From assembly GCA_020250175.1 (NCBI GenBank), contig JADCEN010000053.1, positions 1 through 54,473 on the forward strand: 54,473 bases of DNA, given 5' to 3'. The stretch comes from Rhodobacter sp. Lineage in GTDB: Bacteria; Pseudomonadota; Alphaproteobacteria; Rhodobacterales; Rhodobacteraceae. Shown here in pieces: positions 1-54,473 of the stretch. The position numbers and the translations under genes were made by a program. Under the pieces are notes generated by a model that saw only the letters and a list, made by a program, of their open reading frames with translations, did no database searches and was not told the origin of the DNA. The first letter of the stretch is position 1, and every line of letters begins with the position of its first letter.

Positions 1-1
1 G

Positions 2-151
2 CCGCAGGTGGCAGGCCGGTTCGATGGCCCGACCCTGTTCCTGTCCGGTGCCCTGTCGCATTATGTCCTGCCCGAACACCGGGGCGTGATCCGCGCCCTG
101 TTTCCGGGCGCGCGCTTTGCGAAGATACCGGGCGCGGGCCATCGGTCGTAA
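2..151 (+). CDS. C-terminal end of an alpha/beta hydrolase (cut by window edge)
   Basis: The frame is open from the window edge for 49 codons and stops at TAA. It contains a strand-turn segment (PTLFLSGALSHYV) and the segment LFPGARFAKIPGAGH, the usual ending of alpha/beta hydrolases in which the final His is the catalytic base. Relatives normally carry about 20 more residues after GAGH to form the last helix; here the protein ends two residues after the His (GAGHRS). Family membership is inferred from this tail only. The substrate cannot be named. The short end could be natural or the result of a frameshift. Confidence 0.6.
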   Translation, partial: PQVAGRFDGPTLFLSGALSHYVLPEHRGVIRALFPGARFAKIPGAGHRS

Positions 152-198
152 TCCCGTCCGGCGCGGCCGGGCAGCGCGCCGGTCCTTTCCCTGTTCTG

Positions 199-1434
199 TC
201 ACGCCTCGCTTGGGGCACCGCCTTCGAAGCGGTTGCCCTGGCGATAGTCGCAGGGGGCTTCCTGCATTTCCAGATGCAGGCGGGTGCCGGTATAGGGATG
301 GGCGCGGGCAAGGTCTTCGTCGAAATCGATGCCAAGGCCGGGGGCTTCGGGCGGCAGGATATAGCCGTCTTCCCATCGGATCGTGTGGCGGATCAGCGCC
401 AGGTGAAAGGCACCGCCGGTCTGGATCGTTTCTGCCATCAGCAGGTTGGGGATCGAGGCGGCCAGATGCACATTCGCCGCCCATTCGACCGGTCCCGCAT
501 AGAGATGCGGGGCCAGTTCGGCATTGAAAACCTCGGCCATCGCGGCGATTTTCTTGGCTTCCCAGATACCGCCCGCACGCCCCAGCGCGGGCTGCAGAAT
601 CTTCACACCCCCAAGGCGCAAGAGCGCGCCGAATTCGGCCTTGGTCGTCAGCCGCTCGCCGGTGGCCAGCGGGATGCGGACATGGCGCGCCACTTCGGCG
701 AATTCGTGCAGGTTGTCCGGCGGGATCGGTTCTTCGTACCACAGCGGGCTGTAGGGTTCCAAAGCCTGACCAAGGCGGATTGCCCCGGGGGTGTTGAACT
801 GGCCATGCGTGCCGAACAGCAGGTCCGCCCTGTCGCCCACCGCCTCGCGCAGTCTGGCACAGAAGGCGACCGACCGGGTTATGTCGGTCATCGCGGGCTG
901 ATGCCCGGTGCGGATGGTATAGGGGCCGGCCGGGTCGAATTTCACGGCGGTGAAGCCCTGGCGCAGGCAAAGGGCGGCAGCTTCGGCGGCCATATCCGCG
1001 TTGACCCAGAATTCCGAGGCGTTCTGATCCGGCGCGGGGTACAGATAGGTGTAGGAGCGGATACGCTGGTTGATCTTGCCGCCCAGCAGCGCCCATACCG
1101 GGCGGTTGCGTGCCTTGCCCAGAATGTCCCAGCAGGCGATTTCCAGACCGGAAAAGGCACCGATCACGGTCGGATCAGGCCGCTGGGTAAAGCCCGAGGA
1201 ATAGACCCGCCGGAACATCAGCTCGATCTCTTCCGGCGAGGTGCCCTGCATGTGGCGTTCGAACACATCGCCGATCACCGCGTTCATCGCCTTTGGCCCC
1301 ACGGTCGAGGCATAGCATTCCCCGATCCCGGTGATGCCATCCGTTGTGGTCAGCTTGACAAAGGTCCAATAGCGCCCCCCCCAGCCCGGGGCGGGCGGGG
1401 CGACGGTGAAAATCTGCAAATCTGCAAGGCGCAT
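199..1434 (-). CDS. Enolase-superfamily (mandelate racemase/muconate lactonizing type) sugar-acid dehydratase
   Basis: 411 residues. The N-terminal capping domain (about 1-125) is followed by a TIM barrel. Visible features: the barrel-entry segment AVKFDPAGPY with the Lys, the metal-ligand region FGTHGQF, YEEPIPPDN with the second acidic ligand, ATGERL with the third, and the His in ELAPHLYAGPVEW. These mark the mandelate-racemase subgroup, whose members abstract the alpha-proton of a sugar acid and usually dehydrate it to a 2-keto-3-deoxy acid. The exact acid cannot be told. The first ligand loop reads G-T-H where many relatives have D-x-H, so metal coordination may differ. Start chosen at the ATG with AGGAAGG about 8 nt upstream; an in-frame extension to 1590 lacks such a site and resembles no family member. 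Confidence 0.85.
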   Translation of the reverse strand: MRLADLQIFTVAPPAPGWGGRYWTFVKLTTTDGITGIGECYASTVGPKAMNAVIGDVFERHMQGTSPEEIELMFRRVYSSGFTQRPDPTVIGAFSGLEIACWDILGKARNRPVWALLGGKINQRIRSYTYLYPAPDQNASEFWVNADMAAEAAALCLRQGFTAVKFDPAGPYTIRTGHQPAMTDITRSVAFCARLREAVGDRADLLFGTHGQFNTPGAIRLGQALEPYSPLWYEEPIPPDNLHEFAEVARHVRIPLATGERLTTKAEFGALLRLGGVKILQPALGRAGGIWEAKKIAAMAEVFNAELAPHLYAGPVEWAANVHLAASIPNLLMAETIQTGGAFHLALIRHTIRWEDGYILPPEAPGLGIDFDEDLARAHPYTGTRLHLEMQEAPCDYRQGNRFEGGAPSEA

Positions 1435-2459
1435 CGGGCAACCTTCCTGGTTGGGGGCAAGTCCCTGAAGCACCACAGTATGAAGGGCAAGGGACCTTCG
1501 GTTTGACCAAAGCCTAGACGCCCCGGCCCCGCTCTGGCGCGCGGCCGGACGACACCCGGCGGTCTGCAAGCGACCAGGGCAGGCCCGCACAGGCCACGGG
1601 CCATGTCATCGGCGATCGTGACAGACTGGCGCGATGGTGCGGTCACCGGGGATCAGGACCGCGTGGCGCGGCAAGCCTTGCAGGATGCCGGCGGGAGCCT
1701 GCGGAACCGATTGCGGCTGGACCGGCTGTAGCCCGTGCCGTGACAGCATCCGGCAGGTGGTGACTTGCGGGCAGTCAAGGCGGAACAGTCTGCGCGGCCA
1801 CCGGGCTGACCCTGCAGGTCAGCCGGACATCCGGCAGGACAGGTGCGCCCCGCAACGGCGGCCCGGACGGTGCCGGTGATCGCCCGTGCCCGGTTGTCAG
1901 GCATGCCCTCCTCGGCGGGCGTGGCATCAGCGTCGCTGCCGGGCGGGTCAATCACCCTGGCCAGATTCGGTGAGTTGTTGAAGAAAGACCAGACACCGCG
2001 CCAGCACCAAGCCACCTGCCAGGATGCGCGGCCGGGCAGAAGACGTACCAATTCATCGCCAAATCATGTAGATTCTTATGGTTATGCGGCATCCTGCAAG
2101 GCCTTCCACAGCCGCGCGGCTGGAAACGGTTGAAGGCCGGATGTTCGATTTCTTCATGCGCATTCTTTGCCAGCCCGGCAAGGCCGCCGGGAAAACCCTT
2201 GGCCGGTTCACCGGATACAAAGGGGCTGCGCCCCGGATCAGATCAGGCCGCCTTGCCACCAGCCCCTGACCGATCATCCCCCCGATGACCAGGCAGGCAA
2301 GGATCGCTGCCCTGACGCCGGGATGGGTCATCACCCGTTCGGCACATCCCTCAGGAGCGCCCGTCGCATCGCGCGGCGTCCCATCAGACCGGACGTGGCC
2401 GCGCATGTCCGGACTGATCAGGCGCAGCAACAGCGGCAAGACTGCGTCCCGCAGCACAG
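1435..2459. other. About 1 kb without a convincing gene
   Basis: Several open frames exist on both strands, but all have the Arg/Pro/Gly-rich composition of shadow frames in GC-rich DNA. The only one with some claim is a minus-strand GTG frame at 2053-2457, starting 2 nt after the stop of the dehydratase at 2460. It has a hydrophobic stretch (AAILACLVIGGMIGQGLVA) but no motif I recognise. The stretch may hold a decayed gene. Confidence 0.4.
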
Positions 2460-3437
2460 TTAGCCCCCAAAGCGCGACAGCGCATCGCGAAACAGACCGG
2501 CATCGACATTGCCGCCCGAGGCCACAGCGATCACCGCCGGCCCCGACAGCGCGTCCGCCCGGAACAGGGCGGCGGCAAGGGCGACGGCACCGCCCGGTTC
2601 CAGCACGATGCGCAGGCGCGAAAAGGCAAGCACCATCGTATGAAGCGCCTCGTCATCCGTCACCACAAGGCCCGGTCCGCACAGGCGCTGCAGGATGGGA
2701 AAGGTGATCAATCCGGGTTCCGGCGTGATGATTGCATCGCAGACAGACCCCGTGGGGGCTGCATTGCGCAGGCGGCGGCCTGCGACAAGGCTGCGCGCCG
2801 TATCGTCAAACCCGGCCGGTTCAACGGGGCGCGCCCGCAGACCCGGCGCGCGCGCCGCAACCGCCAGCGCGATGCCTGCCGTCAATCCGCCGCCGCCGCA
2901 ACAGACCAGCCCCTCGGCCCTGTCGATGCCCTCGTCGCGGGCCTGCTGCGCAATCTCCAGCCCGGCGGTGCCCTGCCCCGCAATGACCAGCGGCTCGTCG
3001 AAGGGCCTGATCAGGGTCAGGCCCCGTTCGGCGGCCAGGGCGAAGCCGATGGCATCGCGGTCTTCGGTGGCGCGGTCATAAAGCACCACCTCGGCCCCAA
3101 GGGCGCGGGTGTTCAGGGTTTTGACACGCGGCGCATCCCGGGGCATGACAATGACGGCGGGAATGCCATGCAGCCGCGCGGCCAGCGCCACGCCCTGCGC
3201 ATGATTGCCCGAAGAAACGGCGATCACGCCTTTCGCGCGCTGCGCCGGCGGCAGGGCCGAGACGGCAGACCAGGCACCGCGAAACTTGAAAGATCCGGTA
3301 TGTTGCAGGCATTCCGCCTTCACCAGCACACGCCGCCCGGCAATCTCGTCCAGGAAGGGCGATGACAGCAGCGGCGTGCGCCGGGCATGGCCCTGCAGCC
3401 GTGCTGCCGCCGCATCGATCAGTGCGATATCGGTCAA
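2460..3437 (-). CDS. PLP-dependent threonine/serine dehydratase (fold type II)
   Basis: 325 residues, the size of catabolic or serine-racemase-like threonine dehydratases without the C-terminal ACT regulatory domain of biosynthetic IlvA. The PLP lysine lies in TGSFKFRGA (about residue 50), the substrate loop is SSGNHAQG (about 75), and the phosphate-binding loop is CCGGGGL (about 175). It probably deaminates L-Thr or L-Ser to a 2-oxo acid and ammonia, or racemises Ser; the sequence does not decide. It starts with TTG, overlapping the TGA of the upstream alpha/beta hydrolase in a TTGA, so the two are translationally coupled. Confidence 0.88.
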   Translation of the reverse strand: MTDIALIDAAAARLQGHARRTPLLSSPFLDEIAGRRVLVKAECLQHTGSFKFRGAWSAVSALPPAQRAKGVIAVSSGNHAQGVALAARLHGIPAVIVMPRDAPRVKTLNTRALGAEVVLYDRATEDRDAIGFALAAERGLTLIRPFDEPLVIAGQGTAGLEIAQQARDEGIDRAEGLVCCGGGGLTAGIALAVAARAPGLRARPVEPAGFDDTARSLVAGRRLRNAAPTGSVCDAIITPEPGLITFPILQRLCGPGLVVTDDEALHTMVLAFSRLRIVLEPGGAVALAAALFRADALSGPAVIAVASGGNVDAGLFRDALSRFGG

Positions 3438-4261
3438 GCGCCGGGTCTTTCAAGAAATGCCCGGATCACCTGCAGGCTTTCGGGTTCGTCCAGAAAGGGG
3501 ATATGGGCGCGGTCGGGCACCTCGGCAAAAAGCATGTCGGGGCGGCGGCGGCACATCTCTGCCGCCGTCTCTTGCGACAGAAGGTCGGAATTTGCGCCCC
3601 GGATCAGGCCAAGCGGCAGCCCGGCGCAGGCATCGAACAGGGGCCATGCCTCTGCGGCGGGGCCGGACAGGGCCGCCAGAAAGGCATCGCGCAGCACCGG
3701 ATCATAGGTGATGCGCAGCCCGTCGGGTGCCTCGTGATAGTGCAGCCGCGCTTCGGCAAGCCAGCGGTCGGCGGGCACGGCGAAGAACCCCGGACTGGAC
3801 CGGGAAAGAGACACTGCCAGTTCGGCATGTGTCCGGGCCGCCGGGTTGCGCCCCAGATAGTCGGAAATGCGGGCCAGACCGGACGGCTCGATCTGCGGGC
3901 CAATGTCGTTCAGGCACAGGCCCAGCAGCCGGTCCCTGGCCGTGGCCGCCAGCAGCATGCCGATCAGCCCGCCGCGCGATGTGCCGATGATTGCGGCCCG
4001 CGCAACTTTCAGGTGGTCCAGCAGGGCCAGGGCATCACGCGCCTCGACCGGCACGGTGTAGGTGCCCGCCCCGGTCCAGTCCGATGCCCCGCGCCCCCGG
4101 TAATCCATGCGGATCAGCCGGCAGGGCGGCAGGTGCGGTGCCAGATAATCGAAATCGCCCATCGTTCGCGTCAGGCCGGACAGGCACAGCACGGGCAATC
4201 CCCGGCCTTCGTCGCGGTAAGCAAGACGCGCGCCATCCGGGGCCGGAAAGAAATCTGTCAT
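3434..4261 (-). CDS. Alpha/beta hydrolase
   Basis: 275 residues. The nucleophile elbow is GTSRGG (about residue 98), and the late segment DRAHIPFLDEPE carries the presumed catalytic His. An oxyanion-type loop is present near LCLSGLTRTMGDF. The start is the ATG giving MTDFFPAPDGARL, the usual N-terminus for the family; a longer frame to 4354 adds a non-homologous head. Soluble, no signal peptide. It is cotranscribed and overlaps by 4 nt with the PLP dehydratase, suggesting both work on one amino-acid or ester catabolic route; the substrate is unknown. Confidence 0.85.
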   Translation of the reverse strand: MTDFFPAPDGARLAYRDEGRGLPVLCLSGLTRTMGDFDYLAPHLPPCRLIRMDYRGRGASDWTGAGTYTVPVEARDALALLDHLKVARAAIIGTSRGGLIGMLLAATARDRLLGLCLNDIGPQIEPSGLARISDYLGRNPAARTHAELAVSLSRSSPGFFAVPADRWLAEARLHYHEAPDGLRITYDPVLRDAFLAALSGPAAEAWPLFDACAGLPLGLIRGANSDLLSQETAAEMCRRRPDMLFAEVPDRAHIPFLDEPESLQVIRAFLERPGA

Positions 4262-4414
4262 CTGCCTTGTCCAAACAGGGGCTGCGACGGATACCGTGGC
4301 ACAGGCGGGCGGCGGCGAAAAGAGCCGGGCCAAAGGGAAACGCGCCAACAGCACCGCTTGCCCGTGCGCGCGCCAGCGCCTAAACCCGTCCGGCAGTCGA
4401 AGGGTGGGCGATCA

Positions 4415-6199
4415 ATGGCGCGTGAAACGGATCAGTCGCAAGAGCGGGCCCCGTCAAGGAAGGTCGGCGCGCTTTGGGGGCTGGTGCCATTCCTGCGGCC
4501 CTATCGCGGCCTGCTGACGCTGGCTGCCCTTGCCCTTGTGCTGACGGCATCGGTCAGCCTGATGCTGCCGATTGCGGTCCGCCGGGTGGTGGACGGGTTC
4601 AATGCCGACAATGCATCCCTGCTGGACCAGTATTTCACCGCCGCGCTGGGGATTGCGGCCCTGCTCGCCCTGGGAACGGGGCTGCGCTACTATCTGGTGA
4701 CACGCCTGGGCGAGCGGGTGGTGGCGGATATCCGGCGGGCGCTGTTCGACCGGGTCGTGGGGCTGAGCCCCGCGTTTTACGAGCGGATCATGACGGGCGA
4801 GGTGGTCAGCCGCCTGACCACGGACACCACGCTGATCCTGTCGCTGATCGGGTCGTCGGTTTCGGTGGCGCTGCGCAATGTCCTGATCCTTTTCGGCGGC
4901 CTCCTTCTGATGTTCTTTACCAGCGTGAAGCTGACGGGCCTTGTCCTGCTGGTCGTGCCGGCCATCGTCGTGCCGATCGTGATCCTTGGCCGCCGCCTGC
5001 GCCAGCAAAGCCGCGAAAACCAGGACCTGATCGCGGCATCCTCCGGCAATGCGTCTGAAGCGCTGACATCGGTTCAGGCGGTTCAGGCCTTTACCCATGA
5101 ACCGCAGACGCGGGCGGTTTTCGGCGACATGACCGAAAAATCCTATCTTTCCGCCAAAGAGCGTATCGGGACCCGCGCGGTCATGACGGTGATCGTGATC
5201 TTCCTGACCTTCACCGGCATTGTCTGCGTGCTGTGGATCGGTGCCCGCGATGTGCGCGCGGGCAGCATGAGCCCGGGCGAGTTGATCCAGTTCCTGATCT
5301 ATGCCGTGATGGTCGCCGGATCGGTCGGCGCGCTGTCCGAAATCTGGGGAGAGCTGCAGCGCGCCGCCGGCGCGACCGAGCGCCTGCAAGAGCTGCTGTC
5401 GATCGATGATCCGGTGCGGGACCCGGTTCGCCCGGTCGCCCTGCCGCGACCGGTACGGGGCGAGATTGCCTTTGAAAACGTGGTCTTCCGCTATCCGGCC
5501 CGCCCCGAAACTTCGGCGCTGGACGGCGTTGATCTGAAGGTGGCACCGGGCGAGACGGTGGCCCTTGTCGGGCCCTCGGGTGCCGGCAAGACCACCATCC
5601 TGCAGCTTCTTCTGCGCTTCTACGATCCCCGGCACGGGCGGGTGACCATAGACGGGCTTGACCTGACAGCCATGGCTCGGGCCGATTTCCGGCGGTCCAT
5701 CGCGCTGGTTCCGCAGGATCCGGTGATCTTTGCCGAGTCTGCCCGCGAAAACATCCGCTTTGGCCGCCCGGACGCCACCGACGCCGAAGTGGAGGAGGCC
5801 GCCAGGGCCGCAGCCGCGCACGGGTTTCTGGCAGCCCTGCCGCAGGGCTATGACACCTTTGTCGGTGAACGCGGGGTGATGCTTTCGGGCGGGCAGAAAC
5901 AGCGCATCGCCATCGCCCGCGCAATCCTGCGCGACGCACCCATCCTGCTGCTGGACGAGGCGACAAGCGCGCTGGATGCCGAAAGCGAACGCGCGGTCCA
6001 GGATGCGGTGGAACGGCTGTCGCAGGGCCGGACCACCCTGGTGGTGGCGCACCGCCTGGCCACCGTGAAGAAGGCCGACCGGATCGTGGTTTTCGATCAG
6101 GGGCGGATCGTGGCCACCGGCAAACATGACGCTTTGGTCGCGGAAGGCGGGCTTTACGCCCGCCTGGCCCGGCTGCAGTTCACCGACGGCCAGGTCTGA
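4415..6199 (+). CDS. ABC exporter half-transporter, MsbA/LmrA type (membrane and ATPase domains fused)
   Basis: 594 residues. The N-terminal half (about 20-320) holds the six membrane segments of an ABC type I exporter. The C-terminal half is the nucleotide-binding domain: Walker A GPSGAGKTT (about 386), Q-loop region ALVPQDPVIF, signature LSGGQKQR (about 490), Walker B ILLLDEATSALD (about 508) and H-loop VVAHRLAT (about 543). Works as a homodimer or heterodimer in the inner membrane, exporting lipid or drug-like substrates. Start chosen at ATG 4415, preceded by AAGGGTGGG; the same frame is open for another kilobase upstream, but that part lies opposite the two minus-strand genes and resembles nothing. 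The 153-bp divergent gap should hold promoters for both directions. Confidence 0.92.
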   Translation: MARETDQSQERAPSRKVGALWGLVPFLRPYRGLLTLAALALVLTASVSLMLPIAVRRVVDGFNADNASLLDQYFTAALGIAALLALGTGLRYYLVTRLGERVVADIRRALFDRVVGLSPAFYERIMTGEVVSRLTTDTTLILSLIGSSVSVALRNVLILFGGLLLMFFTSVKLTGLVLLVVPAIVVPIVILGRRLRQQSRENQDLIAASSGNASEALTSVQAVQAFTHEPQTRAVFGDMTEKSYLSAKERIGTRAVMTVIVIFLTFTGIVCVLWIGARDVRAGSMSPGELIQFLIYAVMVAGSVGALSEIWGELQRAAGATERLQELLSIDDPVRDPVRPVALPRPVRGEIAFENVVFRYPARPETSALDGVDLKVAPGETVALVGPSGAGKTTILQLLLRFYDPRHGRVTIDGLDLTAMARADFRRSIALVPQDPVIFAESARENIRFGRPDATDAEVEEAARAAAAHGFLAALPQGYDTFVGERGVMLSGGQKQRIAIARAILRDAPILLLDEATSALDAESERAVQDAVERLSQGRTTLVVAHRLATVKKADRIVVFDQGRIVATGKHDALVAEGGLYARLARLQFTDGQV

Positions 6200-6334
6200 G
6201 CGCGGCCTGATTGCGCGCCCGGCCTGGCGCAGCCCTGCTTGCGGGACAGCGCAAAATTTTCCATGGTCGTGCAAATATCCGCCCGCCGGGCAAACGGCAG
6301 GCACAGGAACGGCAGGCACAGGAAGGAGACGGGC

Positions 6335-8230
6335 ATGGGCATTTTCGCGTCGGTTGCCGACCGCAACGCCATCGAGGCTGAAGCCCCTTGGGAAGACCGG
6401 CAGGTCGCGCGCAGCATCTACGGGTTTCTGGGCCGGGCCGCCGCCGCACACGGCCCAAGGCCCGCCTTGTCATTTCAGCTGCAATCCGGCCCCTCGGACC
6501 GGTCCGAAACGCTGACCTGGGCAGACCTGTTGCGCCAGACCACCCGGGCGGCAAACCTGTTTCGCAGCCTCGGAATCGGGGAAACCGATGTCGTGGCCGT
6601 GATCCTGCCCAATACGGTCGAAACCGCTGTCGTCCTGCTGGGCGCGATGACGGCAGGGATCGTCAATCCGATCAATCCGCTTTTGGAACCGGAACAGATC
6701 AGCGCCATCCTGCGGGAAACCAAGGCAAAGGCGGTGGTGACACTGCGCGCCTTCCCCAAGGCCGACGTGGCCCGGAAGGTGGCCGAGGCGGTGCGCCATG
6801 CCCCCGCCGTCAGGACCGTGCTGGAAGTTGATCTAAACCGGTACCTGTCCCCGCCGAAAAGCTGGATCGTGCCCCTGATCCGCCCGAAGAACCCGGTCAG
6901 TCACGATGCCGCCGTCAGGGATTTCACGGCAGAGCTTGCCCGCCAGCCTGCCGATGCGCTGACCTTTGCCGAATCGCGGCAGGATCGGGTCGCCGCCTTC
7001 TTTCATACCGGCGGCACGACGGGCATGCCCAAGGTGGCGCAGCACCGCATCTCGGGCATGATCTACAACGGCTGGCTGGGCCACAAGCTTTTGTTCCGGG
7101 AAACGGATGTGGTCATCTGTCCGCTGCCGATGTTCCATGTCTTCGCGGTTTACCCTGTGCTGATGTCGATGATCGCCTCGGGCGGTCATGTGGTGTTTCC
7201 CACACCTGCGGGATATCGCGGCGACGGTGTGCTGGACAACTTCTGGCGGCTGGTGGACCGCTGGAAGGTGACCTACATGATCACCGTTCCCACGGCTCTG
7301 TCTGCCTTGATGCAGCGCCCCGTCAACGCCGATGTCAGCACGCTGCGCGGGGCGTTTTCCGGATCAGCCCCCCTGCCGGTCGAACTTTACAACCGGTTCG
7401 AGGCTGCAACCGGCGTGAAGATCATCGAAGGCTATGGTCTGACCGAATGCACCTGCCTTGTGTCGGTCAACCCGCCCGAAGGGATCAAGAAGATCGGGTC
7501 TGTCGGAATTGCCTTTCCCTATACGCATGTCCGGATCCTGCATTCGGATGCCGAGGGCCGCGTCATCCGCGAGTGCGGGGTTGATGAGATTGGTGAAATC
7601 TGCGTGTCCAACCCCGGCGTGTTCGAAGGATCGACCTATACCGAAGAGGACAAGAACCGGAACCTTTTCGCCGAAAGCCTGTATCTGCGCACCGGCGATC
7701 TGGGGCGGCTGGATGCGGACGGCTACCTGTTCATCACCGGGCGGGCGAAGGACCTGATCATCCGGGGCGGCCACAACATTGACCCCGCCGTGATCGAAGA
7801 GGCGCTGATGCGCCATGAAGCCGTGGCCTTTGCGGGGGCCATCGGCCAGCCGGACAGCTTTGCGGGCGAACTGCCCTGCGCCTATGTGGAACTGGTGGCG
7901 GGCGCGTCGGTGACGGCGGCCGACCTGCTGGAATTCACCGATCTGCATGTGCATGAACGGGCAGCCGTGCCAAAGCATGTGGAAATCCTGCCGGAACTGC
8001 CAAAGACGGCTGTGGGCAAGGTGTTCAAGCCTGACCTGCGCCGCCGTGCCATCTCGCGCGTGTTCGACGCCGCCTTGGCCGAGGCCGGGCTGGCCGCGCG
8101 GGTCGCCGAGGTGAGGGAAGACAGGAAACGCGGGCTTGTCGCGCGTCTGGTGCGGACCGGTCCGGTGGACGACGCCGGGGTCGCAAGGCTGATGGGCGAA
8201 TTCGCCGGCCCGTGGGAATGGTCCGACTGA
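6335..8230 (+). CDS. AMP-forming acyl-CoA synthetase
   Basis: 631 residues of the ANL adenylating superfamily. Motifs in order: P-loop-like FFHTGGTTGMPK (about 222), GYGLTE (about 366), TGDLGRLDADGY (about 453), the hinge GRAKDLIIRGG (about 469) and the C-terminal Lys region PKTAVGKVFK (about 555). It activates a carboxylic or fatty acid as acyl-AMP and transfers it to CoA. A strong GGAAGGAG lies 6 nt before the ATG. The C-terminus runs about 60 residues past the catalytic Lys and ends GPWEWSD. Same direction as the ABC exporter 135 bp upstream, so possibly one unit. Chain-length specificity cannot be read. Confidence 0.9.
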   Translation: MGIFASVADRNAIEAEAPWEDRQVARSIYGFLGRAAAAHGPRPALSFQLQSGPSDRSETLTWADLLRQTTRAANLFRSLGIGETDVVAVILPNTVETAVVLLGAMTAGIVNPINPLLEPEQISAILRETKAKAVVTLRAFPKADVARKVAEAVRHAPAVRTVLEVDLNRYLSPPKSWIVPLIRPKNPVSHDAAVRDFTAELARQPADALTFAESRQDRVAAFFHTGGTTGMPKVAQHRISGMIYNGWLGHKLLFRETDVVICPLPMFHVFAVYPVLMSMIASGGHVVFPTPAGYRGDGVLDNFWRLVDRWKVTYMITVPTALSALMQRPVNADVSTLRGAFSGSAPLPVELYNRFEAATGVKIIEGYGLTECTCLVSVNPPEGIKKIGSVGIAFPYTHVRILHSDAEGRVIRECGVDEIGEICVSNPGVFEGSTYTEEDKNRNLFAESLYLRTGDLGRLDADGYLFITGRAKDLIIRGGHNIDPAVIEEALMRHEAVAFAGAIGQPDSFAGELPCAYVELVAGASVTAADLLEFTDLHVHERAAVPKHVEILPELPKTAVGKVFKPDLRRRAISRVFDAALAEAGLAARVAEVREDRKRGLVARLVRTGPVDDAGVARLMGEFAGPWEWSD

Positions 8231-8377
8231 TCGCGCGGGGCCGATCCGTGCGGCAGACCCGTATCGGTTTCGCCCGAACGCCCCTTACCCACAGTGTGGA
8301 AATCAAGGCACAGTTCAAATGCCGTTTGCAGGGTGCGCTTGGCCACGCGCCCTGATGAATGGCAGTCCCTGCCCGCG

Positions 8378-10291
8378 CTACAGGAAATCGCCGCCCGCCC
8401 TGATCTGGTGGCTCGACCCTGAAAAGTCTTCGCCGACAGGTTCGCAGCGCCCCCCAAGCTGGCGCGCAAGGAAGGCTTCGGTGATTGCAAAAAAGGAAAG
8501 CTCGTTTTCCGGGCGCGCAAAGCCATGCCCTTCGTCGGGATAGACGATATAGGTCACGTCCAGGCCTTTCCGTTGCATCGCGTCCACGATCATGTCGCTT
8601 TGCGCGACCGTACAGCGGACATCGTTTGCGCCATGACCGATCAGCATCGGCTTGGTGATGCTGTCGACCCGGTAAAGGGGCGACCGTGACCGCAGCCAGG
8701 CCCTGCCTTCTTCGGTCCGCACATCGGCATAACGCCTGTGAAGATGTTCCATGAAATCCGCCCAATAGGGCGGGCTATTATCAATCATTGTCACAAGATC
8801 AGTGATTCCGACGATGGGCACAGAGCAGGCGAATACATCGGGGGTGAAGGTCGCCCCGACAAAAGCGGCATAGCCGCCATAGGACCAGCCCATGATCGCC
8901 ACCTTTGCCCGATCCGCAATTCCCGCAGCTATCGCCCATTCAACGGCGTCGATCAGATCGTCATGCATCTTGCCCGCATGTTCCCTGTCCCCCGCATTGA
9001 GGAAGGCCTTTCCGAAGCCCGAAGATGCCCGGTAATTCACCGACAGCACCGCGTAACCGCGGTTGGCAAGCCATTGATGAATGTTGTCGTAGCCATGATA
9101 GTCGCGCGCCCAGGGACCGCCATGCACAAGAAGAACCATCGGCAGGGGAGCGACCGGGCGCGGCCCCGCCATTGGCGGCAGGGACAGGAAGCTGACAAGG
9201 TCAAGCCCGTCACGGGATTTGATGGCCACACCTTCCATGCCCGCCATCTGATAGGGAACAAGCTCTGGCCGCGCCCGGAACAACTCGCGCAGCGTGCCGG
9301 ATGAGCGCGACAGCAGGTGATACACCGCAGGGTCTTCGGCAGAGGAGCTGGTGACGATCCATTGCGCGTTATCATCGCTGACGCTGTGTATAGAGAAATC
9401 CCGTCCCGGCAGTTTTTCGTGAATCAGGGCAAAGTCCGCCTCGATTTCCGGGTCAATAACAATCCATTGCTGTCTCAAGGATTCGCAGCTGATGGCCGCA
9501 ACTTCGAATGTTGCCGGGTGGAGAAGATAGTTATCACCGACATCCACGCGCGGATGCGATGCCAGCACCTCTTCCTCACCGGATGCCAGATTGATGCGGA
9601 TCAGTGCCGAGGTATCTCTGTCAGCGTAGGAGACCAACGAAAGATGCGTACCGGCGCGGTTGAATGCAATCTGCCAGGTCATAAGATCATCCTCGAAGGG
9701 AACAACTCGCCAGCGGGTCCATGCGCCATTCGCGTACTGGCAAACTTCCGCATCGCCTGTCCCCGGGATGGGACGGCGTGCAAGCCGCAGGTTGCCCTGC
9801 AAATCAAGCAGGAAGGACCCGAACCTTTCGGTGTTTTCGTATACAAGGGTGCGTTTCCCGGTTTCCAGGTCAATCTTCCAGATGTCATGCCAGCTGGGAT
9901 CACGATAATTCAGGCCAACGATGACACTTCCGGGCAGATCGGGCGACCAAAGCAGAAGCTCTGCATTGACGCCGTCATAGGGTGTGATGTCCCGCAGGTC
10001 ACCGCTTGCCGGGTCTGCAACGAAAAGGTGATCATTCTCATCGCCATTGAAATCGTTCAGGAACATCACAAAGCGGCCATCCGCGCTCCACTCATGCCAG
10101 GTGATCGGGCGGCCTTGCGTGCGGGTCAGCGGCGTCGCCGCTTCCAGGCTGTTCACCGGGGCCAGCCAGATATTCATCACCCCATCGACGGGTGCGAGCC
10201 ACGACAGCATGGTGCCATCCGGCGACAGGCGCGGATTGCGGCGCGATGCATTGCCGAACAGCAGCTTTCGGGGAATAAGTGGAACGCTCAT
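8378..10291 (-). CDS. S9 family peptidase (prolyl oligopeptidase / acylaminoacyl peptidase type)
   Basis: 637 residues. The N-terminal part (about 1-370) has repeated strands typical of a TolB/WD-like beta-propeller (PRLSPDGTML, HEWSADGRFV). The C-terminal alpha/beta hydrolase domain has oxyanion segment LLVHGGPWARD, nucleophile GWSYGG (about 470), Asp in GHGANDVR (about 556) and His in DEGHGFARPEN (about 589). No signal peptide, so cytoplasmic processing of short peptides is expected. ATG preceded by GAGGG. The base composition is a little less GC-rich than its neighbours. A 276-bp gap separates it from dtd. Confidence 0.9.
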   Translation of the reverse strand: MSVPLIPRKLLFGNASRRNPRLSPDGTMLSWLAPVDGVMNIWLAPVNSLEAATPLTRTQGRPITWHEWSADGRFVMFLNDFNGDENDHLFVADPASGDLRDITPYDGVNAELLLWSPDLPGSVIVGLNYRDPSWHDIWKIDLETGKRTLVYENTERFGSFLLDLQGNLRLARRPIPGTGDAEVCQYANGAWTRWRVVPFEDDLMTWQIAFNRAGTHLSLVSYADRDTSALIRINLASGEEEVLASHPRVDVGDNYLLHPATFEVAAISCESLRQQWIVIDPEIEADFALIHEKLPGRDFSIHSVSDDNAQWIVTSSSAEDPAVYHLLSRSSGTLRELFRARPELVPYQMAGMEGVAIKSRDGLDLVSFLSLPPMAGPRPVAPLPMVLLVHGGPWARDYHGYDNIHQWLANRGYAVLSVNYRASSGFGKAFLNAGDREHAGKMHDDLIDAVEWAIAAGIADRAKVAIMGWSYGGYAAFVGATFTPDVFACSVPIVGITDLVTMIDNSPPYWADFMEHLHRRYADVRTEEGRAWLRSRSPLYRVDSITKPMLIGHGANDVRCTVAQSDMIVDAMQRKGLDVTYIVYPDEGHGFARPENELSFFAITEAFLARQLGGRCEPVGEDFSGSSHQIRAGGDFL

Positions 10292-10567
10292 GATCCCTCA
10301 ATTGCTTATCGCGAAGATACGCGAATCAAATTCGACACATACCGAAAGTTTTCAAGCGTCGCGTGTAAAGTCCAGTGACAACTCGTGTGTTCGCGCCGTT
10401 CGCGTCTGCCTTTTCGGCGAAAGTCCGGGGCTGAATTGACCGCAAGGAAGATGCCTGATCTTGACTGCTTGCCAGTCACGCAAGATCAGCGCCGGGCCTT
10501 CGGCCCAGGCTCGGAACTTCCTGACCAGACCCGCTGTCGACCGAACACCACCCATGCCGACTGAACC

Positions 10568-11011
10568 CTACAGCGTCGCGGTGTCCAGCCAGATCGTGAC
10601 TGGCCCGTCGTTCAGCAGGGAAACGGCCATATCCGCGCCGAATTCGCCATTGGCGGTGGCGATGCCCTGTTCGCGCAGGTGTTCGGTAAAGCTTTGATAC
10701 AGCACGCGCCCCGCGTCCGGTGCCGCAGCCGTGGAAAATCCGGGGCGGTTGCCGCGCAGATCGGCGGCCAGGGTGAACTGGCTGACGATCAGCGCCGCCC
10801 CGCCGGTATCGCGCAGCGACAGGTTCATCTTTCCGGCACTGTCCTTGAATATCCGCAGCTTCGCGATCTTGGCCGCAAGCTGATCTGCCTGCGCCTCGGT
10901 GTCGCCCTGCATGGCGCAGACCAGAATCAGCAGGCCTGGGCCGATCTCGCCGGTCAGCCGCCCGTCGACATGCACCGCTGCCCGCGTCACCCGCTGAACC
11001 ACCGCCCGCAT
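10568..11011 (-). CDS. dtd: D-aminoacyl-tRNA deacylase
   Basis: 147 residues, full length for the family. The two signature motifs that build the active site at the dimer interface are present: SQFTLAAD and the C-terminal [11 protein letters not shown], where the Gly-cis-Pro dipeptide reads the chirality of the amino acid. It removes D-amino acids (and Gly from tRNA-Ala) from mischarged tRNA. The ATG overlaps the TGA of the upstream kinase gene in a TGATG, so translation is coupled; the pairing is probably one of convenience rather than pathway. Confidence 0.95.
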
Positions 11012-11934
11012 CAGAGTTCGCGCGACCAAGGCGGATTGGCACCTGGGCGCGAGACGGTGATGGCGGCCGCCCGCGTGCCCAGCGACAGGGCCGCATCCAG
11101 CGTGCGGTCGGGAAGGGCGGCGACCCCCGCCTTTGTCAGGCTTCCCTGACGGTGCAGCGCCGCCAGAACGCCTGCGTTAAAGGTGTCGCCCGCGCCCACG
11201 GTATCGGCGACAGTGACCTTGGTTGCCGAAGTGAAACTGTCCTGCGTCGCCGTGACGGCGCGTGCGCCCTTGGCGCCTTCGGTGATGAAAACCACCTTTG
11301 GTCCCTTCGCCAGGATCGTGCGGACCAGCTCATCGGCCGGCGCATCGCCGTAGAGCCAGCGCAGATCTTCGTCCGACAGTTTCACGATGTCGGAGGCCGC
11401 AATCATCCGGCCGATCCGGGCGCGGTAGGCATCGGCGTTCTGGATGAAGCCGGGGCGCACGTTGGGGTCGATCATGGTGACGCGCCCGGCGGCATTGGCG
11501 CGGGCCTGCAGCGTTTCATAGGCCGTGGCGGCGGGGTCGTTCACCAGGCTGATCCCGCCGAAGAACAGCGTATCGATGCTGGCGGGCAGGTCCGGCAGGT
11601 CTTCCACGGACAACAGACGCCCGGCGGTGTTTTCGTCATAAAAGGCATAGGTTGCCTGCCCGTTGACCAGCTTGACGAAGGCCAGCGTCGTGGGCCGGGC
11701 CGAGCGGGCGCAGAGGGTCGTGTCAACCTCCGAGGCGGCAAGCGTCTGGTCCAGCATCTGCCCGAAAAGGTCGGTCGAAAGCCCGGTGAAGAACCCCGAC
11801 GGGGCACCAAGACGGCCAAGGGCGATGGCGGTGTTGAACACCGCGCCGCCCGCATAGGGCGCGAAGGCCGGTTCGCCGGTGACGGTTTCGCGGGGCAGCA
11901 TGTCGATCAGGGCTTCGCCGCAGCTCAGGATCAT
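11011..11934 (-). CDS. PfkB-family carbohydrate kinase (fructokinase-like)
   Basis: 307 residues of the ribokinase fold. The N-terminal signature region is [15 protein letters not shown], and the ATP/catalytic signature [17 protein letters not shown] holds the catalytic Asp and anion hole. The opening [14 protein letters not shown] is typical of bacterial fructokinases. AAGGAG lies upstream of the ATG. It phosphorylates a sugar, probably fructose, but 2-keto-3-deoxygluconate kinases look similar. The downstream gene dtd overlaps by 1 nt. Confidence 0.9.
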
Positions 11935-12033
11935 GTCGGTCTCCTTACCGTTCTGGCTGAAGCTTTATGCGCGGCGCAGGTTCAGGGCAATCGCCTTGTC
12001 TGCCGGGGCAGGGCAGGGTCGTGCCGCCCAGGA

Positions 12034-13014
12034 TCACACAGTCCGGGCGAAATACGGCGTCAGGTTTGTACGGATGCGCGCCAGCGCTGTTGCACCGGTC
12101 AGGTCCGGAACAAAGGTCTGGCCCGTGATCTTTTCAAAGGCATCCACATAGGCCGTGGCGGTGGCCGCGATCAGTCCGGGCGGAATGGCGGGGATGTCGC
12201 CCGCATAGGGGTCGCAGCGCGCGGCGACCCAGGCGCGGATGATATCCTTGTCGAAGCTGGGCGGGCGGCTTCCTTCGGCAAAGGCCCGGTCATGGCCCGC
12301 AGCCAGCCAGTAACGGCTGGAATCCGGCGTGTGGATTTCATCCGCCAAAATGATGCGGCCGGCGTCGTCGGTGCCGAACTCGTATTTCGTATCGACAAGG
12401 ATCAGCCCGCGATCAGCCGCCATCTTCTGCCCGCGCGCGAACAGCGCAAGCGCCAGGTTTGAAACCTCGTCCCATTGCGCCGCCGTCAGCAGACCGGACG
12501 CTGCGATCTGCCGGGGTGTCAGCGGTTCGTCATGGCCGCCGTCAAAGGCTTTGGAGGTGGGCGTCAGCATGGGTGACGGCAGCACCTGGTTGTCGCGCAG
12601 CCCGTCGGGCAGGGTATGGCCGTACATGCGGCGCTGGCCCCGGCGGTACAGCGTCAGGATCGATGTGCCGGTCGTACCCGCCAGATAGCCGCGCACGACG
12701 ATCTCGACCGGCAAGATGGTCAGGTGACGCCCGATGACAACATTCGGGTCCGGGTAGGACAGCACATGGTTCGGGCAGATATCGCCGGTGTGGTCGAACC
12801 AGAAGCGGGCCGTCTGGGTCAGCACCTGCCCCTTGAAGGGGATCGACGCAAGGATGCGGTCAAAGGCGGATATCCTGTCGGACGATATCAGGATGCGCCG
12901 CTTCGGCTCGGTCTGTGTGGCCGGCAGATCATAGCAATCGCGCACCTTGCCGAAATAGGGGTTCGGCAGTTCGGGAATGCGGGCGTGATCCAGAACGCGG
13001 GTCAGGTCAAGCAT
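12034..13014 (-). CDS. purC: SAICAR synthetase (phosphoribosylaminoimidazole-succinocarboxamide synthase), long form
   Basis: 326 residues, clearly longer than the common ~240-residue bacterial PurC and closer to the long form found in yeast and in some alphaproteobacteria. Motifs: GKVRDCYDL near the N-terminus (ATP binding), [16 protein letters not shown], and [11 protein letters not shown] followed by [14 protein letters not shown]. It ligates aspartate to CAIR in purine synthesis. The start giving [11 protein letters not shown] is preceded by GGAGG at 6 nt; an extension to 13206 has no support. Rhodobacterales often carry a second, short PurC elsewhere; none is in this window. Confidence 0.93.
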
Positions 13015-13383
13015 GTCGTCCTCCGGCGGGATGCCTGCCTTGTCGGGCCGGGGCCGGGCGGTGTCAACCGGCGGTGTTTCGGGGCGGATTTGCCCTGGTA
13101 AGGACATTCGTGCCCGCCCGTTGTCCTGGGGGCCTGCTGCCCGGCACTGCGCGGCTGCGCAACCAGGGGGAGGCAGATTTTTGTGAGAATCCACCAACAG
13201 CAGCAATCCACTGAAACAATGTCTTTCAGGTTATTGAATTCGGGGGCTGTCAAGGGGATGTAGCAGGTAGGATATGGCTGGCGGCACGGGTCACAGGGTG
13301 GTTTTCCGGCACAAAGCCCCAAACGACATGAACAAGTCAGGCGTGCCTGCGGCACCGCCGCAGCGGGCGGAAAGGACAAGGTT
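13015..13383. other. Divergent intergenic region between purC and the + strand zinc-ribbon gene
   Basis: 369 bp with no convincing gene. It becomes AT-richer around 13175-13260, the likely place for divergent promoters, but no hexamer pair stands out. A 5'-AAGGACAAGG stretch at the right end serves the zinc-ribbon gene. Confidence 0.4.
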
Positions 13384-14556
13384 GTGAATTCCACTGAACA
13401 GCATTTCCCCTGTGCAGAATGCGGATCGCAGCTTGGCTTTGGGCCCGGGCAAAAGCGCCTTGTCTGTTCGCATTGCGGAAAAGAGCAGGCGGTTCCCAGC
13501 TTTCCGTCGACGCGGCTTGGCGCACAGCGGGGCCTGCCGATCGAACGGGCCGGTGCCTTTCCGGCCGCTCCGCCGTCCGACAGTGAGTTTGAAGAGTTTT
13601 CCTGCCCGAACTGCGGGGCAAGAACCATGTTTGACGGCACGAGCTTTGCCCTGAACTGTCCCTACTGCGGCACATCAATCAGTCACCCGGCGACTGAAAA
13701 CCTGCAGGCCCGGCCCAAGGCCATTCTGCCCTTTGCCGTCCCCGAGGCGGAGGCCTACCGATCAGCGCTGGCAAAGCTGCAGGACACCGCCCTTTCCCCG
13801 GCTGACCTTGCATCTGATGTCCGGCTGCGCCCGACCCTGAAAGGGGTTTACCTGCCGTTCTGGGTCTTTGGTGCCGGGTCCGAGACGGCCTATACCGTCA
13901 ACCGGGGGAAACACTTTGTTGAGCAGGTCCACCGAAGACATTTCAATGACGAAGCTTTTGCCGAAGCCTTCGTGACCTACGAGCGCAAAGCCGAATGGAC
14001 AAGGATCGACGGGCATTTGCCGGTGCCGCTAAATGACATTCTGGTCGCAGCCTCGCCCAACCCGCCCCGGCCCTTTGATACGGCGCTTGAACCCTGGGAC
14101 TTCGCAGAGCTTGTCCCGTTTCAGCGGCATTACCTGACGGGCTTCCATGCCGAGATGTCGAAAATTCCTGCCGCCGATGCCCACAGACATGCCCGCCATC
14201 TGATGCACGGGGCTATCCATCGGGAGATCTACCGCGCGGTCGAGGCAGATGAGATGGATCTGGTGCGCTGCGACACGCATTTCTCGAACGAGACCTTCAA
14301 GCTTGTTCTGCTGCCCTTCTGGATTGCCGACTACCGGGTTCAGGGCAAGACCCTTCTGGTCTATGTAAACGGTCAGACCGGCAAGGCCATGGCGCAGGTT
14401 GGCGATATTGATCCCAAGGTCGGATGGTCCGGCTGGATGGCGCTGGCCCTGTTTGCGCCCGTGTTGATCCTGGCAGGCTGGATCTTTTTCCTCGGTGGAT
14501 CAACTTTGGTCCATTGGTACGGGCCCGCTTTCGTCAACTACTTCCTGACACCCTGA
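13384..14556 (+). CDS. Double zinc-ribbon protein with C-terminal membrane anchor (paralogue A)
   Basis: 390 residues from a GTG start (AAGGACAAGG upstream). Two zinc ribbons: CAECG...CSHCG (about 10-32) and CPNCG...CPYCG (about 75-98). A middle region holds conserved aromatic patches (GVYLPFWVFG, ETFKLVLLPFWIADY) and a short VNGQTGK motif. A C-terminal membrane segment (ALALFAPVLILAGWIFFLGG) is at about 355-375. It is a paralogue of the convergent gene at 14563-15693; their stop codons are 6 bp apart. Such proteins are sometimes labelled 'replication factor Y-like' by databases, but there is no helicase domain here. Function unknown; the layout suggests a membrane-tethered adapter. Confidence 0.8.
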   Translation: MNSTEQHFPCAECGSQLGFGPGQKRLVCSHCGKEQAVPSFPSTRLGAQRGLPIERAGAFPAAPPSDSEFEEFSCPNCGARTMFDGTSFALNCPYCGTSISHPATENLQARPKAILPFAVPEAEAYRSALAKLQDTALSPADLASDVRLRPTLKGVYLPFWVFGAGSETAYTVNRGKHFVEQVHRRHFNDEAFAEAFVTYERKAEWTRIDGHLPVPLNDILVAASPNPPRPFDTALEPWDFAELVPFQRHYLTGFHAEMSKIPAADAHRHARHLMHGAIHREIYRAVEADEMDLVRCDTHFSNETFKLVLLPFWIADYRVQGKTLLVYVNGQTGKAMAQVGDIDPKVGWSGWMALALFAPVLILAGWIFFLGGSTLVHWYGPAFVNYFLTP

Positions 14557-14562
14557 GCTCCG

Positions 14563-15693
14563 TCAGTATCCGCCTGCATCAATGGTGTTCTGCCCGGTCT
14601 GATTTAGCCACACCACCGTGCCGATGACCACCGCGACCACAAGGCAGGCCAGCAGAATCTTCCAGACTGACCACGGGCGTTCGCCCTGAACCTCGCCGGT
14701 CTGGCCATTGACCAGAAAGCGATAGCTCTTGCCGTTGAACTTGTAGGCCGCGATCCAGATTGGCAGCAGGATGTGCTTGAAGGTTTCCTTCGAATGGGCG
14801 GTCTCGACGACCTCTATCCGCTGCTCGTCCCCGCCGATGTCGTGGCGCACATCCATCTGGATGACAGCCGCCATGCGCGTGCGCGCCACAATATAGCCGT
14901 CGGCAAGGGGCACGGTATAGCCTTCGGCGCGGAACCCGGCCAGGAAATCCGCTTTGTAGGCGACCAGTGCCGTCAGGTCCCAGTCCGTCAGCTCGTTGCC
15001 CAGCCGTTGCGGCAGGCTGGAGGAGGCCACGACCAGAACATCGTCAAAACGCCGGGCCACCTGCCCCGAGGCGGGGGACCAGCGCGTATGGCGCACCTGC
15101 TGCAGGCGCTGTTCGGCGCGGCCGTTCACGTTCACGCTGACGGTCCGCGTCTCGTAGTAATGGTTGCCGCGCTGGCCGTGATAGCGGCTGCGCGTCTCGG
15201 CATCGAAGGTCCAGTAGGGCACATACATCCCCGTCATCGCCCGGCCCTTGCGGGCATAGTCGACAAGGCCCGAAGGGGCGAACCAAAGCCGGCCCAGCCA
15301 GCCCGTCATCGCGCTGCGGGCCTCGGCTTCCGACAGAACAAAGGGGATCAGCGCCTGGGGCTTGATCAGGCGGTGGCTGCCGGTTTCTGCAACTACCGGC
15401 GTGGCACAGAACGGGCATAGGGTGGCATGCGCCGCCCCGTCGAATTCCACCAGCGCGCCGCAGCTTGGGCAGGTGGTGGCGCGCACCTCTTCCATGATCG
15501 TGCCGGGAAGGTCGTTGCGCAGTCCCTGTTGCAGGTCAAGCTCTGCCAGCGCGCGCGACTGTGACCACGGACCTTCGGCGGCAATCGATTGGACATTTCC
15601 GCAGTGCGTGCAGACAAGCTGCGTCTGGCCGGGGGCAAACCGAAGGTCGGCCCCGCAGCTGTCGCATGGCCAGCGCGTCTCGGTCTGTGCCAA
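14563..15693 (-). CDS. Double zinc-ribbon protein with C-terminal membrane anchor (paralogue B), last gene of the XpaC/TelA/SPFH operon
   Basis: 376 residues from a TTG start (GGAGCC upstream), 3 bp after the stop of the SPFH gene. Zinc ribbons CDSCG...CTHCG (about 10-32) and CPSCG...CPFC (about 75-97); then the same middle as paralogue A: MYVPYWTFDAETRSRY, ETFKHILLPIWIAAYKFNG, RFLVNGQTGEVQGE; then one membrane helix (LLACLVVAVVIGTVVW). The conserved order ribbon-ribbon-aromatic domain-VNGQTG-helix in both copies supports a real family. Operon position next to the SPFH protein suggests it is a partner at the membrane. Biochemical function unknown. Confidence 0.82.
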   Translation of the reverse strand: MAQTETRWPCDSCGADLRFAPGQTQLVCTHCGNVQSIAAEGPWSQSRALAELDLQQGLRNDLPGTIMEEVRATTCPSCGALVEFDGAAHATLCPFCATPVVAETGSHRLIKPQALIPFVLSEAEARSAMTGWLGRLWFAPSGLVDYARKGRAMTGMYVPYWTFDAETRSRYHGQRGNHYYETRTVSVNVNGRAEQRLQQVRHTRWSPASGQVARRFDDVLVVASSSLPQRLGNELTDWDLTALVAYKADFLAGFRAEGYTVPLADGYIVARTRMAAVIQMDVRHDIGGDEQRIEVVETAHSKETFKHILLPIWIAAYKFNGKSYRFLVNGQTGEVQGERPWSVWKILLACLVVAVVIGTVVWLNQTGQNTIDAGGY

Positions 15694-15696
15694 GGA

Positions 15697-16791
15697 TCAG
15701 GCTCCGGGCGGGGGCGGTGGCACCCGGGCGAACAGACCCGCAAGCGCCGTGTCGCCCGCCGGTTTCCAGCCGTCCTGCCCTGCTGTCCAGACCAGGCTCG
15801 TGGCAGTCACTTTTCTGGCTGCCGCCATTTCCTGCAAGGCGTCCTGCGCGAAGGGGCCGGTTGCGGCCCCGTTTTCGGCAATGTGCCAAAGCGGGGCCGC
15901 AGCCCCAGGCAGGGGGGGCGGCAGATCGGCACTCCGGGCAATGCCCTGCCACGGACCGCCGCGGTTTGCCATTTCCATCCCGATGGCCGCCCCAAGCCCG
16001 GTGCTGATCGCGGCACCCGCGGCAGAGTTCGGCTGCACCATGGATTCGGCGGCGTTGAAATCCATGTACTTCGACAGGTCTCCGGCTAGTCCGGTAGAGG
16101 TGCGCTTGTCCAGAACCTTTTCCACCTCTTCGGGCAGCGAGATATTCTCGATATAGAACTCGGGCAGGATCAGCCCGTATTCGGCGATCTGGGATGCAAT
16201 CGCCGTGGTCACCAGCTTGCCCAGGTCCTTGGTATTGGCCGCCATGTCCAGCACGGGGATATTCGCCGTGGCCAGAACCCGGCCGACTTCCTGCACGATC
16301 ACGTTTCGGATGTGAAAGCTGATCTCGTCCGACGTGAACTCGCCATCCGTTCCCACGATCTCGGTCATGAACTTTGACGGGTCGGACACCCGCATGGAAT
16401 AGGTGCCAAAGGCGCGCAACCTTATCGGCCCGAATTCCGGGTCTCGCAGCATGACCGGGTTCTTTGTGCCCCATTTCAGGTCGTTGAAGCGGGTGGTGTT
16501 GAGGAAATAGATCTCCGACTTGAACGGGGACCGGAACATGTGATCCCAGTGCTGCAATGTGGTCAGTATGGGGATATTGTTCGTCTCGAGCACATAAAGC
16601 CCCGGCCCGAATACATCGGCCAGCTGGCCTTCATGGATGAAGACGGCCGCCTGACCCTCGCGCACCGTCAGCTTTGCCCCGTATTTGATGGCATGGCCGA
16701 AGCGTTCGAACCGCCAGACCATCGTGTCGCGGGTGTCATCCGTCCAGTGGATGACGTCGATGAATTCACCCTTCAGGAAATCCAGAATCAT
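15697..16791 (-). CDS. SPFH-domain protein with C-terminal GYF_2-like domain
   Basis: 364 residues. The body (about 20-240) has the SPFH/band-7 look of 'virion core protein'-labelled bacterial homologues: QAAVFIHEGQLADVFGPGLY, VRDPEFGPIRLRAFGTYSMRV, then the helical part with IASQIAEYGLILPEFYIENISLPEEVEKVLDKR. A Gly/Ala-rich linker follows and then a GYF_2-type module (LWHIAENGAATGPFAQDAL ... LVWTAGQDGWKPA) at about 300-355. SPFH proteins form large rings or scaffolds on membranes; GYF_2 modules bind partners. GGAGG lies 8 nt before the ATG. Lies between the DUF2927 lipoprotein (29 bp upstream) and zinc-ribbon B (3 bp downstream). Confidence 0.88.
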   Translation of the reverse strand: MILDFLKGEFIDVIHWTDDTRDTMVWRFERFGHAIKYGAKLTVREGQAAVFIHEGQLADVFGPGLYVLETNNIPILTTLQHWDHMFRSPFKSEIYFLNTTRFNDLKWGTKNPVMLRDPEFGPIRLRAFGTYSMRVSDPSKFMTEIVGTDGEFTSDEISFHIRNVIVQEVGRVLATANIPVLDMAANTKDLGKLVTTAIASQIAEYGLILPEFYIENISLPEEVEKVLDKRTSTGLAGDLSKYMDFNAAESMVQPNSAAGAAISTGLGAAIGMEMANRGGPWQGIARSADLPPPLPGAAAPLWHIAENGAATGPFAQDALQEMAAARKVTATSLVWTAGQDGWKPAGDTALAGLFARVPPPPPGA

Positions 16792-16820
16792 GGCTCAAGC
16801 CTCCAGCGTTGGCGTTAGGG

Positions 16821-17771
16821 TCAACTGTCCCCGCCGATCAGGGCGGTGGCAAGTGAATCGACAATCGGGCGCGCTTCAACCTCGGTCATGCCGGGGGTCA
16901 GTCGCGGGTCATACAGCATCTTCAGCATCAGTTCGTCCATCGGGGTCAGCAACGCGAATTCCTCGTCATCGTTGAAGATCGACGGGCGGGCCGAAGGGCT
17001 GTCATTTGCCAGACCCAAACCTTGGGTGATCTCTTCATGAAGGCAGGACAACCGCATCAGGTCGGGGTGTTCCGCGCGGATCACGGCAAAGGCCGTGGTA
17101 TAGGCGCTGCCCGTGCCGCCCGAGATGGCATAGACAAGGCAATAGGTGGCCCGCGGCATATCGGTAATGCCTGCGACTTCGGCCGGGCCCAGGCCCGGCA
17201 GAAGGGCGCGGATTGTCGGGCCAAGCGCCTGACGTTCGTCTTCGCTGACGACATAGATGAAGAAGTTCGGCTGCACCTCGGAAAGACGGATGGGATGGCC
17301 GCTGATCGCCTGCAACCGGCCCAGGAAGGATGCAACCCGGGCCCGGTCCGTAGCCTGACGGTCGGCGGGAACCGAGTCGCCAAAGCGCAGGGAAACGCGG
17401 ACCGGCTGATCCCAGCGGCGCAACCGGCTTTGTACCGGCTGGGCGACAAGGCCGCGGTCGGACCGGATGTATTCGTCATAAAGTGCGACGCGAACAAAGT
17501 TGTCGGCCAGCATGCGGTCGGTGAAGGGGGCGTCGGTGCTGCCGCTGTCGGTCCGCATCAGGCCCCGCGCCAGAAGGTTGGCCTGGACCTTTGCATAATG
17601 CTGCCGGGCCGCCTGGCTGGCAGGCGAAGGCACCGGTGCTGCAACCGGCGTCTGGACAATCGGCTGTGCGACCGGTGCCGGCACGTCCACCGCGACCGGC
17701 TCACATGCCGCCAGGCCAAACCCGGCAAGAAACGCGGGCACCGCGAAAAGGCGCTTGCAGCAGACCATCAT
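16821..17771 (-). CDS. DUF2927 lipoprotein
   Basis: 316 residues with a lipoprotein signal ending LAGFGLAAC (Cys about residue 23), then a Pro/Val/Ala linker and a DUF2927 domain (about 125-300). The domain contains CLHEEITQGLGLANDSP, which recalls zincin metalloprotease helices but lacks the second His of HExxH, so catalysis is uncertain. A second Met codon directly follows the first; neither has a strong ribosome site. Probably anchored in the periplasmic face of a membrane. It sits 18 bp after telA-like and 29 bp before the SPFH gene. Confidence 0.85.
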   Translation of the reverse strand: MMVCCKRLFAVPAFLAGFGLAACEPVAVDVPAPVAQPIVQTPVAAPVPSPASQAARQHYAKVQANLLARGLMRTDSGSTDAPFTDRMLADNFVRVALYDEYIRSDRGLVAQPVQSRLRRWDQPVRVSLRFGDSVPADRQATDRARVASFLGRLQAISGHPIRLSEVQPNFFIYVVSEDERQALGPTIRALLPGLGPAEVAGITDMPRATYCLVYAISGGTGSAYTTAFAVIRAEHPDLMRLSCLHEEITQGLGLANDSPSARPSIFNDDEEFALLTPMDELMLKMLYDPRLTPGMTEVEARPIVDSLATALIGGDS

Positions 17772-17789
17772 GAGGGCGGGCGCACCGGA

Positions 17790-18968
17790 TCAGCCGGGGG
17801 TTGCGGGCGAAGAGACCGCCTTGCGGGCACGGGCCGAAGCCAGGGCATCGCGAAGATCGGCTTCCATCTTCACCAACTCGACCTCGGCTGCGGCGCGGCG
17901 GGCCTTGCCCTGATCGGCAATCTGCAAACTGTCTTCGATGGTGGCGATCAGCGTGGCATTGGCCTGCTTGACCGCCTCGATGTCGAAGACGCCGCGCTCC
18001 ATCTCCTCGCGCACGACAAGGTTGGACTGACGCAGCGTTTCCGCTGTGGACTTCAGCAGATCATTGGTCAGGTCGTTGGCCTCACGGACGGCATCGGCGG
18101 CCTCGCGGCTGCGCTGGATCGTGACGGCCTGGGCGAGCTGCGTTTCCCAAAGCGGTACGGTGTTGACCAGGGTCGAATTGATCCGGGTCACCAGGCTTTT
18201 GTCGTTTTCCTGGACCAGACGGATCGACGGCAGCGATTGCATCGTGACCTGGCGTGTCAGCTTCAGGTCATGCACCCGGCGCTCCAGATCGTCGCGGGCC
18301 GACCGCAGATCGCGCAAGTCCTGCGCCCGCATCACCTGATCTTCCCCCGAGGCGGCGGCAACGGCGGCTTCGCGCGCCGGAATCCCGGTTGCGTCCACAT
18401 CGGCAAGCCTGGCTTCACCCGCCGCGATGTACAGCGCAAGCTCGTCGTAGAAGGCCAGCGTCTTGATATACAGCAGATCCAGCGACTGGATGTCTTTCAG
18501 CAGCTTGTGCTCGTGGCTCAGCAGCTCTGCGGTGATGCTGTCGATCTGGGTCTGGACGTCTTCGAACCGGGCCACGAAGGCGGCCAGGGGGGCCGCCTGT
18601 CCGGTCAGCCGTTCCCACCAGCTTTTCTCGCGCCGCACGTCCAGCTCTTCCGAAGAGAAGCCGCGCAGCGTCGAGACCATCTTGCGCAGCGAGTCTCCGG
18701 CGGGTCCCACATCCTTGTTGCGCACATCGGCCAGCATCGCCTGGCTGATCGCCTGCAATTCAGACTGCGCGCCAGAGCCGAAGGCGATGATCGACTGGGT
18801 ATTCGCAAGGTCGATCTCGGTCATCCTCTGCCGGATCGCCTGCGCCTTGTCCGCAGGGGCCGCAGTCAGGGGGACAATTTCAGAGACAGGCTCGGGCAGC
18901 AGAACGGCCGTCAATGCCCCGGCGGCGGCAAGGGTGGCTTCGGCTTCGGCGCGCAGCGTTTCGGTCAT
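17790..18968 (-). CDS. TelA/KlaA-like 'toxic anion resistance' family protein
   Basis: 392 residues, mostly long helices, the TelA family length. Recognisable stretches: SWWERLTGQ after RGFSSEELDVRREK, ESLRQQ-like region LPSIRLVQENDKSLVTRINS, TVPLWETQLAQAVTIQRSRE, and the C-terminal LRQSNLVVREEMERGVFDIE. Family members are named for tellurite resistance on plasmids, but most chromosomal copies have no proven role. Gap of 3 bp to the upstream XpaC-like gene; the same gene pair (xpaC-yaaN) occurs in Bacillus. No membrane segment; likely cytosolic partner of XpaC. Confidence 0.88.
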   Translation of the reverse strand: MTETLRAEAEATLAAAGALTAVLLPEPVSEIVPLTAAPADKAQAIRQRMTEIDLANTQSIIAFGSGAQSELQAISQAMLADVRNKDVGPAGDSLRKMVSTLRGFSSEELDVRREKSWWERLTGQAAPLAAFVARFEDVQTQIDSITAELLSHEHKLLKDIQSLDLLYIKTLAFYDELALYIAAGEARLADVDATGIPAREAAVAAASGEDQVMRAQDLRDLRSARDDLERRVHDLKLTRQVTMQSLPSIRLVQENDKSLVTRINSTLVNTVPLWETQLAQAVTIQRSREAADAVREANDLTNDLLKSTAETLRQSNLVVREEMERGVFDIEAVKQANATLIATIEDSLQIADQGKARRAAAEVELVKMEADLRDALASARARKAVSSPATPG

Positions 18969-18971
18969 CCT

Positions 18972-19895
18972 TCAATCTTCCTGTTTGGGCAAAGGGGGCA
19001 CCGGGGCAAGGTCCGGCACGGCGGTGCGGTTGCGTTCCAATTGCAGCCGGTCGCGCAGCACCTTGATCTCGACATCCAGATCGATGTGATCATCGGTCCG
19101 CAGCGCCTCGGTCCGATTGCGCAAATGCGTGTCGAGATCCGTCAGAAGCTGTTCGTAATCGGCACGGGCCCTGGCACTGCGGGTCTGCGGGTAAAGATCG
19201 CAGAACTTCACCGTGGCATCGCGTGCGGCCATCAGGAACACGCCGATGTCCTTGCGCGCGGCGGTCAGATCGCGCGGATCACCCTCGATGGTGCGAAACA
19301 GCGCCCGGGCCGTCACGGCCAGGCTGTTGACCCGGGCCTCAAGTGCCCGGTCATTGGCCAGCAGGATCGCATCCGTCATGCCGCGCAGATAGGCCTCGCC
19401 CTCGTCCACGGCTTTGGCAACGCGGTCCGACTGAAAGCGGTCGATGCCTTCGCCGCCCTTGTCGCGCAGCGGGTCGGGGCCAAAGGCGATGAGATGCAGC
19501 ACCGCCCCGATGACGCCGAACAGCATCGGCGTGGCCAGGCCGGGGGCGGCCACCATGCCACCCGCGAACAGGCCGGCCCCGGTCAAGGCCGCACCGGCGA
19601 TCTTGCGCGGAAACGCCGGCCGGCGCGCCACCTTGCGCGCATCAAAGGCATCCTGCGCCAACAGCCCGTCGCGCGTGACCCAGGCGGCCGCGATCAGAAG
19701 CGCCAGCGCGGCCAGGTTCCAGCCCAGCGCAGCGGGCGGGCCAGTGAACGCCTTGACGGCAAAAATGAACGGCACAAGAAACAGGATATTGACCCGACCG
19801 CCCGCGCGGCTGGGGCGCTTTGCTTCAAAGCCGGGACGCGGGCCATCGTCGGGCAAGGGAGTTGGGCTGTACTTGCCGCCGTATCGCTGCGCCAT
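18972..19895 (-). CDS. XpaC-like membrane protein (5-bromo-4-chloroindolyl phosphate hydrolysis family)
   Basis: 307 residues. Membrane segments at about 35-52 (VNILFLVPFIFAVKAF), 57-74 (LGWNLAALALLIAAAWV) and a Gly/Ala-rich double pass at about 97-140. A soluble helical domain follows (about 150-290) with FCDLYPQTRSARARADYEQLL and DLDVEIKVLRDRLQLER. The family is named after a Bacillus gene linked to X-phos hydrolysis, but no catalytic motif is known. The ATG follows 1 nt after the TGA of the small upstream gene, so translation is probably coupled. Confidence 0.85.
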   Translation of the reverse strand: MAQRYGGKYSPTPLPDDGPRPGFEAKRPSRAGGRVNILFLVPFIFAVKAFTGPPAALGWNLAALALLIAAAWVTRDGLLAQDAFDARKVARRPAFPRKIAGAALTGAGLFAGGMVAAPGLATPMLFGVIGAVLHLIAFGPDPLRDKGGEGIDRFQSDRVAKAVDEGEAYLRGMTDAILLANDRALEARVNSLAVTARALFRTIEGDPRDLTAARKDIGVFLMAARDATVKFCDLYPQTRSARARADYEQLLTDLDTHLRNRTEALRTDDHIDLDVEIKVLRDRLQLERNRTAVPDLAPVPPLPKQED

Positions 19896-19979
19896 TCACG
19901 CGCCCCCCGATACGCCGACGTACAGGATCAGCGCAACCAGCAGAAAGAAGGCAACTTTCTGAAGCCCGGATTCCGACAT
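19896..19979 (-). CDS. 27-residue single-pass membrane peptide at the head of the XpaC/TelA operon
   Basis: A short frame of 27 codons plus TGA, starting MSESGLQKVA, with one hydrophobic helix (FFLLVALILYVGV) and ending SGGA. GGGGA lies about 4 nt before the ATG. It ends directly at the xpaC start, with 1 nt or less between stop and next ATG, the spacing seen throughout this operon. Too short for homology to be judged by eye. Seen directly: frame, helix, ribosome site and coupling. Inferred: that it is expressed and part of the same complex. Confidence 0.6.
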   Translation of the reverse strand: MSESGLQKVAFFLLVALILYVGVSGGA

Positions 19980-20076
19980 TCGATCCCCACTGCGACCGCA
20001 TATCGTTTCAGAACGGCCAAGACCACATATAGGGCAGCCCGCGCCTGCTTGCCAGACGATTGACGCGGGCGCGGCC

Positions 20077-21123
20077 CTATTTGCCCCGCCGCGGCGGTGT
20101 GCCGGGCGATGATCCGGGCGGGCCGGAAGGGCGGTCCGGTGCCGGGGGCACGGCCTTTGGCCCTGCGCGCGGTGCCGTCCCCGTCCGGGGCACCGCAGAG
20201 GCCCCGCGCGCCGCCCCGTCGCGCGGGGCCAAGGACCGCGCAGGCTTTGGCACCGGGCGGTCGGGGGGTGCCTTTGCGCGTGCGGAGCCCGATATTGGGT
20301 TGCCTGCGGGCGCAGGCGGGGGTTTAGCTGCGCTGCCGCCGGGGCGGGTCCGCTTCGGCTTCGGTTTGGCGGTGCCCGTCATATCTTCGGACGCGGGCGG
20401 CAGTCCAAGCTGGTCGCGCAGGATGTTGCCGCGCACCTCCCTGACATCGCCCGGCTCCATGTCTCCCAGGCGGAACGGGCCGTAGCTGACCCGGATCAGC
20501 CGGTTCACGGTCAGGCCGATGGCGGTCATCGCGCGGCGGATTTCGCGGTTCTTGCCCTCGCGCAGACCCACGGTCAGCCAGGCATTGGCACCCTGCACCC
20601 GGTCGAGCGACACGATCATCGGCTGGAACCGCTCGCCCTCGACCGTCATGCCATTGCGCAGCGGCTCAAGATCGGGGTCCGCCGGGTTGCCCTTGACGCG
20701 GACGCGGTACCTGCGCAGCCAGCCGGTCGAGGGCAGTTCCAGGCGGCGCTTCAGCTCTCCGTCATTGGTCAGAAGCAGAAGGCCCTCGGAATTCAGGTCC
20801 AGCCGTCCCACCGACATCACGCGCGGCAGATCGGGCGGCAGATGATCAAAGACCGTCGCGCGGCCCTTCTCGTCTGACGTCGATGTCACCAGACCTTCGG
20901 GCTTGTAATACAGCCACAGCCGGGCAACATCCGCTGCCAGCACCGGCTGCCCCGCCACCGTGATACGGTCCCCGGATGTGACGTTCAGCGCGGGGCTGGT
21001 GATCACCCTGCCGTTCACCGTGACCTGCCCCAGTGCGATCATCCGCTCTGCCTCACGGCGCGAGGCGATGCCTGCGCGGGACAGGACTTTGGCGATCCGG
21101 TCGCCTTCGGGGGTGTCGGTCAT
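20077..21123 (-). CDS. rluB: 23S rRNA pseudouridine synthase, RsuA/RluB family, with long basic Pro/Ala tail
   Basis: 348 residues. An S4 RNA-binding domain (about 8-60: IAKVLSRAGIASRREAERMI) is followed by the RsuA/RluB catalytic domain with SVGRLDLNSEGLLLLTNDG, where the Asp is the nucleophile, and REGKNREIRRAM. From about residue 240 to the end comes a low-complexity tail rich in Pro, Ala, Arg, Lys and Gly, likely disordered and RNA-binding. AAGGAAGG precedes the ATG. It converts a uridine in 23S rRNA (RluB, U2605) to pseudouridine; RluE/F-type specificity is not fully excluded. Confidence 0.9.
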   Translation of the reverse strand: MTDTPEGDRIAKVLSRAGIASRREAERMIALGQVTVNGRVITSPALNVTSGDRITVAGQPVLAADVARLWLYYKPEGLVTSTSDEKGRATVFDHLPPDLPRVMSVGRLDLNSEGLLLLTNDGELKRRLELPSTGWLRRYRVRVKGNPADPDLEPLRNGMTVEGERFQPMIVSLDRVQGANAWLTVGLREGKNREIRRAMTAIGLTVNRLIRVSYGPFRLGDMEPGDVREVRGNILRDQLGLPPASEDMTGTAKPKPKRTRPGGSAAKPPPAPAGNPISGSARAKAPPDRPVPKPARSLAPRDGAARGASAVPRTGTAPRAGPKAVPPAPDRPSGPPGSSPGTPPRRGK

Positions 21124-21170
21124 CCGGGCCTTCCTTGGCGATGAACCGGCGTTCTGCCTGTGCAAGGCCG

Positions 21171-21191
21171 CCGGGGGTTTTCCACCCCCGG
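21171..21191. repeat. Perfect 7-bp inverted repeat between rluB and tadA
   Basis: CCGGGGG, a 7-nt loop TTTTCCA, then CCCCCGG, followed by ACCCCCGGAGGATATTTGG. GC-rich intergenic hairpins of this type are common in Rhodobacterales genomes. It lies between two diverging starts, so it is not an ordinary terminator; it may be a dispersed palindrome or affect either leader. Confidence 0.5.
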
Positions 21192-21269
21192 ACCCCCGGA
21201 GGATATTTGGGAACAGATAATGGAACAAGCCATGCTTGTGAACCGGGGCGGGTCTTGACATCAAGGGGC

Positions 21270-21725
21270 ATGAGCCGCTTTCGCAGCCATATGGAGATTG
21301 CCCTGGCCGAGGCGCGCGCCGCCGCGGAGCGTGGCGAGGTGCCCGTGGGCGCGGTCATCGTTGCACCCGATGGCCGGATCATGGCCCGCGCCGGCAACCG
21401 GACGCGCCAGCTGGCCGATCCGACCGCCCATGCCGAGATGCTGGTGATCCGTGCGGCCTGCGCTGCGGCCGGCTCGGAACGGCTTGCGGGGCATGACCTT
21501 TATGTGACGCTGGAACCCTGCGCGATGTGTGCGGCCGCGATTGCGGCGGCGCGGATCGGCAGGCTTTACTATGGCGCGGCCGACCCCAAGTCCGGCGGTG
21601 TCGCGCAGGGGGCACGGGTCTTCAGCCATCCGCAGTGCCACCATGCCCCCGAGGTCTATGACGGCATCAACGCCGATGCCGCCGGGGCCCTTCTGAAAGA
21701 CTTCTTTGCCGCCCGCCGCCCGTGA
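21270..21725 (+). CDS. tadA: tRNA-specific adenosine deaminase (A34 to inosine)
   Basis: 151 residues. Zinc and catalytic motifs: HAEMLVI (His ligand and proton-shuttling Glu) and PCAMCAAAI (two Cys ligands), with the GALVKxxxx-like pocket replaced by GEVPVGAVIV at the N-terminal side. It makes inosine at the wobble base of tRNA-Arg(ACG). Start at ATG preceded by AAGGGG; the next Met (MEIALAEA) is possible but less well placed. Divergent from rluB with 146 bp between starts. Confidence 0.95.
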   Translation: MSRFRSHMEIALAEARAAAERGEVPVGAVIVAPDGRIMARAGNRTRQLADPTAHAEMLVIRAACAAAGSERLAGHDLYVTLEPCAMCAAAIAAARIGRLYYGAADPKSGGVAQGARVFSHPQCHHAPEVYDGINADAAGALLKDFFAARRP

Positions 21726-22037
21726 TGCCAGTGCGGCAGGTTCTGCGGCGGATCAGACCGGCCATGCCGACACCGGGGATCGCCCGCTTTCGGGCCGGTG
21801 CCGGAGCATGGCCTGCAGGGTCGCCTGCCCCGCGCCTGCGCAAAAGGCGGGTCGTCCCGACCGGCGTCTTGTCTTCCCACCGTCGGGAAACACCGGAATA
21901 GCCTTTGGCCGGGGGCGGCTGGCGACATGGCCGTTTCCCGCCTGATCCGCAAACCGGGCTGGCCGGGCCGGATTAAACCTGTTGCCCCGCCCCGTTTGGT
22001 TGCTACGTGAAGGCGGGGCAGGTGGACGGAGACGGGA
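21726..22037. other. Intergenic stretch after tadA
   Basis: 312 bp with no supported gene; open frames here are Arg/Pro-rich shadows. The last 40 bp contain an AT-richer patch and the ribosome site of the next gene (GGAGACGGGA). Confidence 0.4.
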
Positions 22038-22682
22038 ATGGCCTGGCGTGATGCGGTGGATGGCTATTGCGAGCGGCTGACGCCGGGCTATTGGGCCGAG
22101 CCGGTGAACGCCGTCACGAATATGGCCTTTGTGGTTGCGGCGGCCCTGATGTGGCGGCGCACGGCGGGGCTGCCGCTGGCACGGGCCATGGTGCTGGTGC
22201 TGGGGGCGATCGGGGTAGGGTCCTATCTGTTTCACACCCATGCCAACCGGGCAACCGGGCTGATGGATGTGATCCCGATTGTCCTGTTCATTCTGCTTTA
22301 CGTCTTTGCGGCAAGCCGCGATTTCCTGGGGCTGACGCCGTGGCGGGCCGGACTGGTGACGGCGGCCTTCCTTCCTTACGCGGCTGCGACCATACCGCTG
22401 TGGTCGATGATCCCGGGGCTTGGGTCGTCGGCCGGCTATGCGCCGGTGCCGGTCCTGATCCTTGTCTATGCCTGGCTGCTGCGCCGCCATGCGCCCGCAA
22501 CGGCACGGGGACTGGCGGCGGGGGCGGCCATTCTGGTTCTGTCACTTGTCTTTCGGACCCTTGACGAACCGCTTTGCGCCGTCTGGCCCATCGGCACGCA
22601 TTTCCTGTGGCATCTTCTGAATGCGGTCATGCTGGGCTGGATGATCAACGTCTATGTCCGGCACCGCACCGGCAGGGCTTGA
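22038..22682 (+). CDS. Ceramidase-family (alkaline ceramidase/CREST) membrane protein
   Basis: 214 residues with about seven hydrophobic segments. The family fingerprints are in place: DGYCERLTPGYWAEPVNAVTN near the N-terminus, SYLFHTHAN (His of the metal site) after TM2, and GTHFLWHLLNAV with two His near the C-terminus. CREST hydrolases bind Zn through three His and an Asp (VIPIVLF is preceded by GLMD). It would hydrolyse an amide in a lipid such as ceramide or another acyl amide in the inner membrane; the substrate here is unknown. Followed 43 bp later by a small membrane protein in the same direction. Confidence 0.85.
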   Translation: MAWRDAVDGYCERLTPGYWAEPVNAVTNMAFVVAAALMWRRTAGLPLARAMVLVLGAIGVGSYLFHTHANRATGLMDVIPIVLFILLYVFAASRDFLGLTPWRAGLVTAAFLPYAAATIPLWSMIPGLGSSAGYAPVPVLILVYAWLLRRHAPATARGLAAGAAILVLSLVFRTLDEPLCAVWPIGTHFLWHLLNAVMLGWMINVYVRHRTGRA

Positions 22683-22725
22683 TCTGCGGGCAGGGACTGG
22701 CCAAACAGGCGGTGGAGGATACTGC

Positions 22726-23010
22726 ATGACCCTGACCGACCTGTTTCTTGCCCAGCTTGCGGACCCTTTCCGCATCGGCCTGCTGATTGCCCTGATCATC
22801 ACCACGATGCGCACCGTGGCAACGACAGGCAAGGTCATTCCGCTGCTGGCGGGGATCGTCTTTGTGGCGGTGCTGATCCCGACAACCCTGTCGCCGCTGC
22901 CGGGGGTGGCCTGGCCGGTTGCCACGGCTGTCGGGCTGGTGGCAAATGCCGTGATCCTTGCCCTGCTTCTGGTGGGATATGCCCTGCTCCGGCGCGTCCG
23001 GCGCGGATAG
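22726..23010 (+). CDS. Small three-helix membrane protein
   Basis: 94 residues with a good GGAGG 8 nt before the ATG. Three hydrophobic helices: about 16-32 (FRIGLLIALIITTMRTV), 37-57 (VIPLLAGIVFVAVLIPTTL) and 62-88 (ATAVGLVANAVILALLLVGY), ending in a basic LLRRVRRG that suggests a cytoplasmic C-terminus. I do not recognise a family. Its place between the ceramidase-like gene and gatC suggests cotranscription with one of them. Confidence 0.7.
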   Translation: MTLTDLFLAQLADPFRIGLLIALIITTMRTVATTGKVIPLLAGIVFVAVLIPTTLSPLPGVAWPVATAVGLVANAVILALLLVGYALLRRVRRG

Positions 23011-23075
23011 GGCGCGCCTTGCAGGGATCGCCCCGCGCGGCTAAACGGTGTGATTGAAGCATCGGAGGTGCAGGC

Positions 23076-23363
23076 TTGTCCATCGATATCGAAACCGCCC
23101 GCCGTGTGGCAAAGCTGGCGCGCATCCGCGTGGATGAGGCCGATCTGCCGGATCTGGCCGCAGAGCTGTCCGGCATCCTGCGGTTCATGGAGCAGCTGAA
23201 CGAGGTGGACGTGACCGGGGTTGAACCGATGACCAGTGTCACGCCGATGCGGCTCAAGCGCCGGGCCGATGTGGTGACGGATGGCAATATCCAAGGCGCG
23301 ATCCTGAAGAACGCGCCCGATGCGCGCGAAGGGTTCTTTGCCGTGCCGAAGGTGGTGGAATGA
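23076..23363 (+). CDS. gatC: Asp/Glu-tRNA amidotransferase subunit C
   Basis: 95 residues, normal length. Typical opening [18 protein letters not shown] and the conserved core [18 protein letters not shown] ending in [14 protein letters not shown] start with GGAGGTG upstream. GatC stabilises the GatA-GatB interface in the enzyme that converts Glu-tRNA(Gln) or Asp-tRNA(Asn) to the amide form. Overlaps gatA by 4 nt (ATGA). gatB is not adjacent here. Confidence 0.95.
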
Positions 23364-24850
23364 GCGCTGCCGCCAACACGCTGACGGTTGCGGCCGCGCG
23401 CGATGCCCTGCGCAAACGCGCGCTTTCGGCGGTTGATCTGACCATGGCCTGCCTGACCGCGATGGATGCGGGCGACAGCCTGAATGCCTTTGCGCACAAG
23501 ACGCCAGAGCTCGCCCTGGCCCAGGCGCGGGCCGCCGATGCGCGGCTGGCCGCAGGCGCAGCACCCGACCTGTGTGGAATACCGCTGGGCATCAAGGACC
23601 TGTTCTGCACCAGGGGGGTGGCATCGCAGGCGGCGTCCAACATCCTGCGCGGGTTCCGGCCCGAATACGAAAGCACCGTCACATCGCAGTTGTTCGCCGC
23701 CGGGGCGGTGATGCTGGGCAAGCTCAACATGGATGAATTCGCCATGGGGTCGAGCAATGAAACCTCGTGCTATGGCAATGCCGTCAACCCGTGGCGGCGC
23801 GCGGGTGATGACGCCGCCCTGACGCCCGGCGGGTCCTCGGGCGGGTCTGCCAGTGCGGTTGCCGCCGATCTGTGCCTTGCCGCCACGGGGACCGACACGG
23901 GCGGATCGATCCGCCAGCCTGCCGCCTTTGCCGGCATCGTCGGCATCAAGCCGACCTATGGGCGCGTCAGCCGCTGGGGCATCATCGCCTTCGCCTCATC
24001 GCTGGACCAGGCCGGGCCGATGACCAAGACAGTCCGCGATGCCGCCCTGCTTCTGGGGACAATGGCCGGGCACGATCCGAAGGATTCAACCAGCGCAGAC
24101 CTGCCCGTTCCGGATTTCGAGGCGGCCCTGACCGGCGACATCCGTTGCAAGACCATCGGCATTCCCCGAGAATACCGCATGGACGGCATGCCCGCCGAGA
24201 TCGAAGCGCTTTGGGCCAGTGGCACGGCGATGCTGAAGGATGCCGGGGCCAGGATCGTCGACATCAGCCTGCCGCATACGAAATACGCGCTGCCAGCCTA
24301 TTACGTGATCGCCCCTGCCGAAGCCTCGTCCAACCTGGCGCGCTATGACGGCGTGCGCTATGGCCACCGCGCCAAACTGGCGCAGGGCGACGGCATTACC
24401 GAAATGTACGAGAAAACCCGCGCCGAAGGCTTCGGCAAAGAGGTGCAGCGCCGGGTGATGATCGGCACCTATGTGCTGTCCGCCGGCTTCTATGACGCCT
24501 ATTACAACCGCGCCCGCAAGGTGCGCGCCCTGATCAAGCGCGACTTTGATCTGGCCTTCGCAGCGGGCGTTGATGCGATCCTGACGCCTGCCACCCCGTC
24601 CAGCGCCTTTGGCCTGGGCGAAATGGCCGATGCCGATCCGGTGGAAATGTATCTGAACGATGTCTTCACGGTAACGGTCAACCTGGCCGGCCTGCCGGGC
24701 ATTGCCGTGCCGGTGGGGCTGGATGCAAAAGGCCTGCCGCTGGGGCTGCAGCTGATCGGCAGGCCCTGGCAAGAGGCAGACCTGTTGAATCACGCCTATG
24801 TGCTGGAGCGGGCCGCCGGTTTTGTGGCAAAGGCGCCGAAATGGTGGTAA
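23360..24850 (+). CDS. gatA: Asp/Glu-tRNA amidotransferase subunit A
   Basis: 496 residues. Amidase-signature catalytic triad: Lys in [12 protein letters not shown] (about 80), cis-Ser in the Gly/Ser stretch [13 protein letters not shown] (about 160), and the nucleophile Ser in [10 protein letters not shown] (about 180). It hydrolyses glutamine and supplies ammonia for tRNA amidation in complex with GatB and GatC. Directly coupled to gatC. The downstream lipoprotein gene starts about 35 bp after its stop. Confidence 0.96.
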
Positions 24851-24885
24851 AGGCACCGCTGCCCCGCTTGGGTCTGGAGAGTATG

Positions 24886-25680
24886 ATGCGTTCCGCCGTT
24901 CTTGTTGCAGCACTTGTCGGCCTGTCAGCCTGCGCCCCCGAACAGCCCGGAATGGGGGCCTCGTTCAGCGGTTATGGCCCAAGTTATGCCGCAGACCGCG
25001 AAGCGCAGTTGACCGGTGCGGCTCCGCGCAACGGCACTATGGCACCGATGGGCCAGATGCCAGCGACCGGGTTTGATCCCGCCCGGATCGATGCCGCGAT
25101 CGACGCCTCTGAACAGGCGGCGGGCGCGCCGCTGAGCGCCCTGTCCCCTTCGGCTGCGGTCGCCCCGCTGCCGCAACAGGCCGGGTCCCAGGGCGCGCTG
25201 ATCGGTTCGGCGGACCTGTTCGATCCGAACCGTCCGCGCGGCAATGCCCCTGCGGGCATCTCCGAGGAATATGGCGAAATGGCACGGGTCAACGGCGGCA
25301 TCTCTGACGAGCAGGATTTCGATGCCGTGGCCGGACGCGAGACCATCGAAAGCGACGCGCAGCGGATTGCCCGGAACCGCGCGCAATATGTCGTCGTGGA
25401 ACCGACTGCCCTGCCGCAGAGAAGCGGCAGCAACGGGCCGAACATCGTCGAATACGCACTTAACACCAGCAACGGGGTGGGCGAGCAGGTCTACAGCCGG
25501 TCGTCGATCCGGCTGACCTCACCCGAAGCGGCCTGCAAGCGCTACAGGTCGCCCGATCTTGCGCAGGAGGCTTTCCTCAAATCCGGCGGGCCAAGGCGGG
25601 ATCCCAAAGGGCTTGATCCGGACGGCGACGGCTTTGCCTGCGCCTGGGACCCGCGTCCCTTCCGCGCCGCCCTGCAATAG
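24886..25680 (+). CDS. Lipoprotein with C-terminal excalibur-like calcium-binding motif
   Basis: 264 residues. Signal sequence RSAVLVAALVGLSAC with a lipobox LSAC. A low-complexity Ala/Pro/Gly/Met-rich middle is followed by a compact C-terminal module (about 215-260): two Cys (EAACKRY ... GFACAWDP) flanking DPDGDGFAC, the layout of excalibur domains (DxDxDGxxCE). Start chosen at the second of two adjacent ATGs because GGAGA is then 5 nt away; the in-frame ATG at 24841 would spoil the signal. Probably an envelope protein; exact role unknown. The amidase gene follows after 4 bp. Confidence 0.8.
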   Translation: MRSAVLVAALVGLSACAPEQPGMGASFSGYGPSYAADREAQLTGAAPRNGTMAPMGQMPATGFDPARIDAAIDASEQAAGAPLSALSPSAAVAPLPQQAGSQGALIGSADLFDPNRPRGNAPAGISEEYGEMARVNGGISDEQDFDAVAGRETIESDAQRIARNRAQYVVVEPTALPQRSGSNGPNIVEYALNTSNGVGEQVYSRSSIRLTSPEAACKRYRSPDLAQEAFLKSGGPRRDPKGLDPDGDGFACAWDPRPFRAALQ

Positions 25681-25684
25681 GGCG

Positions 25685-26362
25685 ATGGGCGCAGCCCTGT
25701 CGCCGAACTTCGGGGAACGGCGCGGCGGGGTTGCGCCGGACCTGGTCGTGCTTCATTACACGGCGATGCCCAGCTGTGCCGCCGCGCTGGAGCGTCTATG
25801 CGACCCGCTGGCCGAAGTCTCGGCGCATTACCTGATTTCCGAAGCCGGCGATGTGCTGGCCCTTGTCCCCGAACGGGCGCGGGCCTGGCATGCCGGGGCG
25901 GGGTCCTGGGGGGCGCTGACGGATGTCAATTCGCACAGCATCGGCATTGAACTGGCCAATGATGGCCTGCAACCCTTTGCAGCACCCCAGATGACCGCGC
26001 TGGAATTCCTGCTTGGCGGCATTCTTGCACGGTGGTCGGTTCCACCGCAACGCGTGATCGGGCATTCCGACCTGGCCCCTGCGCGCAAGGGTGATCCGGG
26101 CGCGCGGTTTGATTGGCGCCGGCTGGCGCGGGCGGGCCTTTCGATCTGGCCCGAAACGCAGGATTCTGCTGCGGACGCGGCCGCGTTTCAGGCGGCGGCG
26201 CGACTCTTTGGCTACCCCGAGGTGCCCTTGGACGTTCTGCTGCGCGCGGTGCGGCTTCGGTTCCGCCCCTGGGGTGTCGGGCCGCTGGACGCGGTGGACA
26301 TGGGCATCATGCGGGACCTTGCCCGGCGCTTTCCGGTTGACGCGGGCGGGGTGCGCCCTTAA
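25685..26362 (+). CDS. N-acetylmuramoyl-L-alanine amidase, AmiD / amidase_2 type
   Basis: 225 residues. Zinc ligands of the amidase_2 fold are visible: His in VVLHYTAM (about 25), His in IGHSDLAPARKGDPG with the distal Asp/Lys region, plus AWHAG and the Glu in IGIELAND. It cleaves the MurNAc-L-Ala bond in peptidoglycan or recycled anhydro-muropeptides. The C-terminal ~65 residues form a helical peptidoglycan-binding-like part (FGYPEVPLDVLLRAVRLRF). No signal peptide, so an AmpD-like cytosolic role in recycling is possible. Starts 4 bp after the lipoprotein stop. Confidence 0.88.
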   Translation: MGAALSPNFGERRGGVAPDLVVLHYTAMPSCAAALERLCDPLAEVSAHYLISEAGDVLALVPERARAWHAGAGSWGALTDVNSHSIGIELANDGLQPFAAPQMTALEFLLGGILARWSVPPQRVIGHSDLAPARKGDPGARFDWRRLARAGLSIWPETQDSAADAAAFQAAARLFGYPEVPLDVLLRAVRLRFRPWGVGPLDAVDMGIMRDLARRFPVDAGGVRP

Positions 26363-26371
26363 CTGCGGCTT

Positions 26372-26778
26372 GCGCGGATGGCCGGATGACCGCGGCGGGG
26401 CGAAGGCCCGGTCGAGGAAAGTCCGGGCTCCATGAAGCAAGGGTGCCGGGTAACGCCCGGCCGGGGCAACCCGAGGGAAAGCGCCACAGAGAACAGTCTG
26501 CCCCATCGGACCGGCAACGGTTCCGGGGTGATGGTGAAACGGTGGGGTAAAAGCCCACCGCGGACCTGGCAACAGGGACGGCACGGCAAGCCCCACCCGG
26601 AGCAATGCCGAATAGGGGCCTCAGGCGGGCCGTCCGGCAACGGGCGGCACCGCAGGGACGCTTCAGCCCGGAGGCCCGGGTTGGCAGCTAAAGCCCGCCG
26701 ACAACGGCGGGATCAGAGGAATGGTCATCCAGGGGGTTTCGGCCCCCGGACAGAACCCGGCTTACAGGCCGTCCGCGC
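26372..26778 (+). ncRNA. rnpB: RNase P RNA, class A
   Basis: The conserved CR-I block GAGGAAAGTCCGGGCT is at about 26414-26429, and the universal 3' block AGAACCCGGCTTACAGGCC ends the molecule. The ends pair as P1: GCGCGGATGGCC at 26372 with GGCCGTCCGCGC ending at 26778, a perfect 12-bp stem. Internal AGAGGAATGGTCATCC and GGGTAAAAGCCCACC also match bacterial RNase P RNAs. It is the catalytic RNA for 5' maturation of tRNAs. Transcript ends may differ by a few bases. The 270 bp up to rpmG contain GC-rich hairpins but no gene. Confidence 0.97.
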
Positions 26779-27049
26779 ATGTTCTGCTGCTGAAATGAGC
26801 CGCCTGCGGCGGCACGCCTTTTGTCTCGGCTCCGCGCTGTGCGCGGCACCTCGGGTCGGCTCCGCCGGGGGGTATTTCTGCCAAGAAGAAACCGTAGCGG
26901 GGCGGTTCATCTGCGGGGCGGCAGGCGGCAGGCCGCCATGCCGTTCGGGGCGGTGCTTTCGCTGTTGACTCCGCAGCGGTGCCGGATAAAAGGCGGGCTT
27001 CAAGGATTTCATCGGGCGCTGCGGTTCCCGGGCTGTTGGAGAGTGGACT

Positions 27050-27217
27050 ATGGCGAAACCGGCGACTATCAAGATCCGTCTGAATTCGACGGCGGGCACC
27101 GGGCATTTCTATGTGACCAAGAAGAATGCCAAGACGATGACCGAGAAGATGTCGGTCCGCAAATATGATCCCGTGAAGCGGGAGCATGTGGAATACAAGG
27201 AAGGCAAGATCAAGTAA
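27050..27217 (+). CDS. rpmG: 50S ribosomal protein L33 (cysteine-free form)
   Basis: 55 residues, starting [18 protein letters not shown] and ending EYKEGKIK, a full L33. It has no Cys, so it is the zinc-independent (C-minus) type rather than the zinc-ribbon type. GGAGAGTGG lies just before the ATG. A strong intrinsic terminator follows 26 bp after the stop, so it is probably a single-gene transcript starting in the rnpB-rpmG gap. Confidence 0.97.
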
Positions 27218-27243
27218 GGTCTGCCGCCGGTATTTCGAATGAC

Positions 27244-27279
27244 AGGGCCGCTTCGCAAGAAGGCGGCCCTTTTCTTTTG
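27244..27279 (+). terminator. Intrinsic terminator of rpmG
   Basis: AGGGCCGCTTC, loop GCAA, then GAAGGCGGCCCT (one bulged G) followed by TTTTCTTTT. Confidence 0.9.
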
Positions 27280-27305
27280 CCTGGTGCGACCTCAGGTTGA
27301 TCTGC

Positions 27306-27827
27306 ATGACCGAGCTTCTGATCCTTCGCCCGTCCACGTCTGCTGACCTGGCCGAGGTCGACGCGCTGCTGGCGCGCAGCTATCCGCGACTGCTGGCGGG
27401 GGATTATCCGCCCTCGGTCATGGTGCTTGCGCTGCCGCTGATCGCGCGGGCCCGGCCCGAACTGCTGGCTTCGGGCACCTACTGGCTGGCGCAGGAAGCG
27501 GATGGGCGGATCGTGGGGGCGGGCGGGTGGACGCGGGCCGCGCCGCAACCGACCGAGGGTGACGGGGCCGGGACAGGGCATGTGCGCCACGTGGTGACCG
27601 ATGCGGACTGCGTGCGGCGGGGCATCGGGCGGGCGCTGATGGGCCGCGTCATGGAGCAGGCGCGGGAGGCGGGGGTGCAGCGGCTTGACTGCCTGTCGAC
27701 GCGCACGGCGGTGCCGTTCTATGCCAGCCTTGGCTTTCGCGAGATGGGTGCCTTGGAGGTGCCGCTGCGGCCCGGCATCGTCTTTCCGGCGGTGCGCATG
27801 GTGCGCGAGCTGGACGCGCCAGCGTAA
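27306..27827 (+). CDS. GNAT-family N-acetyltransferase
   Basis: 173 residues. Acetyl-CoA-binding motif A is clear: HVVTDADCVRRGIGRALM (the R-x-x-G-x-G/A loop is RRGIGRA, about residue 105), followed by the C-terminal FYASLGFREMGALEVPL typical of the fold. Acceptor unknown. An alternative TTG start lies 9 bp upstream in frame; the ATG is preferred. Ends just before a shared hairpin terminator and converges with the Bax-inhibitor gene. Confidence 0.88.
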   Translation: MTELLILRPSTSADLAEVDALLARSYPRLLAGDYPPSVMVLALPLIARARPELLASGTYWLAQEADGRIVGAGGWTRAAPQPTEGDGAGTGHVRHVVTDADCVRRGIGRALMGRVMEQAREAGVQRLDCLSTRTAVPFYASLGFREMGALEVPLRPGIVFPAVRMVRELDAPA

Positions 27828-27830
27828 TGC

Positions 27831-27857
27831 AAAAAGGGCCGGTCTTGCGACCGGCCC
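27831..27857 (-). terminator. Shared hairpin terminator of the Bax-inhibitor gene
   Basis: GGGCCGGTC, loop TTGC, GACCGGCCC. On the minus strand it is followed by TTTTTGCATT, so it best terminates the minus-strand gene; on the plus strand the tail is only CTTGTGTT. Confidence 0.88.
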
Positions 27858-27884
27858 CTTGTGTTCCTGATGGCAGGCGCGCGA

Positions 27885-28664
27885 TTACTCGCGGTTGCCC
27901 ATGAACTGCAGCAGGAACATGAACAGGTTGATGAAGTCGAGGTAGAGCTGCAGCGCGCCCATGATCGCGGCCTTGCCCAGCCATTCGCTGTCACCGGCCT
28001 GCGCGTGCTGCAGGTAGGTGTTCTTGATGTTCTGCGTATCATAGGCGGTCAATGCTGCGAACAGCAGCACGCCGATTGCCGAAATTGCGAACATCAGCGC
28101 CGACGAGGCAAGGAAGATATTCACGATCGACGCCACGACCAAGCCGATCACACCCATCATCAGGAAGGTGCCAAAGCCAGACAGGTCCTTTTTCGTGGTG
28201 TAGCCATACAGCGACAGGCCGGCAAAGGCGATTGCCGTCACCAGGAAGGTCTGCGCGATCGACTCACCCGTGAACACCAGGAAGATAGAGCTGAGCGACA
28301 GGCCCATCACGGCGGCATAGACGTAGAAGTACAGCTGCGCACCGGCAGTGGACAGGCGGTTCAGGACGGCCCCGAAGCCGAAGACCATGATCAGCGGTGC
28401 GAACATGATCACCCATTTCAGCGGGGTGTTGAAGATCGCCGCGCCAAAGGCGGTCAGATAGCGGTCTGCCCCGATCTGAACCGCCCCATCGACGGCAACA
28501 CCCGTGACCGACAAGCCGGCCACCGCCCAGGCGACAGCGCCGGTCAGCAGCATGCCAACGGACATCAGCCCGTAAACCTTGTTCATATGGGCGCGAAGGC
28601 CCGCGTCGATCTGGGCGGTCCGGGTCCCGACACCAGCCGTCCGGATCGTTTGATAGTCAGCCAT
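27885..28664 (-). CDS. Bax inhibitor-1 / YccA family membrane protein
   Basis: 259 residues with seven membrane segments after a ~25-residue N-terminal tail. Typical stretches: HMNKVYGLMSVGMLLTGAVA in TM1, NTPLKWVIMFAPLIMVF, TYDTQ-like ALTAYDTQNIKNTYL after TM6 (the conserved Asp pair region of the pH/Ca2+ sensor), and ALQLYLDFINLFMFLLQFMG at the end. Members leak Ca2+ or, as YccA in E. coli, modulate FtsH proteolysis. Start at ATG with GGAGG 6 nt upstream. The leader holds a hairpin and a CTTGAA-type promoter candidate. Confidence 0.93.
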   Translation of the reverse strand: MADYQTIRTAGVGTRTAQIDAGLRAHMNKVYGLMSVGMLLTGAVAWAVAGLSVTGVAVDGAVQIGADRYLTAFGAAIFNTPLKWVIMFAPLIMVFGFGAVLNRLSTAGAQLYFYVYAAVMGLSLSSIFLVFTGESIAQTFLVTAIAFAGLSLYGYTTKKDLSGFGTFLMMGVIGLVVASIVNIFLASSALMFAISAIGVLLFAALTAYDTQNIKNTYLQHAQAGDSEWLGKAAIMGALQLYLDFINLFMFLLQFMGNRE

Positions 28665-28690
28665 GTGAAGCCTCCGATGTTGTCCCTTTG

Positions 28691-28714
28691 GGCGGGTCCG
28701 TCGAGGAACCCGCC
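28691..28714 (-). promoter_or_regulatory. Leader hairpin of the Bax-inhibitor mRNA
   Basis: GGCGGGT, 10-nt loop, ACCCGCC: a perfect 7-bp stem about 27 nt before the start codon. It could affect translation or stability; no known riboswitch matches. Confidence 0.4.
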
Positions 28715-28724
28715 ACATGGTTGG

Positions 28725-28754
28725 TATATCGTAAGACCTTACCCGGTATTCAAG
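28725..28754 (-). promoter_or_regulatory. Candidate promoter of the Bax-inhibitor gene
   Basis: On the minus strand CTTGAA is followed 18-19 nt later by CGATATA. CTTGAA fits the -35 of RpoH-type promoters in alphaproteobacteria; the -10 is only a partial match. A GTAAG-AC-CTTAC palindrome lies in the spacer. Confidence 0.3.
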
Positions 28755-29069
28755 GACTTCACAGGGAAAAGCGAAGCCTGCCGTGCAGCTTTTCCGGCGG
28801 ATGGCATCGGTGCATCATGTGCCGGGTTCACCGCAGCCGCCAGTGCGCCGTGCCTTGGGACAGGCGCGTTGCATTGGCGGGCGCGGCCCTGCGGCAAAGC
28901 CCGGTCTTTTGCCCGGTTGCATTGCCAGATGGATTTCGCCTGACCTTGTGCGCCGGGGCACCAGAGCAATCGGATCAGTCTTTTGGGTGCGCAGATGTCT
29001 TTCAGCCTTTCAGGCAGGGGCATGGCAGATCTGTTCCGGCGGGCCTGTCTTCGCAGGCACCGCAGATCG
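28755..29069. other. Intergenic stretch upstream of the Bax-inhibitor promoter
   Basis: 315 bp between the Bax-inhibitor leader and the stop of the quinone oxidoreductase, both on the minus strand. No gene or clear terminator found. Confidence 0.4.
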
Positions 29070-30032
29070 TCAGGGTAGTGTAACCACGACCTTGCCGGTC
29101 GACTTGCGTCCGCGCAGCAGATCAAGCCCCTCTGCCGCACGGTCAAGGGGCAGGACGTCACTGATATGGGGCCGCAGGCAGCCGTCCCCGAACCAGCCGA
29201 ACAGCCTGGACATGCTGGCTGTCAGCACCTCGGGGCGGAAGGCGAGATAGCCGCCCCAGTACAGGCCGATCACCGAAAGGTTTTTCACCAGCAGCAGGTT
29301 CGCCGGAATCTGCGGAACGTCGCCGCCCGCGAAGCCGATGCAAAGCAGGCGGCCTTCGGGCCGGGTCGCGCGCAACGCCTGCAGGAAGGCGGGGCCGCCG
29401 ACCGTGTCAAAGACCACGTCCACGCCCCCTTCCGTGCGAAGCCTGTCGCGCAGATCAGGCGCGTCGCTGTCGATCAGAACATCCGCCCCGGCCTGCTGCG
29501 CGATGGCCAGGCGGGTCTGGCCGCGCGCAGAGGCGATCACCCTGGCCCCCATATGCTTGCCAATCTCCACGGCCGTCAGTCCCACCCCGCCGGCGGCCCC
29601 CAGGACCAGCAGCGTCTCGCCCGGCTGCAGGTGGGCGCGGTGATCCAGCGCCAGATGCGAGGTGCCGTAAGCGATCTGGAAAGAAGCGGCCTGCACGAAG
29701 CTCATGCCGTCGGGAATGGCCACGCAGCGCGCTGCCGGGACAGAGACAAGATCAGCAAGCCCGCCGCTGCCCGGCACGGCGGCTACCCTTGCACCCTGCG
29801 CAAAGCCGCTGACCCCGGGGCCGCAGGCCTCCACCGTTCCGGCAACTTCCATGCCAAGGGTAAACGGCAGGGGCGGCGTATCCTGATACCGCCCCTCGGA
29901 CATGAGAAGATCGGCAAAGTTCAGCCCGCACGCCGCCGTGCGCACCAGAACCTCGCCTGGCCCCAGGTCCGGAACGGGAACTGTCCGCAGGTCGGGGGGA
30001 AATCCGAACGTGCTGATCTGTAACGCCCTCAT
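29070..30032 (-). CDS. Zinc-free NADPH:quinone oxidoreductase (MDR superfamily)
   Basis: 320 residues. GroES-like N-terminal domain with GLNFADLLMSEGRYQ and PLPFTLGMEVAGTV, then a Rossmann domain with LVLGAAGGVGLTAVEIGKHMGA. Catalytic zinc Cys/His residues of alcohol dehydrogenases are missing, and the structural-zinc loop is absent, the hallmark of quinone-oxidoreductase/enoyl-reductase-like members. DVVFDTVGG and RLLCIGFAGGDVPQIPANLLLVKN are typical. It reduces quinones or enones with NADPH; some relatives handle acyl-CoAs. GGAGG lies 4 nt before the ATG. A TTGCAAA double site lies 96-115 bp upstream. Confidence 0.9.
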   Translation of the reverse strand: MRALQISTFGFPPDLRTVPVPDLGPGEVLVRTAACGLNFADLLMSEGRYQDTPPLPFTLGMEVAGTVEACGPGVSGFAQGARVAAVPGSGGLADLVSVPAARCVAIPDGMSFVQAASFQIAYGTSHLALDHRAHLQPGETLLVLGAAGGVGLTAVEIGKHMGARVIASARGQTRLAIAQQAGADVLIDSDAPDLRDRLRTEGGVDVVFDTVGGPAFLQALRATRPEGRLLCIGFAGGDVPQIPANLLLVKNLSVIGLYWGGYLAFRPEVLTASMSRLFGWFGDGCLRPHISDVLPLDRAAEGLDLLRGRKSTGKVVVTLP

Positions 30033-30127
30033 GTGCCCTCCGAGGCAGACTGCGCTGATTCTACCGCCGCCCCCCGCAGAGATCGAGTCGCAATTGTCTT
30101 GCAAAAAGCAAAGGTCAATGGCATTTT

Positions 30128-30147
30128 GTTGCAAAATGAATTGCAAA
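30128..30147. promoter_or_regulatory. Candidate ScfR/PccR-type operator
   Basis: GTTGCAAA, 4 nt, ATTGCAAA. Regulators of the short-chain fatty acyl-CoA (ScfR) family such as PccR of Rhodobacter sphaeroides are described as binding TTTGCAAA-N4-TTTGCAAA; each half here differs only in its first base and the spacing matches. A third half, CTTGCAAA, lies at 30098-30105. Target is probably the quinone oxidoreductase. No ScfR gene is in the window. Confidence 0.45.
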
Positions 30148-30314
30148 ATGCAACATCACTTTGACGTGAGTCGCGGGAAACTCGGGAACTCGGAACGCGA
30201 TCAAGCCGACAATTTGTGCAGTTGCACTATCAGATATCCCTTGAAAGACAGGTTCTTTCATTCGGCAGCCTTTCCTTGCGGTAACTTCGCAGCAAGGGTT
30301 TCCCGACATGAAAA

Positions 30315-30343
30315 TTGCTTATAGGCACGCACAGGTGTATCCT
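30315..30343 (+). promoter_or_regulatory. Candidate sigma70-type promoter of the HTH regulator
   Basis: TTGCTT, 17-nt spacer, TATCCT, ending 17 bp before the start codon. The -10 is a moderate match. Leader would be very short. Confidence 0.3.
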
Positions 30344-30360
30344 TTGAAGCGGAGCGAAAA

Positions 30361-30726
30361 ATGAAACATCCAGTAGACGCCCATGTGGGCAAGCGTATCC
30401 GTCATCGCCGGTGGATGGTTGGCATGACCCAGCAGCAGCTGGCGGGTAAGGTCGGCATCAAGTTCCAGCAGATCCAGAAGTACGAAACCGGAATGAACCG
30501 GGTCAGCGCATCCCGGCTTTGGGAAATTTCCGATGCGCTTGGCGTCGGAATCAACTTCTTTTTCGAAGGGCTTGACGAGGCGGGCGTTGCCGCACGCACT
30601 GTGGAAGGTGACATTCTGGGCGACAAGGAGGCCCTCGATCTGGTACGGTCCTATTACGCCATCCCCGAGGCGCAGCGCCGCCGTCTTTTCGACCTGGCCC
30701 GTGCCCTGAGTGACGCGGCTGCCTGA
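30361..30726 (+). CDS. Cro/CI-family (XRE) transcriptional regulator
   Basis: 121 residues. HTH_3 domain at about 10-65: RIRHRRWMVGMTQQQLAGKV, then KFQQIQKYETGMNRVSASRL for the recognition helix, and GVGINFFFEGL. The C-terminal ~45 residues (DLVRSYYAIPEAQRRRLFDL) form a dimerisation helix found in the same protein across Rhodobacterales. GGAGCG lies before the ATG. No ligand domain. It may regulate itself through the palindrome at 30216. hisN follows 72 bp later. Confidence 0.9.
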   Translation: MKHPVDAHVGKRIRHRRWMVGMTQQQLAGKVGIKFQQIQKYETGMNRVSASRLWEISDALGVGINFFFEGLDEAGVAARTVEGDILGDKEALDLVRSYYAIPEAQRRRLFDLARALSDAAA

Positions 30727-30798
30727 CAGGTCAGACCCGCCGCTTGACCGTACCCGCCGCAGCCGATAGCGGCGGGGAAAGCCACGCAAGGGAAAGCC

Positions 30799-31602
30799 AT
30801 GACCGATCTGACCGATGCCGAATCGATGGATATCATCGCAACGGCCGCAGAGCTTGCCGATGTCGCCCGAGTGGCGACGCTAGGCCACTTCCGGTCCGCC
30901 GGGCTGCTGGCCGAATCCAAGACCGACGGCGGCTTCGATCCGGTCACGGTGGCGGATCGTCTGGCTGAAGACCGTATGCGCGAGGTTCTGGCCCGCCGCC
31001 GCCCCCGTGACGGGGTTCTGGGCGAGGAACGCGGCGCGATCAAAGGCACGTCGGGCCTGACCTGGGTGCTTGACCCGATCGACGGGACGCGCGGCTACCT
31101 GTCCGGCACCCCGACCTGGGGTGTCCTGATTGCCGTCGCGGATCAGGGTGGCCCGATCTATGGGGTCATCGACCAGCCCTTCATCGGCGAGCGTTTTGAA
31201 GGGGGTCTTGGCCGGGCCGAAGTCACCGGGCCGATGGGGCGGTTCGATCTGCGCTGCCGTCCGGCCCGTGCCCTGGACGATGCCATCCTGTTCAGCACTT
31301 TTCCCGAAGTCGGCACGCCCGAAGAAGGGGCGGCGTTCCGCCGGCTGGTGCCCAGGGTCCGGCTGACGCGCTATGGCATGGATTGCTACGCCTATGCGCT
31401 GATTGCGGCGGGCCAGATCGATCTGGTGGTCGAGGCAGGATTGCAGACCTATGACCTGATGGCACCGATTGCCGTGATCGAGGCTGCGGGCGGCATCGTG
31501 ACGAACTGGCAGGGCGGGCCTGCGCATGACGGCGGGCAGGTGTTGGCCGCCGCAAACCGCAAGATTCATGCCGCAGCGCTGCAGGTGCTGAACGCCGGGT
31601 GA
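30799..31602 (+). CDS. hisN: Histidinol-phosphatase of the inositol-monophosphatase family
   Basis: 267 residues. IMPase metal motifs: DPVTVADRLAEDRMRE with the first Asp, GEERG (Glu), WVLDPIDGTRGYLSG (the DPxDGT core, about 92-98), and the C-terminal YDLMAPIAVIEAAGG. The wording DGTRGYLSGTPTWG is typical of HisN-type enzymes, which hydrolyse L-histidinol phosphate in His synthesis; other IMPases act on inositol phosphate or PAP. AAGGGAAAG precedes the ATG. Confidence 0.85.
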   Translation: MTDLTDAESMDIIATAAELADVARVATLGHFRSAGLLAESKTDGGFDPVTVADRLAEDRMREVLARRRPRDGVLGEERGAIKGTSGLTWVLDPIDGTRGYLSGTPTWGVLIAVADQGGPIYGVIDQPFIGERFEGGLGRAEVTGPMGRFDLRCRPARALDDAILFSTFPEVGTPEEGAAFRRLVPRVRLTRYGMDCYAYALIAAGQIDLVVEAGLQTYDLMAPIAVIEAAGGIVTNWQGGPAHDGGQVLAAANRKIHAAALQVLNAG

Positions 31603-31627
31603 CGGACGCCGGGCAGGGGAGAAGCCG

Positions 31628-32965
31628 ATGACCGAACTTCTGCTTCGGCGGGCCGACTGTGTTGTGACCATGGATGCGACCCGGCGCGAGATTGCCGGGG
31701 GTGATGTGCTGATCCGGAACGGTGTGGTCGCCGCCGTGGGTGTCGGCCTTGCCACTTCGGGCCGTGTGGTCGAGGCGCGCGGCTGCGTCGTGACGCCCGG
31801 TTTGGTGAATACCCATCACCACCTGTACCAGACCCTGACCCGCGCCGTACCGGGCGGGCAGGATGCGCTGCTGTTTGGCTGGCTGAAAACACTGTATCCC
31901 GTCTGGTCGCGGTTCGGCCCCGAGGAGATGTTCGTCTCGGCCCAGGCCGGGCTGGCAGAACTGGCACTGTCGGGCTGTTCAATGACGTCGGATCACCTGT
32001 ATCTGTTCCCCAACGGGTCGCGGCTGGATGACACCATCGCGGCCGCCTCCGAGGTGGGTCTGCGCTTTCATCCGACGCGCGGTGCCATGAGCATCGGGGA
32101 AAGCGCGGGCGGCCTGCCGCCGGACAATCTGGTGGAACGCGAATCCGCGATCCTGGAGGACTGCATCCGCGTGGTCGATGCCTTCCACGATCCGCGCGAT
32201 GGCGCGATGGTCCGGGTCGGGCTTGCGCCCTGCTCGCCCTTTTCGGTCAGCCGCGACCTGATGCGCGAGGCGGCCCTGCTGGCGCGGGACAAGCGGGTGA
32301 TGCTGCACACCCATCTTGCGGAAAATGACGAGGATGTCGCCTATTCCCTGGCGCAGTTCGGCTGCCGGCCGGGGCAATATGCCGAAGACCTGGGATGGAC
32401 CGGGCCAGATGTCTGGCACGCCCATTGCGTAAAGCTCAATTTGTCGGAAATTGAACTCTTTGCGCGGTCCGGAACCGGGGTTGCCCACTGCCCATGTTCG
32501 AATTGTCGCCTTGGCTCCGGTATCGCCCCCATCCGTGAAATTCGGGATGCCGGGGTGAATGTGGGTCTTGGCGTGGATGGATCGGCTTCGAATGACGCGG
32601 GCAGCCTGATCGGAGAGGCGCGGCAGGCGCTGCTGCTGCAACGGGTCCGGCTTGGGGCCGATGCGATGAGCGCGCGCGAAGCGCTGGAAATCGCGACCTC
32701 AGGCGGGGCGCGCGTTCTGGGGCGGTCCGATTGCGGCGTGCTGGAGGTTGGCAAGCGGGCCGATATCGCGGTCTGGGATGTATCTGGGATCGAAGCCGCC
32801 GGGTCCTGGGACCCGGTCGCGGCCCTGGTCCTTTGCGGGCCGATGCGGGTGCGCGATCTGTTCGTCGAAGGCAGGCAGGTCGTGGACGGCGGCCGGATGG
32901 CAACCGTCGATCTGCCTGCCGTGATTGAACGGCAGAACCGGCTGGCCCGCGCGCTGACGGCCTGA
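31628..32965 (+). CDS. 8-oxoguanine deaminase / related amidohydrolase
   Basis: 445 residues. Metal-dependent hydrolase of the AtzB/TrzN/8-oxoguanine-deaminase group. Metal and catalytic residues: NTHHHLYQT (about 60), HTHLAENDED (His and catalytic Glu, about 233), WHAHCVKLN (about 264), GVGLGVDGSASND-type motif GLGVDGSASND (Asp, about 318). HCPCSNCRLGSG replaces the usual HCPSSNMRLGSG, giving two extra Cys. Deaminates a purine or related heterocycle. GGGAGAAG lies before the ATG; starts 25 bp after hisN, so likely one transcript. Confidence 0.82.
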   Translation: MTELLLRRADCVVTMDATRREIAGGDVLIRNGVVAAVGVGLATSGRVVEARGCVVTPGLVNTHHHLYQTLTRAVPGGQDALLFGWLKTLYPVWSRFGPEEMFVSAQAGLAELALSGCSMTSDHLYLFPNGSRLDDTIAAASEVGLRFHPTRGAMSIGESAGGLPPDNLVERESAILEDCIRVVDAFHDPRDGAMVRVGLAPCSPFSVSRDLMREAALLARDKRVMLHTHLAENDEDVAYSLAQFGCRPGQYAEDLGWTGPDVWHAHCVKLNLSEIELFARSGTGVAHCPCSNCRLGSGIAPIREIRDAGVNVGLGVDGSASNDAGSLIGEARQALLLQRVRLGADAMSAREALEIATSGGARVLGRSDCGVLEVGKRADIAVWDVSGIEAAGSWDPVAALVLCGPMRVRDLFVEGRQVVDGGRMATVDLPAVIERQNRLARALTA

Positions 32966-33330
32966 CCTGCGCGCCAGACGCGCCTTTGTCCCGGTGCCAG
33001 CCTTTTGACACGCCCGGACGGTGAAGGCCCGATGCGGCAGATCGCGCTGCCGCTTTGCCGGGGCCGCCGGAAACACCGCCAAATGCAAGCGGTCTGACGC
33101 CGGGCTGGTGGCCACCCGGATTGCCTTGCCGGGGCGCAGGGGCAGTCCGCCTGACAGCCCATTTGTGCAAAAGGGCCCGTATGGCGTCATATCAACAGAT
33201 TGGTCGGGTTTGGCCCCTGCCGCCGTTGGCGCGGCGGTACCGGGCGAGGGGTTGGCAGAGCCGCCGCAAAGCTCCGATTGGGGGGATCGGGGGATGCGCG
33301 TTGGGGCCGGGCCTTGAAACCCCGGTCAAG
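32966..33330. other. Intergenic stretch downstream of the CcsR-like RNAs
   Basis: 365 bp with no gene. It contains two hairpin-prone segments: CCGCCG-TTGGCG-CGGCGG at 33220-33237 and CCTTGA-N8-TCAAGG at 33312-33331; either could end the minus-strand RNA array. Confidence 0.4.
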
Positions 33331-33360
33331 GGCGGCGACCCTGGGGAGGATGGGGCCGCC
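33331..33360 (-). ncRNA. CcsR-like hairpin RNA, unit 4
   Basis: On the minus strand GGCGGC CCC, loop AUCCUCCCCA, GGG, 2-nt bulge, GCCGCC. The loop is pyrimidine-rich like the other three units but departs most from CCUCCUCCC. Confidence 0.55.
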
Positions 33361-33372
33361 GCGCGTCCGATC

Positions 33373-33395
33373 AGCCCCGGGAAGAGGTGGAGCCT
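33373..33395 (-). ncRNA. CcsR-like hairpin RNA, unit 3
   Basis: Minus strand AG(G)CUCC, loop ACCUCUUCCC, GGGGCU, with one bulged G and one G-U pair. The loop differs from CCUCCUCCC by one base. Confidence 0.6.
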
Positions 33396-33434
33396 TTCGC
33401 ACAACGGACCGAAACCTTGGCTTCGGAAGAAAGG

Positions 33435-33469
33435 GCGGCGGCACCAGGGAGGAGAAGACGTGCCGCCGC
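33435..33469 (-). ncRNA. CcsR-like hairpin RNA, unit 2
   Basis: Minus strand has a perfect 10-bp stem GCGGCGGCAC / GTGCCGCCGC around a 15-nt loop that contains CUCCUCCC. Followed by CCUUUCUUCC. Confidence 0.7.
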
Positions 33470-33481
33470 TTTTGCAACGAA

Positions 33482-33505
33482 CCCCTGCGGGAGGAGGTGC
33501 AGGGG
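33482..33505 (-). ncRNA. CcsR-like hairpin RNA, unit 1
   Basis: Minus strand CCCCUGC, loop ACCUCCUCCC, GCAGGGG: a 7-bp stem presenting exactly the CCUCCUCCC (anti-Shine-Dalgarno-like) motif. It begins 15 bp after the stop of the DUF1127 gene, the same arrangement as CcaF1-CcsR1-4 in Rhodobacter sphaeroides. Confidence 0.78.
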
Positions 33506-33519
33506 CCCCGCAAAGAAGT

Positions 33520-33735
33520 TTACTTGCCGCAGGCCGCCTCGGTGGCGATCTGCCGGATGTCGGCGCGGTGGATGCCCAGGTCCGCCAGTTCGCGGTCCGT
33601 CAGGCCATTCAACTCGCGCGCCGTCTGGCGGTACATCCGGCGGCGCAGCACTGCGGCCCGGACGTATCTGGTAATCGCCGTCAGGCGGTCCTGAAAGCTG
33701 CCGCTGGCAGCGCGGGTGGAATTCACATAAGCCAT
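33520..33735 (-). CDS. DUF1127 small basic protein (CcaF1-like)
   Basis: 71 residues. The DUF1127 core is at about 30-62: RRRMYRQTARELNGLTDRELADLGIHRADI, with the L-x-x-L-x-D-x-x-L-x-D-L-G-I pattern. GAGG lies 9 nt before the ATG of MAYVNSTRAA; a longer frame to 33999 has no support. In Rhodobacter sphaeroides the equivalent gene (CcaF1) is cotranscribed with four CcsR sRNAs under RpoHI/RpoHII and the protein binds RNA; this locus shows the same design. Role here: RNA maturation or turnover in stress, by analogy. Confidence 0.88.
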   Translation of the reverse strand: MAYVNSTRAASGSFQDRLTAITRYVRAAVLRRRMYRQTARELNGLTDRELADLGIHRADIRQIATEAACGK

Positions 33736-33792
33736 TTGCTTAGCCTCATATCGTTGTCGGTCACGCTCTTTGTCTTTCGGACCGTTGGAACA

Positions 33793-33820
33793 AATATACC
33801 CCGATGCTGCAGTTGCACAA
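33793..33820 (-). promoter_or_regulatory. Candidate promoter of the DUF1127-CcsR transcript
   Basis: Minus strand TTGTGC, 16-nt spacer, TATATT; 58 bp before the start codon. The TTG and TATAT are compatible with RpoH-class or sigma70 promoters. A GCAACTGCA/TGCAGTTGC element overlaps the -35. Confidence 0.4.
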
Positions 33821-33988
33821 TGCACCGCATGCTCAATGCTGCCATGCAGCAAGTGCATGGCTATATTCATGAATTTTTCACAGTATCGCGGGCGCTTCGC
33901 ATCAAATCCGGGCAGAGTGTGAACTTTCCCTTGTCGGCTGTTGCCGAAACGGCGACCTTTGCACAATCCAAGGGCAAAGGAGAACCGC

Positions 33989-35062
33989 ATGTCCCCCACC
34001 GTTCCGTCCGTACAGCAGGCGCTGGCGCAGATCCCGGTACCCGGTGGCGGCGATCTGATGTCGCGGGATCTGGTTCGGGCGCTGACGGTCGAGGGCGGTC
34101 AGGTACGATTCGTCATCGAAGCCGCCGATCCCGATCAGGCGCGTGCGCTGGAACCGGTGCGCGCCGCCGCCGAGGCCGCCCTGCGGGCGCTGCCGGGGGT
34201 GGCACAGGTTCAGGCCCTGCTGACAGCGCACGGCCCGGCGGCCAAGGCACCGCCCCCCGGCCTGAAGATCGGCCAGCATCCGACGCCGCACCAGGGCGGG
34301 CCGCAGCGGATCACCGGGGTGGACCGGATCATCGCCGTGGCCAGCGGCAAGGGCGGGGTGGGCAAATCCACCGTCTCGTCCAACCTGGCCGTGGCTCTGG
34401 CCCGCGCCGGGCGCCGGGTGGGGCTGCTGGATGCCGATATCTACGGCCCGTCGCAGCCGCGCATGATGGGCGTGTCGAAACGCCCGGCATCGCCCGACGG
34501 CAAGACGATCATCCCGCTGCAGGCGCACGGGGTGACAATGATGTCGATCGGCCTGATGCTGAAGGAAGATGAGGCCGTGGTCTGGCGCGGCCCGATGATC
34601 ATGGGGGCGCTGCAACAACTGATCACCCAGGTGGACTGGGGCCGTCTGGATGTGCTGATCGTCGATCTTCCGCCCGGCACCGGGGACATCCAGCTGACGC
34701 TGTGCCAGCGCACGCATCTGACGGGGGCCATCGTGGTATCCACCCCGCAGGATGTGGCGCTGCTGGATGCGCGCAAGGCGCTGGACATGTTTCAGAAGCT
34801 GAAAACGCCGGTTCTGGGCCTGATCGAGAACATGTCAGCCTATATCTGCCCGAACTGCGGGCACGAGGCGCATATCTTCGGCCATGGTGGCGTGCGCGCC
34901 GAGGCCCTGAAGCTGGGCCTGCCCTTTCTGGGCGAGTTGCCGCTGTCGCTGGAGGTTCGGATTGCCGGAGATTCCGGAACGCCGATCGCGGCGGGCGACG
35001 GCGCGACGGCTGCGGCTTATGCGGTGTTGGCCCGGCGACTGATTGACGGCGGCATGGCCTGA
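33989..35062 (+). CDS. Mrp/NBP35-family Fe-S cluster carrier ATPase
   Basis: 357 residues. N-terminal MIP18/DUF59-like domain (about 1-75), a Pro-rich linker, then the ParA/MinD-type ATPase with deviant Walker A ASGKGGVGKST (about 118), Walker B VLIVDLPPGTGD (about 230) and the cluster-binding CPNCG (CxxC, about 288). It binds a 4Fe-4S cluster between two subunits and hands it to apoproteins. AAAGGAGAA lies before the ATG. Divergent from the DUF1127 gene. A small CCTGAC-CGCC-GTCAGG hairpin spans the stop codon. Confidence 0.93.
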   Translation: MSPTVPSVQQALAQIPVPGGGDLMSRDLVRALTVEGGQVRFVIEAADPDQARALEPVRAAAEAALRALPGVAQVQALLTAHGPAAKAPPPGLKIGQHPTPHQGGPQRITGVDRIIAVASGKGGVGKSTVSSNLAVALARAGRRVGLLDADIYGPSQPRMMGVSKRPASPDGKTIIPLQAHGVTMMSIGLMLKEDEAVVWRGPMIMGALQQLITQVDWGRLDVLIVDLPPGTGDIQLTLCQRTHLTGAIVVSTPQDVALLDARKALDMFQKLKTPVLGLIENMSAYICPNCGHEAHIFGHGGVRAEALKLGLPFLGELPLSLEVRIAGDSGTPIAAGDGATAAAYAVLARRLIDGGMA

Positions 35063-35270
35063 CCGCCGTCAGGCTTATGGGAATGCCTGGGACAGCAGCA
35101 GGCTGCGAGTCGGCTCACAGCGAATCACGTCGGCGCGACCAGGCGTGAAGGCCATCAACTGGCGAGCATATTCCATCTTTGTTCCATTTTCGGGCCACGA
35201 ATGCTCAAAAAATCTTCAGGCTTCTGGGAAATTATGGAACTGCAAGGCAATACCATATATAGTGGCTATT

Positions 35271-35301
35271 CTGACAAGATATCCCAAAAGTAGGGTATAA
35301 T
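35271..35301 (+). promoter_or_regulatory. Candidate promoter of the dcw cluster
   Basis: A perfect TATAAT -10 (35296-35301) with CTGACA as -35 at 19 nt spacing, longer than ideal. It would give a leader of about 360 nt before mraZ. Confidence 0.4.
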
Positions 35302-35584
35302 CCACAGAAGTTCCGGCAGACATAGGGAGATTTTGCGCAAGATCAGTAGCGGTTGCGCTCGCATACCCATAGATTCCATTTGCGCGGGGCAAATTCCCGT
35401 GGCATCCCTTTGTCATCGGAAGCAGCGGCGCAGACAGAAAGAGGGCACTCAAGACCCCGACAAAGGCGACGGCAGCTTCATACAGGCAACCGCCGCTTCC
35501 GATACAACACAGATCCGGCACGCGGGCGAGCAGACATCCCCCAGGTGGCCTGCGCAGTTGGACAGACCCAGCGATGGGACAGGG

Positions 35585-35620
35585 CGGCGGATCGGGCGTG
35601 GCAGCAGTCCCGATCCGCCG
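35585..35620 (+). promoter_or_regulatory. Perfect 12-bp stem-loop in the mraZ leader
   Basis: CGGCGGATCGGG, 12-nt loop, CCCGATCCGCCG. The stem can extend through GGACA/TGTCC with a bulge. It ends 47 bp before the mraZ start. The tail TTGTCCGTTC is not a clean U-run, so attenuator, processing or stability element are all possible. Confidence 0.6.
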
Positions 35621-35667
35621 TTGTCCGTTCAGGGGCCGGGCGATGGGCAGTGAGGAGCCGAAAGGCC

Positions 35668-36189
35668 GTGTCGGAGAGTTTCAGAGGCGAACTCATCCAG
35701 AAGGTTGACAACAAGGCGCGGGTGTCGATCCCGGCGGCCTTCCGCCGTGTTCTTGAAACCGGGGACCCGTCCTGGCCCGAAACCCCCCGCCCGAAAGTCG
35801 TGATGGTCTATGGCGACGAGCGTCGTCGCTTTGTCGAATGCTATTCCATCACCGAGATGAAACGCGTCGAAGCGCTGATCGCGCGGCTGCCCAAAGGGTC
35901 GCCCAATCGCCGCTTGCTGGAACGCAACCTGATCACTCTGTCGGCCACCGTGGAGATCGACGAGGACGGCCGCATCGTGTTGCCGCCGCGCGTGCGCGAG
36001 AAGATCGGCGTTACCACTTCCGACCTGACCGCAGGATTTGAGGCCGTTTTCGCCGGAACGCTGGAAACCTTCCAGGTCTGGAAGCGCGATGTCTATGACG
36101 GCGAAATCGCCGACCAAAGCCTTGCGGCGGTTGAGGAACTGTCCGGCGGGCTGGATATGCTGGCGCTTCTTCCCAACCCGGAGGCGTGA
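35668..36189 (+). CDS. mraZ: Transcriptional regulator MraZ, first gene of the dcw cluster
   Basis: 173 residues from a GTG start, giving [20 protein letters not shown]; the two AbrB-like SpoVT domains are seen as [15 protein letters not shown] and [19 protein letters not shown]. An upstream GTG (35650) is possible but adds a non-homologous head. MraZ binds DNA at the dcw promoter and represses the cluster. Longer than the E. coli protein (152 residues), as usual in alphaproteobacteria. Overlaps the rsmH start. Confidence 0.93.
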
Positions 36190-37193
36190 TGATGGCGCAA
36201 AGCGGCCCGGCTGACGCCTGCCTGCCGCATGTTCCGGTGCTGCTGGGCCCGCTGCTTGCCGCAGTGGCCCCGGTCAGCGGCGTCTGGCTGGATGGAACCT
36301 TTGGCGCGGGCGGTTACACGCGCGGGCTGCTGGATGCGGGCGCAGCACGGGTCATTGGGGTGGACCGTGATCCGCTGGCGCTGGAAATGGCGGCAGGCTG
36401 GGCAAAGGGCTATGGTGACCGGCTGCATCTGCTGGCGGGCACCTTTTCACAGCTTGACACCCTGGCGGACGGGCCGCTGGACGGGGTCGTGCTGGACCTT
36501 GGCGTGTCATCGATGCAGCTTGACCGGGCGGAGCGTGGCTTTTCCTTTGTCAGGGAAGGCCCGCTTGACATGCGGATGAGCCAAAGCGGTGAAAGCGCCG
36601 CCGATCTGGTGAACAGCGCCCCGGAAGAGGTGCTGGCCGATATCCTGTATCAATACGGCGAAGAACGCGCATCGCGCCGGATTGCGCGCGCCATTGTCGC
36701 CGCCCGCGCCGGGGCGCGCATCGAAACCACCTTGCAGCTTGCCGCGATTGTGGCGCGCTGCCTGCCGCACCCGAAACCGGGCCAGATACATCCCGCAACC
36801 CGCAGCTTTCAGGCAATCCGCATTGCCGTGAACGCGGAATTGACCGAGCTTGCCGCAGGGCTCAAGGCCGCCGAACGCGCGCTGAAGCCGGGCGGCAGGC
36901 TGGCCGTTGTCACCTTTCATTCGCTGGAAGACCGGATCGTGAAGCAGTTCTTCCTGCAGCGGTCCGGGGGCCAGGCCAATGCCAACCGCCATGCCCCGGC
37001 AACCGGGGCCGACGCCCCGCGCTTTACCCTGCTGACGCGCCGCGCCACGGCACCGGATGATCAGGAACTGGCGGAAAATCCCCGCTCGCGGTCGGCCAAG
37101 CTGCGCGTTGCCCAACGCACCTCTGCCCCGGCCGGTCCCCGCGATCCCGACGCACCGGGTGTTCCGCAGCTTCAACGAAAAGGACGCCGCTGA
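36189..37193 (+). CDS. rsmH: 16S rRNA (cytosine(1402)-N(4))-methyltransferase
   Basis: 334 residues. SAM-binding motif [17 protein letters not shown] (about 33-49), then [26 protein letters not shown], the family's RGFSF and PLDMRM, and [16 protein letters not shown]. Near the C-terminus [13 protein letters not shown] and [13 protein letters not shown]. Two adjacent ATGs (36189, 36192) share the GGAGG; the first overlaps the mraZ TGA by one base. Methylates N4 of C1402 in the ribosomal P site. Confidence 0.96.
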
Positions 37194-37621
37194 TGCGCCC
37201 TGTTCTGTATGCGCTGTCTTTTCTGGCCGTGATGGGTCTGGCGTTCTGGGCCTATCGCGAGAATTACGCGACACAGCAATCCCTGCGCACCGTCGAAGAG
37301 TTGCAGGCCGAAATCGGCACTCTGCGCGAGGCGCTGGCCGTGCAGCGGGCCGAATGGGCCTATCTCAACCGCCCCGACCGCCTGCGGGAACTGTCGACGA
37401 TCAACTTCGACCGTCTGGGGCTGTTTCCGCTGGAGCCGGGGCAGTTCGGGCAGATCGGTCTGGTCAGCTATCCCGTACTGCCGACCCTGGCCCCGGATGA
37501 CATGCCGGATGGCACCGGAACCGCCGACCGAAGCGGAACGCTGACCGATCCTGACGCCCCGGACCCGGACAGCGCCAAGGCAGAAGGCAATGTCAACCCG
37601 CAAGAGGAGCAGCTTCCATGA
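37193..37621 (+). CDS. ftsL: Cell division protein FtsL
   Basis: 142 residues. One membrane helix (VLYALSFLAVMGLAFWAY, about 4-21), then a coiled-coil (TVEELQAEIGTLREALAVQRAEWAYL) and the short motif NRPDRLRELSTINFDRLGL. A Pro/Asp-rich tail follows. FtsL partners FtsB and FtsQ and activates FtsWI at the septum. TGATG overlap with rsmH and 4-nt overlap with ftsI. Confidence 0.88.
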   Translation: MRPVLYALSFLAVMGLAFWAYRENYATQQSLRTVEELQAEIGTLREALAVQRAEWAYLNRPDRLRELSTINFDRLGLFPLEPGQFGQIGLVSYPVLPTLAPDDMPDGTGTADRSGTLTDPDAPDPDSAKAEGNVNPQEEQLP

Positions 37622-39405
37622 CCCGCACGCCCCTGCGGCCGCTGGCCCGCATCCTGTCTGCCCGCGCACGCGGAGAAAACCCCGACAGCATCGAGCGCGA
37701 GAATATCCGCCTGCGGCAGGAAAAGACGCGCGACCGCGCCCGCGCCCGTGCAGAGGGCCGCCTTCTGCTGCTTGGGATTGCCTTCACAATCGCCTTCACC
37801 GTCATCGGCGGACGCATGGGCCTTTTGGCCGCAACCGAACCGTCCGAGCCGCGCGGTGCCAATTCGGGCGCGCAGATCGTCGCCGGGCGGGCCGACCTGA
37901 CGGATCGGAACGGGCGCCTGCTGGCGACCAACCTGCTGACCCATTCGCTTTATGCCCAGCCCAGGGACATGGTCGACCCCGCGCGGGTCGCCCGGGAACT
38001 GGCACGCATCTTTCCGGATCTGGATGCCAACCTGCTGCTGGCCCGCTTTACCGACGGGCGCAGCTTCATGTGGGTCCGCAGGAAGCTGAGCCCCGAACAG
38101 ATGCAGGCCGTGCATGACATCGGCGACCCCGGCCTGCTGTTCGGGCCGCGAGAAATGCGCCTTTACCCCAACGGCCGCCTTGCGGCCCATGTGCTGGGCG
38201 GGGCCAGCTTTGGCACCGAAGGCGTGCATTCGGCGGAAGTGATCGGCACGGCGGGCATCGAAAAGTACCTGGACGCGCAGTTGCGCGACCCGGCGCTGGA
38301 GGGCAAGCCTGTGGCACTGTCGCTGGACCTGACGGTTCAGGCGACGACGCAAGAAGTGCTCGAAGCCGGCATGAAGATGATGAACGCCAAAGGTGCGGCG
38401 GCCATCCTGCTGGATGTGTATACGGGTGAAATCCTGGCGCTGGTGTCACTGCCCGACTTCGATCCCAATGACCGCCCGCAGGCCCTGGCAAAGGGCGATC
38501 CCGCCGACAGCCCGCTGTTCAATCGGGCCGTGCAGGGCGTCTACGAACTTGGATCGACCTTCAAGATCTTTGCGGCTGCGCAGGCCCTGGACCTTGGGCT
38601 GCTGGAACCTTCGTCGATGGTCGATGCCGCTGCGCCGATGGTCTGGGGCAAGCACAAGATCAAAGAATTCGAGAACCGCAACTACGGCCCGCTGCTGTCG
38701 GTGCGCGATGTCATCGTGAAATCGTCGAACGTGGGGGTTGCGAACATCGCCCTGATGATCGGGGCGGTGCGTCAGCAGGCCTTCCTGAAATCGCTGGGCT
38801 TTTTCGGACCGACCCCGGTCGAGCTGGTGGAAGCGGCCGGGGCGAAGCCGCTGATCCCGAAACGCTGGGCCGAAATCGTGACCATAACCGCATCCTACGG
38901 GCACGGCATGTCGGCCAGTCCGATGCACCTGGCGGCGGCCTATGCCGCCATCGCCAACGGCGGCAAGGCCGTTCGCCCAACGCTGCTGCGGGTGGACAAG
39001 CCGCAGGACTACCCCGCCGTGATGTCCAATGACACCGCCGTGAAGGCCATCGATATGCTGCGCGGTGTCGTGACCGAAGGCACGGCAAGCCTGGGCGACG
39101 TCGAAGGCTATCAGGTGGCCGGCAAGACCGGGACCGCAGACAAGCCAAAGGCGACAGGCGGCTATTACCATGACAAGGTCATCAACACCTTTGCCAGCCT
39201 GTTCCCGGCGAGCAATCCGAAATACGTGCTGATCGTGACCCTGGACGAACCGGTTGAAACCACGGGGCCGATCCCGCGCCGTACCGCCGGGTGGACGGCC
39301 GTGCCGGTTGCCGCCGAAATCACCCGGCGCGTTGCCCCCTTGCTGGGGATGAGGCCCATCATTGAACCCGCCGCCAGCGGTGCGGTAACGCTGATCCGGA
39401 ACTGA
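37618..39405 (+). CDS. ftsI: Septal peptidoglycan transpeptidase (PBP3)
   Basis: 595 residues. A basic N-terminal tail, one membrane helix (about 48-65), the pedestal domain with RADLTDRNGRLLATN, and the penicillin-binding domain: active Ser in YELGSTFKIF (SxxK, about 308), SSN (SxN, about 362), and KTGTAD (about 504). It crosslinks septal peptidoglycan together with FtsW. GIEKYLDAQL and the SLFPASNPKYVL region fit class B PBPs. Confidence 0.95.
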   Translation: MTRTPLRPLARILSARARGENPDSIERENIRLRQEKTRDRARARAEGRLLLLGIAFTIAFTVIGGRMGLLAATEPSEPRGANSGAQIVAGRADLTDRNGRLLATNLLTHSLYAQPRDMVDPARVARELARIFPDLDANLLLARFTDGRSFMWVRRKLSPEQMQAVHDIGDPGLLFGPREMRLYPNGRLAAHVLGGASFGTEGVHSAEVIGTAGIEKYLDAQLRDPALEGKPVALSLDLTVQATTQEVLEAGMKMMNAKGAAAILLDVYTGEILALVSLPDFDPNDRPQALAKGDPADSPLFNRAVQGVYELGSTFKIFAAAQALDLGLLEPSSMVDAAAPMVWGKHKIKEFENRNYGPLLSVRDVIVKSSNVGVANIALMIGAVRQQAFLKSLGFFGPTPVELVEAAGAKPLIPKRWAEIVTITASYGHGMSASPMHLAAAYAAIANGGKAVRPTLLRVDKPQDYPAVMSNDTAVKAIDMLRGVVTEGTASLGDVEGYQVAGKTGTADKPKATGGYYHDKVINTFASLFPASNPKYVLIVTLDEPVETTGPIPRRTAGWTAVPVAAEITRRVAPLLGMRPIIEPAASGAVTLIRN

Positions 39406-39432
39406 ACCGCGGCACAGGGCAGGGCAGGGCAG

Positions 39433-40914
39433 ATGGCAGATCAGACGGCATCCCTTGCGGCGCTGGGCCTGACCGCAAAGGGCGGGCGCGAGGCGCGCAT
39501 CACCGGGCTGGCCGTTGACAGCCGTGCCGTGCAGCGCGGCTTTCTGTTTGCGGCGCTTCCGGGTATGGCGGCGCACGGGGCGCAGTTCGTGCCGCAGGCG
39601 CTGCGCCAAGGCGCTGCCGCCATTCTGACCGATCCGGAAGGCGCGCGCCTGGCGCAGGCGGCGCTGGCGGGATCGGACGCGGCACTGGTCATTGCCGAAG
39701 ATGCGCGGGCGGCCCTTGCCTGGGCGGCGGCCCTGTGGTTTCGCGACCAGCCGAAGACGGTGGTGGCCGTCACCGGCACCAATGGCAAGACTTCGGTCGC
39801 CACCTTTACCCGGCAGATCTGGGCCGCGCTGGGCCATGCCGCGATCAACATCGGCACCACCGGGGTTGAAGGGGCCTGGGATGCACCTTCGGGTCATACC
39901 ACGCCCGAACCCATCACGCTGCACCGCCTGCTGGCGGATGCCGCCCATGCCGGGGTGACCCATGCCGCGATGGAAGCCTCCAGCCACGGGCTGGACCAGC
40001 GCCGGCTGGACGGGGTGCGCCTGACCGCCGCCGCCTTTACCAATTTCACCCAGGACCACCTTGACTATCACGGCACCTTCGAGGCCTATTTCAGCGCCAA
40101 GGCGGGGCTGTTCGACCGGGTGCTGGCCGAAGATGGCGTGGCCGTGATCAACGTCGACGATCCGCGCGGGGCGGATATGGCCGAAATTGCCGCCGACCGT
40201 GGCCAGGCCATTCTGCGCGTCGGCCATGCGGCGGGGTGCGACCTGCGCATCACCGGCCAGCGCTTTGATGCCACCGGCCAGGATCTGCGCCTGCGCTGGC
40301 AGGGTGGGACGCATCAGGTGCGGCTGAACCTGATCGGCGGCTTTCAGGCCGAGAATGTGACACTTGCGGCAGGGCTTGCCATAGCGGCGGGCGATCATCC
40401 CGATGCGGTCTTTGCCGCACTGCCCCGGCTGACCACGGTGCGCGGGCGGATGCAACTGGTGGGCACGCGGCGCAACGGTGCCTCGGTCTTTGTCGATTAC
40501 GCCCATACGCCGGATGCCGTGGCCACCGCGCTGAAGGCGCTGCGCCCGCATGTGATGGGGCGCATCGTGATCGTGTTTGGCGCAGGGGGCGACCGCGACC
40601 GGGGCAAGCGCCCGCTGATGGGGCGCGCCGCCGCCGAACATGCCGATGTGCTGTTTGTGACCGATGACAACCCGCGCGGCGAAGATGCGGCCAGCATCCG
40701 TGCGGCCATCCTTGCCGCCTGCCCGGAGGCGAATGAGGTGGGCGACCGGGCCGAGGCCATTCTGCGCGGAGTTGACGCGCTGGGGCCGGGTGATGCGCTG
40801 CTGATCGCGGGCAAGGGGCACGAGACGGGGCAGACCATCGCAGGCCAGGTCTACCCGTTCGACGATGCCGAACAGGCCAGCGTTGCCGTGGCGGCACTGG
40901 ACGGCCTGATATGA
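39433..40914 (+). CDS. murE: UDP-MurNAc-tripeptide synthetase, meso-DAP adding
   Basis: 493 residues. Mur ligase P-loop VVAVTGTNGKTSVATF (about 110), EASSHGLDQRRLDGV, the Lys region AYFSAKAGLFDR, and the C-terminal DNPR in VTDDNPRGED (about 413), which recognises meso-diaminopimelate and not Lys. ATG follows a CAGGGCAGGGCAG repeat that supplies weak ribosome binding. Overlaps murF by 4 nt. Confidence 0.96.
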   Translation: MADQTASLAALGLTAKGGREARITGLAVDSRAVQRGFLFAALPGMAAHGAQFVPQALRQGAAAILTDPEGARLAQAALAGSDAALVIAEDARAALAWAAALWFRDQPKTVVAVTGTNGKTSVATFTRQIWAALGHAAINIGTTGVEGAWDAPSGHTTPEPITLHRLLADAAHAGVTHAAMEASSHGLDQRRLDGVRLTAAAFTNFTQDHLDYHGTFEAYFSAKAGLFDRVLAEDGVAVINVDDPRGADMAEIAADRGQAILRVGHAAGCDLRITGQRFDATGQDLRLRWQGGTHQVRLNLIGGFQAENVTLAAGLAIAAGDHPDAVFAALPRLTTVRGRMQLVGTRRNGASVFVDYAHTPDAVATALKALRPHVMGRIVIVFGAGGDRDRGKRPLMGRAAAEHADVLFVTDDNPRGEDAASIRAAILAACPEANEVGDRAEAILRGVDALGPGDALLIAGKGHETGQTIAGQVYPFDDAEQASVAVAALDGLI

Positions 40915-42356
40915 GCGCGCTTTGGACCAGCACAGACGCTGCCGCAGCAACCGGCGGCACCGCCACCGCCGACTGGCAGGCAACCGGCGTGTCGATCGAC
41001 TCGCGCACGCTGCGGCCGGGTGATCTGTTCGTGGCGCTGAAGGATCTGCGGGACGGGCATGATTTTGTCGCCCGGGCGCTGGCCGGGGGGGGCGCCGCCG
41101 CGCTTGTCACGCACCGGCCCGCCGGCGTGGCGGCGGATGCGCCGCTGCTGATCGTGCCGGATACCTTGGCCGCGCTGACCGCGCTTGCGGTGGCGGCCCG
41201 CGCCCGCACAGGGGCGCGCGTGGTCGGGGTGACGGGATCGGTCGGCAAGACTTCCACCAAGGACATGCTGCGCACCGTGCTGGGCGGGCAGGGCCGCACC
41301 CATGCGGCCGAAGCCAGCTACAACAATCACTGGGGCGTGCCGCTGACCCTGGCCCGGATGCCTGCGCAGACAGAGTTTGCCGTGATCGAGATCGGCATGA
41401 ACCACCCCGGCGAGATTGCGCCGCTGGCCCGGCTGGCCCGGCTGGATGTGGCGATCATCACCCTGGTTGCCCCCGCCCATCTGGAGGCCTTCGACAGTAT
41501 CGAGGGCATTGCCCATGAAAAGGCCTCGATCATCGACGGCCTTCTGCCCGGTGGCATGGCGATTGTGAATGGCGATATGGCTACCACGCCGATTCTGCTG
41601 GCCAAGGCTGCGGATGCGGGGGTGAAAAGCGTCACCTTCGGGCAGTTCGAAGGGGCCGATTATCAGATCACCGACATCCACCTGACGCAGGATGCCACGG
41701 TGGTCAAGGCAAGTGCGCGTGGAAATCCATTTCTGTTCAAGGTGATGACACCGGGCCGCCATTTTGCGCCCAATGCGCTGGCAGTGCTGGCGGCTGCGGA
41801 CGCGCTTGGGCTTGATCCGACCATCGCCGCCTGCGACATCGGGCGCTGGGCACCGCCTGCGGGGCGCGGCACGCGCGAGAAGATCGTGATGGACCGGGTT
41901 GAAGATCAGTCGTTCGAACTGATTGACGACGCGTTCAATGCCAACCCCGCCTCGGTCGCGGCCAGCCTTGACCTGCTGGCCGTGGTTCCGCCCACCGATG
42001 GCGTGGGCCGCGTCGGCCAGGGCCGCCGCATTGCGATTCTGGGTGACATGCTGGAACTTGGGCCGACCGAGCGCGCCCTGCATGCGGCGATTGCCCGGCA
42101 TCCCCGGCTGGCAGAGATTGACACGATCCACTGTGTCGGCCCGCGGATGCGCGCCCTGCATGCCGTTCTGCCGCTGCGCCAGCGGGGGCTTTGGGTGGCA
42201 ACGGCGGGCGAACTGGCCCCGCAGGCGCGCCATCTGGTCGATGCCGGGGACATCGTGCTGGTCAAGGGGTCCAAGGGAATAAAGGTGTCACTGGTCGTTG
42301 ACGCCCTGCGCAAACTCGGGCAGGCGGTCGCCCAAGATCATCAAGGGATTGACTGA
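40911..42356 (+). CDS. murF: UDP-MurNAc-tripeptide:D-Ala-D-Ala ligase
   Basis: 481 residues. VSIDSRTLRPGDLFVAL near the N-terminus, ATP loop VVGVTGSVGKTSTKDML (about 103), NNHWGVPLTLARM, EIGMNHPGEI, NGDM, DDAFNANPASVAAS and ILGDMLELG. Adds D-Ala-D-Ala to complete the pentapeptide. Abuts mraY with no gap (TGA then ATG). Confidence 0.96.
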   Translation: MSALWTSTDAAAATGGTATADWQATGVSIDSRTLRPGDLFVALKDLRDGHDFVARALAGGGAAALVTHRPAGVAADAPLLIVPDTLAALTALAVAARARTGARVVGVTGSVGKTSTKDMLRTVLGGQGRTHAAEASYNNHWGVPLTLARMPAQTEFAVIEIGMNHPGEIAPLARLARLDVAIITLVAPAHLEAFDSIEGIAHEKASIIDGLLPGGMAIVNGDMATTPILLAKAADAGVKSVTFGQFEGADYQITDIHLTQDATVVKASARGNPFLFKVMTPGRHFAPNALAVLAAADALGLDPTIAACDIGRWAPPAGRGTREKIVMDRVEDQSFELIDDAFNANPASVAASLDLLAVVPPTDGVGRVGQGRRIAILGDMLELGPTERALHAAIARHPRLAEIDTIHCVGPRMRALHAVLPLRQRGLWVATAGELAPQARHLVDAGDIVLVKGSKGIKVSLVVDALRKLGQAVAQDHQGID

Positions 42357-43439
42357 ATGCTGTTCTGGCTTGCCCAGTTTTCGGATGGGGGTGATTTTTT
42401 CAACCTTTTCCGCTACATCACCTTTCGTGCGGGTGCCGCTTTTTTCACGGCGCTGGTCTTTGGCTTTCTGTTCGGGCGCCCGCTGATCGATCTGCTGCGC
42501 CGCCGCCAGGGCAAGGGCCAGCCGATCCGCGAAGACGGCCCGCAGGGACATGCCGTCAAGGCGGGCACACCCACAATGGGCGGGCTTCTGATCTTGTCGG
42601 CGCTGACCTTTTCAACCGTGCTTTGGGCGCGGCTGGACAACCCCTATATCTGGATCGTGCTCTTTGTGACGCTGGCCTTCGGCCTGATCGGCTTTGCCGA
42701 TGATTTCGCCAAGGTGACAAGGCAGAACACCAAGGGCGTCTCAAGCCTTGTGCGCATTCTGCTGGGTCTGCTGATCGCAGGGCTGGCGGCCTTTGCGGCC
42801 TCGAGCTTTCATCCGCCGGACCTGACCGGCCAGCTTGCGCTGCCCTTCCTCAAGGATGTGCTGCTGAACCTTGGCATCTTCTTCGTGCCCTTCGGCATGA
42901 TCGTTATCGTCGGGTCCGCCAATGCGGTGAACCTGACCGACGGGCTGGACGGGCTGGCAATCATGCCGGTGATGATCGCAGCCGGAACGCTGGGGGTGAT
43001 TTCCTATGTCGTCGGCAACTCCAACTTTACCGAGTATCTAGGGGTGCATTTTGTGCCCGGCACCGGCGAAATCCTGATCTTCTGCGCCGCGCTGATCGGC
43101 GGGGGGCTGGGGTTCCTGTGGTACAACGCCCCGCCCGCCGCCGTCTTTATGGGCGACACCGGCAGCCTGGCCCTGGGTGGTGCGCTGGGCGCGATCGCCG
43201 TCTGCACCAAGCACGAGATCGTGCTGGCCATTGTCGGCGGCCTTTTCGTGGTCGAGGCGCTGTCCGTCATCATCCAGGTGCTTTACTACAAGCGCACCGG
43301 AAAGCGTGTGTTCCTGATGGCACCGATCCATCACCATTTCGAAAAGAAGGGCTGGGCCGAGCCGCAGATCGTCATCCGGTTCTGGATCATCTCGCTGATC
43401 CTGGCGCTGATCGGGCTGGCCACGCTCAAGGTCCGCTGA
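42357..43439 (+). CDS. mraY: Phospho-MurNAc-pentapeptide translocase
   Basis: 360 residues, about ten membrane segments. Signature loops: [22 protein letters not shown] (two Asp), [14 protein letters not shown] (Asp box), [16 protein letters not shown] and the HHHFEKKGW cytosolic motif ([15 protein letters not shown]). It transfers phospho-MurNAc-pentapeptide to undecaprenyl phosphate, making lipid I. Confidence 0.97.
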
Positions 43440-44103
43440 CGCGCCGCCGGGTTCGGCCCCACTCAGGTCGGGCTGGGCCGCTGGCCTTTGATCCCCTTTG
43501 CCGCCAGGATGCACGGTATCTTTCGGGAAAGGGTGCGCAACAGGTGCGGCATTCGCCGCATTGCCTGATCGTTGCATCGCCGCAGGTGAAAGACCGGCCC
43601 CGGTCACGCTGCAACTGCCGGTTTCAGCACCGAACTCGCCGCTGGACCAGGTCGGGATTTCGGCCCGCTGCCGCGCGGCGGGCCAAGGTCGCCACGCGCT
43701 GGAACTGTGCCCCGGCCTGCGTCTCATCATCGCCATCCGGGGGCGGGCGGTGGGCCTTGTCTGCCCGCATCCGGATGAGGCTTCTGCCGGGCCTGATCAA
43801 CGGTGGCCGCTGTTGCCCCGGTTCATCGTCCGGCAAGACTGCAACAAAGGCGTTTTTTTTGCGCAACCGGCAGACCGCCGATGGTGCGCCGCACATTCCG
43901 AAACGGCCAAAGCGCGAACGTCCCGACCACGAAGGCGATGTCGCGCTGCGCTGGCGCGCGGGGCGCGGCTGTGGGTGAAATGCACCGGGCAGTGCCGACC
44001 CCCGGGGCGCGTCCCGGCGGTTCGGCCCAGGGGCGATGCCCGCCCTTGCGGCCCCCTTGCCGGGCCTTCATTGTCGGCACGGTCTGCTCAGAAGGGGGGT
44101 CCG
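43440..44103. other. 664-bp gap inside the dcw cluster, between mraY and murD
   Basis: No convincing gene on either strand. A long frame enters murD from 43498, but the part before 44104 is Arg/Ala/Pro-rich and unlike any Mur ligase. Other frames are short and shadow-like. A run of eight T (about 43853-43860) follows GCAACAAAGGCG. It may be a decayed small gene. Confidence 0.45.
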
Positions 44104-45507
44104 ATGATTCCGGTTCGCGGCTATGAGGGCCGAAAGGTGGCGGTGCTGGGCCTTGGCCGGTCAGGTCTTGCCACGGCGCGGGCGCTGCTGGCCGGCGGGG
44201 CAGAGCCGCTGCTGTGGGATGACGCGCCGCAATCCCGGTCTGCCGCCGAGGCGGCGGGGTTCGCGCTGACCGATCTGTCCCGCGCCCCGGCCCTTGACGG
44301 GGTGGCGGCGCTGATCGTCAGCCCCGGCATTCCGCATCTTTATCCGCGCCCCCATCCGGTGATCGCGCGGGCGCTGGACCGGGGCGTGCCGGTGGACAAT
44401 GACATCGGGCTGTTCTTCCGGTCCTTTGCCACCGGCGACTGGGACGGCTTCGATCTGGCGCCGCGCGTGGTTTGCGTGACCGGATCGAACGGAAAGTCGA
44501 CGACCACTGCCCTGATCCACCACATCCTGCACGAGGCGGGACGCCCGGCGCAGATGGCAGGCAACATCGGGCGCGGTGTTCTGGACATTGATCCTGCACG
44601 GGATGGCGAGGTGATCGTGCTGGAACTGTCCAGCTATCAGACCGAACTCGCCCGTGCCCTGACGCCTGACGTGGCCGTCTTCACCAACCTGTCGCCCGAT
44701 CATCTGGACCGGCATGGCGGGATGGGCGGCTACTTTGCCGCCAAGCGCCGCCTGTTCGCCGAAGGCGGGCCGGACCGGGCCGTTGTAGGCGTGGACGAGG
44801 TCGAGGGGCGCTATCTGGCCAATCAGCTGTCCGAAGGGGCGGATGACGACCGGGTGATCCGCATCTCGTCGGGTCAGAAGCTGGAGGCCTGCGGCTGGAC
44901 GGTTTTCGCGCGCAAGGGCTTTCTGTCGGAATGGCGCAAGGGGCGGCAGGTGGCCTCGGTCGACCTGCGCGCGGTCACGGGCCTGCCGGGGGCCCACAAC
45001 CACCAGAACGCCTGCGCGGCCTTTGCGGCGGTGCGGGCGCTGGGCCTGGGGCCACGCAGCATCGAAGACGCATTCCACAGTTTTGCCGGCCTGCCGCACC
45101 GCAGCCAGCTGGTGGCGGAACGGGACGGGGTCCGGTTTGTCAATGACAGCAAGGCCACGAATGTTGATTCAGCGGCCAAGGCGTTGCAGGCCTTTCCAAA
45201 GGTGCGCTGGATCGCCGGCGGGCTGGGCAAGGAAGGCGGGATTGCCGCGCTGGCACCACATCTGGGGTCGGTGGTGAAGGCCTATCTGATCGGCCATTCG
45301 GCCCGCGACTTTGCCCTGCAGATCGGCACCGTACCGCACGAGCTTTGCGAGACGATGGCCCGCGCCGTGGCCCGCGCCGCCGCCGAGGCGCAGCCGGGCG
45401 AGGTTGTGCTGCTGGCCCCGGCTGCAGCAAGCTTTGACCAGTACCCCGATTTCGAAAAGCGGGGCGAAGATTTCACGGCACAGGTGCGGGCGGTGCTGGG
45501 GGGGTGA
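44104..45507 (+). CDS. murD: UDP-MurNAc-L-alanine:D-glutamate ligase
   Basis: 467 residues from ATG with AAGGGGGG upstream. [18 protein letters not shown] opens the UDP-binding domain; ATP loop [16 protein letters not shown] (about 122); [23 protein letters not shown] (about 200); [36 protein letters not shown]. Adds D-Glu to UDP-MurNAc-L-Ala. Last recognisable dcw gene in the window: ftsW, murG, murC and the others do not follow. Confidence 0.96.
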
Positions 45508-46179
45508 CAGCATGGTGCCCGCCAAAGGCAGATAGCGGGCCATGGACCCTGCCCGCGAAATCAGCGGGAATCACCGGATTGGCAAGGCTTCAGGGGCCGC
45601 AGCGGACGCGCGGGCACCGATAAGGCGCGCACCATGCGGTGGGAAATCACGTCCCCGGCCATTCTTGGGCTTGAAGCTGGTCCTGCGCTGCGGCACGGCG
45701 GACCTGCACCGGCAACCTTTGCCGCAAGGGTCTGTCAAGCGTCGGGTTCGCGGCCATTCGCTGCAGACGGAACACAGCGCCCGCAATGCCCCCGACTTGT
45801 CGGGGCTGGCCCGCGATCTGTCGGTGACATGCCCGATCCGCAGGCAGGTCTTGCGGGCGGCACCGTGCAGACGCAGTTCTCCCGGAGAAACGCGTGAAAG
45901 TTGGTGATGCCTGAGCGGGCGGAATATCAGGGCCGTGTTCATACACCGTCAATCCCTGGCCGGACAACGGATATGCCGCCTGCAAGGGACTGCCGCAGCG
46001 AAGGCATGCGCGCGTAGGTGCCGCGCCCTGCTCCGCCTTGCACTGTGGTTCATTTTCCACTGGCGCAAGAAACTGGACGTCTGTAGGGGTCGTATGCGTT
46101 CAGCATGCATTCCCGTTGAAACCTGAGCTATGCAGTTCAGATCGTAACCTTGCCGTCACGGCCCGGATCAGGAGCAAGA
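45508..46179. other. 672-bp gap where the dcw cluster stops
   Basis: No convincing gene. Frames on both strands are Arg/Gly/Ser-rich. The last ~110 bp become AT-richer and should hold the promoter of the heptose genes; ribosome site AGGAGCAAG ends the gap. No tRNA or integrase trace was found here. Confidence 0.5.
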
Positions 46180-46764
46180 ATGAAATCGAATACCGGATTT
46201 GTCGGTTCGTATCTGGCCGAGACGATCGCGCTGCTGCAGGCTACGGGACAACTGGAAGCCGACATCCTTCGCGCGGCCGAGGCCTGGAAGGCTGCTTTGA
46301 CGCAAGGCCGGAAGGTGATCTTTTGCGGCAACGGCGGTTCCGCCGCCGATGCGCAACACCTTGCGGCCGAGTTGATGGGGCGGTTCCTGTTCGACCGTGA
46401 CCCGATGGCTGCCGTTTCGCTGACCGTCGACACCTCGGCGCTGACCGCAATCGGCAACGACTACGGCTTTGCCGATGTCTTCTCGCGCCAGCTGCGCGGG
46501 ATCGGGGTTGCGGGCGATGTCATCCTGGGAATGTCCACTTCGGGCAACAGCGAGAACGTTGTGAGGGCCTTCGAGGCGGCGCACAGCTTGGGCATTACGA
46601 CGATCGGCCTGACCGGCGCGGGCGGTGGAAAGATGGCTGCCCTGTCGGACATCCTGATCGCGGTGCCGCATCGGCAGACGAACCACATCCAAGAGGCCCA
46701 TATCGCGATCGGCCACATGATCTGTGCCATGGTCGAGGATAACCTTTGCTCGCCCAAGCGGTAA
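46180..46764 (+). CDS. gmhA: Sedoheptulose-7-phosphate isomerase
   Basis: 194 residues. SIS fold with GNGGSAADAQHLAAEL (about 48-63), MSTSGNSENVVRA (about 118-130) and the late HIQEAHIAIGHMICAMVED with catalytic Glu/His. Converts sedoheptulose 7-phosphate to D-glycero-D-manno-heptose 7-phosphate. Overlaps the next gene by 19 nt. Confidence 0.95.
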   Translation: MKSNTGFVGSYLAETIALLQATGQLEADILRAAEAWKAALTQGRKVIFCGNGGSAADAQHLAAELMGRFLFDRDPMAAVSLTVDTSALTAIGNDYGFADVFSRQLRGIGVAGDVILGMSTSGNSENVVRAFEAAHSLGITTIGLTGAGGGKMAALSDILIAVPHRQTNHIQEAHIAIGHMICAMVEDNLCSPKR

Positions 46765-47975
46765 TCCTTGTCGGGGGCCTCGGCACGCGCCTGGGAGAGT
46801 TGACAGCCCGGACCCCAAAACCCCTGCTGCCGGTGGCGGGACGCCCCTTTCTGGAACACCTGATCCAAGAGGTTTCGCGTTACGGCTTTGAAAGGGTGAC
46901 TTTGCTTGCCGGGCGTTTCGGGGACATGGTGCGCGACGCCTATGACGGGCGGGTTCTGTCGGGGCTGGCCGTGGACGTGCTGGTGGAACCGACGGCGATG
47001 GGCACCGGCGGGGCGCTTGCCCATGCGGTGCGGCACGGGCGGCTTGACCCGGTCTTCCTGCTCATGAACGGCGATTCCTGGATCGACGTGGACCTTTCTG
47101 CGGTGATCCGACACTGGGAGGTGGCGCGCTGCGCCGACCCGGAGCTTCAGGCGCAGCTTCTGCTGAATACCGTTCCGGATGTCGCGCGCTATGGAAGGGT
47201 GGCAATGTCAGGCGGGAAGGTGACGGCTTTCCTGGAGAAGTCGCCCGACGACGCCAAGCGGCCCGGCCAGATCAATGCGGGCGTCTATGTGGTCGACCGG
47301 CGCGCAGTGGCCGGGATTGCGGCCGACCGGCCTTCGTCGCTGGAAAGCGAAGTGCTGCCCGCGCTGGTGGGGCAGGGGCGCGTCACCGGCCTTGTTGCGC
47401 CCGAGAACGCCTATTTCATTGACATCGGACTGCCCGAAACCTATCGCCAGGCCGGGGAAGAGCTGATGCGCCGACGCACCCGGCCCGCGCTGTTTCTTGA
47501 CCGGGACGGCACGCTGAACGTGGACCGGGGCTATACCCACCGGGTCGCGGGCCTGGTCTGGCAGCCAGAGGCGCAGGCGGCAATCCGCCACGCCAATGCG
47601 GCAGGCTATTACGTTTTTGTGGTGACCAATCAGGCCGGGGTCGCGCGCGGGTACTATACCGAGGCCGACGTGGTCGCGTTTCACCGCGCCATGCAGGCGG
47701 CACTGGTCGATGTCGGGGCGCATGTCGATGCCTGGGAATGGTGCCCCCACCATGCCGATGGCACAGTCAAGGCGTACCGCAGGGCCTGCCGCCGCCGCAA
47801 GCCACAACCGGGCATGATTGACGACCTTCTTTCCGCCTGGCCGGTGGACACAGGGCGCAGCCTGATGATCGGCGACTCGGACGATGACATGCGGGCGGCC
47901 AAGGCGGCAGGCCTTGTCGGCATCAGATACGTCGGCGGATCGCTTCTGGAGCTTGTCCGCCGTCACATCCAATAG
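46746..47975 (+). CDS. Fused heptose-1-phosphate guanylyltransferase (HddC-type) and heptose bisphosphatase (GmhB-type)
   Basis: 409 residues from TTG. Part 1 (about 1-235) is a nucleotidyltransferase: ILVGGLGTRLGELTARTPKP, GTGGALAHAV and LLMNGDSWIDVDL. Part 2 (about 247-409) is a HAD-IIIA phosphatase: FLDRDGTLNVDRGY (nucleophile Asp), VTNQAGVARGYY, and MIGDSDDDMRAAKAAG. The GmhB zinc loop normally has C-x-H and C-x-C-R-K-P; here C333 and H335 are kept, but the last pair reads C348-R-R350, so one Cys ligand is Arg. One chain would thus remove the 7-phosphate and activate heptose 1-phosphate as GDP-heptose. Confidence 0.88.
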   Translation: MLAQAVILVGGLGTRLGELTARTPKPLLPVAGRPFLEHLIQEVSRYGFERVTLLAGRFGDMVRDAYDGRVLSGLAVDVLVEPTAMGTGGALAHAVRHGRLDPVFLLMNGDSWIDVDLSAVIRHWEVARCADPELQAQLLLNTVPDVARYGRVAMSGGKVTAFLEKSPDDAKRPGQINAGVYVVDRRAVAGIAADRPSSLESEVLPALVGQGRVTGLVAPENAYFIDIGLPETYRQAGEELMRRRTRPALFLDRDGTLNVDRGYTHRVAGLVWQPEAQAAIRHANAAGYYVFVVTNQAGVARGYYTEADVVAFHRAMQAALVDVGAHVDAWEWCPHHADGTVKAYRRACRRRKPQPGMIDDLLSAWPVDTGRSLMIGDSDDDMRAAKAAGLVGIRYVGGSLLELVRRHIQ

Positions 47976-47987
47976 GGAGCCAACACT

Positions 47988-48980
47988 ATGTGGGTCAGCA
48001 AGACGCCCTTGCGCGCAAGCTTCCTGGGGGGCGGCACGGACTACCCGTCTCATTTCCGGTCGCACCCCGGGGCAGTTCTGGGCGGGACGATCGACAAGTA
48101 TGTCTTCATCCAGGCCCTGCCGCTGGCACCGATTGCGGAACAGAAGTTCCGCGTGACCTACCGCACGACCGAAAGTGTGGACCGGGTCGAGGATATCCGC
48201 CACCCGGTGATCCGCGAGACGCTGAAGCTGCACAACTGGTCCGATCCGCTGAACATCGCAACCATGTCCGACCTGCCGGGCGGAACGGGTCTGGGCAGTT
48301 CATCTGCCTTCACCGTGGGCTTCATCAACCTGGTCCACCGCCTGAAGGGCATCGAGCTGACGCGCTATGAACTGGCGCGGCAGGCGATCCATATGGAACA
48401 AAACATCCTGAAGGAGAATGTCGGCGTTCAGGATCAGATTCATGCAGCCTTCGGCGGCCTTTCCCGCTACGAATTCTCGGGCGATCAGATTTCCATCGAG
48501 CCGCTGCGGCTGACCACAAACAGGCTTGGCCTGCTTAACGCATCCATGTTACTGGTCTATACGGGGTCCGGGCGCAGTGCCTCGAACGTTCTGGCAACGC
48601 AGGAGACGCGCACCAAGGCTGGCGACAATGCGGCATATCTGCGCGAGATGTATGATATGACCTCGGAAGGGGCTCGGGTTCTGGAAGAAGATGGGGTTGA
48701 CGCAACCGCGCTCGCCCGTTTCGGCGACCTTCTTAACCATGGGTGGGAACTGAAGCGGAACCTTGGGGCGGTTTCAAATCCGATGATCGACTCGATCTAT
48801 TTGAAGGGTCGGGATATGGGCGCATGGGGCGGCAAGCTTCTGGGGGCAGGCGGAGGTGGTTTTGTTCTGTTCATCGCGTCGCCCGAGCTGCATCCCAGCT
48901 TTGAAGCCGAATTCGGCGCGGAAAATGTCGTGAAACTTGCCATGACTCCCACAGGGTCTTCGGTTGCGCGGATAGGTTGA
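47988..48980 (+). CDS. hddA: D-glycero-alpha-D-manno-heptose-7-phosphate kinase
   Basis: 330 residues, GHMP kinase. N-terminal KTPLRASFLGGGTDYP, ATP loop DLPGGTGLGSSSAFTVGF (about 96-112), EQNILKENVGVQDQIHAAFGG and C-terminal GAWGGKLLGAGGGGFVLF. It makes heptose 1,7-bisphosphate (alpha anomer), the branch that leads to GDP-heptose and not ADP-heptose, which agrees with the HddC-type domain next door. Starts 12 bp after the fused gene. Confidence 0.93.
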   Translation: MWVSKTPLRASFLGGGTDYPSHFRSHPGAVLGGTIDKYVFIQALPLAPIAEQKFRVTYRTTESVDRVEDIRHPVIRETLKLHNWSDPLNIATMSDLPGGTGLGSSSAFTVGFINLVHRLKGIELTRYELARQAIHMEQNILKENVGVQDQIHAAFGGLSRYEFSGDQISIEPLRLTTNRLGLLNASMLLVYTGSGRSASNVLATQETRTKAGDNAAYLREMYDMTSEGARVLEEDGVDATALARFGDLLNHGWELKRNLGAVSNPMIDSIYLKGRDMGAWGGKLLGAGGGGFVLFIASPELHPSFEAEFGAENVVKLAMTPTGSSVARIG

Positions 48981-49036
48981 CAATCGCAACTCGTTCGACT
49001 GCACTCTGATTAAGACTTCAATCGACCGAGTACACA

Positions 49037-52000
49037 ATGATTAAAGCTCCGCCCCCTGATGACGATGGTTTCGACTATACTGGAGAACGCTTCGTTCCGG
49101 GATACGACCGTGACTCAGAAGCGCTGCATTTCCATCGCTATCTTTCTGCATGTTCCCTTGTGGACGGAAAGACAGTTCTGGACATTGCATCTGGAGAAGG
49201 CTTTGGTGCCTGGTTCCTGGCACAAAGGGCGGCGCACGTTATCGGCGTGGATATTTCGCAAGAAAGTGTTGCCCATGCATCGGTGCGGTACCGGCATCCC
49301 CGTCTTGAATTCAGGCACGGAGATTGCCGGGCGATCCCGCTTGAAGACGACAGCGTTGATTTCGTTGTAAGCTTTGAAACGCTTGAGCACATTCGTGAAC
49401 ACGCCGAGTTCCTTACTGAGGTCAGGAGGGTGCTGAAGCCTGCCGGGGTCCTTTTGATCTCGACACCGGAAATGGATGGATATGCAGCTGGGCGTACGCA
49501 ATCCAACGAATATCATGCGTTGGAGCTTTCGCGGCACGAATTCGCTGCCCTTCTGCAAGCACATTTTGCGAATGTCGCTCTTTACGATCAGGGGATCAAG
49601 CTGGCCAGCGTCATCTGGCCAAGACCCCTGGGCACAGATGCTGCCCCAAAGGGTGTCGGTCTGCAGGAAAATCCGTGGTGGCGCGAAGTCAAGGAAGGAG
49701 CCTGTCAGGAACGCGATCTGCATGACGCCGTCATCGTGATTGCCGTTGCTTCCGATTCCCCGATTGAAGATTTTGGGCTAGGCGGATTTCTTCAGTCCTT
49801 TCCGCATCAGTTTCCATTTTCCGCCATGCAAGGTGGACTCGCCGAAAGGATACGCCAAGCACTGGAGGAAGCGCATATCGTCAGCAGGAGCAAGCTTGCC
49901 GAGGCCGAACTGCGTCGTGTCAATTCCGAACGCGAGGCGGCCGAACTGACAGCCCGCCTTGCTGAGGCCGAACTGCGTCGTGTCAATGCCGAACGTGAAG
50001 CGACCGCACTGATAGCCCGCCTTGAGCGCGCGAATGCCGTGCTGACCCGTGCCGGGGCGCTGATGGCAGAAGAGTTGCGCCGGACCGCCGCGCGCCCGTG
50101 GCGGCCGCTGGAGCGCACGGTCCAGAGTGCTGTCCTGAAATTCGTGCTGCTGTTCCGGGGGCTGATGTCTGACCGGGTTGTGACGCGGCTGCGCCGGTCG
50201 CTGGCAAAGCGCAAACCGCGCCGCTTCGCCTATGCTTGGGGGGCGACCCTGGCGCAGGCCTGGGGAACCGAGGCACCCGTTGACCCCCTTGTTGCGCCCG
50301 CGACGCAAGGGGCGAAGGTGCCGATCAAGGCAAGGCTGGCGCATGACCTGCTTCTTGGTCTGGCCGCCGTTTCGGCCCCGTTCTCGAAACGCCGGGCAGA
50401 AAAATTCCGCCGCTCTGCCGCGAAGCGCGATCCTTTCAGATTCCGTGCCGACCCTTCTGCCGAACGGATCAATGTGCCCTTCTTGGTTGACCGGATCAGC
50501 GCAGGTCCGGTGGCGGATCCGGACCGTGCCCGTCGAATTCTTGTCGCTGACTACCGCATTCCGCGCCCCGATCTGTCGGCAGGCGAAAAGGCGACCTTCG
50601 GGTTGATCGCCGACCTGGGCGCGATCGGCTTTGAGGTGACCTTCTTGTCCGCCGACATGACCGATGCCCCGCCCTATCGCAAGGCGCTTGAGGCGCTGGG
50701 CGTGTCGGTCATCACCGGCGAAAGCGGCTATTCCTCTGGTGGCAATTACATCCGGTCCGAAGGTGCCAGGTTTGGGGCCTTCTACTTCATCCGGGTGGAT
50801 GTTGCCGAGGCGCTGTTGCCTAGCGCAAGGCAGGTCGCACCGGACGCGCGGGTGATCTTCCATGCGCCCGACCTCTATTCCCTGCGCGAAACCCGCAGGG
50901 CAGAGTTGAGCGGCGATCCCGCAGAGAGGGAGGCCGCCAACCTGACCAAGGCTCGCGAAACGGCGATCATGCAGGCCTCTGATCATGTCGTGCTGGTCAG
51001 CCCGGCCGAAATCCCGTTTCTGGCAGATGTTCTGCCGCATGCGTGTATCTCGGTGTTTCCTGCACTTTACAGCCCGGTTGTCGCCGACCCTGCCGGGTAT
51101 GGCGCGCGGCAGAACATCTTCTTCATCGGTGGCTTCAAGCACCCGCCGAATGTAGAGTCCGTTAAGTGGTTTGTCGAAAACGTCTGGCCTTCGGTTCATG
51201 CCAGGCTGCCCGGTGTCGAGTTCCACATCGTCGGTGCCGAGGCACCGAAGGATATCATCGCGCTGGGCGGCCGGCCGGGCGTGCGGTTCGTGGGATATGT
51301 TCAGGACCTGGATCCGCTTCTTGCCGGATACCGGTTGAGCGTGGCACCCCTGCTGTACGGCGCGGGCATCAAGGGCAAACTCGGGACGGCGATGGGTGCC
51401 GGTGTGCCCTGCGTGTCCACCACGGTCGGCGCGGAAGGCATGGGGATCGTTGACGGCGTGCATGCCGCAGTGCGGGACGACCCCGAGGGGTTCGCAGAAG
51501 CTGTCGTGACGCTGTATGGCGACCGGGCACAGTGGGAGAAACTCTCGGAGAAAGGGCGGAGACTGGTCGAAGACCGGTTCGGCGCAGCTGCGAACCAGTC
51601 GTCCTTCTATCGCGCGCTTGACAAGGCTGGTGCCCTGCCGCTTGACATGTATGTGGCATGGTGCCAGTCCGCTCAACCCGCGCCGCTGCCCGCTCCGGAC
51701 CCGGCCGAACCTGTCGATGTGTCGATCATCGTACCCGTCCACAACCAGTGGCCGATGACCCGATCCTGTCTGAATTCCGTTCTGCGCGCAGTGCGGGGGT
51801 CCGGGATCACCTGTGAGGTCATTCTGGCAGACGACGCATCGACCGATGAGACCCTGCAGGCTGCATCCCTGTTCCCCGGCCTCAGGGTTGTCAGGCAGGA
51901 AAACAACCTGGGCTTCCTTGGAAATTGCAATGCCGCGGCGGCAAAGGCACGCGGAGAGGCACTGCTGTTTCTGAACAACGATACCATCGTTCTGCCCGGC

Positions 52001-52552
52001 TGGCTGACTGAGTTGGTGCGGGTGATGCGCGAGGAACCCTCGGCGGCGATTGTCGGCTCGAAGCTGATATACCCCGACGGCACGATCCAGGATGCCGGAG
52101 GGGTCATCTTCTCTGACGCCAGTGCCGCAAATCTTGGTCGCGGCAAACTTCGGAGCGATGCCGCGTTCCGGTCCGACAGAGAAGTTGACTACGCAACTGG
52201 TGCATCAATTCTTGTCAGGGGTTCATTCTGGGAGAAAGTTGGGGGCTTTGATACGCGTTTCTCGCCAGCCTATTGCGAGGACTCCGACCTTGCTATGTCG
52301 GCACGGTTTCACGGAATGAAGGTTTTCTCCGCTGCTAGTTCTATCGTTGTCCATTTTGAGCATGGTTCATATGGCGAGCAGGAGAAAAGCAAGCCGAAGG
52401 AAATGCAAAAGGTAAACCAGAAAAAACTTCGTGAGAAATGGCAACATGCCCTCATGCAAGATCATCTTGCTCCGGGCACGGGGAACGAGCTTGCTTCTTT
52501 GCATGCGCAGCGAGGGCCAACGTCCCGCAAGGAAGCGGTAAAAGCCGGATGA
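49037..52552 (+). CDS. Multidomain surface-glycan enzyme: SAM methyltransferase, coiled coil, GT4 and GT2 glycosyltransferases
   Basis: 1171 residues. Domains in order: class I methyltransferase (about 20-240, VLDIASGEGFGAWFL as motif I and VSFETLEHIREH); coiled coil (about 270-345) with two copies of a 21-residue repeat; a basic linker; GT4-type glycosyltransferase (about 495-865, IFFIGGFKHPPNVESVKWF, GAGIKGKLGTAMGAGVPCVS); GT2 (about 890-1135, VSIIVPVHNQWPMTRSCLNS, LADDAST, LFLNNDTIVLPGW). It likely adds and caps sugars on a surface polysaccharide or glycoprotein, possibly using the GDP-heptose made upstream. The first ~800 bp are visibly less GC-rich than the GT4 part, hinting at assembly from pieces. 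Confidence 0.9.
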   Translation: MIKAPPPDDDGFDYTGERFVPGYDRDSEALHFHRYLSACSLVDGKTVLDIASGEGFGAWFLAQRAAHVIGVDISQESVAHASVRYRHPRLEFRHGDCRAIPLEDDSVDFVVSFETLEHIREHAEFLTEVRRVLKPAGVLLISTPEMDGYAAGRTQSNEYHALELSRHEFAALLQAHFANVALYDQGIKLASVIWPRPLGTDAAPKGVGLQENPWWREVKEGACQERDLHDAVIVIAVASDSPIEDFGLGGFLQSFPHQFPFSAMQGGLAERIRQALEEAHIVSRSKLAEAELRRVNSEREAAELTARLAEAELRRVNAEREATALIARLERANAVLTRAGALMAEELRRTAARPWRPLERTVQSAVLKFVLLFRGLMSDRVVTRLRRSLAKRKPRRFAYAWGATLAQAWGTEAPVDPLVAPATQGAKVPIKARLAHDLLLGLAAVSAPFSKRRAEKFRRSAAKRDPFRFRADPSAERINVPFLVDRISAGPVADPDRARRILVADYRIPRPDLSAGEKATFGLIADLGAIGFEVTFLSADMTDAPPYRKALEALGVSVITGESGYSSGGNYIRSEGARFGAFYFIRVDVAEALLPSARQVAPDARVIFHAPDLYSLRETRRAELSGDPAEREAANLTKARETAIMQASDHVVLVSPAEIPFLADVLPHACISVFPALYSPVVADPAGYGARQNIFFIGGFKHPPNVESVKWFVENVWPSVHARLPGVEFHIVGAEAPKDIIALGGRPGVRFVGYVQDLDPLLAGYRLSVAPLLYGAGIKGKLGTAMGAGVPCVSTTVGAEGMGIVDGVHAAVRDDPEGFAEAVVTLYGDRAQWEKLSEKGRRLVEDRFGAAANQSSFYRALDKAGALPLDMYVAWCQSAQPAPLPAPDPAEPVDVSIIVPVHNQWPMTRSCLNSVLRAVRGSGITCEVILADDASTDETLQAASLFPGLRVVRQENNLGFLGNCNAAAAKARGEALLFLNNDTIVLPGWLTELVRVMREEPSAAIVGSKLIYPDGTIQDAGGVIFSDASAANLGRGKLRSDAAFRSDREVDYATGASILVRGSFWEKVGGFDTRFSPAYCEDSDLAMSARFHGMKVFSAASSIVVHFEHGSYGEQEKSKPKEMQKVNQKKLREKWQHALMQDHLAPGTGNELASLHAQRGPTSRKEAVKAG
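49895..50020 (+). repeat. Two tandem copies of a 63-bp in-frame repeat
   Basis: Copies 49895-49957 and 49958-50020 encode LAEAELRRVNSEREAAELTA-R and its near twin. Both keep GAGGCCGAACTGCGTCGTGT exactly. In-frame expansion or contraction would lengthen or shorten the coiled coil by 21 residues. Confidence 0.9.
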
Positions 52553-53185
52553 TGGCTCAACGTCCTTTACTTCAGCCCGTTCTCCCCGCACCCGGACAAC
52601 CACAGCAATCAGGTACCCATTCAGTCATTCGGCAAGCGGGTCCAGAAAATGGGCCACAAGGCTCATTCTGCGCTGCTGCAAAGTCACATGGACGACGCTG
52701 CCGCCCTCCGGGCGATGCGCGAGACTTGGGACAGCTTCGACATCCTTCCCAATTCGCATCCATTGGGGGCCGATGGGCGCGAGATCCCGTTTGACGGCTG
52801 GTATGAGCCGGGGCTGGGCGAGAACATCCGCCTGCTCTGCAACCTCTACGACATCGCCGTGGTCTTCTGCTCATACGTCTTCCAGTCCAGGCTGCTGGAA
52901 TTCGTGCCTGACCATATCCTGAAGGTCATCGACACACATGACAAGATGGGCGACCGCTACGAGATGCTGCGCAGGAACGGCCAGCCGCCAGAGTTCTTTT
53001 CCTGCAGCCCCGAACAGGAAGGCGCCTATCTGCGGCGGGCCGATGCGGTGGTGGCCCGGCGCGCGGAGGAGGCCGAATACTTCAACTCGGTCAGCCAGCG
53101 CCAGACGGCCATCGTCATTCCCCATTTCGAGGAGCCGCACTTTCAGGAACGCCGGTTCGGGGCGCTGCAGAACGTGGGGCTTGTC
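52553..53185 (+). pseudogene. Glycosyltransferase remnant (N-terminal part only)
   Basis: The frame reads NVLYFSPFSPHPDNHSNQ ... MGHKAHSALLQSHMDD ... IPFDGWYEPGLGENIRLLCN ... KVIDTHDKMGDRYEMLRRNG ... EGAYLRRADAVVARRAEEAEY ... IVIPHFEEPHFQERR, the first Rossmann half of a GT4-type glycosyltransferase. No start codon is in frame: the codons before NVLY are TGA TGG CTC, while the two ATGs at 52549 and 52552 lie in another frame. The acceptor half and nucleotide-sugar site are missing, because at about 53185 the frame runs into hsdR-like sequence. Follows the large glycosyltransferase directly, so it was once part of the same cluster. Confidence 0.82.
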
Positions 53186-53639
53186 CTCGATGACGAAGTT
53201 GCGTTGAAGTACTTCCGCATTCAGCAGATGATACAGGTTTCTATCGACCTCTCCGAAGGTGATACCGACCCGCTCAAGGGCCCAACGGACCTCGGCTCTG
53301 GGCGGGCGCAAAGATGGGGAAGTTGGCCTCGCCGACCTTGTGGAGAGGCTGAACGAACGGTTTGGCACCAGCTTCACTCGTGCAGACCAGTTGTTTTTTG
53401 AACAGATCAGGGAAAGTGCTGAAGCCGATGAGCGGATTGTCGAAGCAGCCTTGGCAAACATGTACGACAATTTCGCATCCTGCCTTGAGCGGATGCTGGA
53501 CGAGCTTTTCATCGACCGAATGGACGGCAATGAGGACGTCTTTTCAAAGGTGATGAGCGACCAGCCGTTTCGCTCGGCCGTTCACAAGGGGCTGGCCCGT
53601 GAACTCTACGAACGTATTCGCGCAGCGAGGCGTCACTGA
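53186..53639 (+). pseudogene. hsdR: Type I restriction enzyme HsdR remnant (C-terminal part only)
   Basis: Reads LDDEVALKYFRIQQM ... SIDLSEGDTDPLKGPTDLGSG in one frame and then, after a one-base shift (an extra C near 53309), KDGEVGLADLVERLNERFG ... FTRADQLFFEQIRE ... ELFIDRMDGNEDVFSKVM ... LARELYERIRAARRH to TGA. This is the helical C-terminus of HsdR that holds the complex together; the nuclease and helicase parts are gone. The piece is fused in frame to the glycosyltransferase remnant, so this is a deletion or recombination joint. Confidence 0.78.
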
Positions 53640-53798
53640 CCGTCAGCGTGAAAACGTTTCTCGGGTCGCGCGTGCCACAACTTGTCTGAGTCTCGGTCCA
53701 TGGTCCAGAATGATACCTAAATGCTACCCAAGGCGCCGAGAGCAGCATCAATCCATGATGCCACAGCAAAAACAAAACATAAATTTCAATGATTTAAG

Positions 53799-53847
53799 TG
53801 GTGCCCAGAGACGGAATTGAACCGCCGACACGCGGATTTTCAATCCG
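53799..53847 (-). other. 3' fragment of tRNA-Phe (GAA): probable attachment site of an integrated element
   Basis: The minus strand carries the anticodon arm (CGGA, loop TTGAAAA with anticodon GAA, TCCG), variable loop, T-arm (GGCGG TTCAATT CCGTC) and acceptor end CTGGGCACCA. The D-arm and 5' acceptor half are absent: the sequence before CGGA is unrelated. Such 3' halves are what tyrosine-recombinase islands leave at one end after integrating in a tRNA gene. It is not a working tRNA. Confidence 0.82.
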
Positions 53848-54473
53848 AAACATTGTCCTTTTAGGTGAATATGTTGGCTTGAAAACTCAGGCGGGACGAA
53901 GAGGGAACGTCTGGCGAAACTCGGAAGCGGCCTCTTGTGACCCAAGATCGAAGAATGCCCGGCCAGAAGCCATTTTGGTTGCTTCGAACGACTTCATGCC
54001 AAAGAAATGCCCCGGCACGCATAGGCCCGCAATCGCTTGCAGCGGCGAACAGCTCGCAGGTGCGCGCGAATCCAGAAACCGCCATCATCGGCTTGTGGCT
54101 GTCAAGGCAGAGGATTGACGGTGAAAGAGTTTGGTCCCTGCTTACCGACCGTGTTTCGACATTTCCAATGGGAAGGACTTGGCGGATCGCGTCATGACGT
54201 GATCATTCCTGGCATCAAAGTGCCATCTCAAGTTTGAACACCAAGCTATGGGCGCGGAGCGACCGTAGATCGAACGTCCTCGAGGTGGCAATGGCGGACG
54301 TTCGGTGGAGGGAACTGAACGGCAGTCAAACCTTCTCCGTATTCGGCGTCTACGCCCCATTGAATTTCGGCTTGCGGGCTGCGGCGATGTGATGAATCGG
54401 AGGGCTGTCGGTAGCTCGTCAGGGAGTACGAGACGAGGTCCTTATTCGCCGTCGGCCTGCTGGGCATAGGCCC
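53848..54473. other. Unassigned end of window beyond the tRNA fragment
   Basis: 626 bp, less GC-rich than the core. Frames up to ~106 codons exist on both strands but none shows a motif or ribosome site I can support. Probably decayed mobile or intergenic DNA. Confidence 0.4.

Follow-up and report, generated by a model that had tools for sequence, protein, structure and literature searches.

The operon described here lies in a window of 54,473 nucleotides from Rhodobacter sp., the whole stretch of DNA that was analysed, and it probably encodes one cell-envelope maintenance machine, because the cluster is kept by most Rhodobacterales genomes examined. Judged from its sequence, it appears to be a version of the membrane-stress module built on SPFH and a zinc ribbon, with no linkage to PspA and with XpaC-TelA attached, and we infer its function on that basis. 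TelA, XpaC, DUF2927 and GYF_2-type SPFH are widespread names with little understanding behind them; an operon found in most Rhodobacterales genomes examined recasts these loosely annotated families as a single complex open to experiment, and could show which companions SPFH scaffolds have where PspA is absent or unlinked.

An earlier note on this DNA had described six tightly packed minus-strand genes faced by a paralogue of the last one. The coordinates and the gaps of 0-29 bp were re-derived and all hold (Table 1). Upstream of the small peptide lies a promoter-like element, which presumably bears no resemblance to a stress-sigma site. Among the regions upstream of the peptide, 26 of 110 fit the strict promoter pattern against 0.15 expected from mononucleotide shuffles, the pattern having been derived from the same upstream regions in which it was counted.

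Table 1. Features of the operon and its surroundings; coordinates count stop codons, and gap is the number of bp to the preceding operon gene.
Feature	Coordinates	Strand	Gap (bp)	Assignment and remarks
Promoter-like element CTGGCA-N18-TATA	20028-20055	minus		upstream of small peptide
27-aa peptide	19979-19896	minus		single-pass membrane microprotein; stop abuts XpaC start
XpaC	19895-18972	minus	0	PF10112, 5e-17
TelA	18968-17790	minus	3	PF05816, 8e-103
DUF2927, lipoprotein-type	17771-16821	minus	18	PF11150, 1.4e-63
SPFH Band_7_1	16791-15697	minus	29	PF13421, 8e-100; GYF_2 PF14237, 1.9e-16
ZR1, zinc ribbon	15693-14563	minus	3	TTG start; Pfam scores below cut-offs only
ZR2, ZR1 paralogue	13384-14556	plus		converges on ZR1, 6 bp between

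TelA is present in 119 of 121 Rhodobacterales genomes, and the order XpaC-TelA-DUF2927-SPFH-zinc ribbon is kept in 66 of the 69 named-genome loci with full flanks, as well as in 32 of 41 loci of another Rhodobacterales set in which the study locus is counted. One of the alignments, A2, was built from 65 relatives out of 79. The earlier note had asked whether its genes stay together across the order: the five large genes mostly do, and a peptide-type frame nearly always accompanies XpaC, but the paralogue ZR2 is restricted to some members of the genus and stands outside the conserved set. ZR2 is 32% identical to ZR1 and occurs in four of seven same-genus genomes, its own included, while no second zinc-ribbon gene was seen in 80 Rhodobacterales loci. 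Absences are also shared. Of nine genomes picked as outliers, five have SPFH together with ZR1 and four have neither, and the two TelA-less genomes likewise lack SPFH and ZR1 above the cut-off. At three loci (L053, L061 and L079) XpaC-TelA stands without SPFH-zinc ribbon nearby, and the genome of L053 (G081) has neither SPFH nor ZR1 anywhere. ZR1 starts more than 300 bp past SPFH in 25 of 58 loci, the interval often holding other genes, and is located elsewhere in the genome in four genomes. The neighbourhood beyond the operon is also conserved in the order, with a pseudouridine synthase and tadA in 55 of 60 loci.

Outside Rhodobacterales, XpaC-TelA-SPFH-zinc ribbon without DUF2927 was found in 4 of 16 TelA regions, which come from four families (L075, L076, L077 and L084; L084 and other contigs offer short flanks only, and the weak class matches G212 and G304 were excluded from the reading of regions). 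In a tree of 27 rows, comprising 12 of the 41 Rhodobacterales loci and 15 of the 16 other class regions (L087 omitted), the TelAs of these four linked operons and those of Rhodobacterales form one clade with support of 100/100. The five-gene order within Rhodobacterales and the four-gene core beyond it thus indicate that the arrangement is more than chance. The idea that DUF2927 is a constant companion of the set beyond Rhodobacterales was rejected, since it occurs in 21 of 187 other genomes of the class and, among the TelA regions read there, its sole copy (in L086) sits some 4.4 kb away on the opposite strand. In a phage collection, SPFH gave six partial matches only, with identity of at most 30%.

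The 27-residue peptide, missed by first-pass annotation, is on sequence evidence a genuine gene, because, of the 114 loci that have XpaC, 110 contain a peptide-type frame, compared with 23 of 540 control windows, its differences by codon position (1345/646/2372) follow a coding substitution pattern, and the nearest in-frame XpaC start falls at -1 to +4 nt of the peptide stop in 105 of 110 cases. No small peptide was found at the two loci without XpaC that were examined. The peptide is closely tied to XpaC, a tie absent from the earlier reading, and the microprotein is probably made with XpaC as its subunit or regulator. XpaC itself has four hydrophobic segments by hydropathy, all in its first half, and the adjacent PF10112 and PF05816 genes constitute an XpaC-TelA module. 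TelA shows no hydrophobic membrane segment by the same measure, and its comparison with PspA by hhalign gave a probability of 0.8%, the TelA profile being shallow (Neff 1.6).

The SPFH protein also lacks a hydrophobic membrane segment by hydropathy, as in the anchor-less Band_7_1 proteins of the pspA-ydjGHI kind, and its C terminus runs polyproline, GYF_2, polyproline. The polyproline end is present in 121 of 121 uncut SPFH sequences with the GYF_2 motif, compared with 1 of 14 without it. XpaC was considered and rejected as the GYF_2 ligand, as a proline-rich tail is confined to the study-locus XpaC and appears in 0 of 39 other XpaC ends shown, two of which carry a single PP. Comparisons of TelA, SPFH and ZR1 with solved structures gave chance-level matches only, except for GYF_2, which matches a solved gliding-motility protein (E 6e-4). 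ZR1 has two N-terminal zinc ribbons, whose eight cysteines are invariant across 117 aligned sequences, followed by a middle domain and a C-terminal membrane helix. It aligns with the zinc-ribbon protein of an Enterococcus operon whose three genes run SPFH, zinc ribbon, TPM (24% identity, 377 columns, E 3e-35), an operon that corresponds to the Bacillus YdjG/H/I set. By this alignment ZR1 is a YdjG-type protein, homologous over its full length to the Enterococcus protein, the likeness to YdjG being drawn through the Enterococcus comparison. SPFH and zinc ribbon together match the Bacillus YdjI-YdjG pair, which the earlier reading had missed.

DUF2927 contains two invariant Cys and an invariant HEE..Q..G...D pattern. 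The earlier description of this lipoprotein as zincin-like is unsupported because HExxH is absent (0 of 78 sequences), and a zincin metallopeptidase was rejected on the same ground. No solved relative was found by sequence or by profile, the best profile match having an E of 0.18, and the +2 residue of the lipoprotein was discarded as a sorting signal since it varies among sequences. Among the papers searched, none mentions DUF2927.

These features can be assembled into a working model, to which we give about an even chance, where the products of one operon form an inner-membrane envelope-maintenance complex joining two older membrane-stress modules, with a clasp and an XpaC-TelA effector. In the first module, ZR1 would use its tail anchor to keep the anchor-less SPFH scaffold on the membrane, much as YdjG/YdjH do for YdjI in Bacillus. 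The second would consist of XpaC in the membrane and cytosolic TelA, with the 27-residue membrane peptide made alongside XpaC. DUF2927, the Rhodobacterales addition, would probably be a periplasmic sensing or contact part, with the direction of sensing likewise putative. We propose that GYF_2 of one SPFH subunit binds the polyproline tail of its neighbour, that such a clasp would let the scaffold zip up or unzip on membrane damage, and that XpaC-TelA would serve as effector, the part played by PspA in Bacillus. Several observations weigh against the model: the lack of a profile match between TelA and PspA (from a shallow TelA profile), the loci where XpaC-TelA has no SPFH-zinc ribbon nearby, the distance or detachment of ZR1, the conservation of genes beyond the operon and the kind of promoter-like element. 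A bolder version, considerably less secure, would be a PspA-independent membrane-repair machine in Alphaproteobacteria in which the SPFH-zinc ribbon anchor recruits XpaC-TelA, the peptide and periplasmic DUF2927 act as a gate, and the clasp controls SPFH ring assembly.

Of the alternatives, the one that fares best, though we would still bet against it, is that the operon holds two or three independent membrane-stress modules (XpaC-TelA plus the peptide, DUF2927, and SPFH-zinc ribbon), which share only a transcript and would each work alone, perhaps against one common stress. Each gene pair does occur elsewhere without the other, ZR1 is detached in four genomes and insertions between genes vary; however, the single clade of TelAs from linked operons, an order that has lasted across families, and the lack of SPFH and ZR1 above the cut-off in both TelA-less genomes count against it.

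A dedicated operon for tellurite or other oxyanion resistance seems unlikely. The TelA family name points that way, as do a review that, in its available text, counts the chromosomal R. sphaeroides telA as a tellurite determinant (PMC6955997) and a Listeria telA disruption that is 2-fold more tellurite sensitive, as cited in the accessible part of a Listeria bacteriocin paper. The same mutant, however, is 4-fold more sensitive to nisin according to that paper, TelA in 119 of 121 genomes fits a general role, and a Pfam scan of the six large proteins found no reductase, transporter or protease family. The earlier proposal of one membrane complex for envelope or anion stress is supported in part: gene order, joint absences and the one TelA clade favour one functional unit at the membrane, and envelope stress fits the Bacillus and Listeria pair data in the excerpts at hand, whereas anion stress draws on the review listing and the 2-fold Listeria effect. 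Similarly improbable is an SPFH complex for quality control of membrane proteins, with substrate handling by GYF_2, the zinc ribbons and DUF2927. The literature passages available do portray Band_7/SPFH proteins as chaperone-like membrane scaffolds, but the set lacks a protease family and its DUF2927 lacks HExxH. An anti-phage or conflict system, which an uncharacterised multi-gene membrane set might bring to mind, is very improbable given the near-universal presence in the order and the absence of any PADLOC defence-family match for the six large proteins at E up to 0.01, consistent with the earlier restraint on a defence role.

Turning to known systems, none of the papers searched brings TelA, XpaC and SPFH together, and Ravi 2024 mentions neither TelA nor XpaC in its main text. 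SPFH-zinc ribbon pairs of other Pseudomonadota present the same adjacent genes as the studied operon: among 20 other SPFH loci, nine have a strong pair and seven carry GYF_2, and no XpaC, TelA or DUF2927 was found in those stretches. Neither PspA nor TPM matched any of the six large proteins; PspA occurs in 41 of 121 genomes and TPM in 21 of 61, each with the own genome's copy on another contig. With PspA in those 41 genomes beside TelA in 119, and with all 20 of the PspA regions read showing no SPFH, zinc ribbon, TelA or XpaC, PspA and the present system are neither exclusive nor linked, and a stand-in role only where PspA is missing was rejected on the same counts.

The RK2 kilAtelAB locus and R. 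sphaeroides telA share with the operon, at family level, TelA members tied to tellurite tolerance in the text available (PMC6955997); a klaB record is 27% identical. In the parts of the sources at hand, Bacillus subtilis pspA-ydjGHI resembles it in having an anchor-less Band_7 SPFH protein and a two-zinc-ribbon protein with a membrane helix, the membrane placement of YdjI depending on YdjG/H (PMC8581546, PMC11237479, PMC9239133). The studied operon differs in containing no PspA and no TPM gene (YdjH), in carrying GYF_2 and polyproline in place of the YdjI C-terminal zinc finger, and in adding XpaC, TelA, DUF2927 and the microprotein. B. subtilis xpaC-yaaN, which like pspA-ydjGHI is sigma-W dependent in the excerpts available, and Listeria lmo1966-lmo1967 are XpaC/TelA gene pairs that respond with envelope-stress genes, a bacteriocin raising the Listeria pair about 1.5-fold (log2 0.61-0.63), according to the accessible text (PMC3498285, PMC12791056). 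As those sources present it, XpaC-TelA in Bacillus and Listeria is a pair, whereas in the studied operon the pair is joined to SPFH-zinc ribbon, DUF2927 and the microprotein.

The six minus-strand genes of the cluster and the gene facing them on the plus strand were borne out where the earlier note had placed them, with intergenic gaps of 0, 3, 18, 29 and 3 bp in the minus-strand set. Pfam matched the window proteins XpaC (PF10112), TelA (PF05816) and DUF2927 (PF11150), as well as both domains of the SPFH protein (Band_7_1, PF13421; GYF_2, PF14237). The zinc-ribbon (ZR) protein ZR1 and its facing paralogue ZR2 reached only Pfam scores below the curated cut-offs, NCBIfam and PHROGs yielded nothing decisive for the cluster proteins, and PADLOC returned zero matches for the six large proteins.

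TelA was detected in 119 of 121 genomes of the Rhodobacterales, in one (G085) merely as a diverged 302-aa frame, and a second match, below cut-off, occurs in two of the 121. The genomes without TelA (G011 and G106) gave neither an SPFH match over the cut-off nor ZR1, and in nine genomes chosen as odd-looking SPFH and ZR1 are jointly present in five and jointly absent in four. The order XpaC-TelA-DUF2927-SPFH-ZR1 was found in 32 of 41 loci, window included. Among the nine exceptions, L037 and L066 are contig ends, ZR1 is sited elsewhere in the genome for L045, L046, L058 and L060 (with a stop inside the matched frame in one of these), L061 has XpaC-TelA alone, its SPFH and ZR1 genes lying at a distance of about 14 kb, and SPFH and ZR1 were not found in the genomes of L052 and L053. 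The survey of gene neighbourhoods also covered the best 80 TelA loci of a named collection (70-77% identity, Rhodobacterales-type labels in all but L167), which overlap the 41 loci (e.g., L033 and L127) and are hence non-independent of them. Full flanks were available for 69, and 66 of these keep the five large genes in order, 58 with exactly five and 8 preceded by an additional XpaC-like gene; in the other three, SPFH and ZR1 are inverted (L118), XpaC is missing (L124) or no ZR1 is in reach (L140). Because ZR1 often lies more than 300 bp from SPFH (25 of 58 loci), a single transcript is not certain everywhere. In L036, L040 and L063, recurrent insertions separate SPFH from ZR1, namely membrane genes that resemble cytochrome b561 relatives. 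The extra XpaC-like genes are diverged (L161, 6032-6898; L139, 5965-6810; L149, L150, L159, L167, L177 and L189), and Pfam gave no name to the one checked. L167 is labelled Enemella evansiae, a species of a different phylum, yet bears a Rhodobacterales-like operon with a TelA identity of 72%; the record is perhaps a mislabelled or contaminated genome.

The microprotein of the window is a 27-residue peptide, MSESGLQKVAFFLLVALILYVGVSGGA. Defined as an open frame of 20-45 aa with a run of at least 12 small or hydrophobic residues, a short membrane-type frame lies immediately ahead of XpaC in 110 of 114 loci, compared with 23 of 540 control windows of equal size from the same DNA; L032, L061, L138 and L186 do not meet this rule, and in L053 and L170 it picked the wrong frame, a fitting one existing in each. 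The 27-residue forms have in common a start, one membrane stretch and Gly-Gly near the end. Over 242 non-independent pairs, the first, second and third codon positions differ 1345, 646 and 2372 times, a substitution pattern of the protein-coding kind. An in-frame XpaC start is found at -1 in 61 of 110 loci and at -1 to +4 in 105, when the nearest starts are chosen. No such peptide was found in L124 and L206, the two XpaC-less loci examined, and a longer one-helix frame at its position in L075 and L076, which belong to the four loci that keep the linkage beyond the order, is only suggestive of a counterpart. A promoter-like pair (CTGGCA/CTAGCA with TATA/TAAG) upstream of the microprotein in 26 of 110 loci, against 0.15 expected for a strict pattern built from the same upstream data, suggests that a transcript begins at the peptide. 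A different membrane peptide of the MSKSTFYFSV type, about 36-45 aa long, recurs further upstream in L035, L040, L041, L042, L062, L064 and L067, and likewise in L008 and L019.

No hydrophobic segment is present in the SPFH protein. Its SPFH domain is followed by GYF_2 flanked by two proline runs, the latter of them close to the C terminus; a pattern covering the two runs fits 35 of 38 sequences, and two of the three that fail are truncated at contig ends. The proline tail is present in 121 of 121 uncut SPFH proteins with a GYF_2-like motif, scored by pattern rather than Pfam, versus 1 of 14 without it; the single case (L109) has a frame broken ahead of its GYF_2. Since GYF domains bind proline-rich peptides, the GYF_2 of one subunit would bind the proline-rich run of another. 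ZR1 has eight cysteines invariant across 117 sequences and one membrane helix, at its C terminus. ZR2 is 32% identical to ZR1; it is convergent as the earlier note described, but not general, a close ZR2 occurring in four of seven genomes of the genus (own included), convergent with ZR1 every time. The window aside, the 41-locus and 80-locus stretches showed just one ZR gene at most, and distant second copies lie elsewhere in a few other genomes. ZR2 is best regarded as a copy particular to its lineage. Pattern matching found a lipobox in 69 of 78 DUF2927 sequences, whose invariants are two cysteines and an HEE..Q..G...D block; the zincin-like helix claimed for DUF2927 is not supported, no HExxH motif being present. 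We infer that DUF2927 is a periplasmic sensing or contact part. The window's genome has a second DUF2927 gene (467-aa open frame; G000 contig C38, 65824-66423), and in genome G278 a single contig carries seven matches.

The pseudouridine synthase and tadA upstream are conserved too, each in 55 of 60 loci of the order versus 59-60 for the operon genes; pfkB is in 31 and purC in 7. Outside the order, 4 of 16 fetched TelA regions (L075, L076, L077 and L084, from four families) carry XpaC-TelA-SPFH-ZR without DUF2927, and profiles of the four neighbours had no match in these stretches, L084 being a short contig. In a 27-row TelA tree these four, two further XpaC-first loci outside the order (L078 and L079) and 12 Rhodobacterales rows form one clade (support 100/100) apart from other TelA types, some branches being long. 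Across 398 phylum genomes, some fragmented outside the window's family, strong SPFH and TelA matches lay close on one contig only in that family, on our reading of their positions. From these data, the operon as a linked set seems to be an old alphaproteobacterial arrangement that DUF2927 joined in or near Rhodobacterales.

Elsewhere in the window, the open reading frame directly preceding two tandem small RNAs ends in what is presumably a DUF1127-like protein, an arrangement that we take to resemble the CcaF1-CcsR locus of Rhodobacter.

Other features of the window
Feature	Position	Strand	Evidence
Two tandem CcsR1-like small RNAs	33327-33515	minus	65.7 bits (over gathering score), 43 bits (below)
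Open reading frame ahead of the small RNAs	33520-33999
RNase P RNA, bacterial class A	26374-26780	plus	full-length match
Ceramidase-like membrane protein	22038-22682	plus	PF05875

An Enterococcus gallinarum protein matches ZR1 (24% identity, E 3e-35). Its gene is flanked on one side by an SPFH gene whose product has C-terminal zinc ribbons and on the other by a gene for a TPM-domain protein, the components described in Bacillus subtilis for YdjG, YdjH and their SPFH partner (PMC11237479, in part). Of 20 other SPFH loci of the phylum, 9 have a strong ZR neighbour, 5 have a weak one and 6 showed none; TelA, XpaC and PspA, the last with a profile derived from one sequence, were found in none. PspA occurs in 41 of the 121 genomes, the window's own among them (on a different contig), and none of 20 PspA regions showed SPFH, ZR, TelA or XpaC. 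TelA showed no profile similarity to PspA, the TelA profile being shallow, so that the idea of TelA standing in for PspA is purely positional. The earlier note had the gene set right, and we read it as a variant of the SPFH-zinc ribbon kind of membrane-stress system, to which XpaC-TelA is joined and a conserved microprotein and a lipoprotein are added; the proposed mechanism is a working model. In B. subtilis, YdjI reaches the membrane only with YdjG and YdjH, and PspA foci require YdjI (PMC8581546, in part). R. sphaeroides telA is counted among tellurite determinants (part of PMC6955997), garvicin KS modestly increases lmo1966-lmo1967, and telA disruption is cited as raising susceptibility 4-fold to nisin and 2-fold to tellurite (both from part of PMC12791056). 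Both pspA-ydjG-ydjH-ydjI and xpaC-yaaN are sigma-W-dependent (tables of PMC3498285). On these published operon and stress data, the two halves of this operon belong in Bacillus to one envelope-stress regulon but to separate operons, whereas here they form one gene set.
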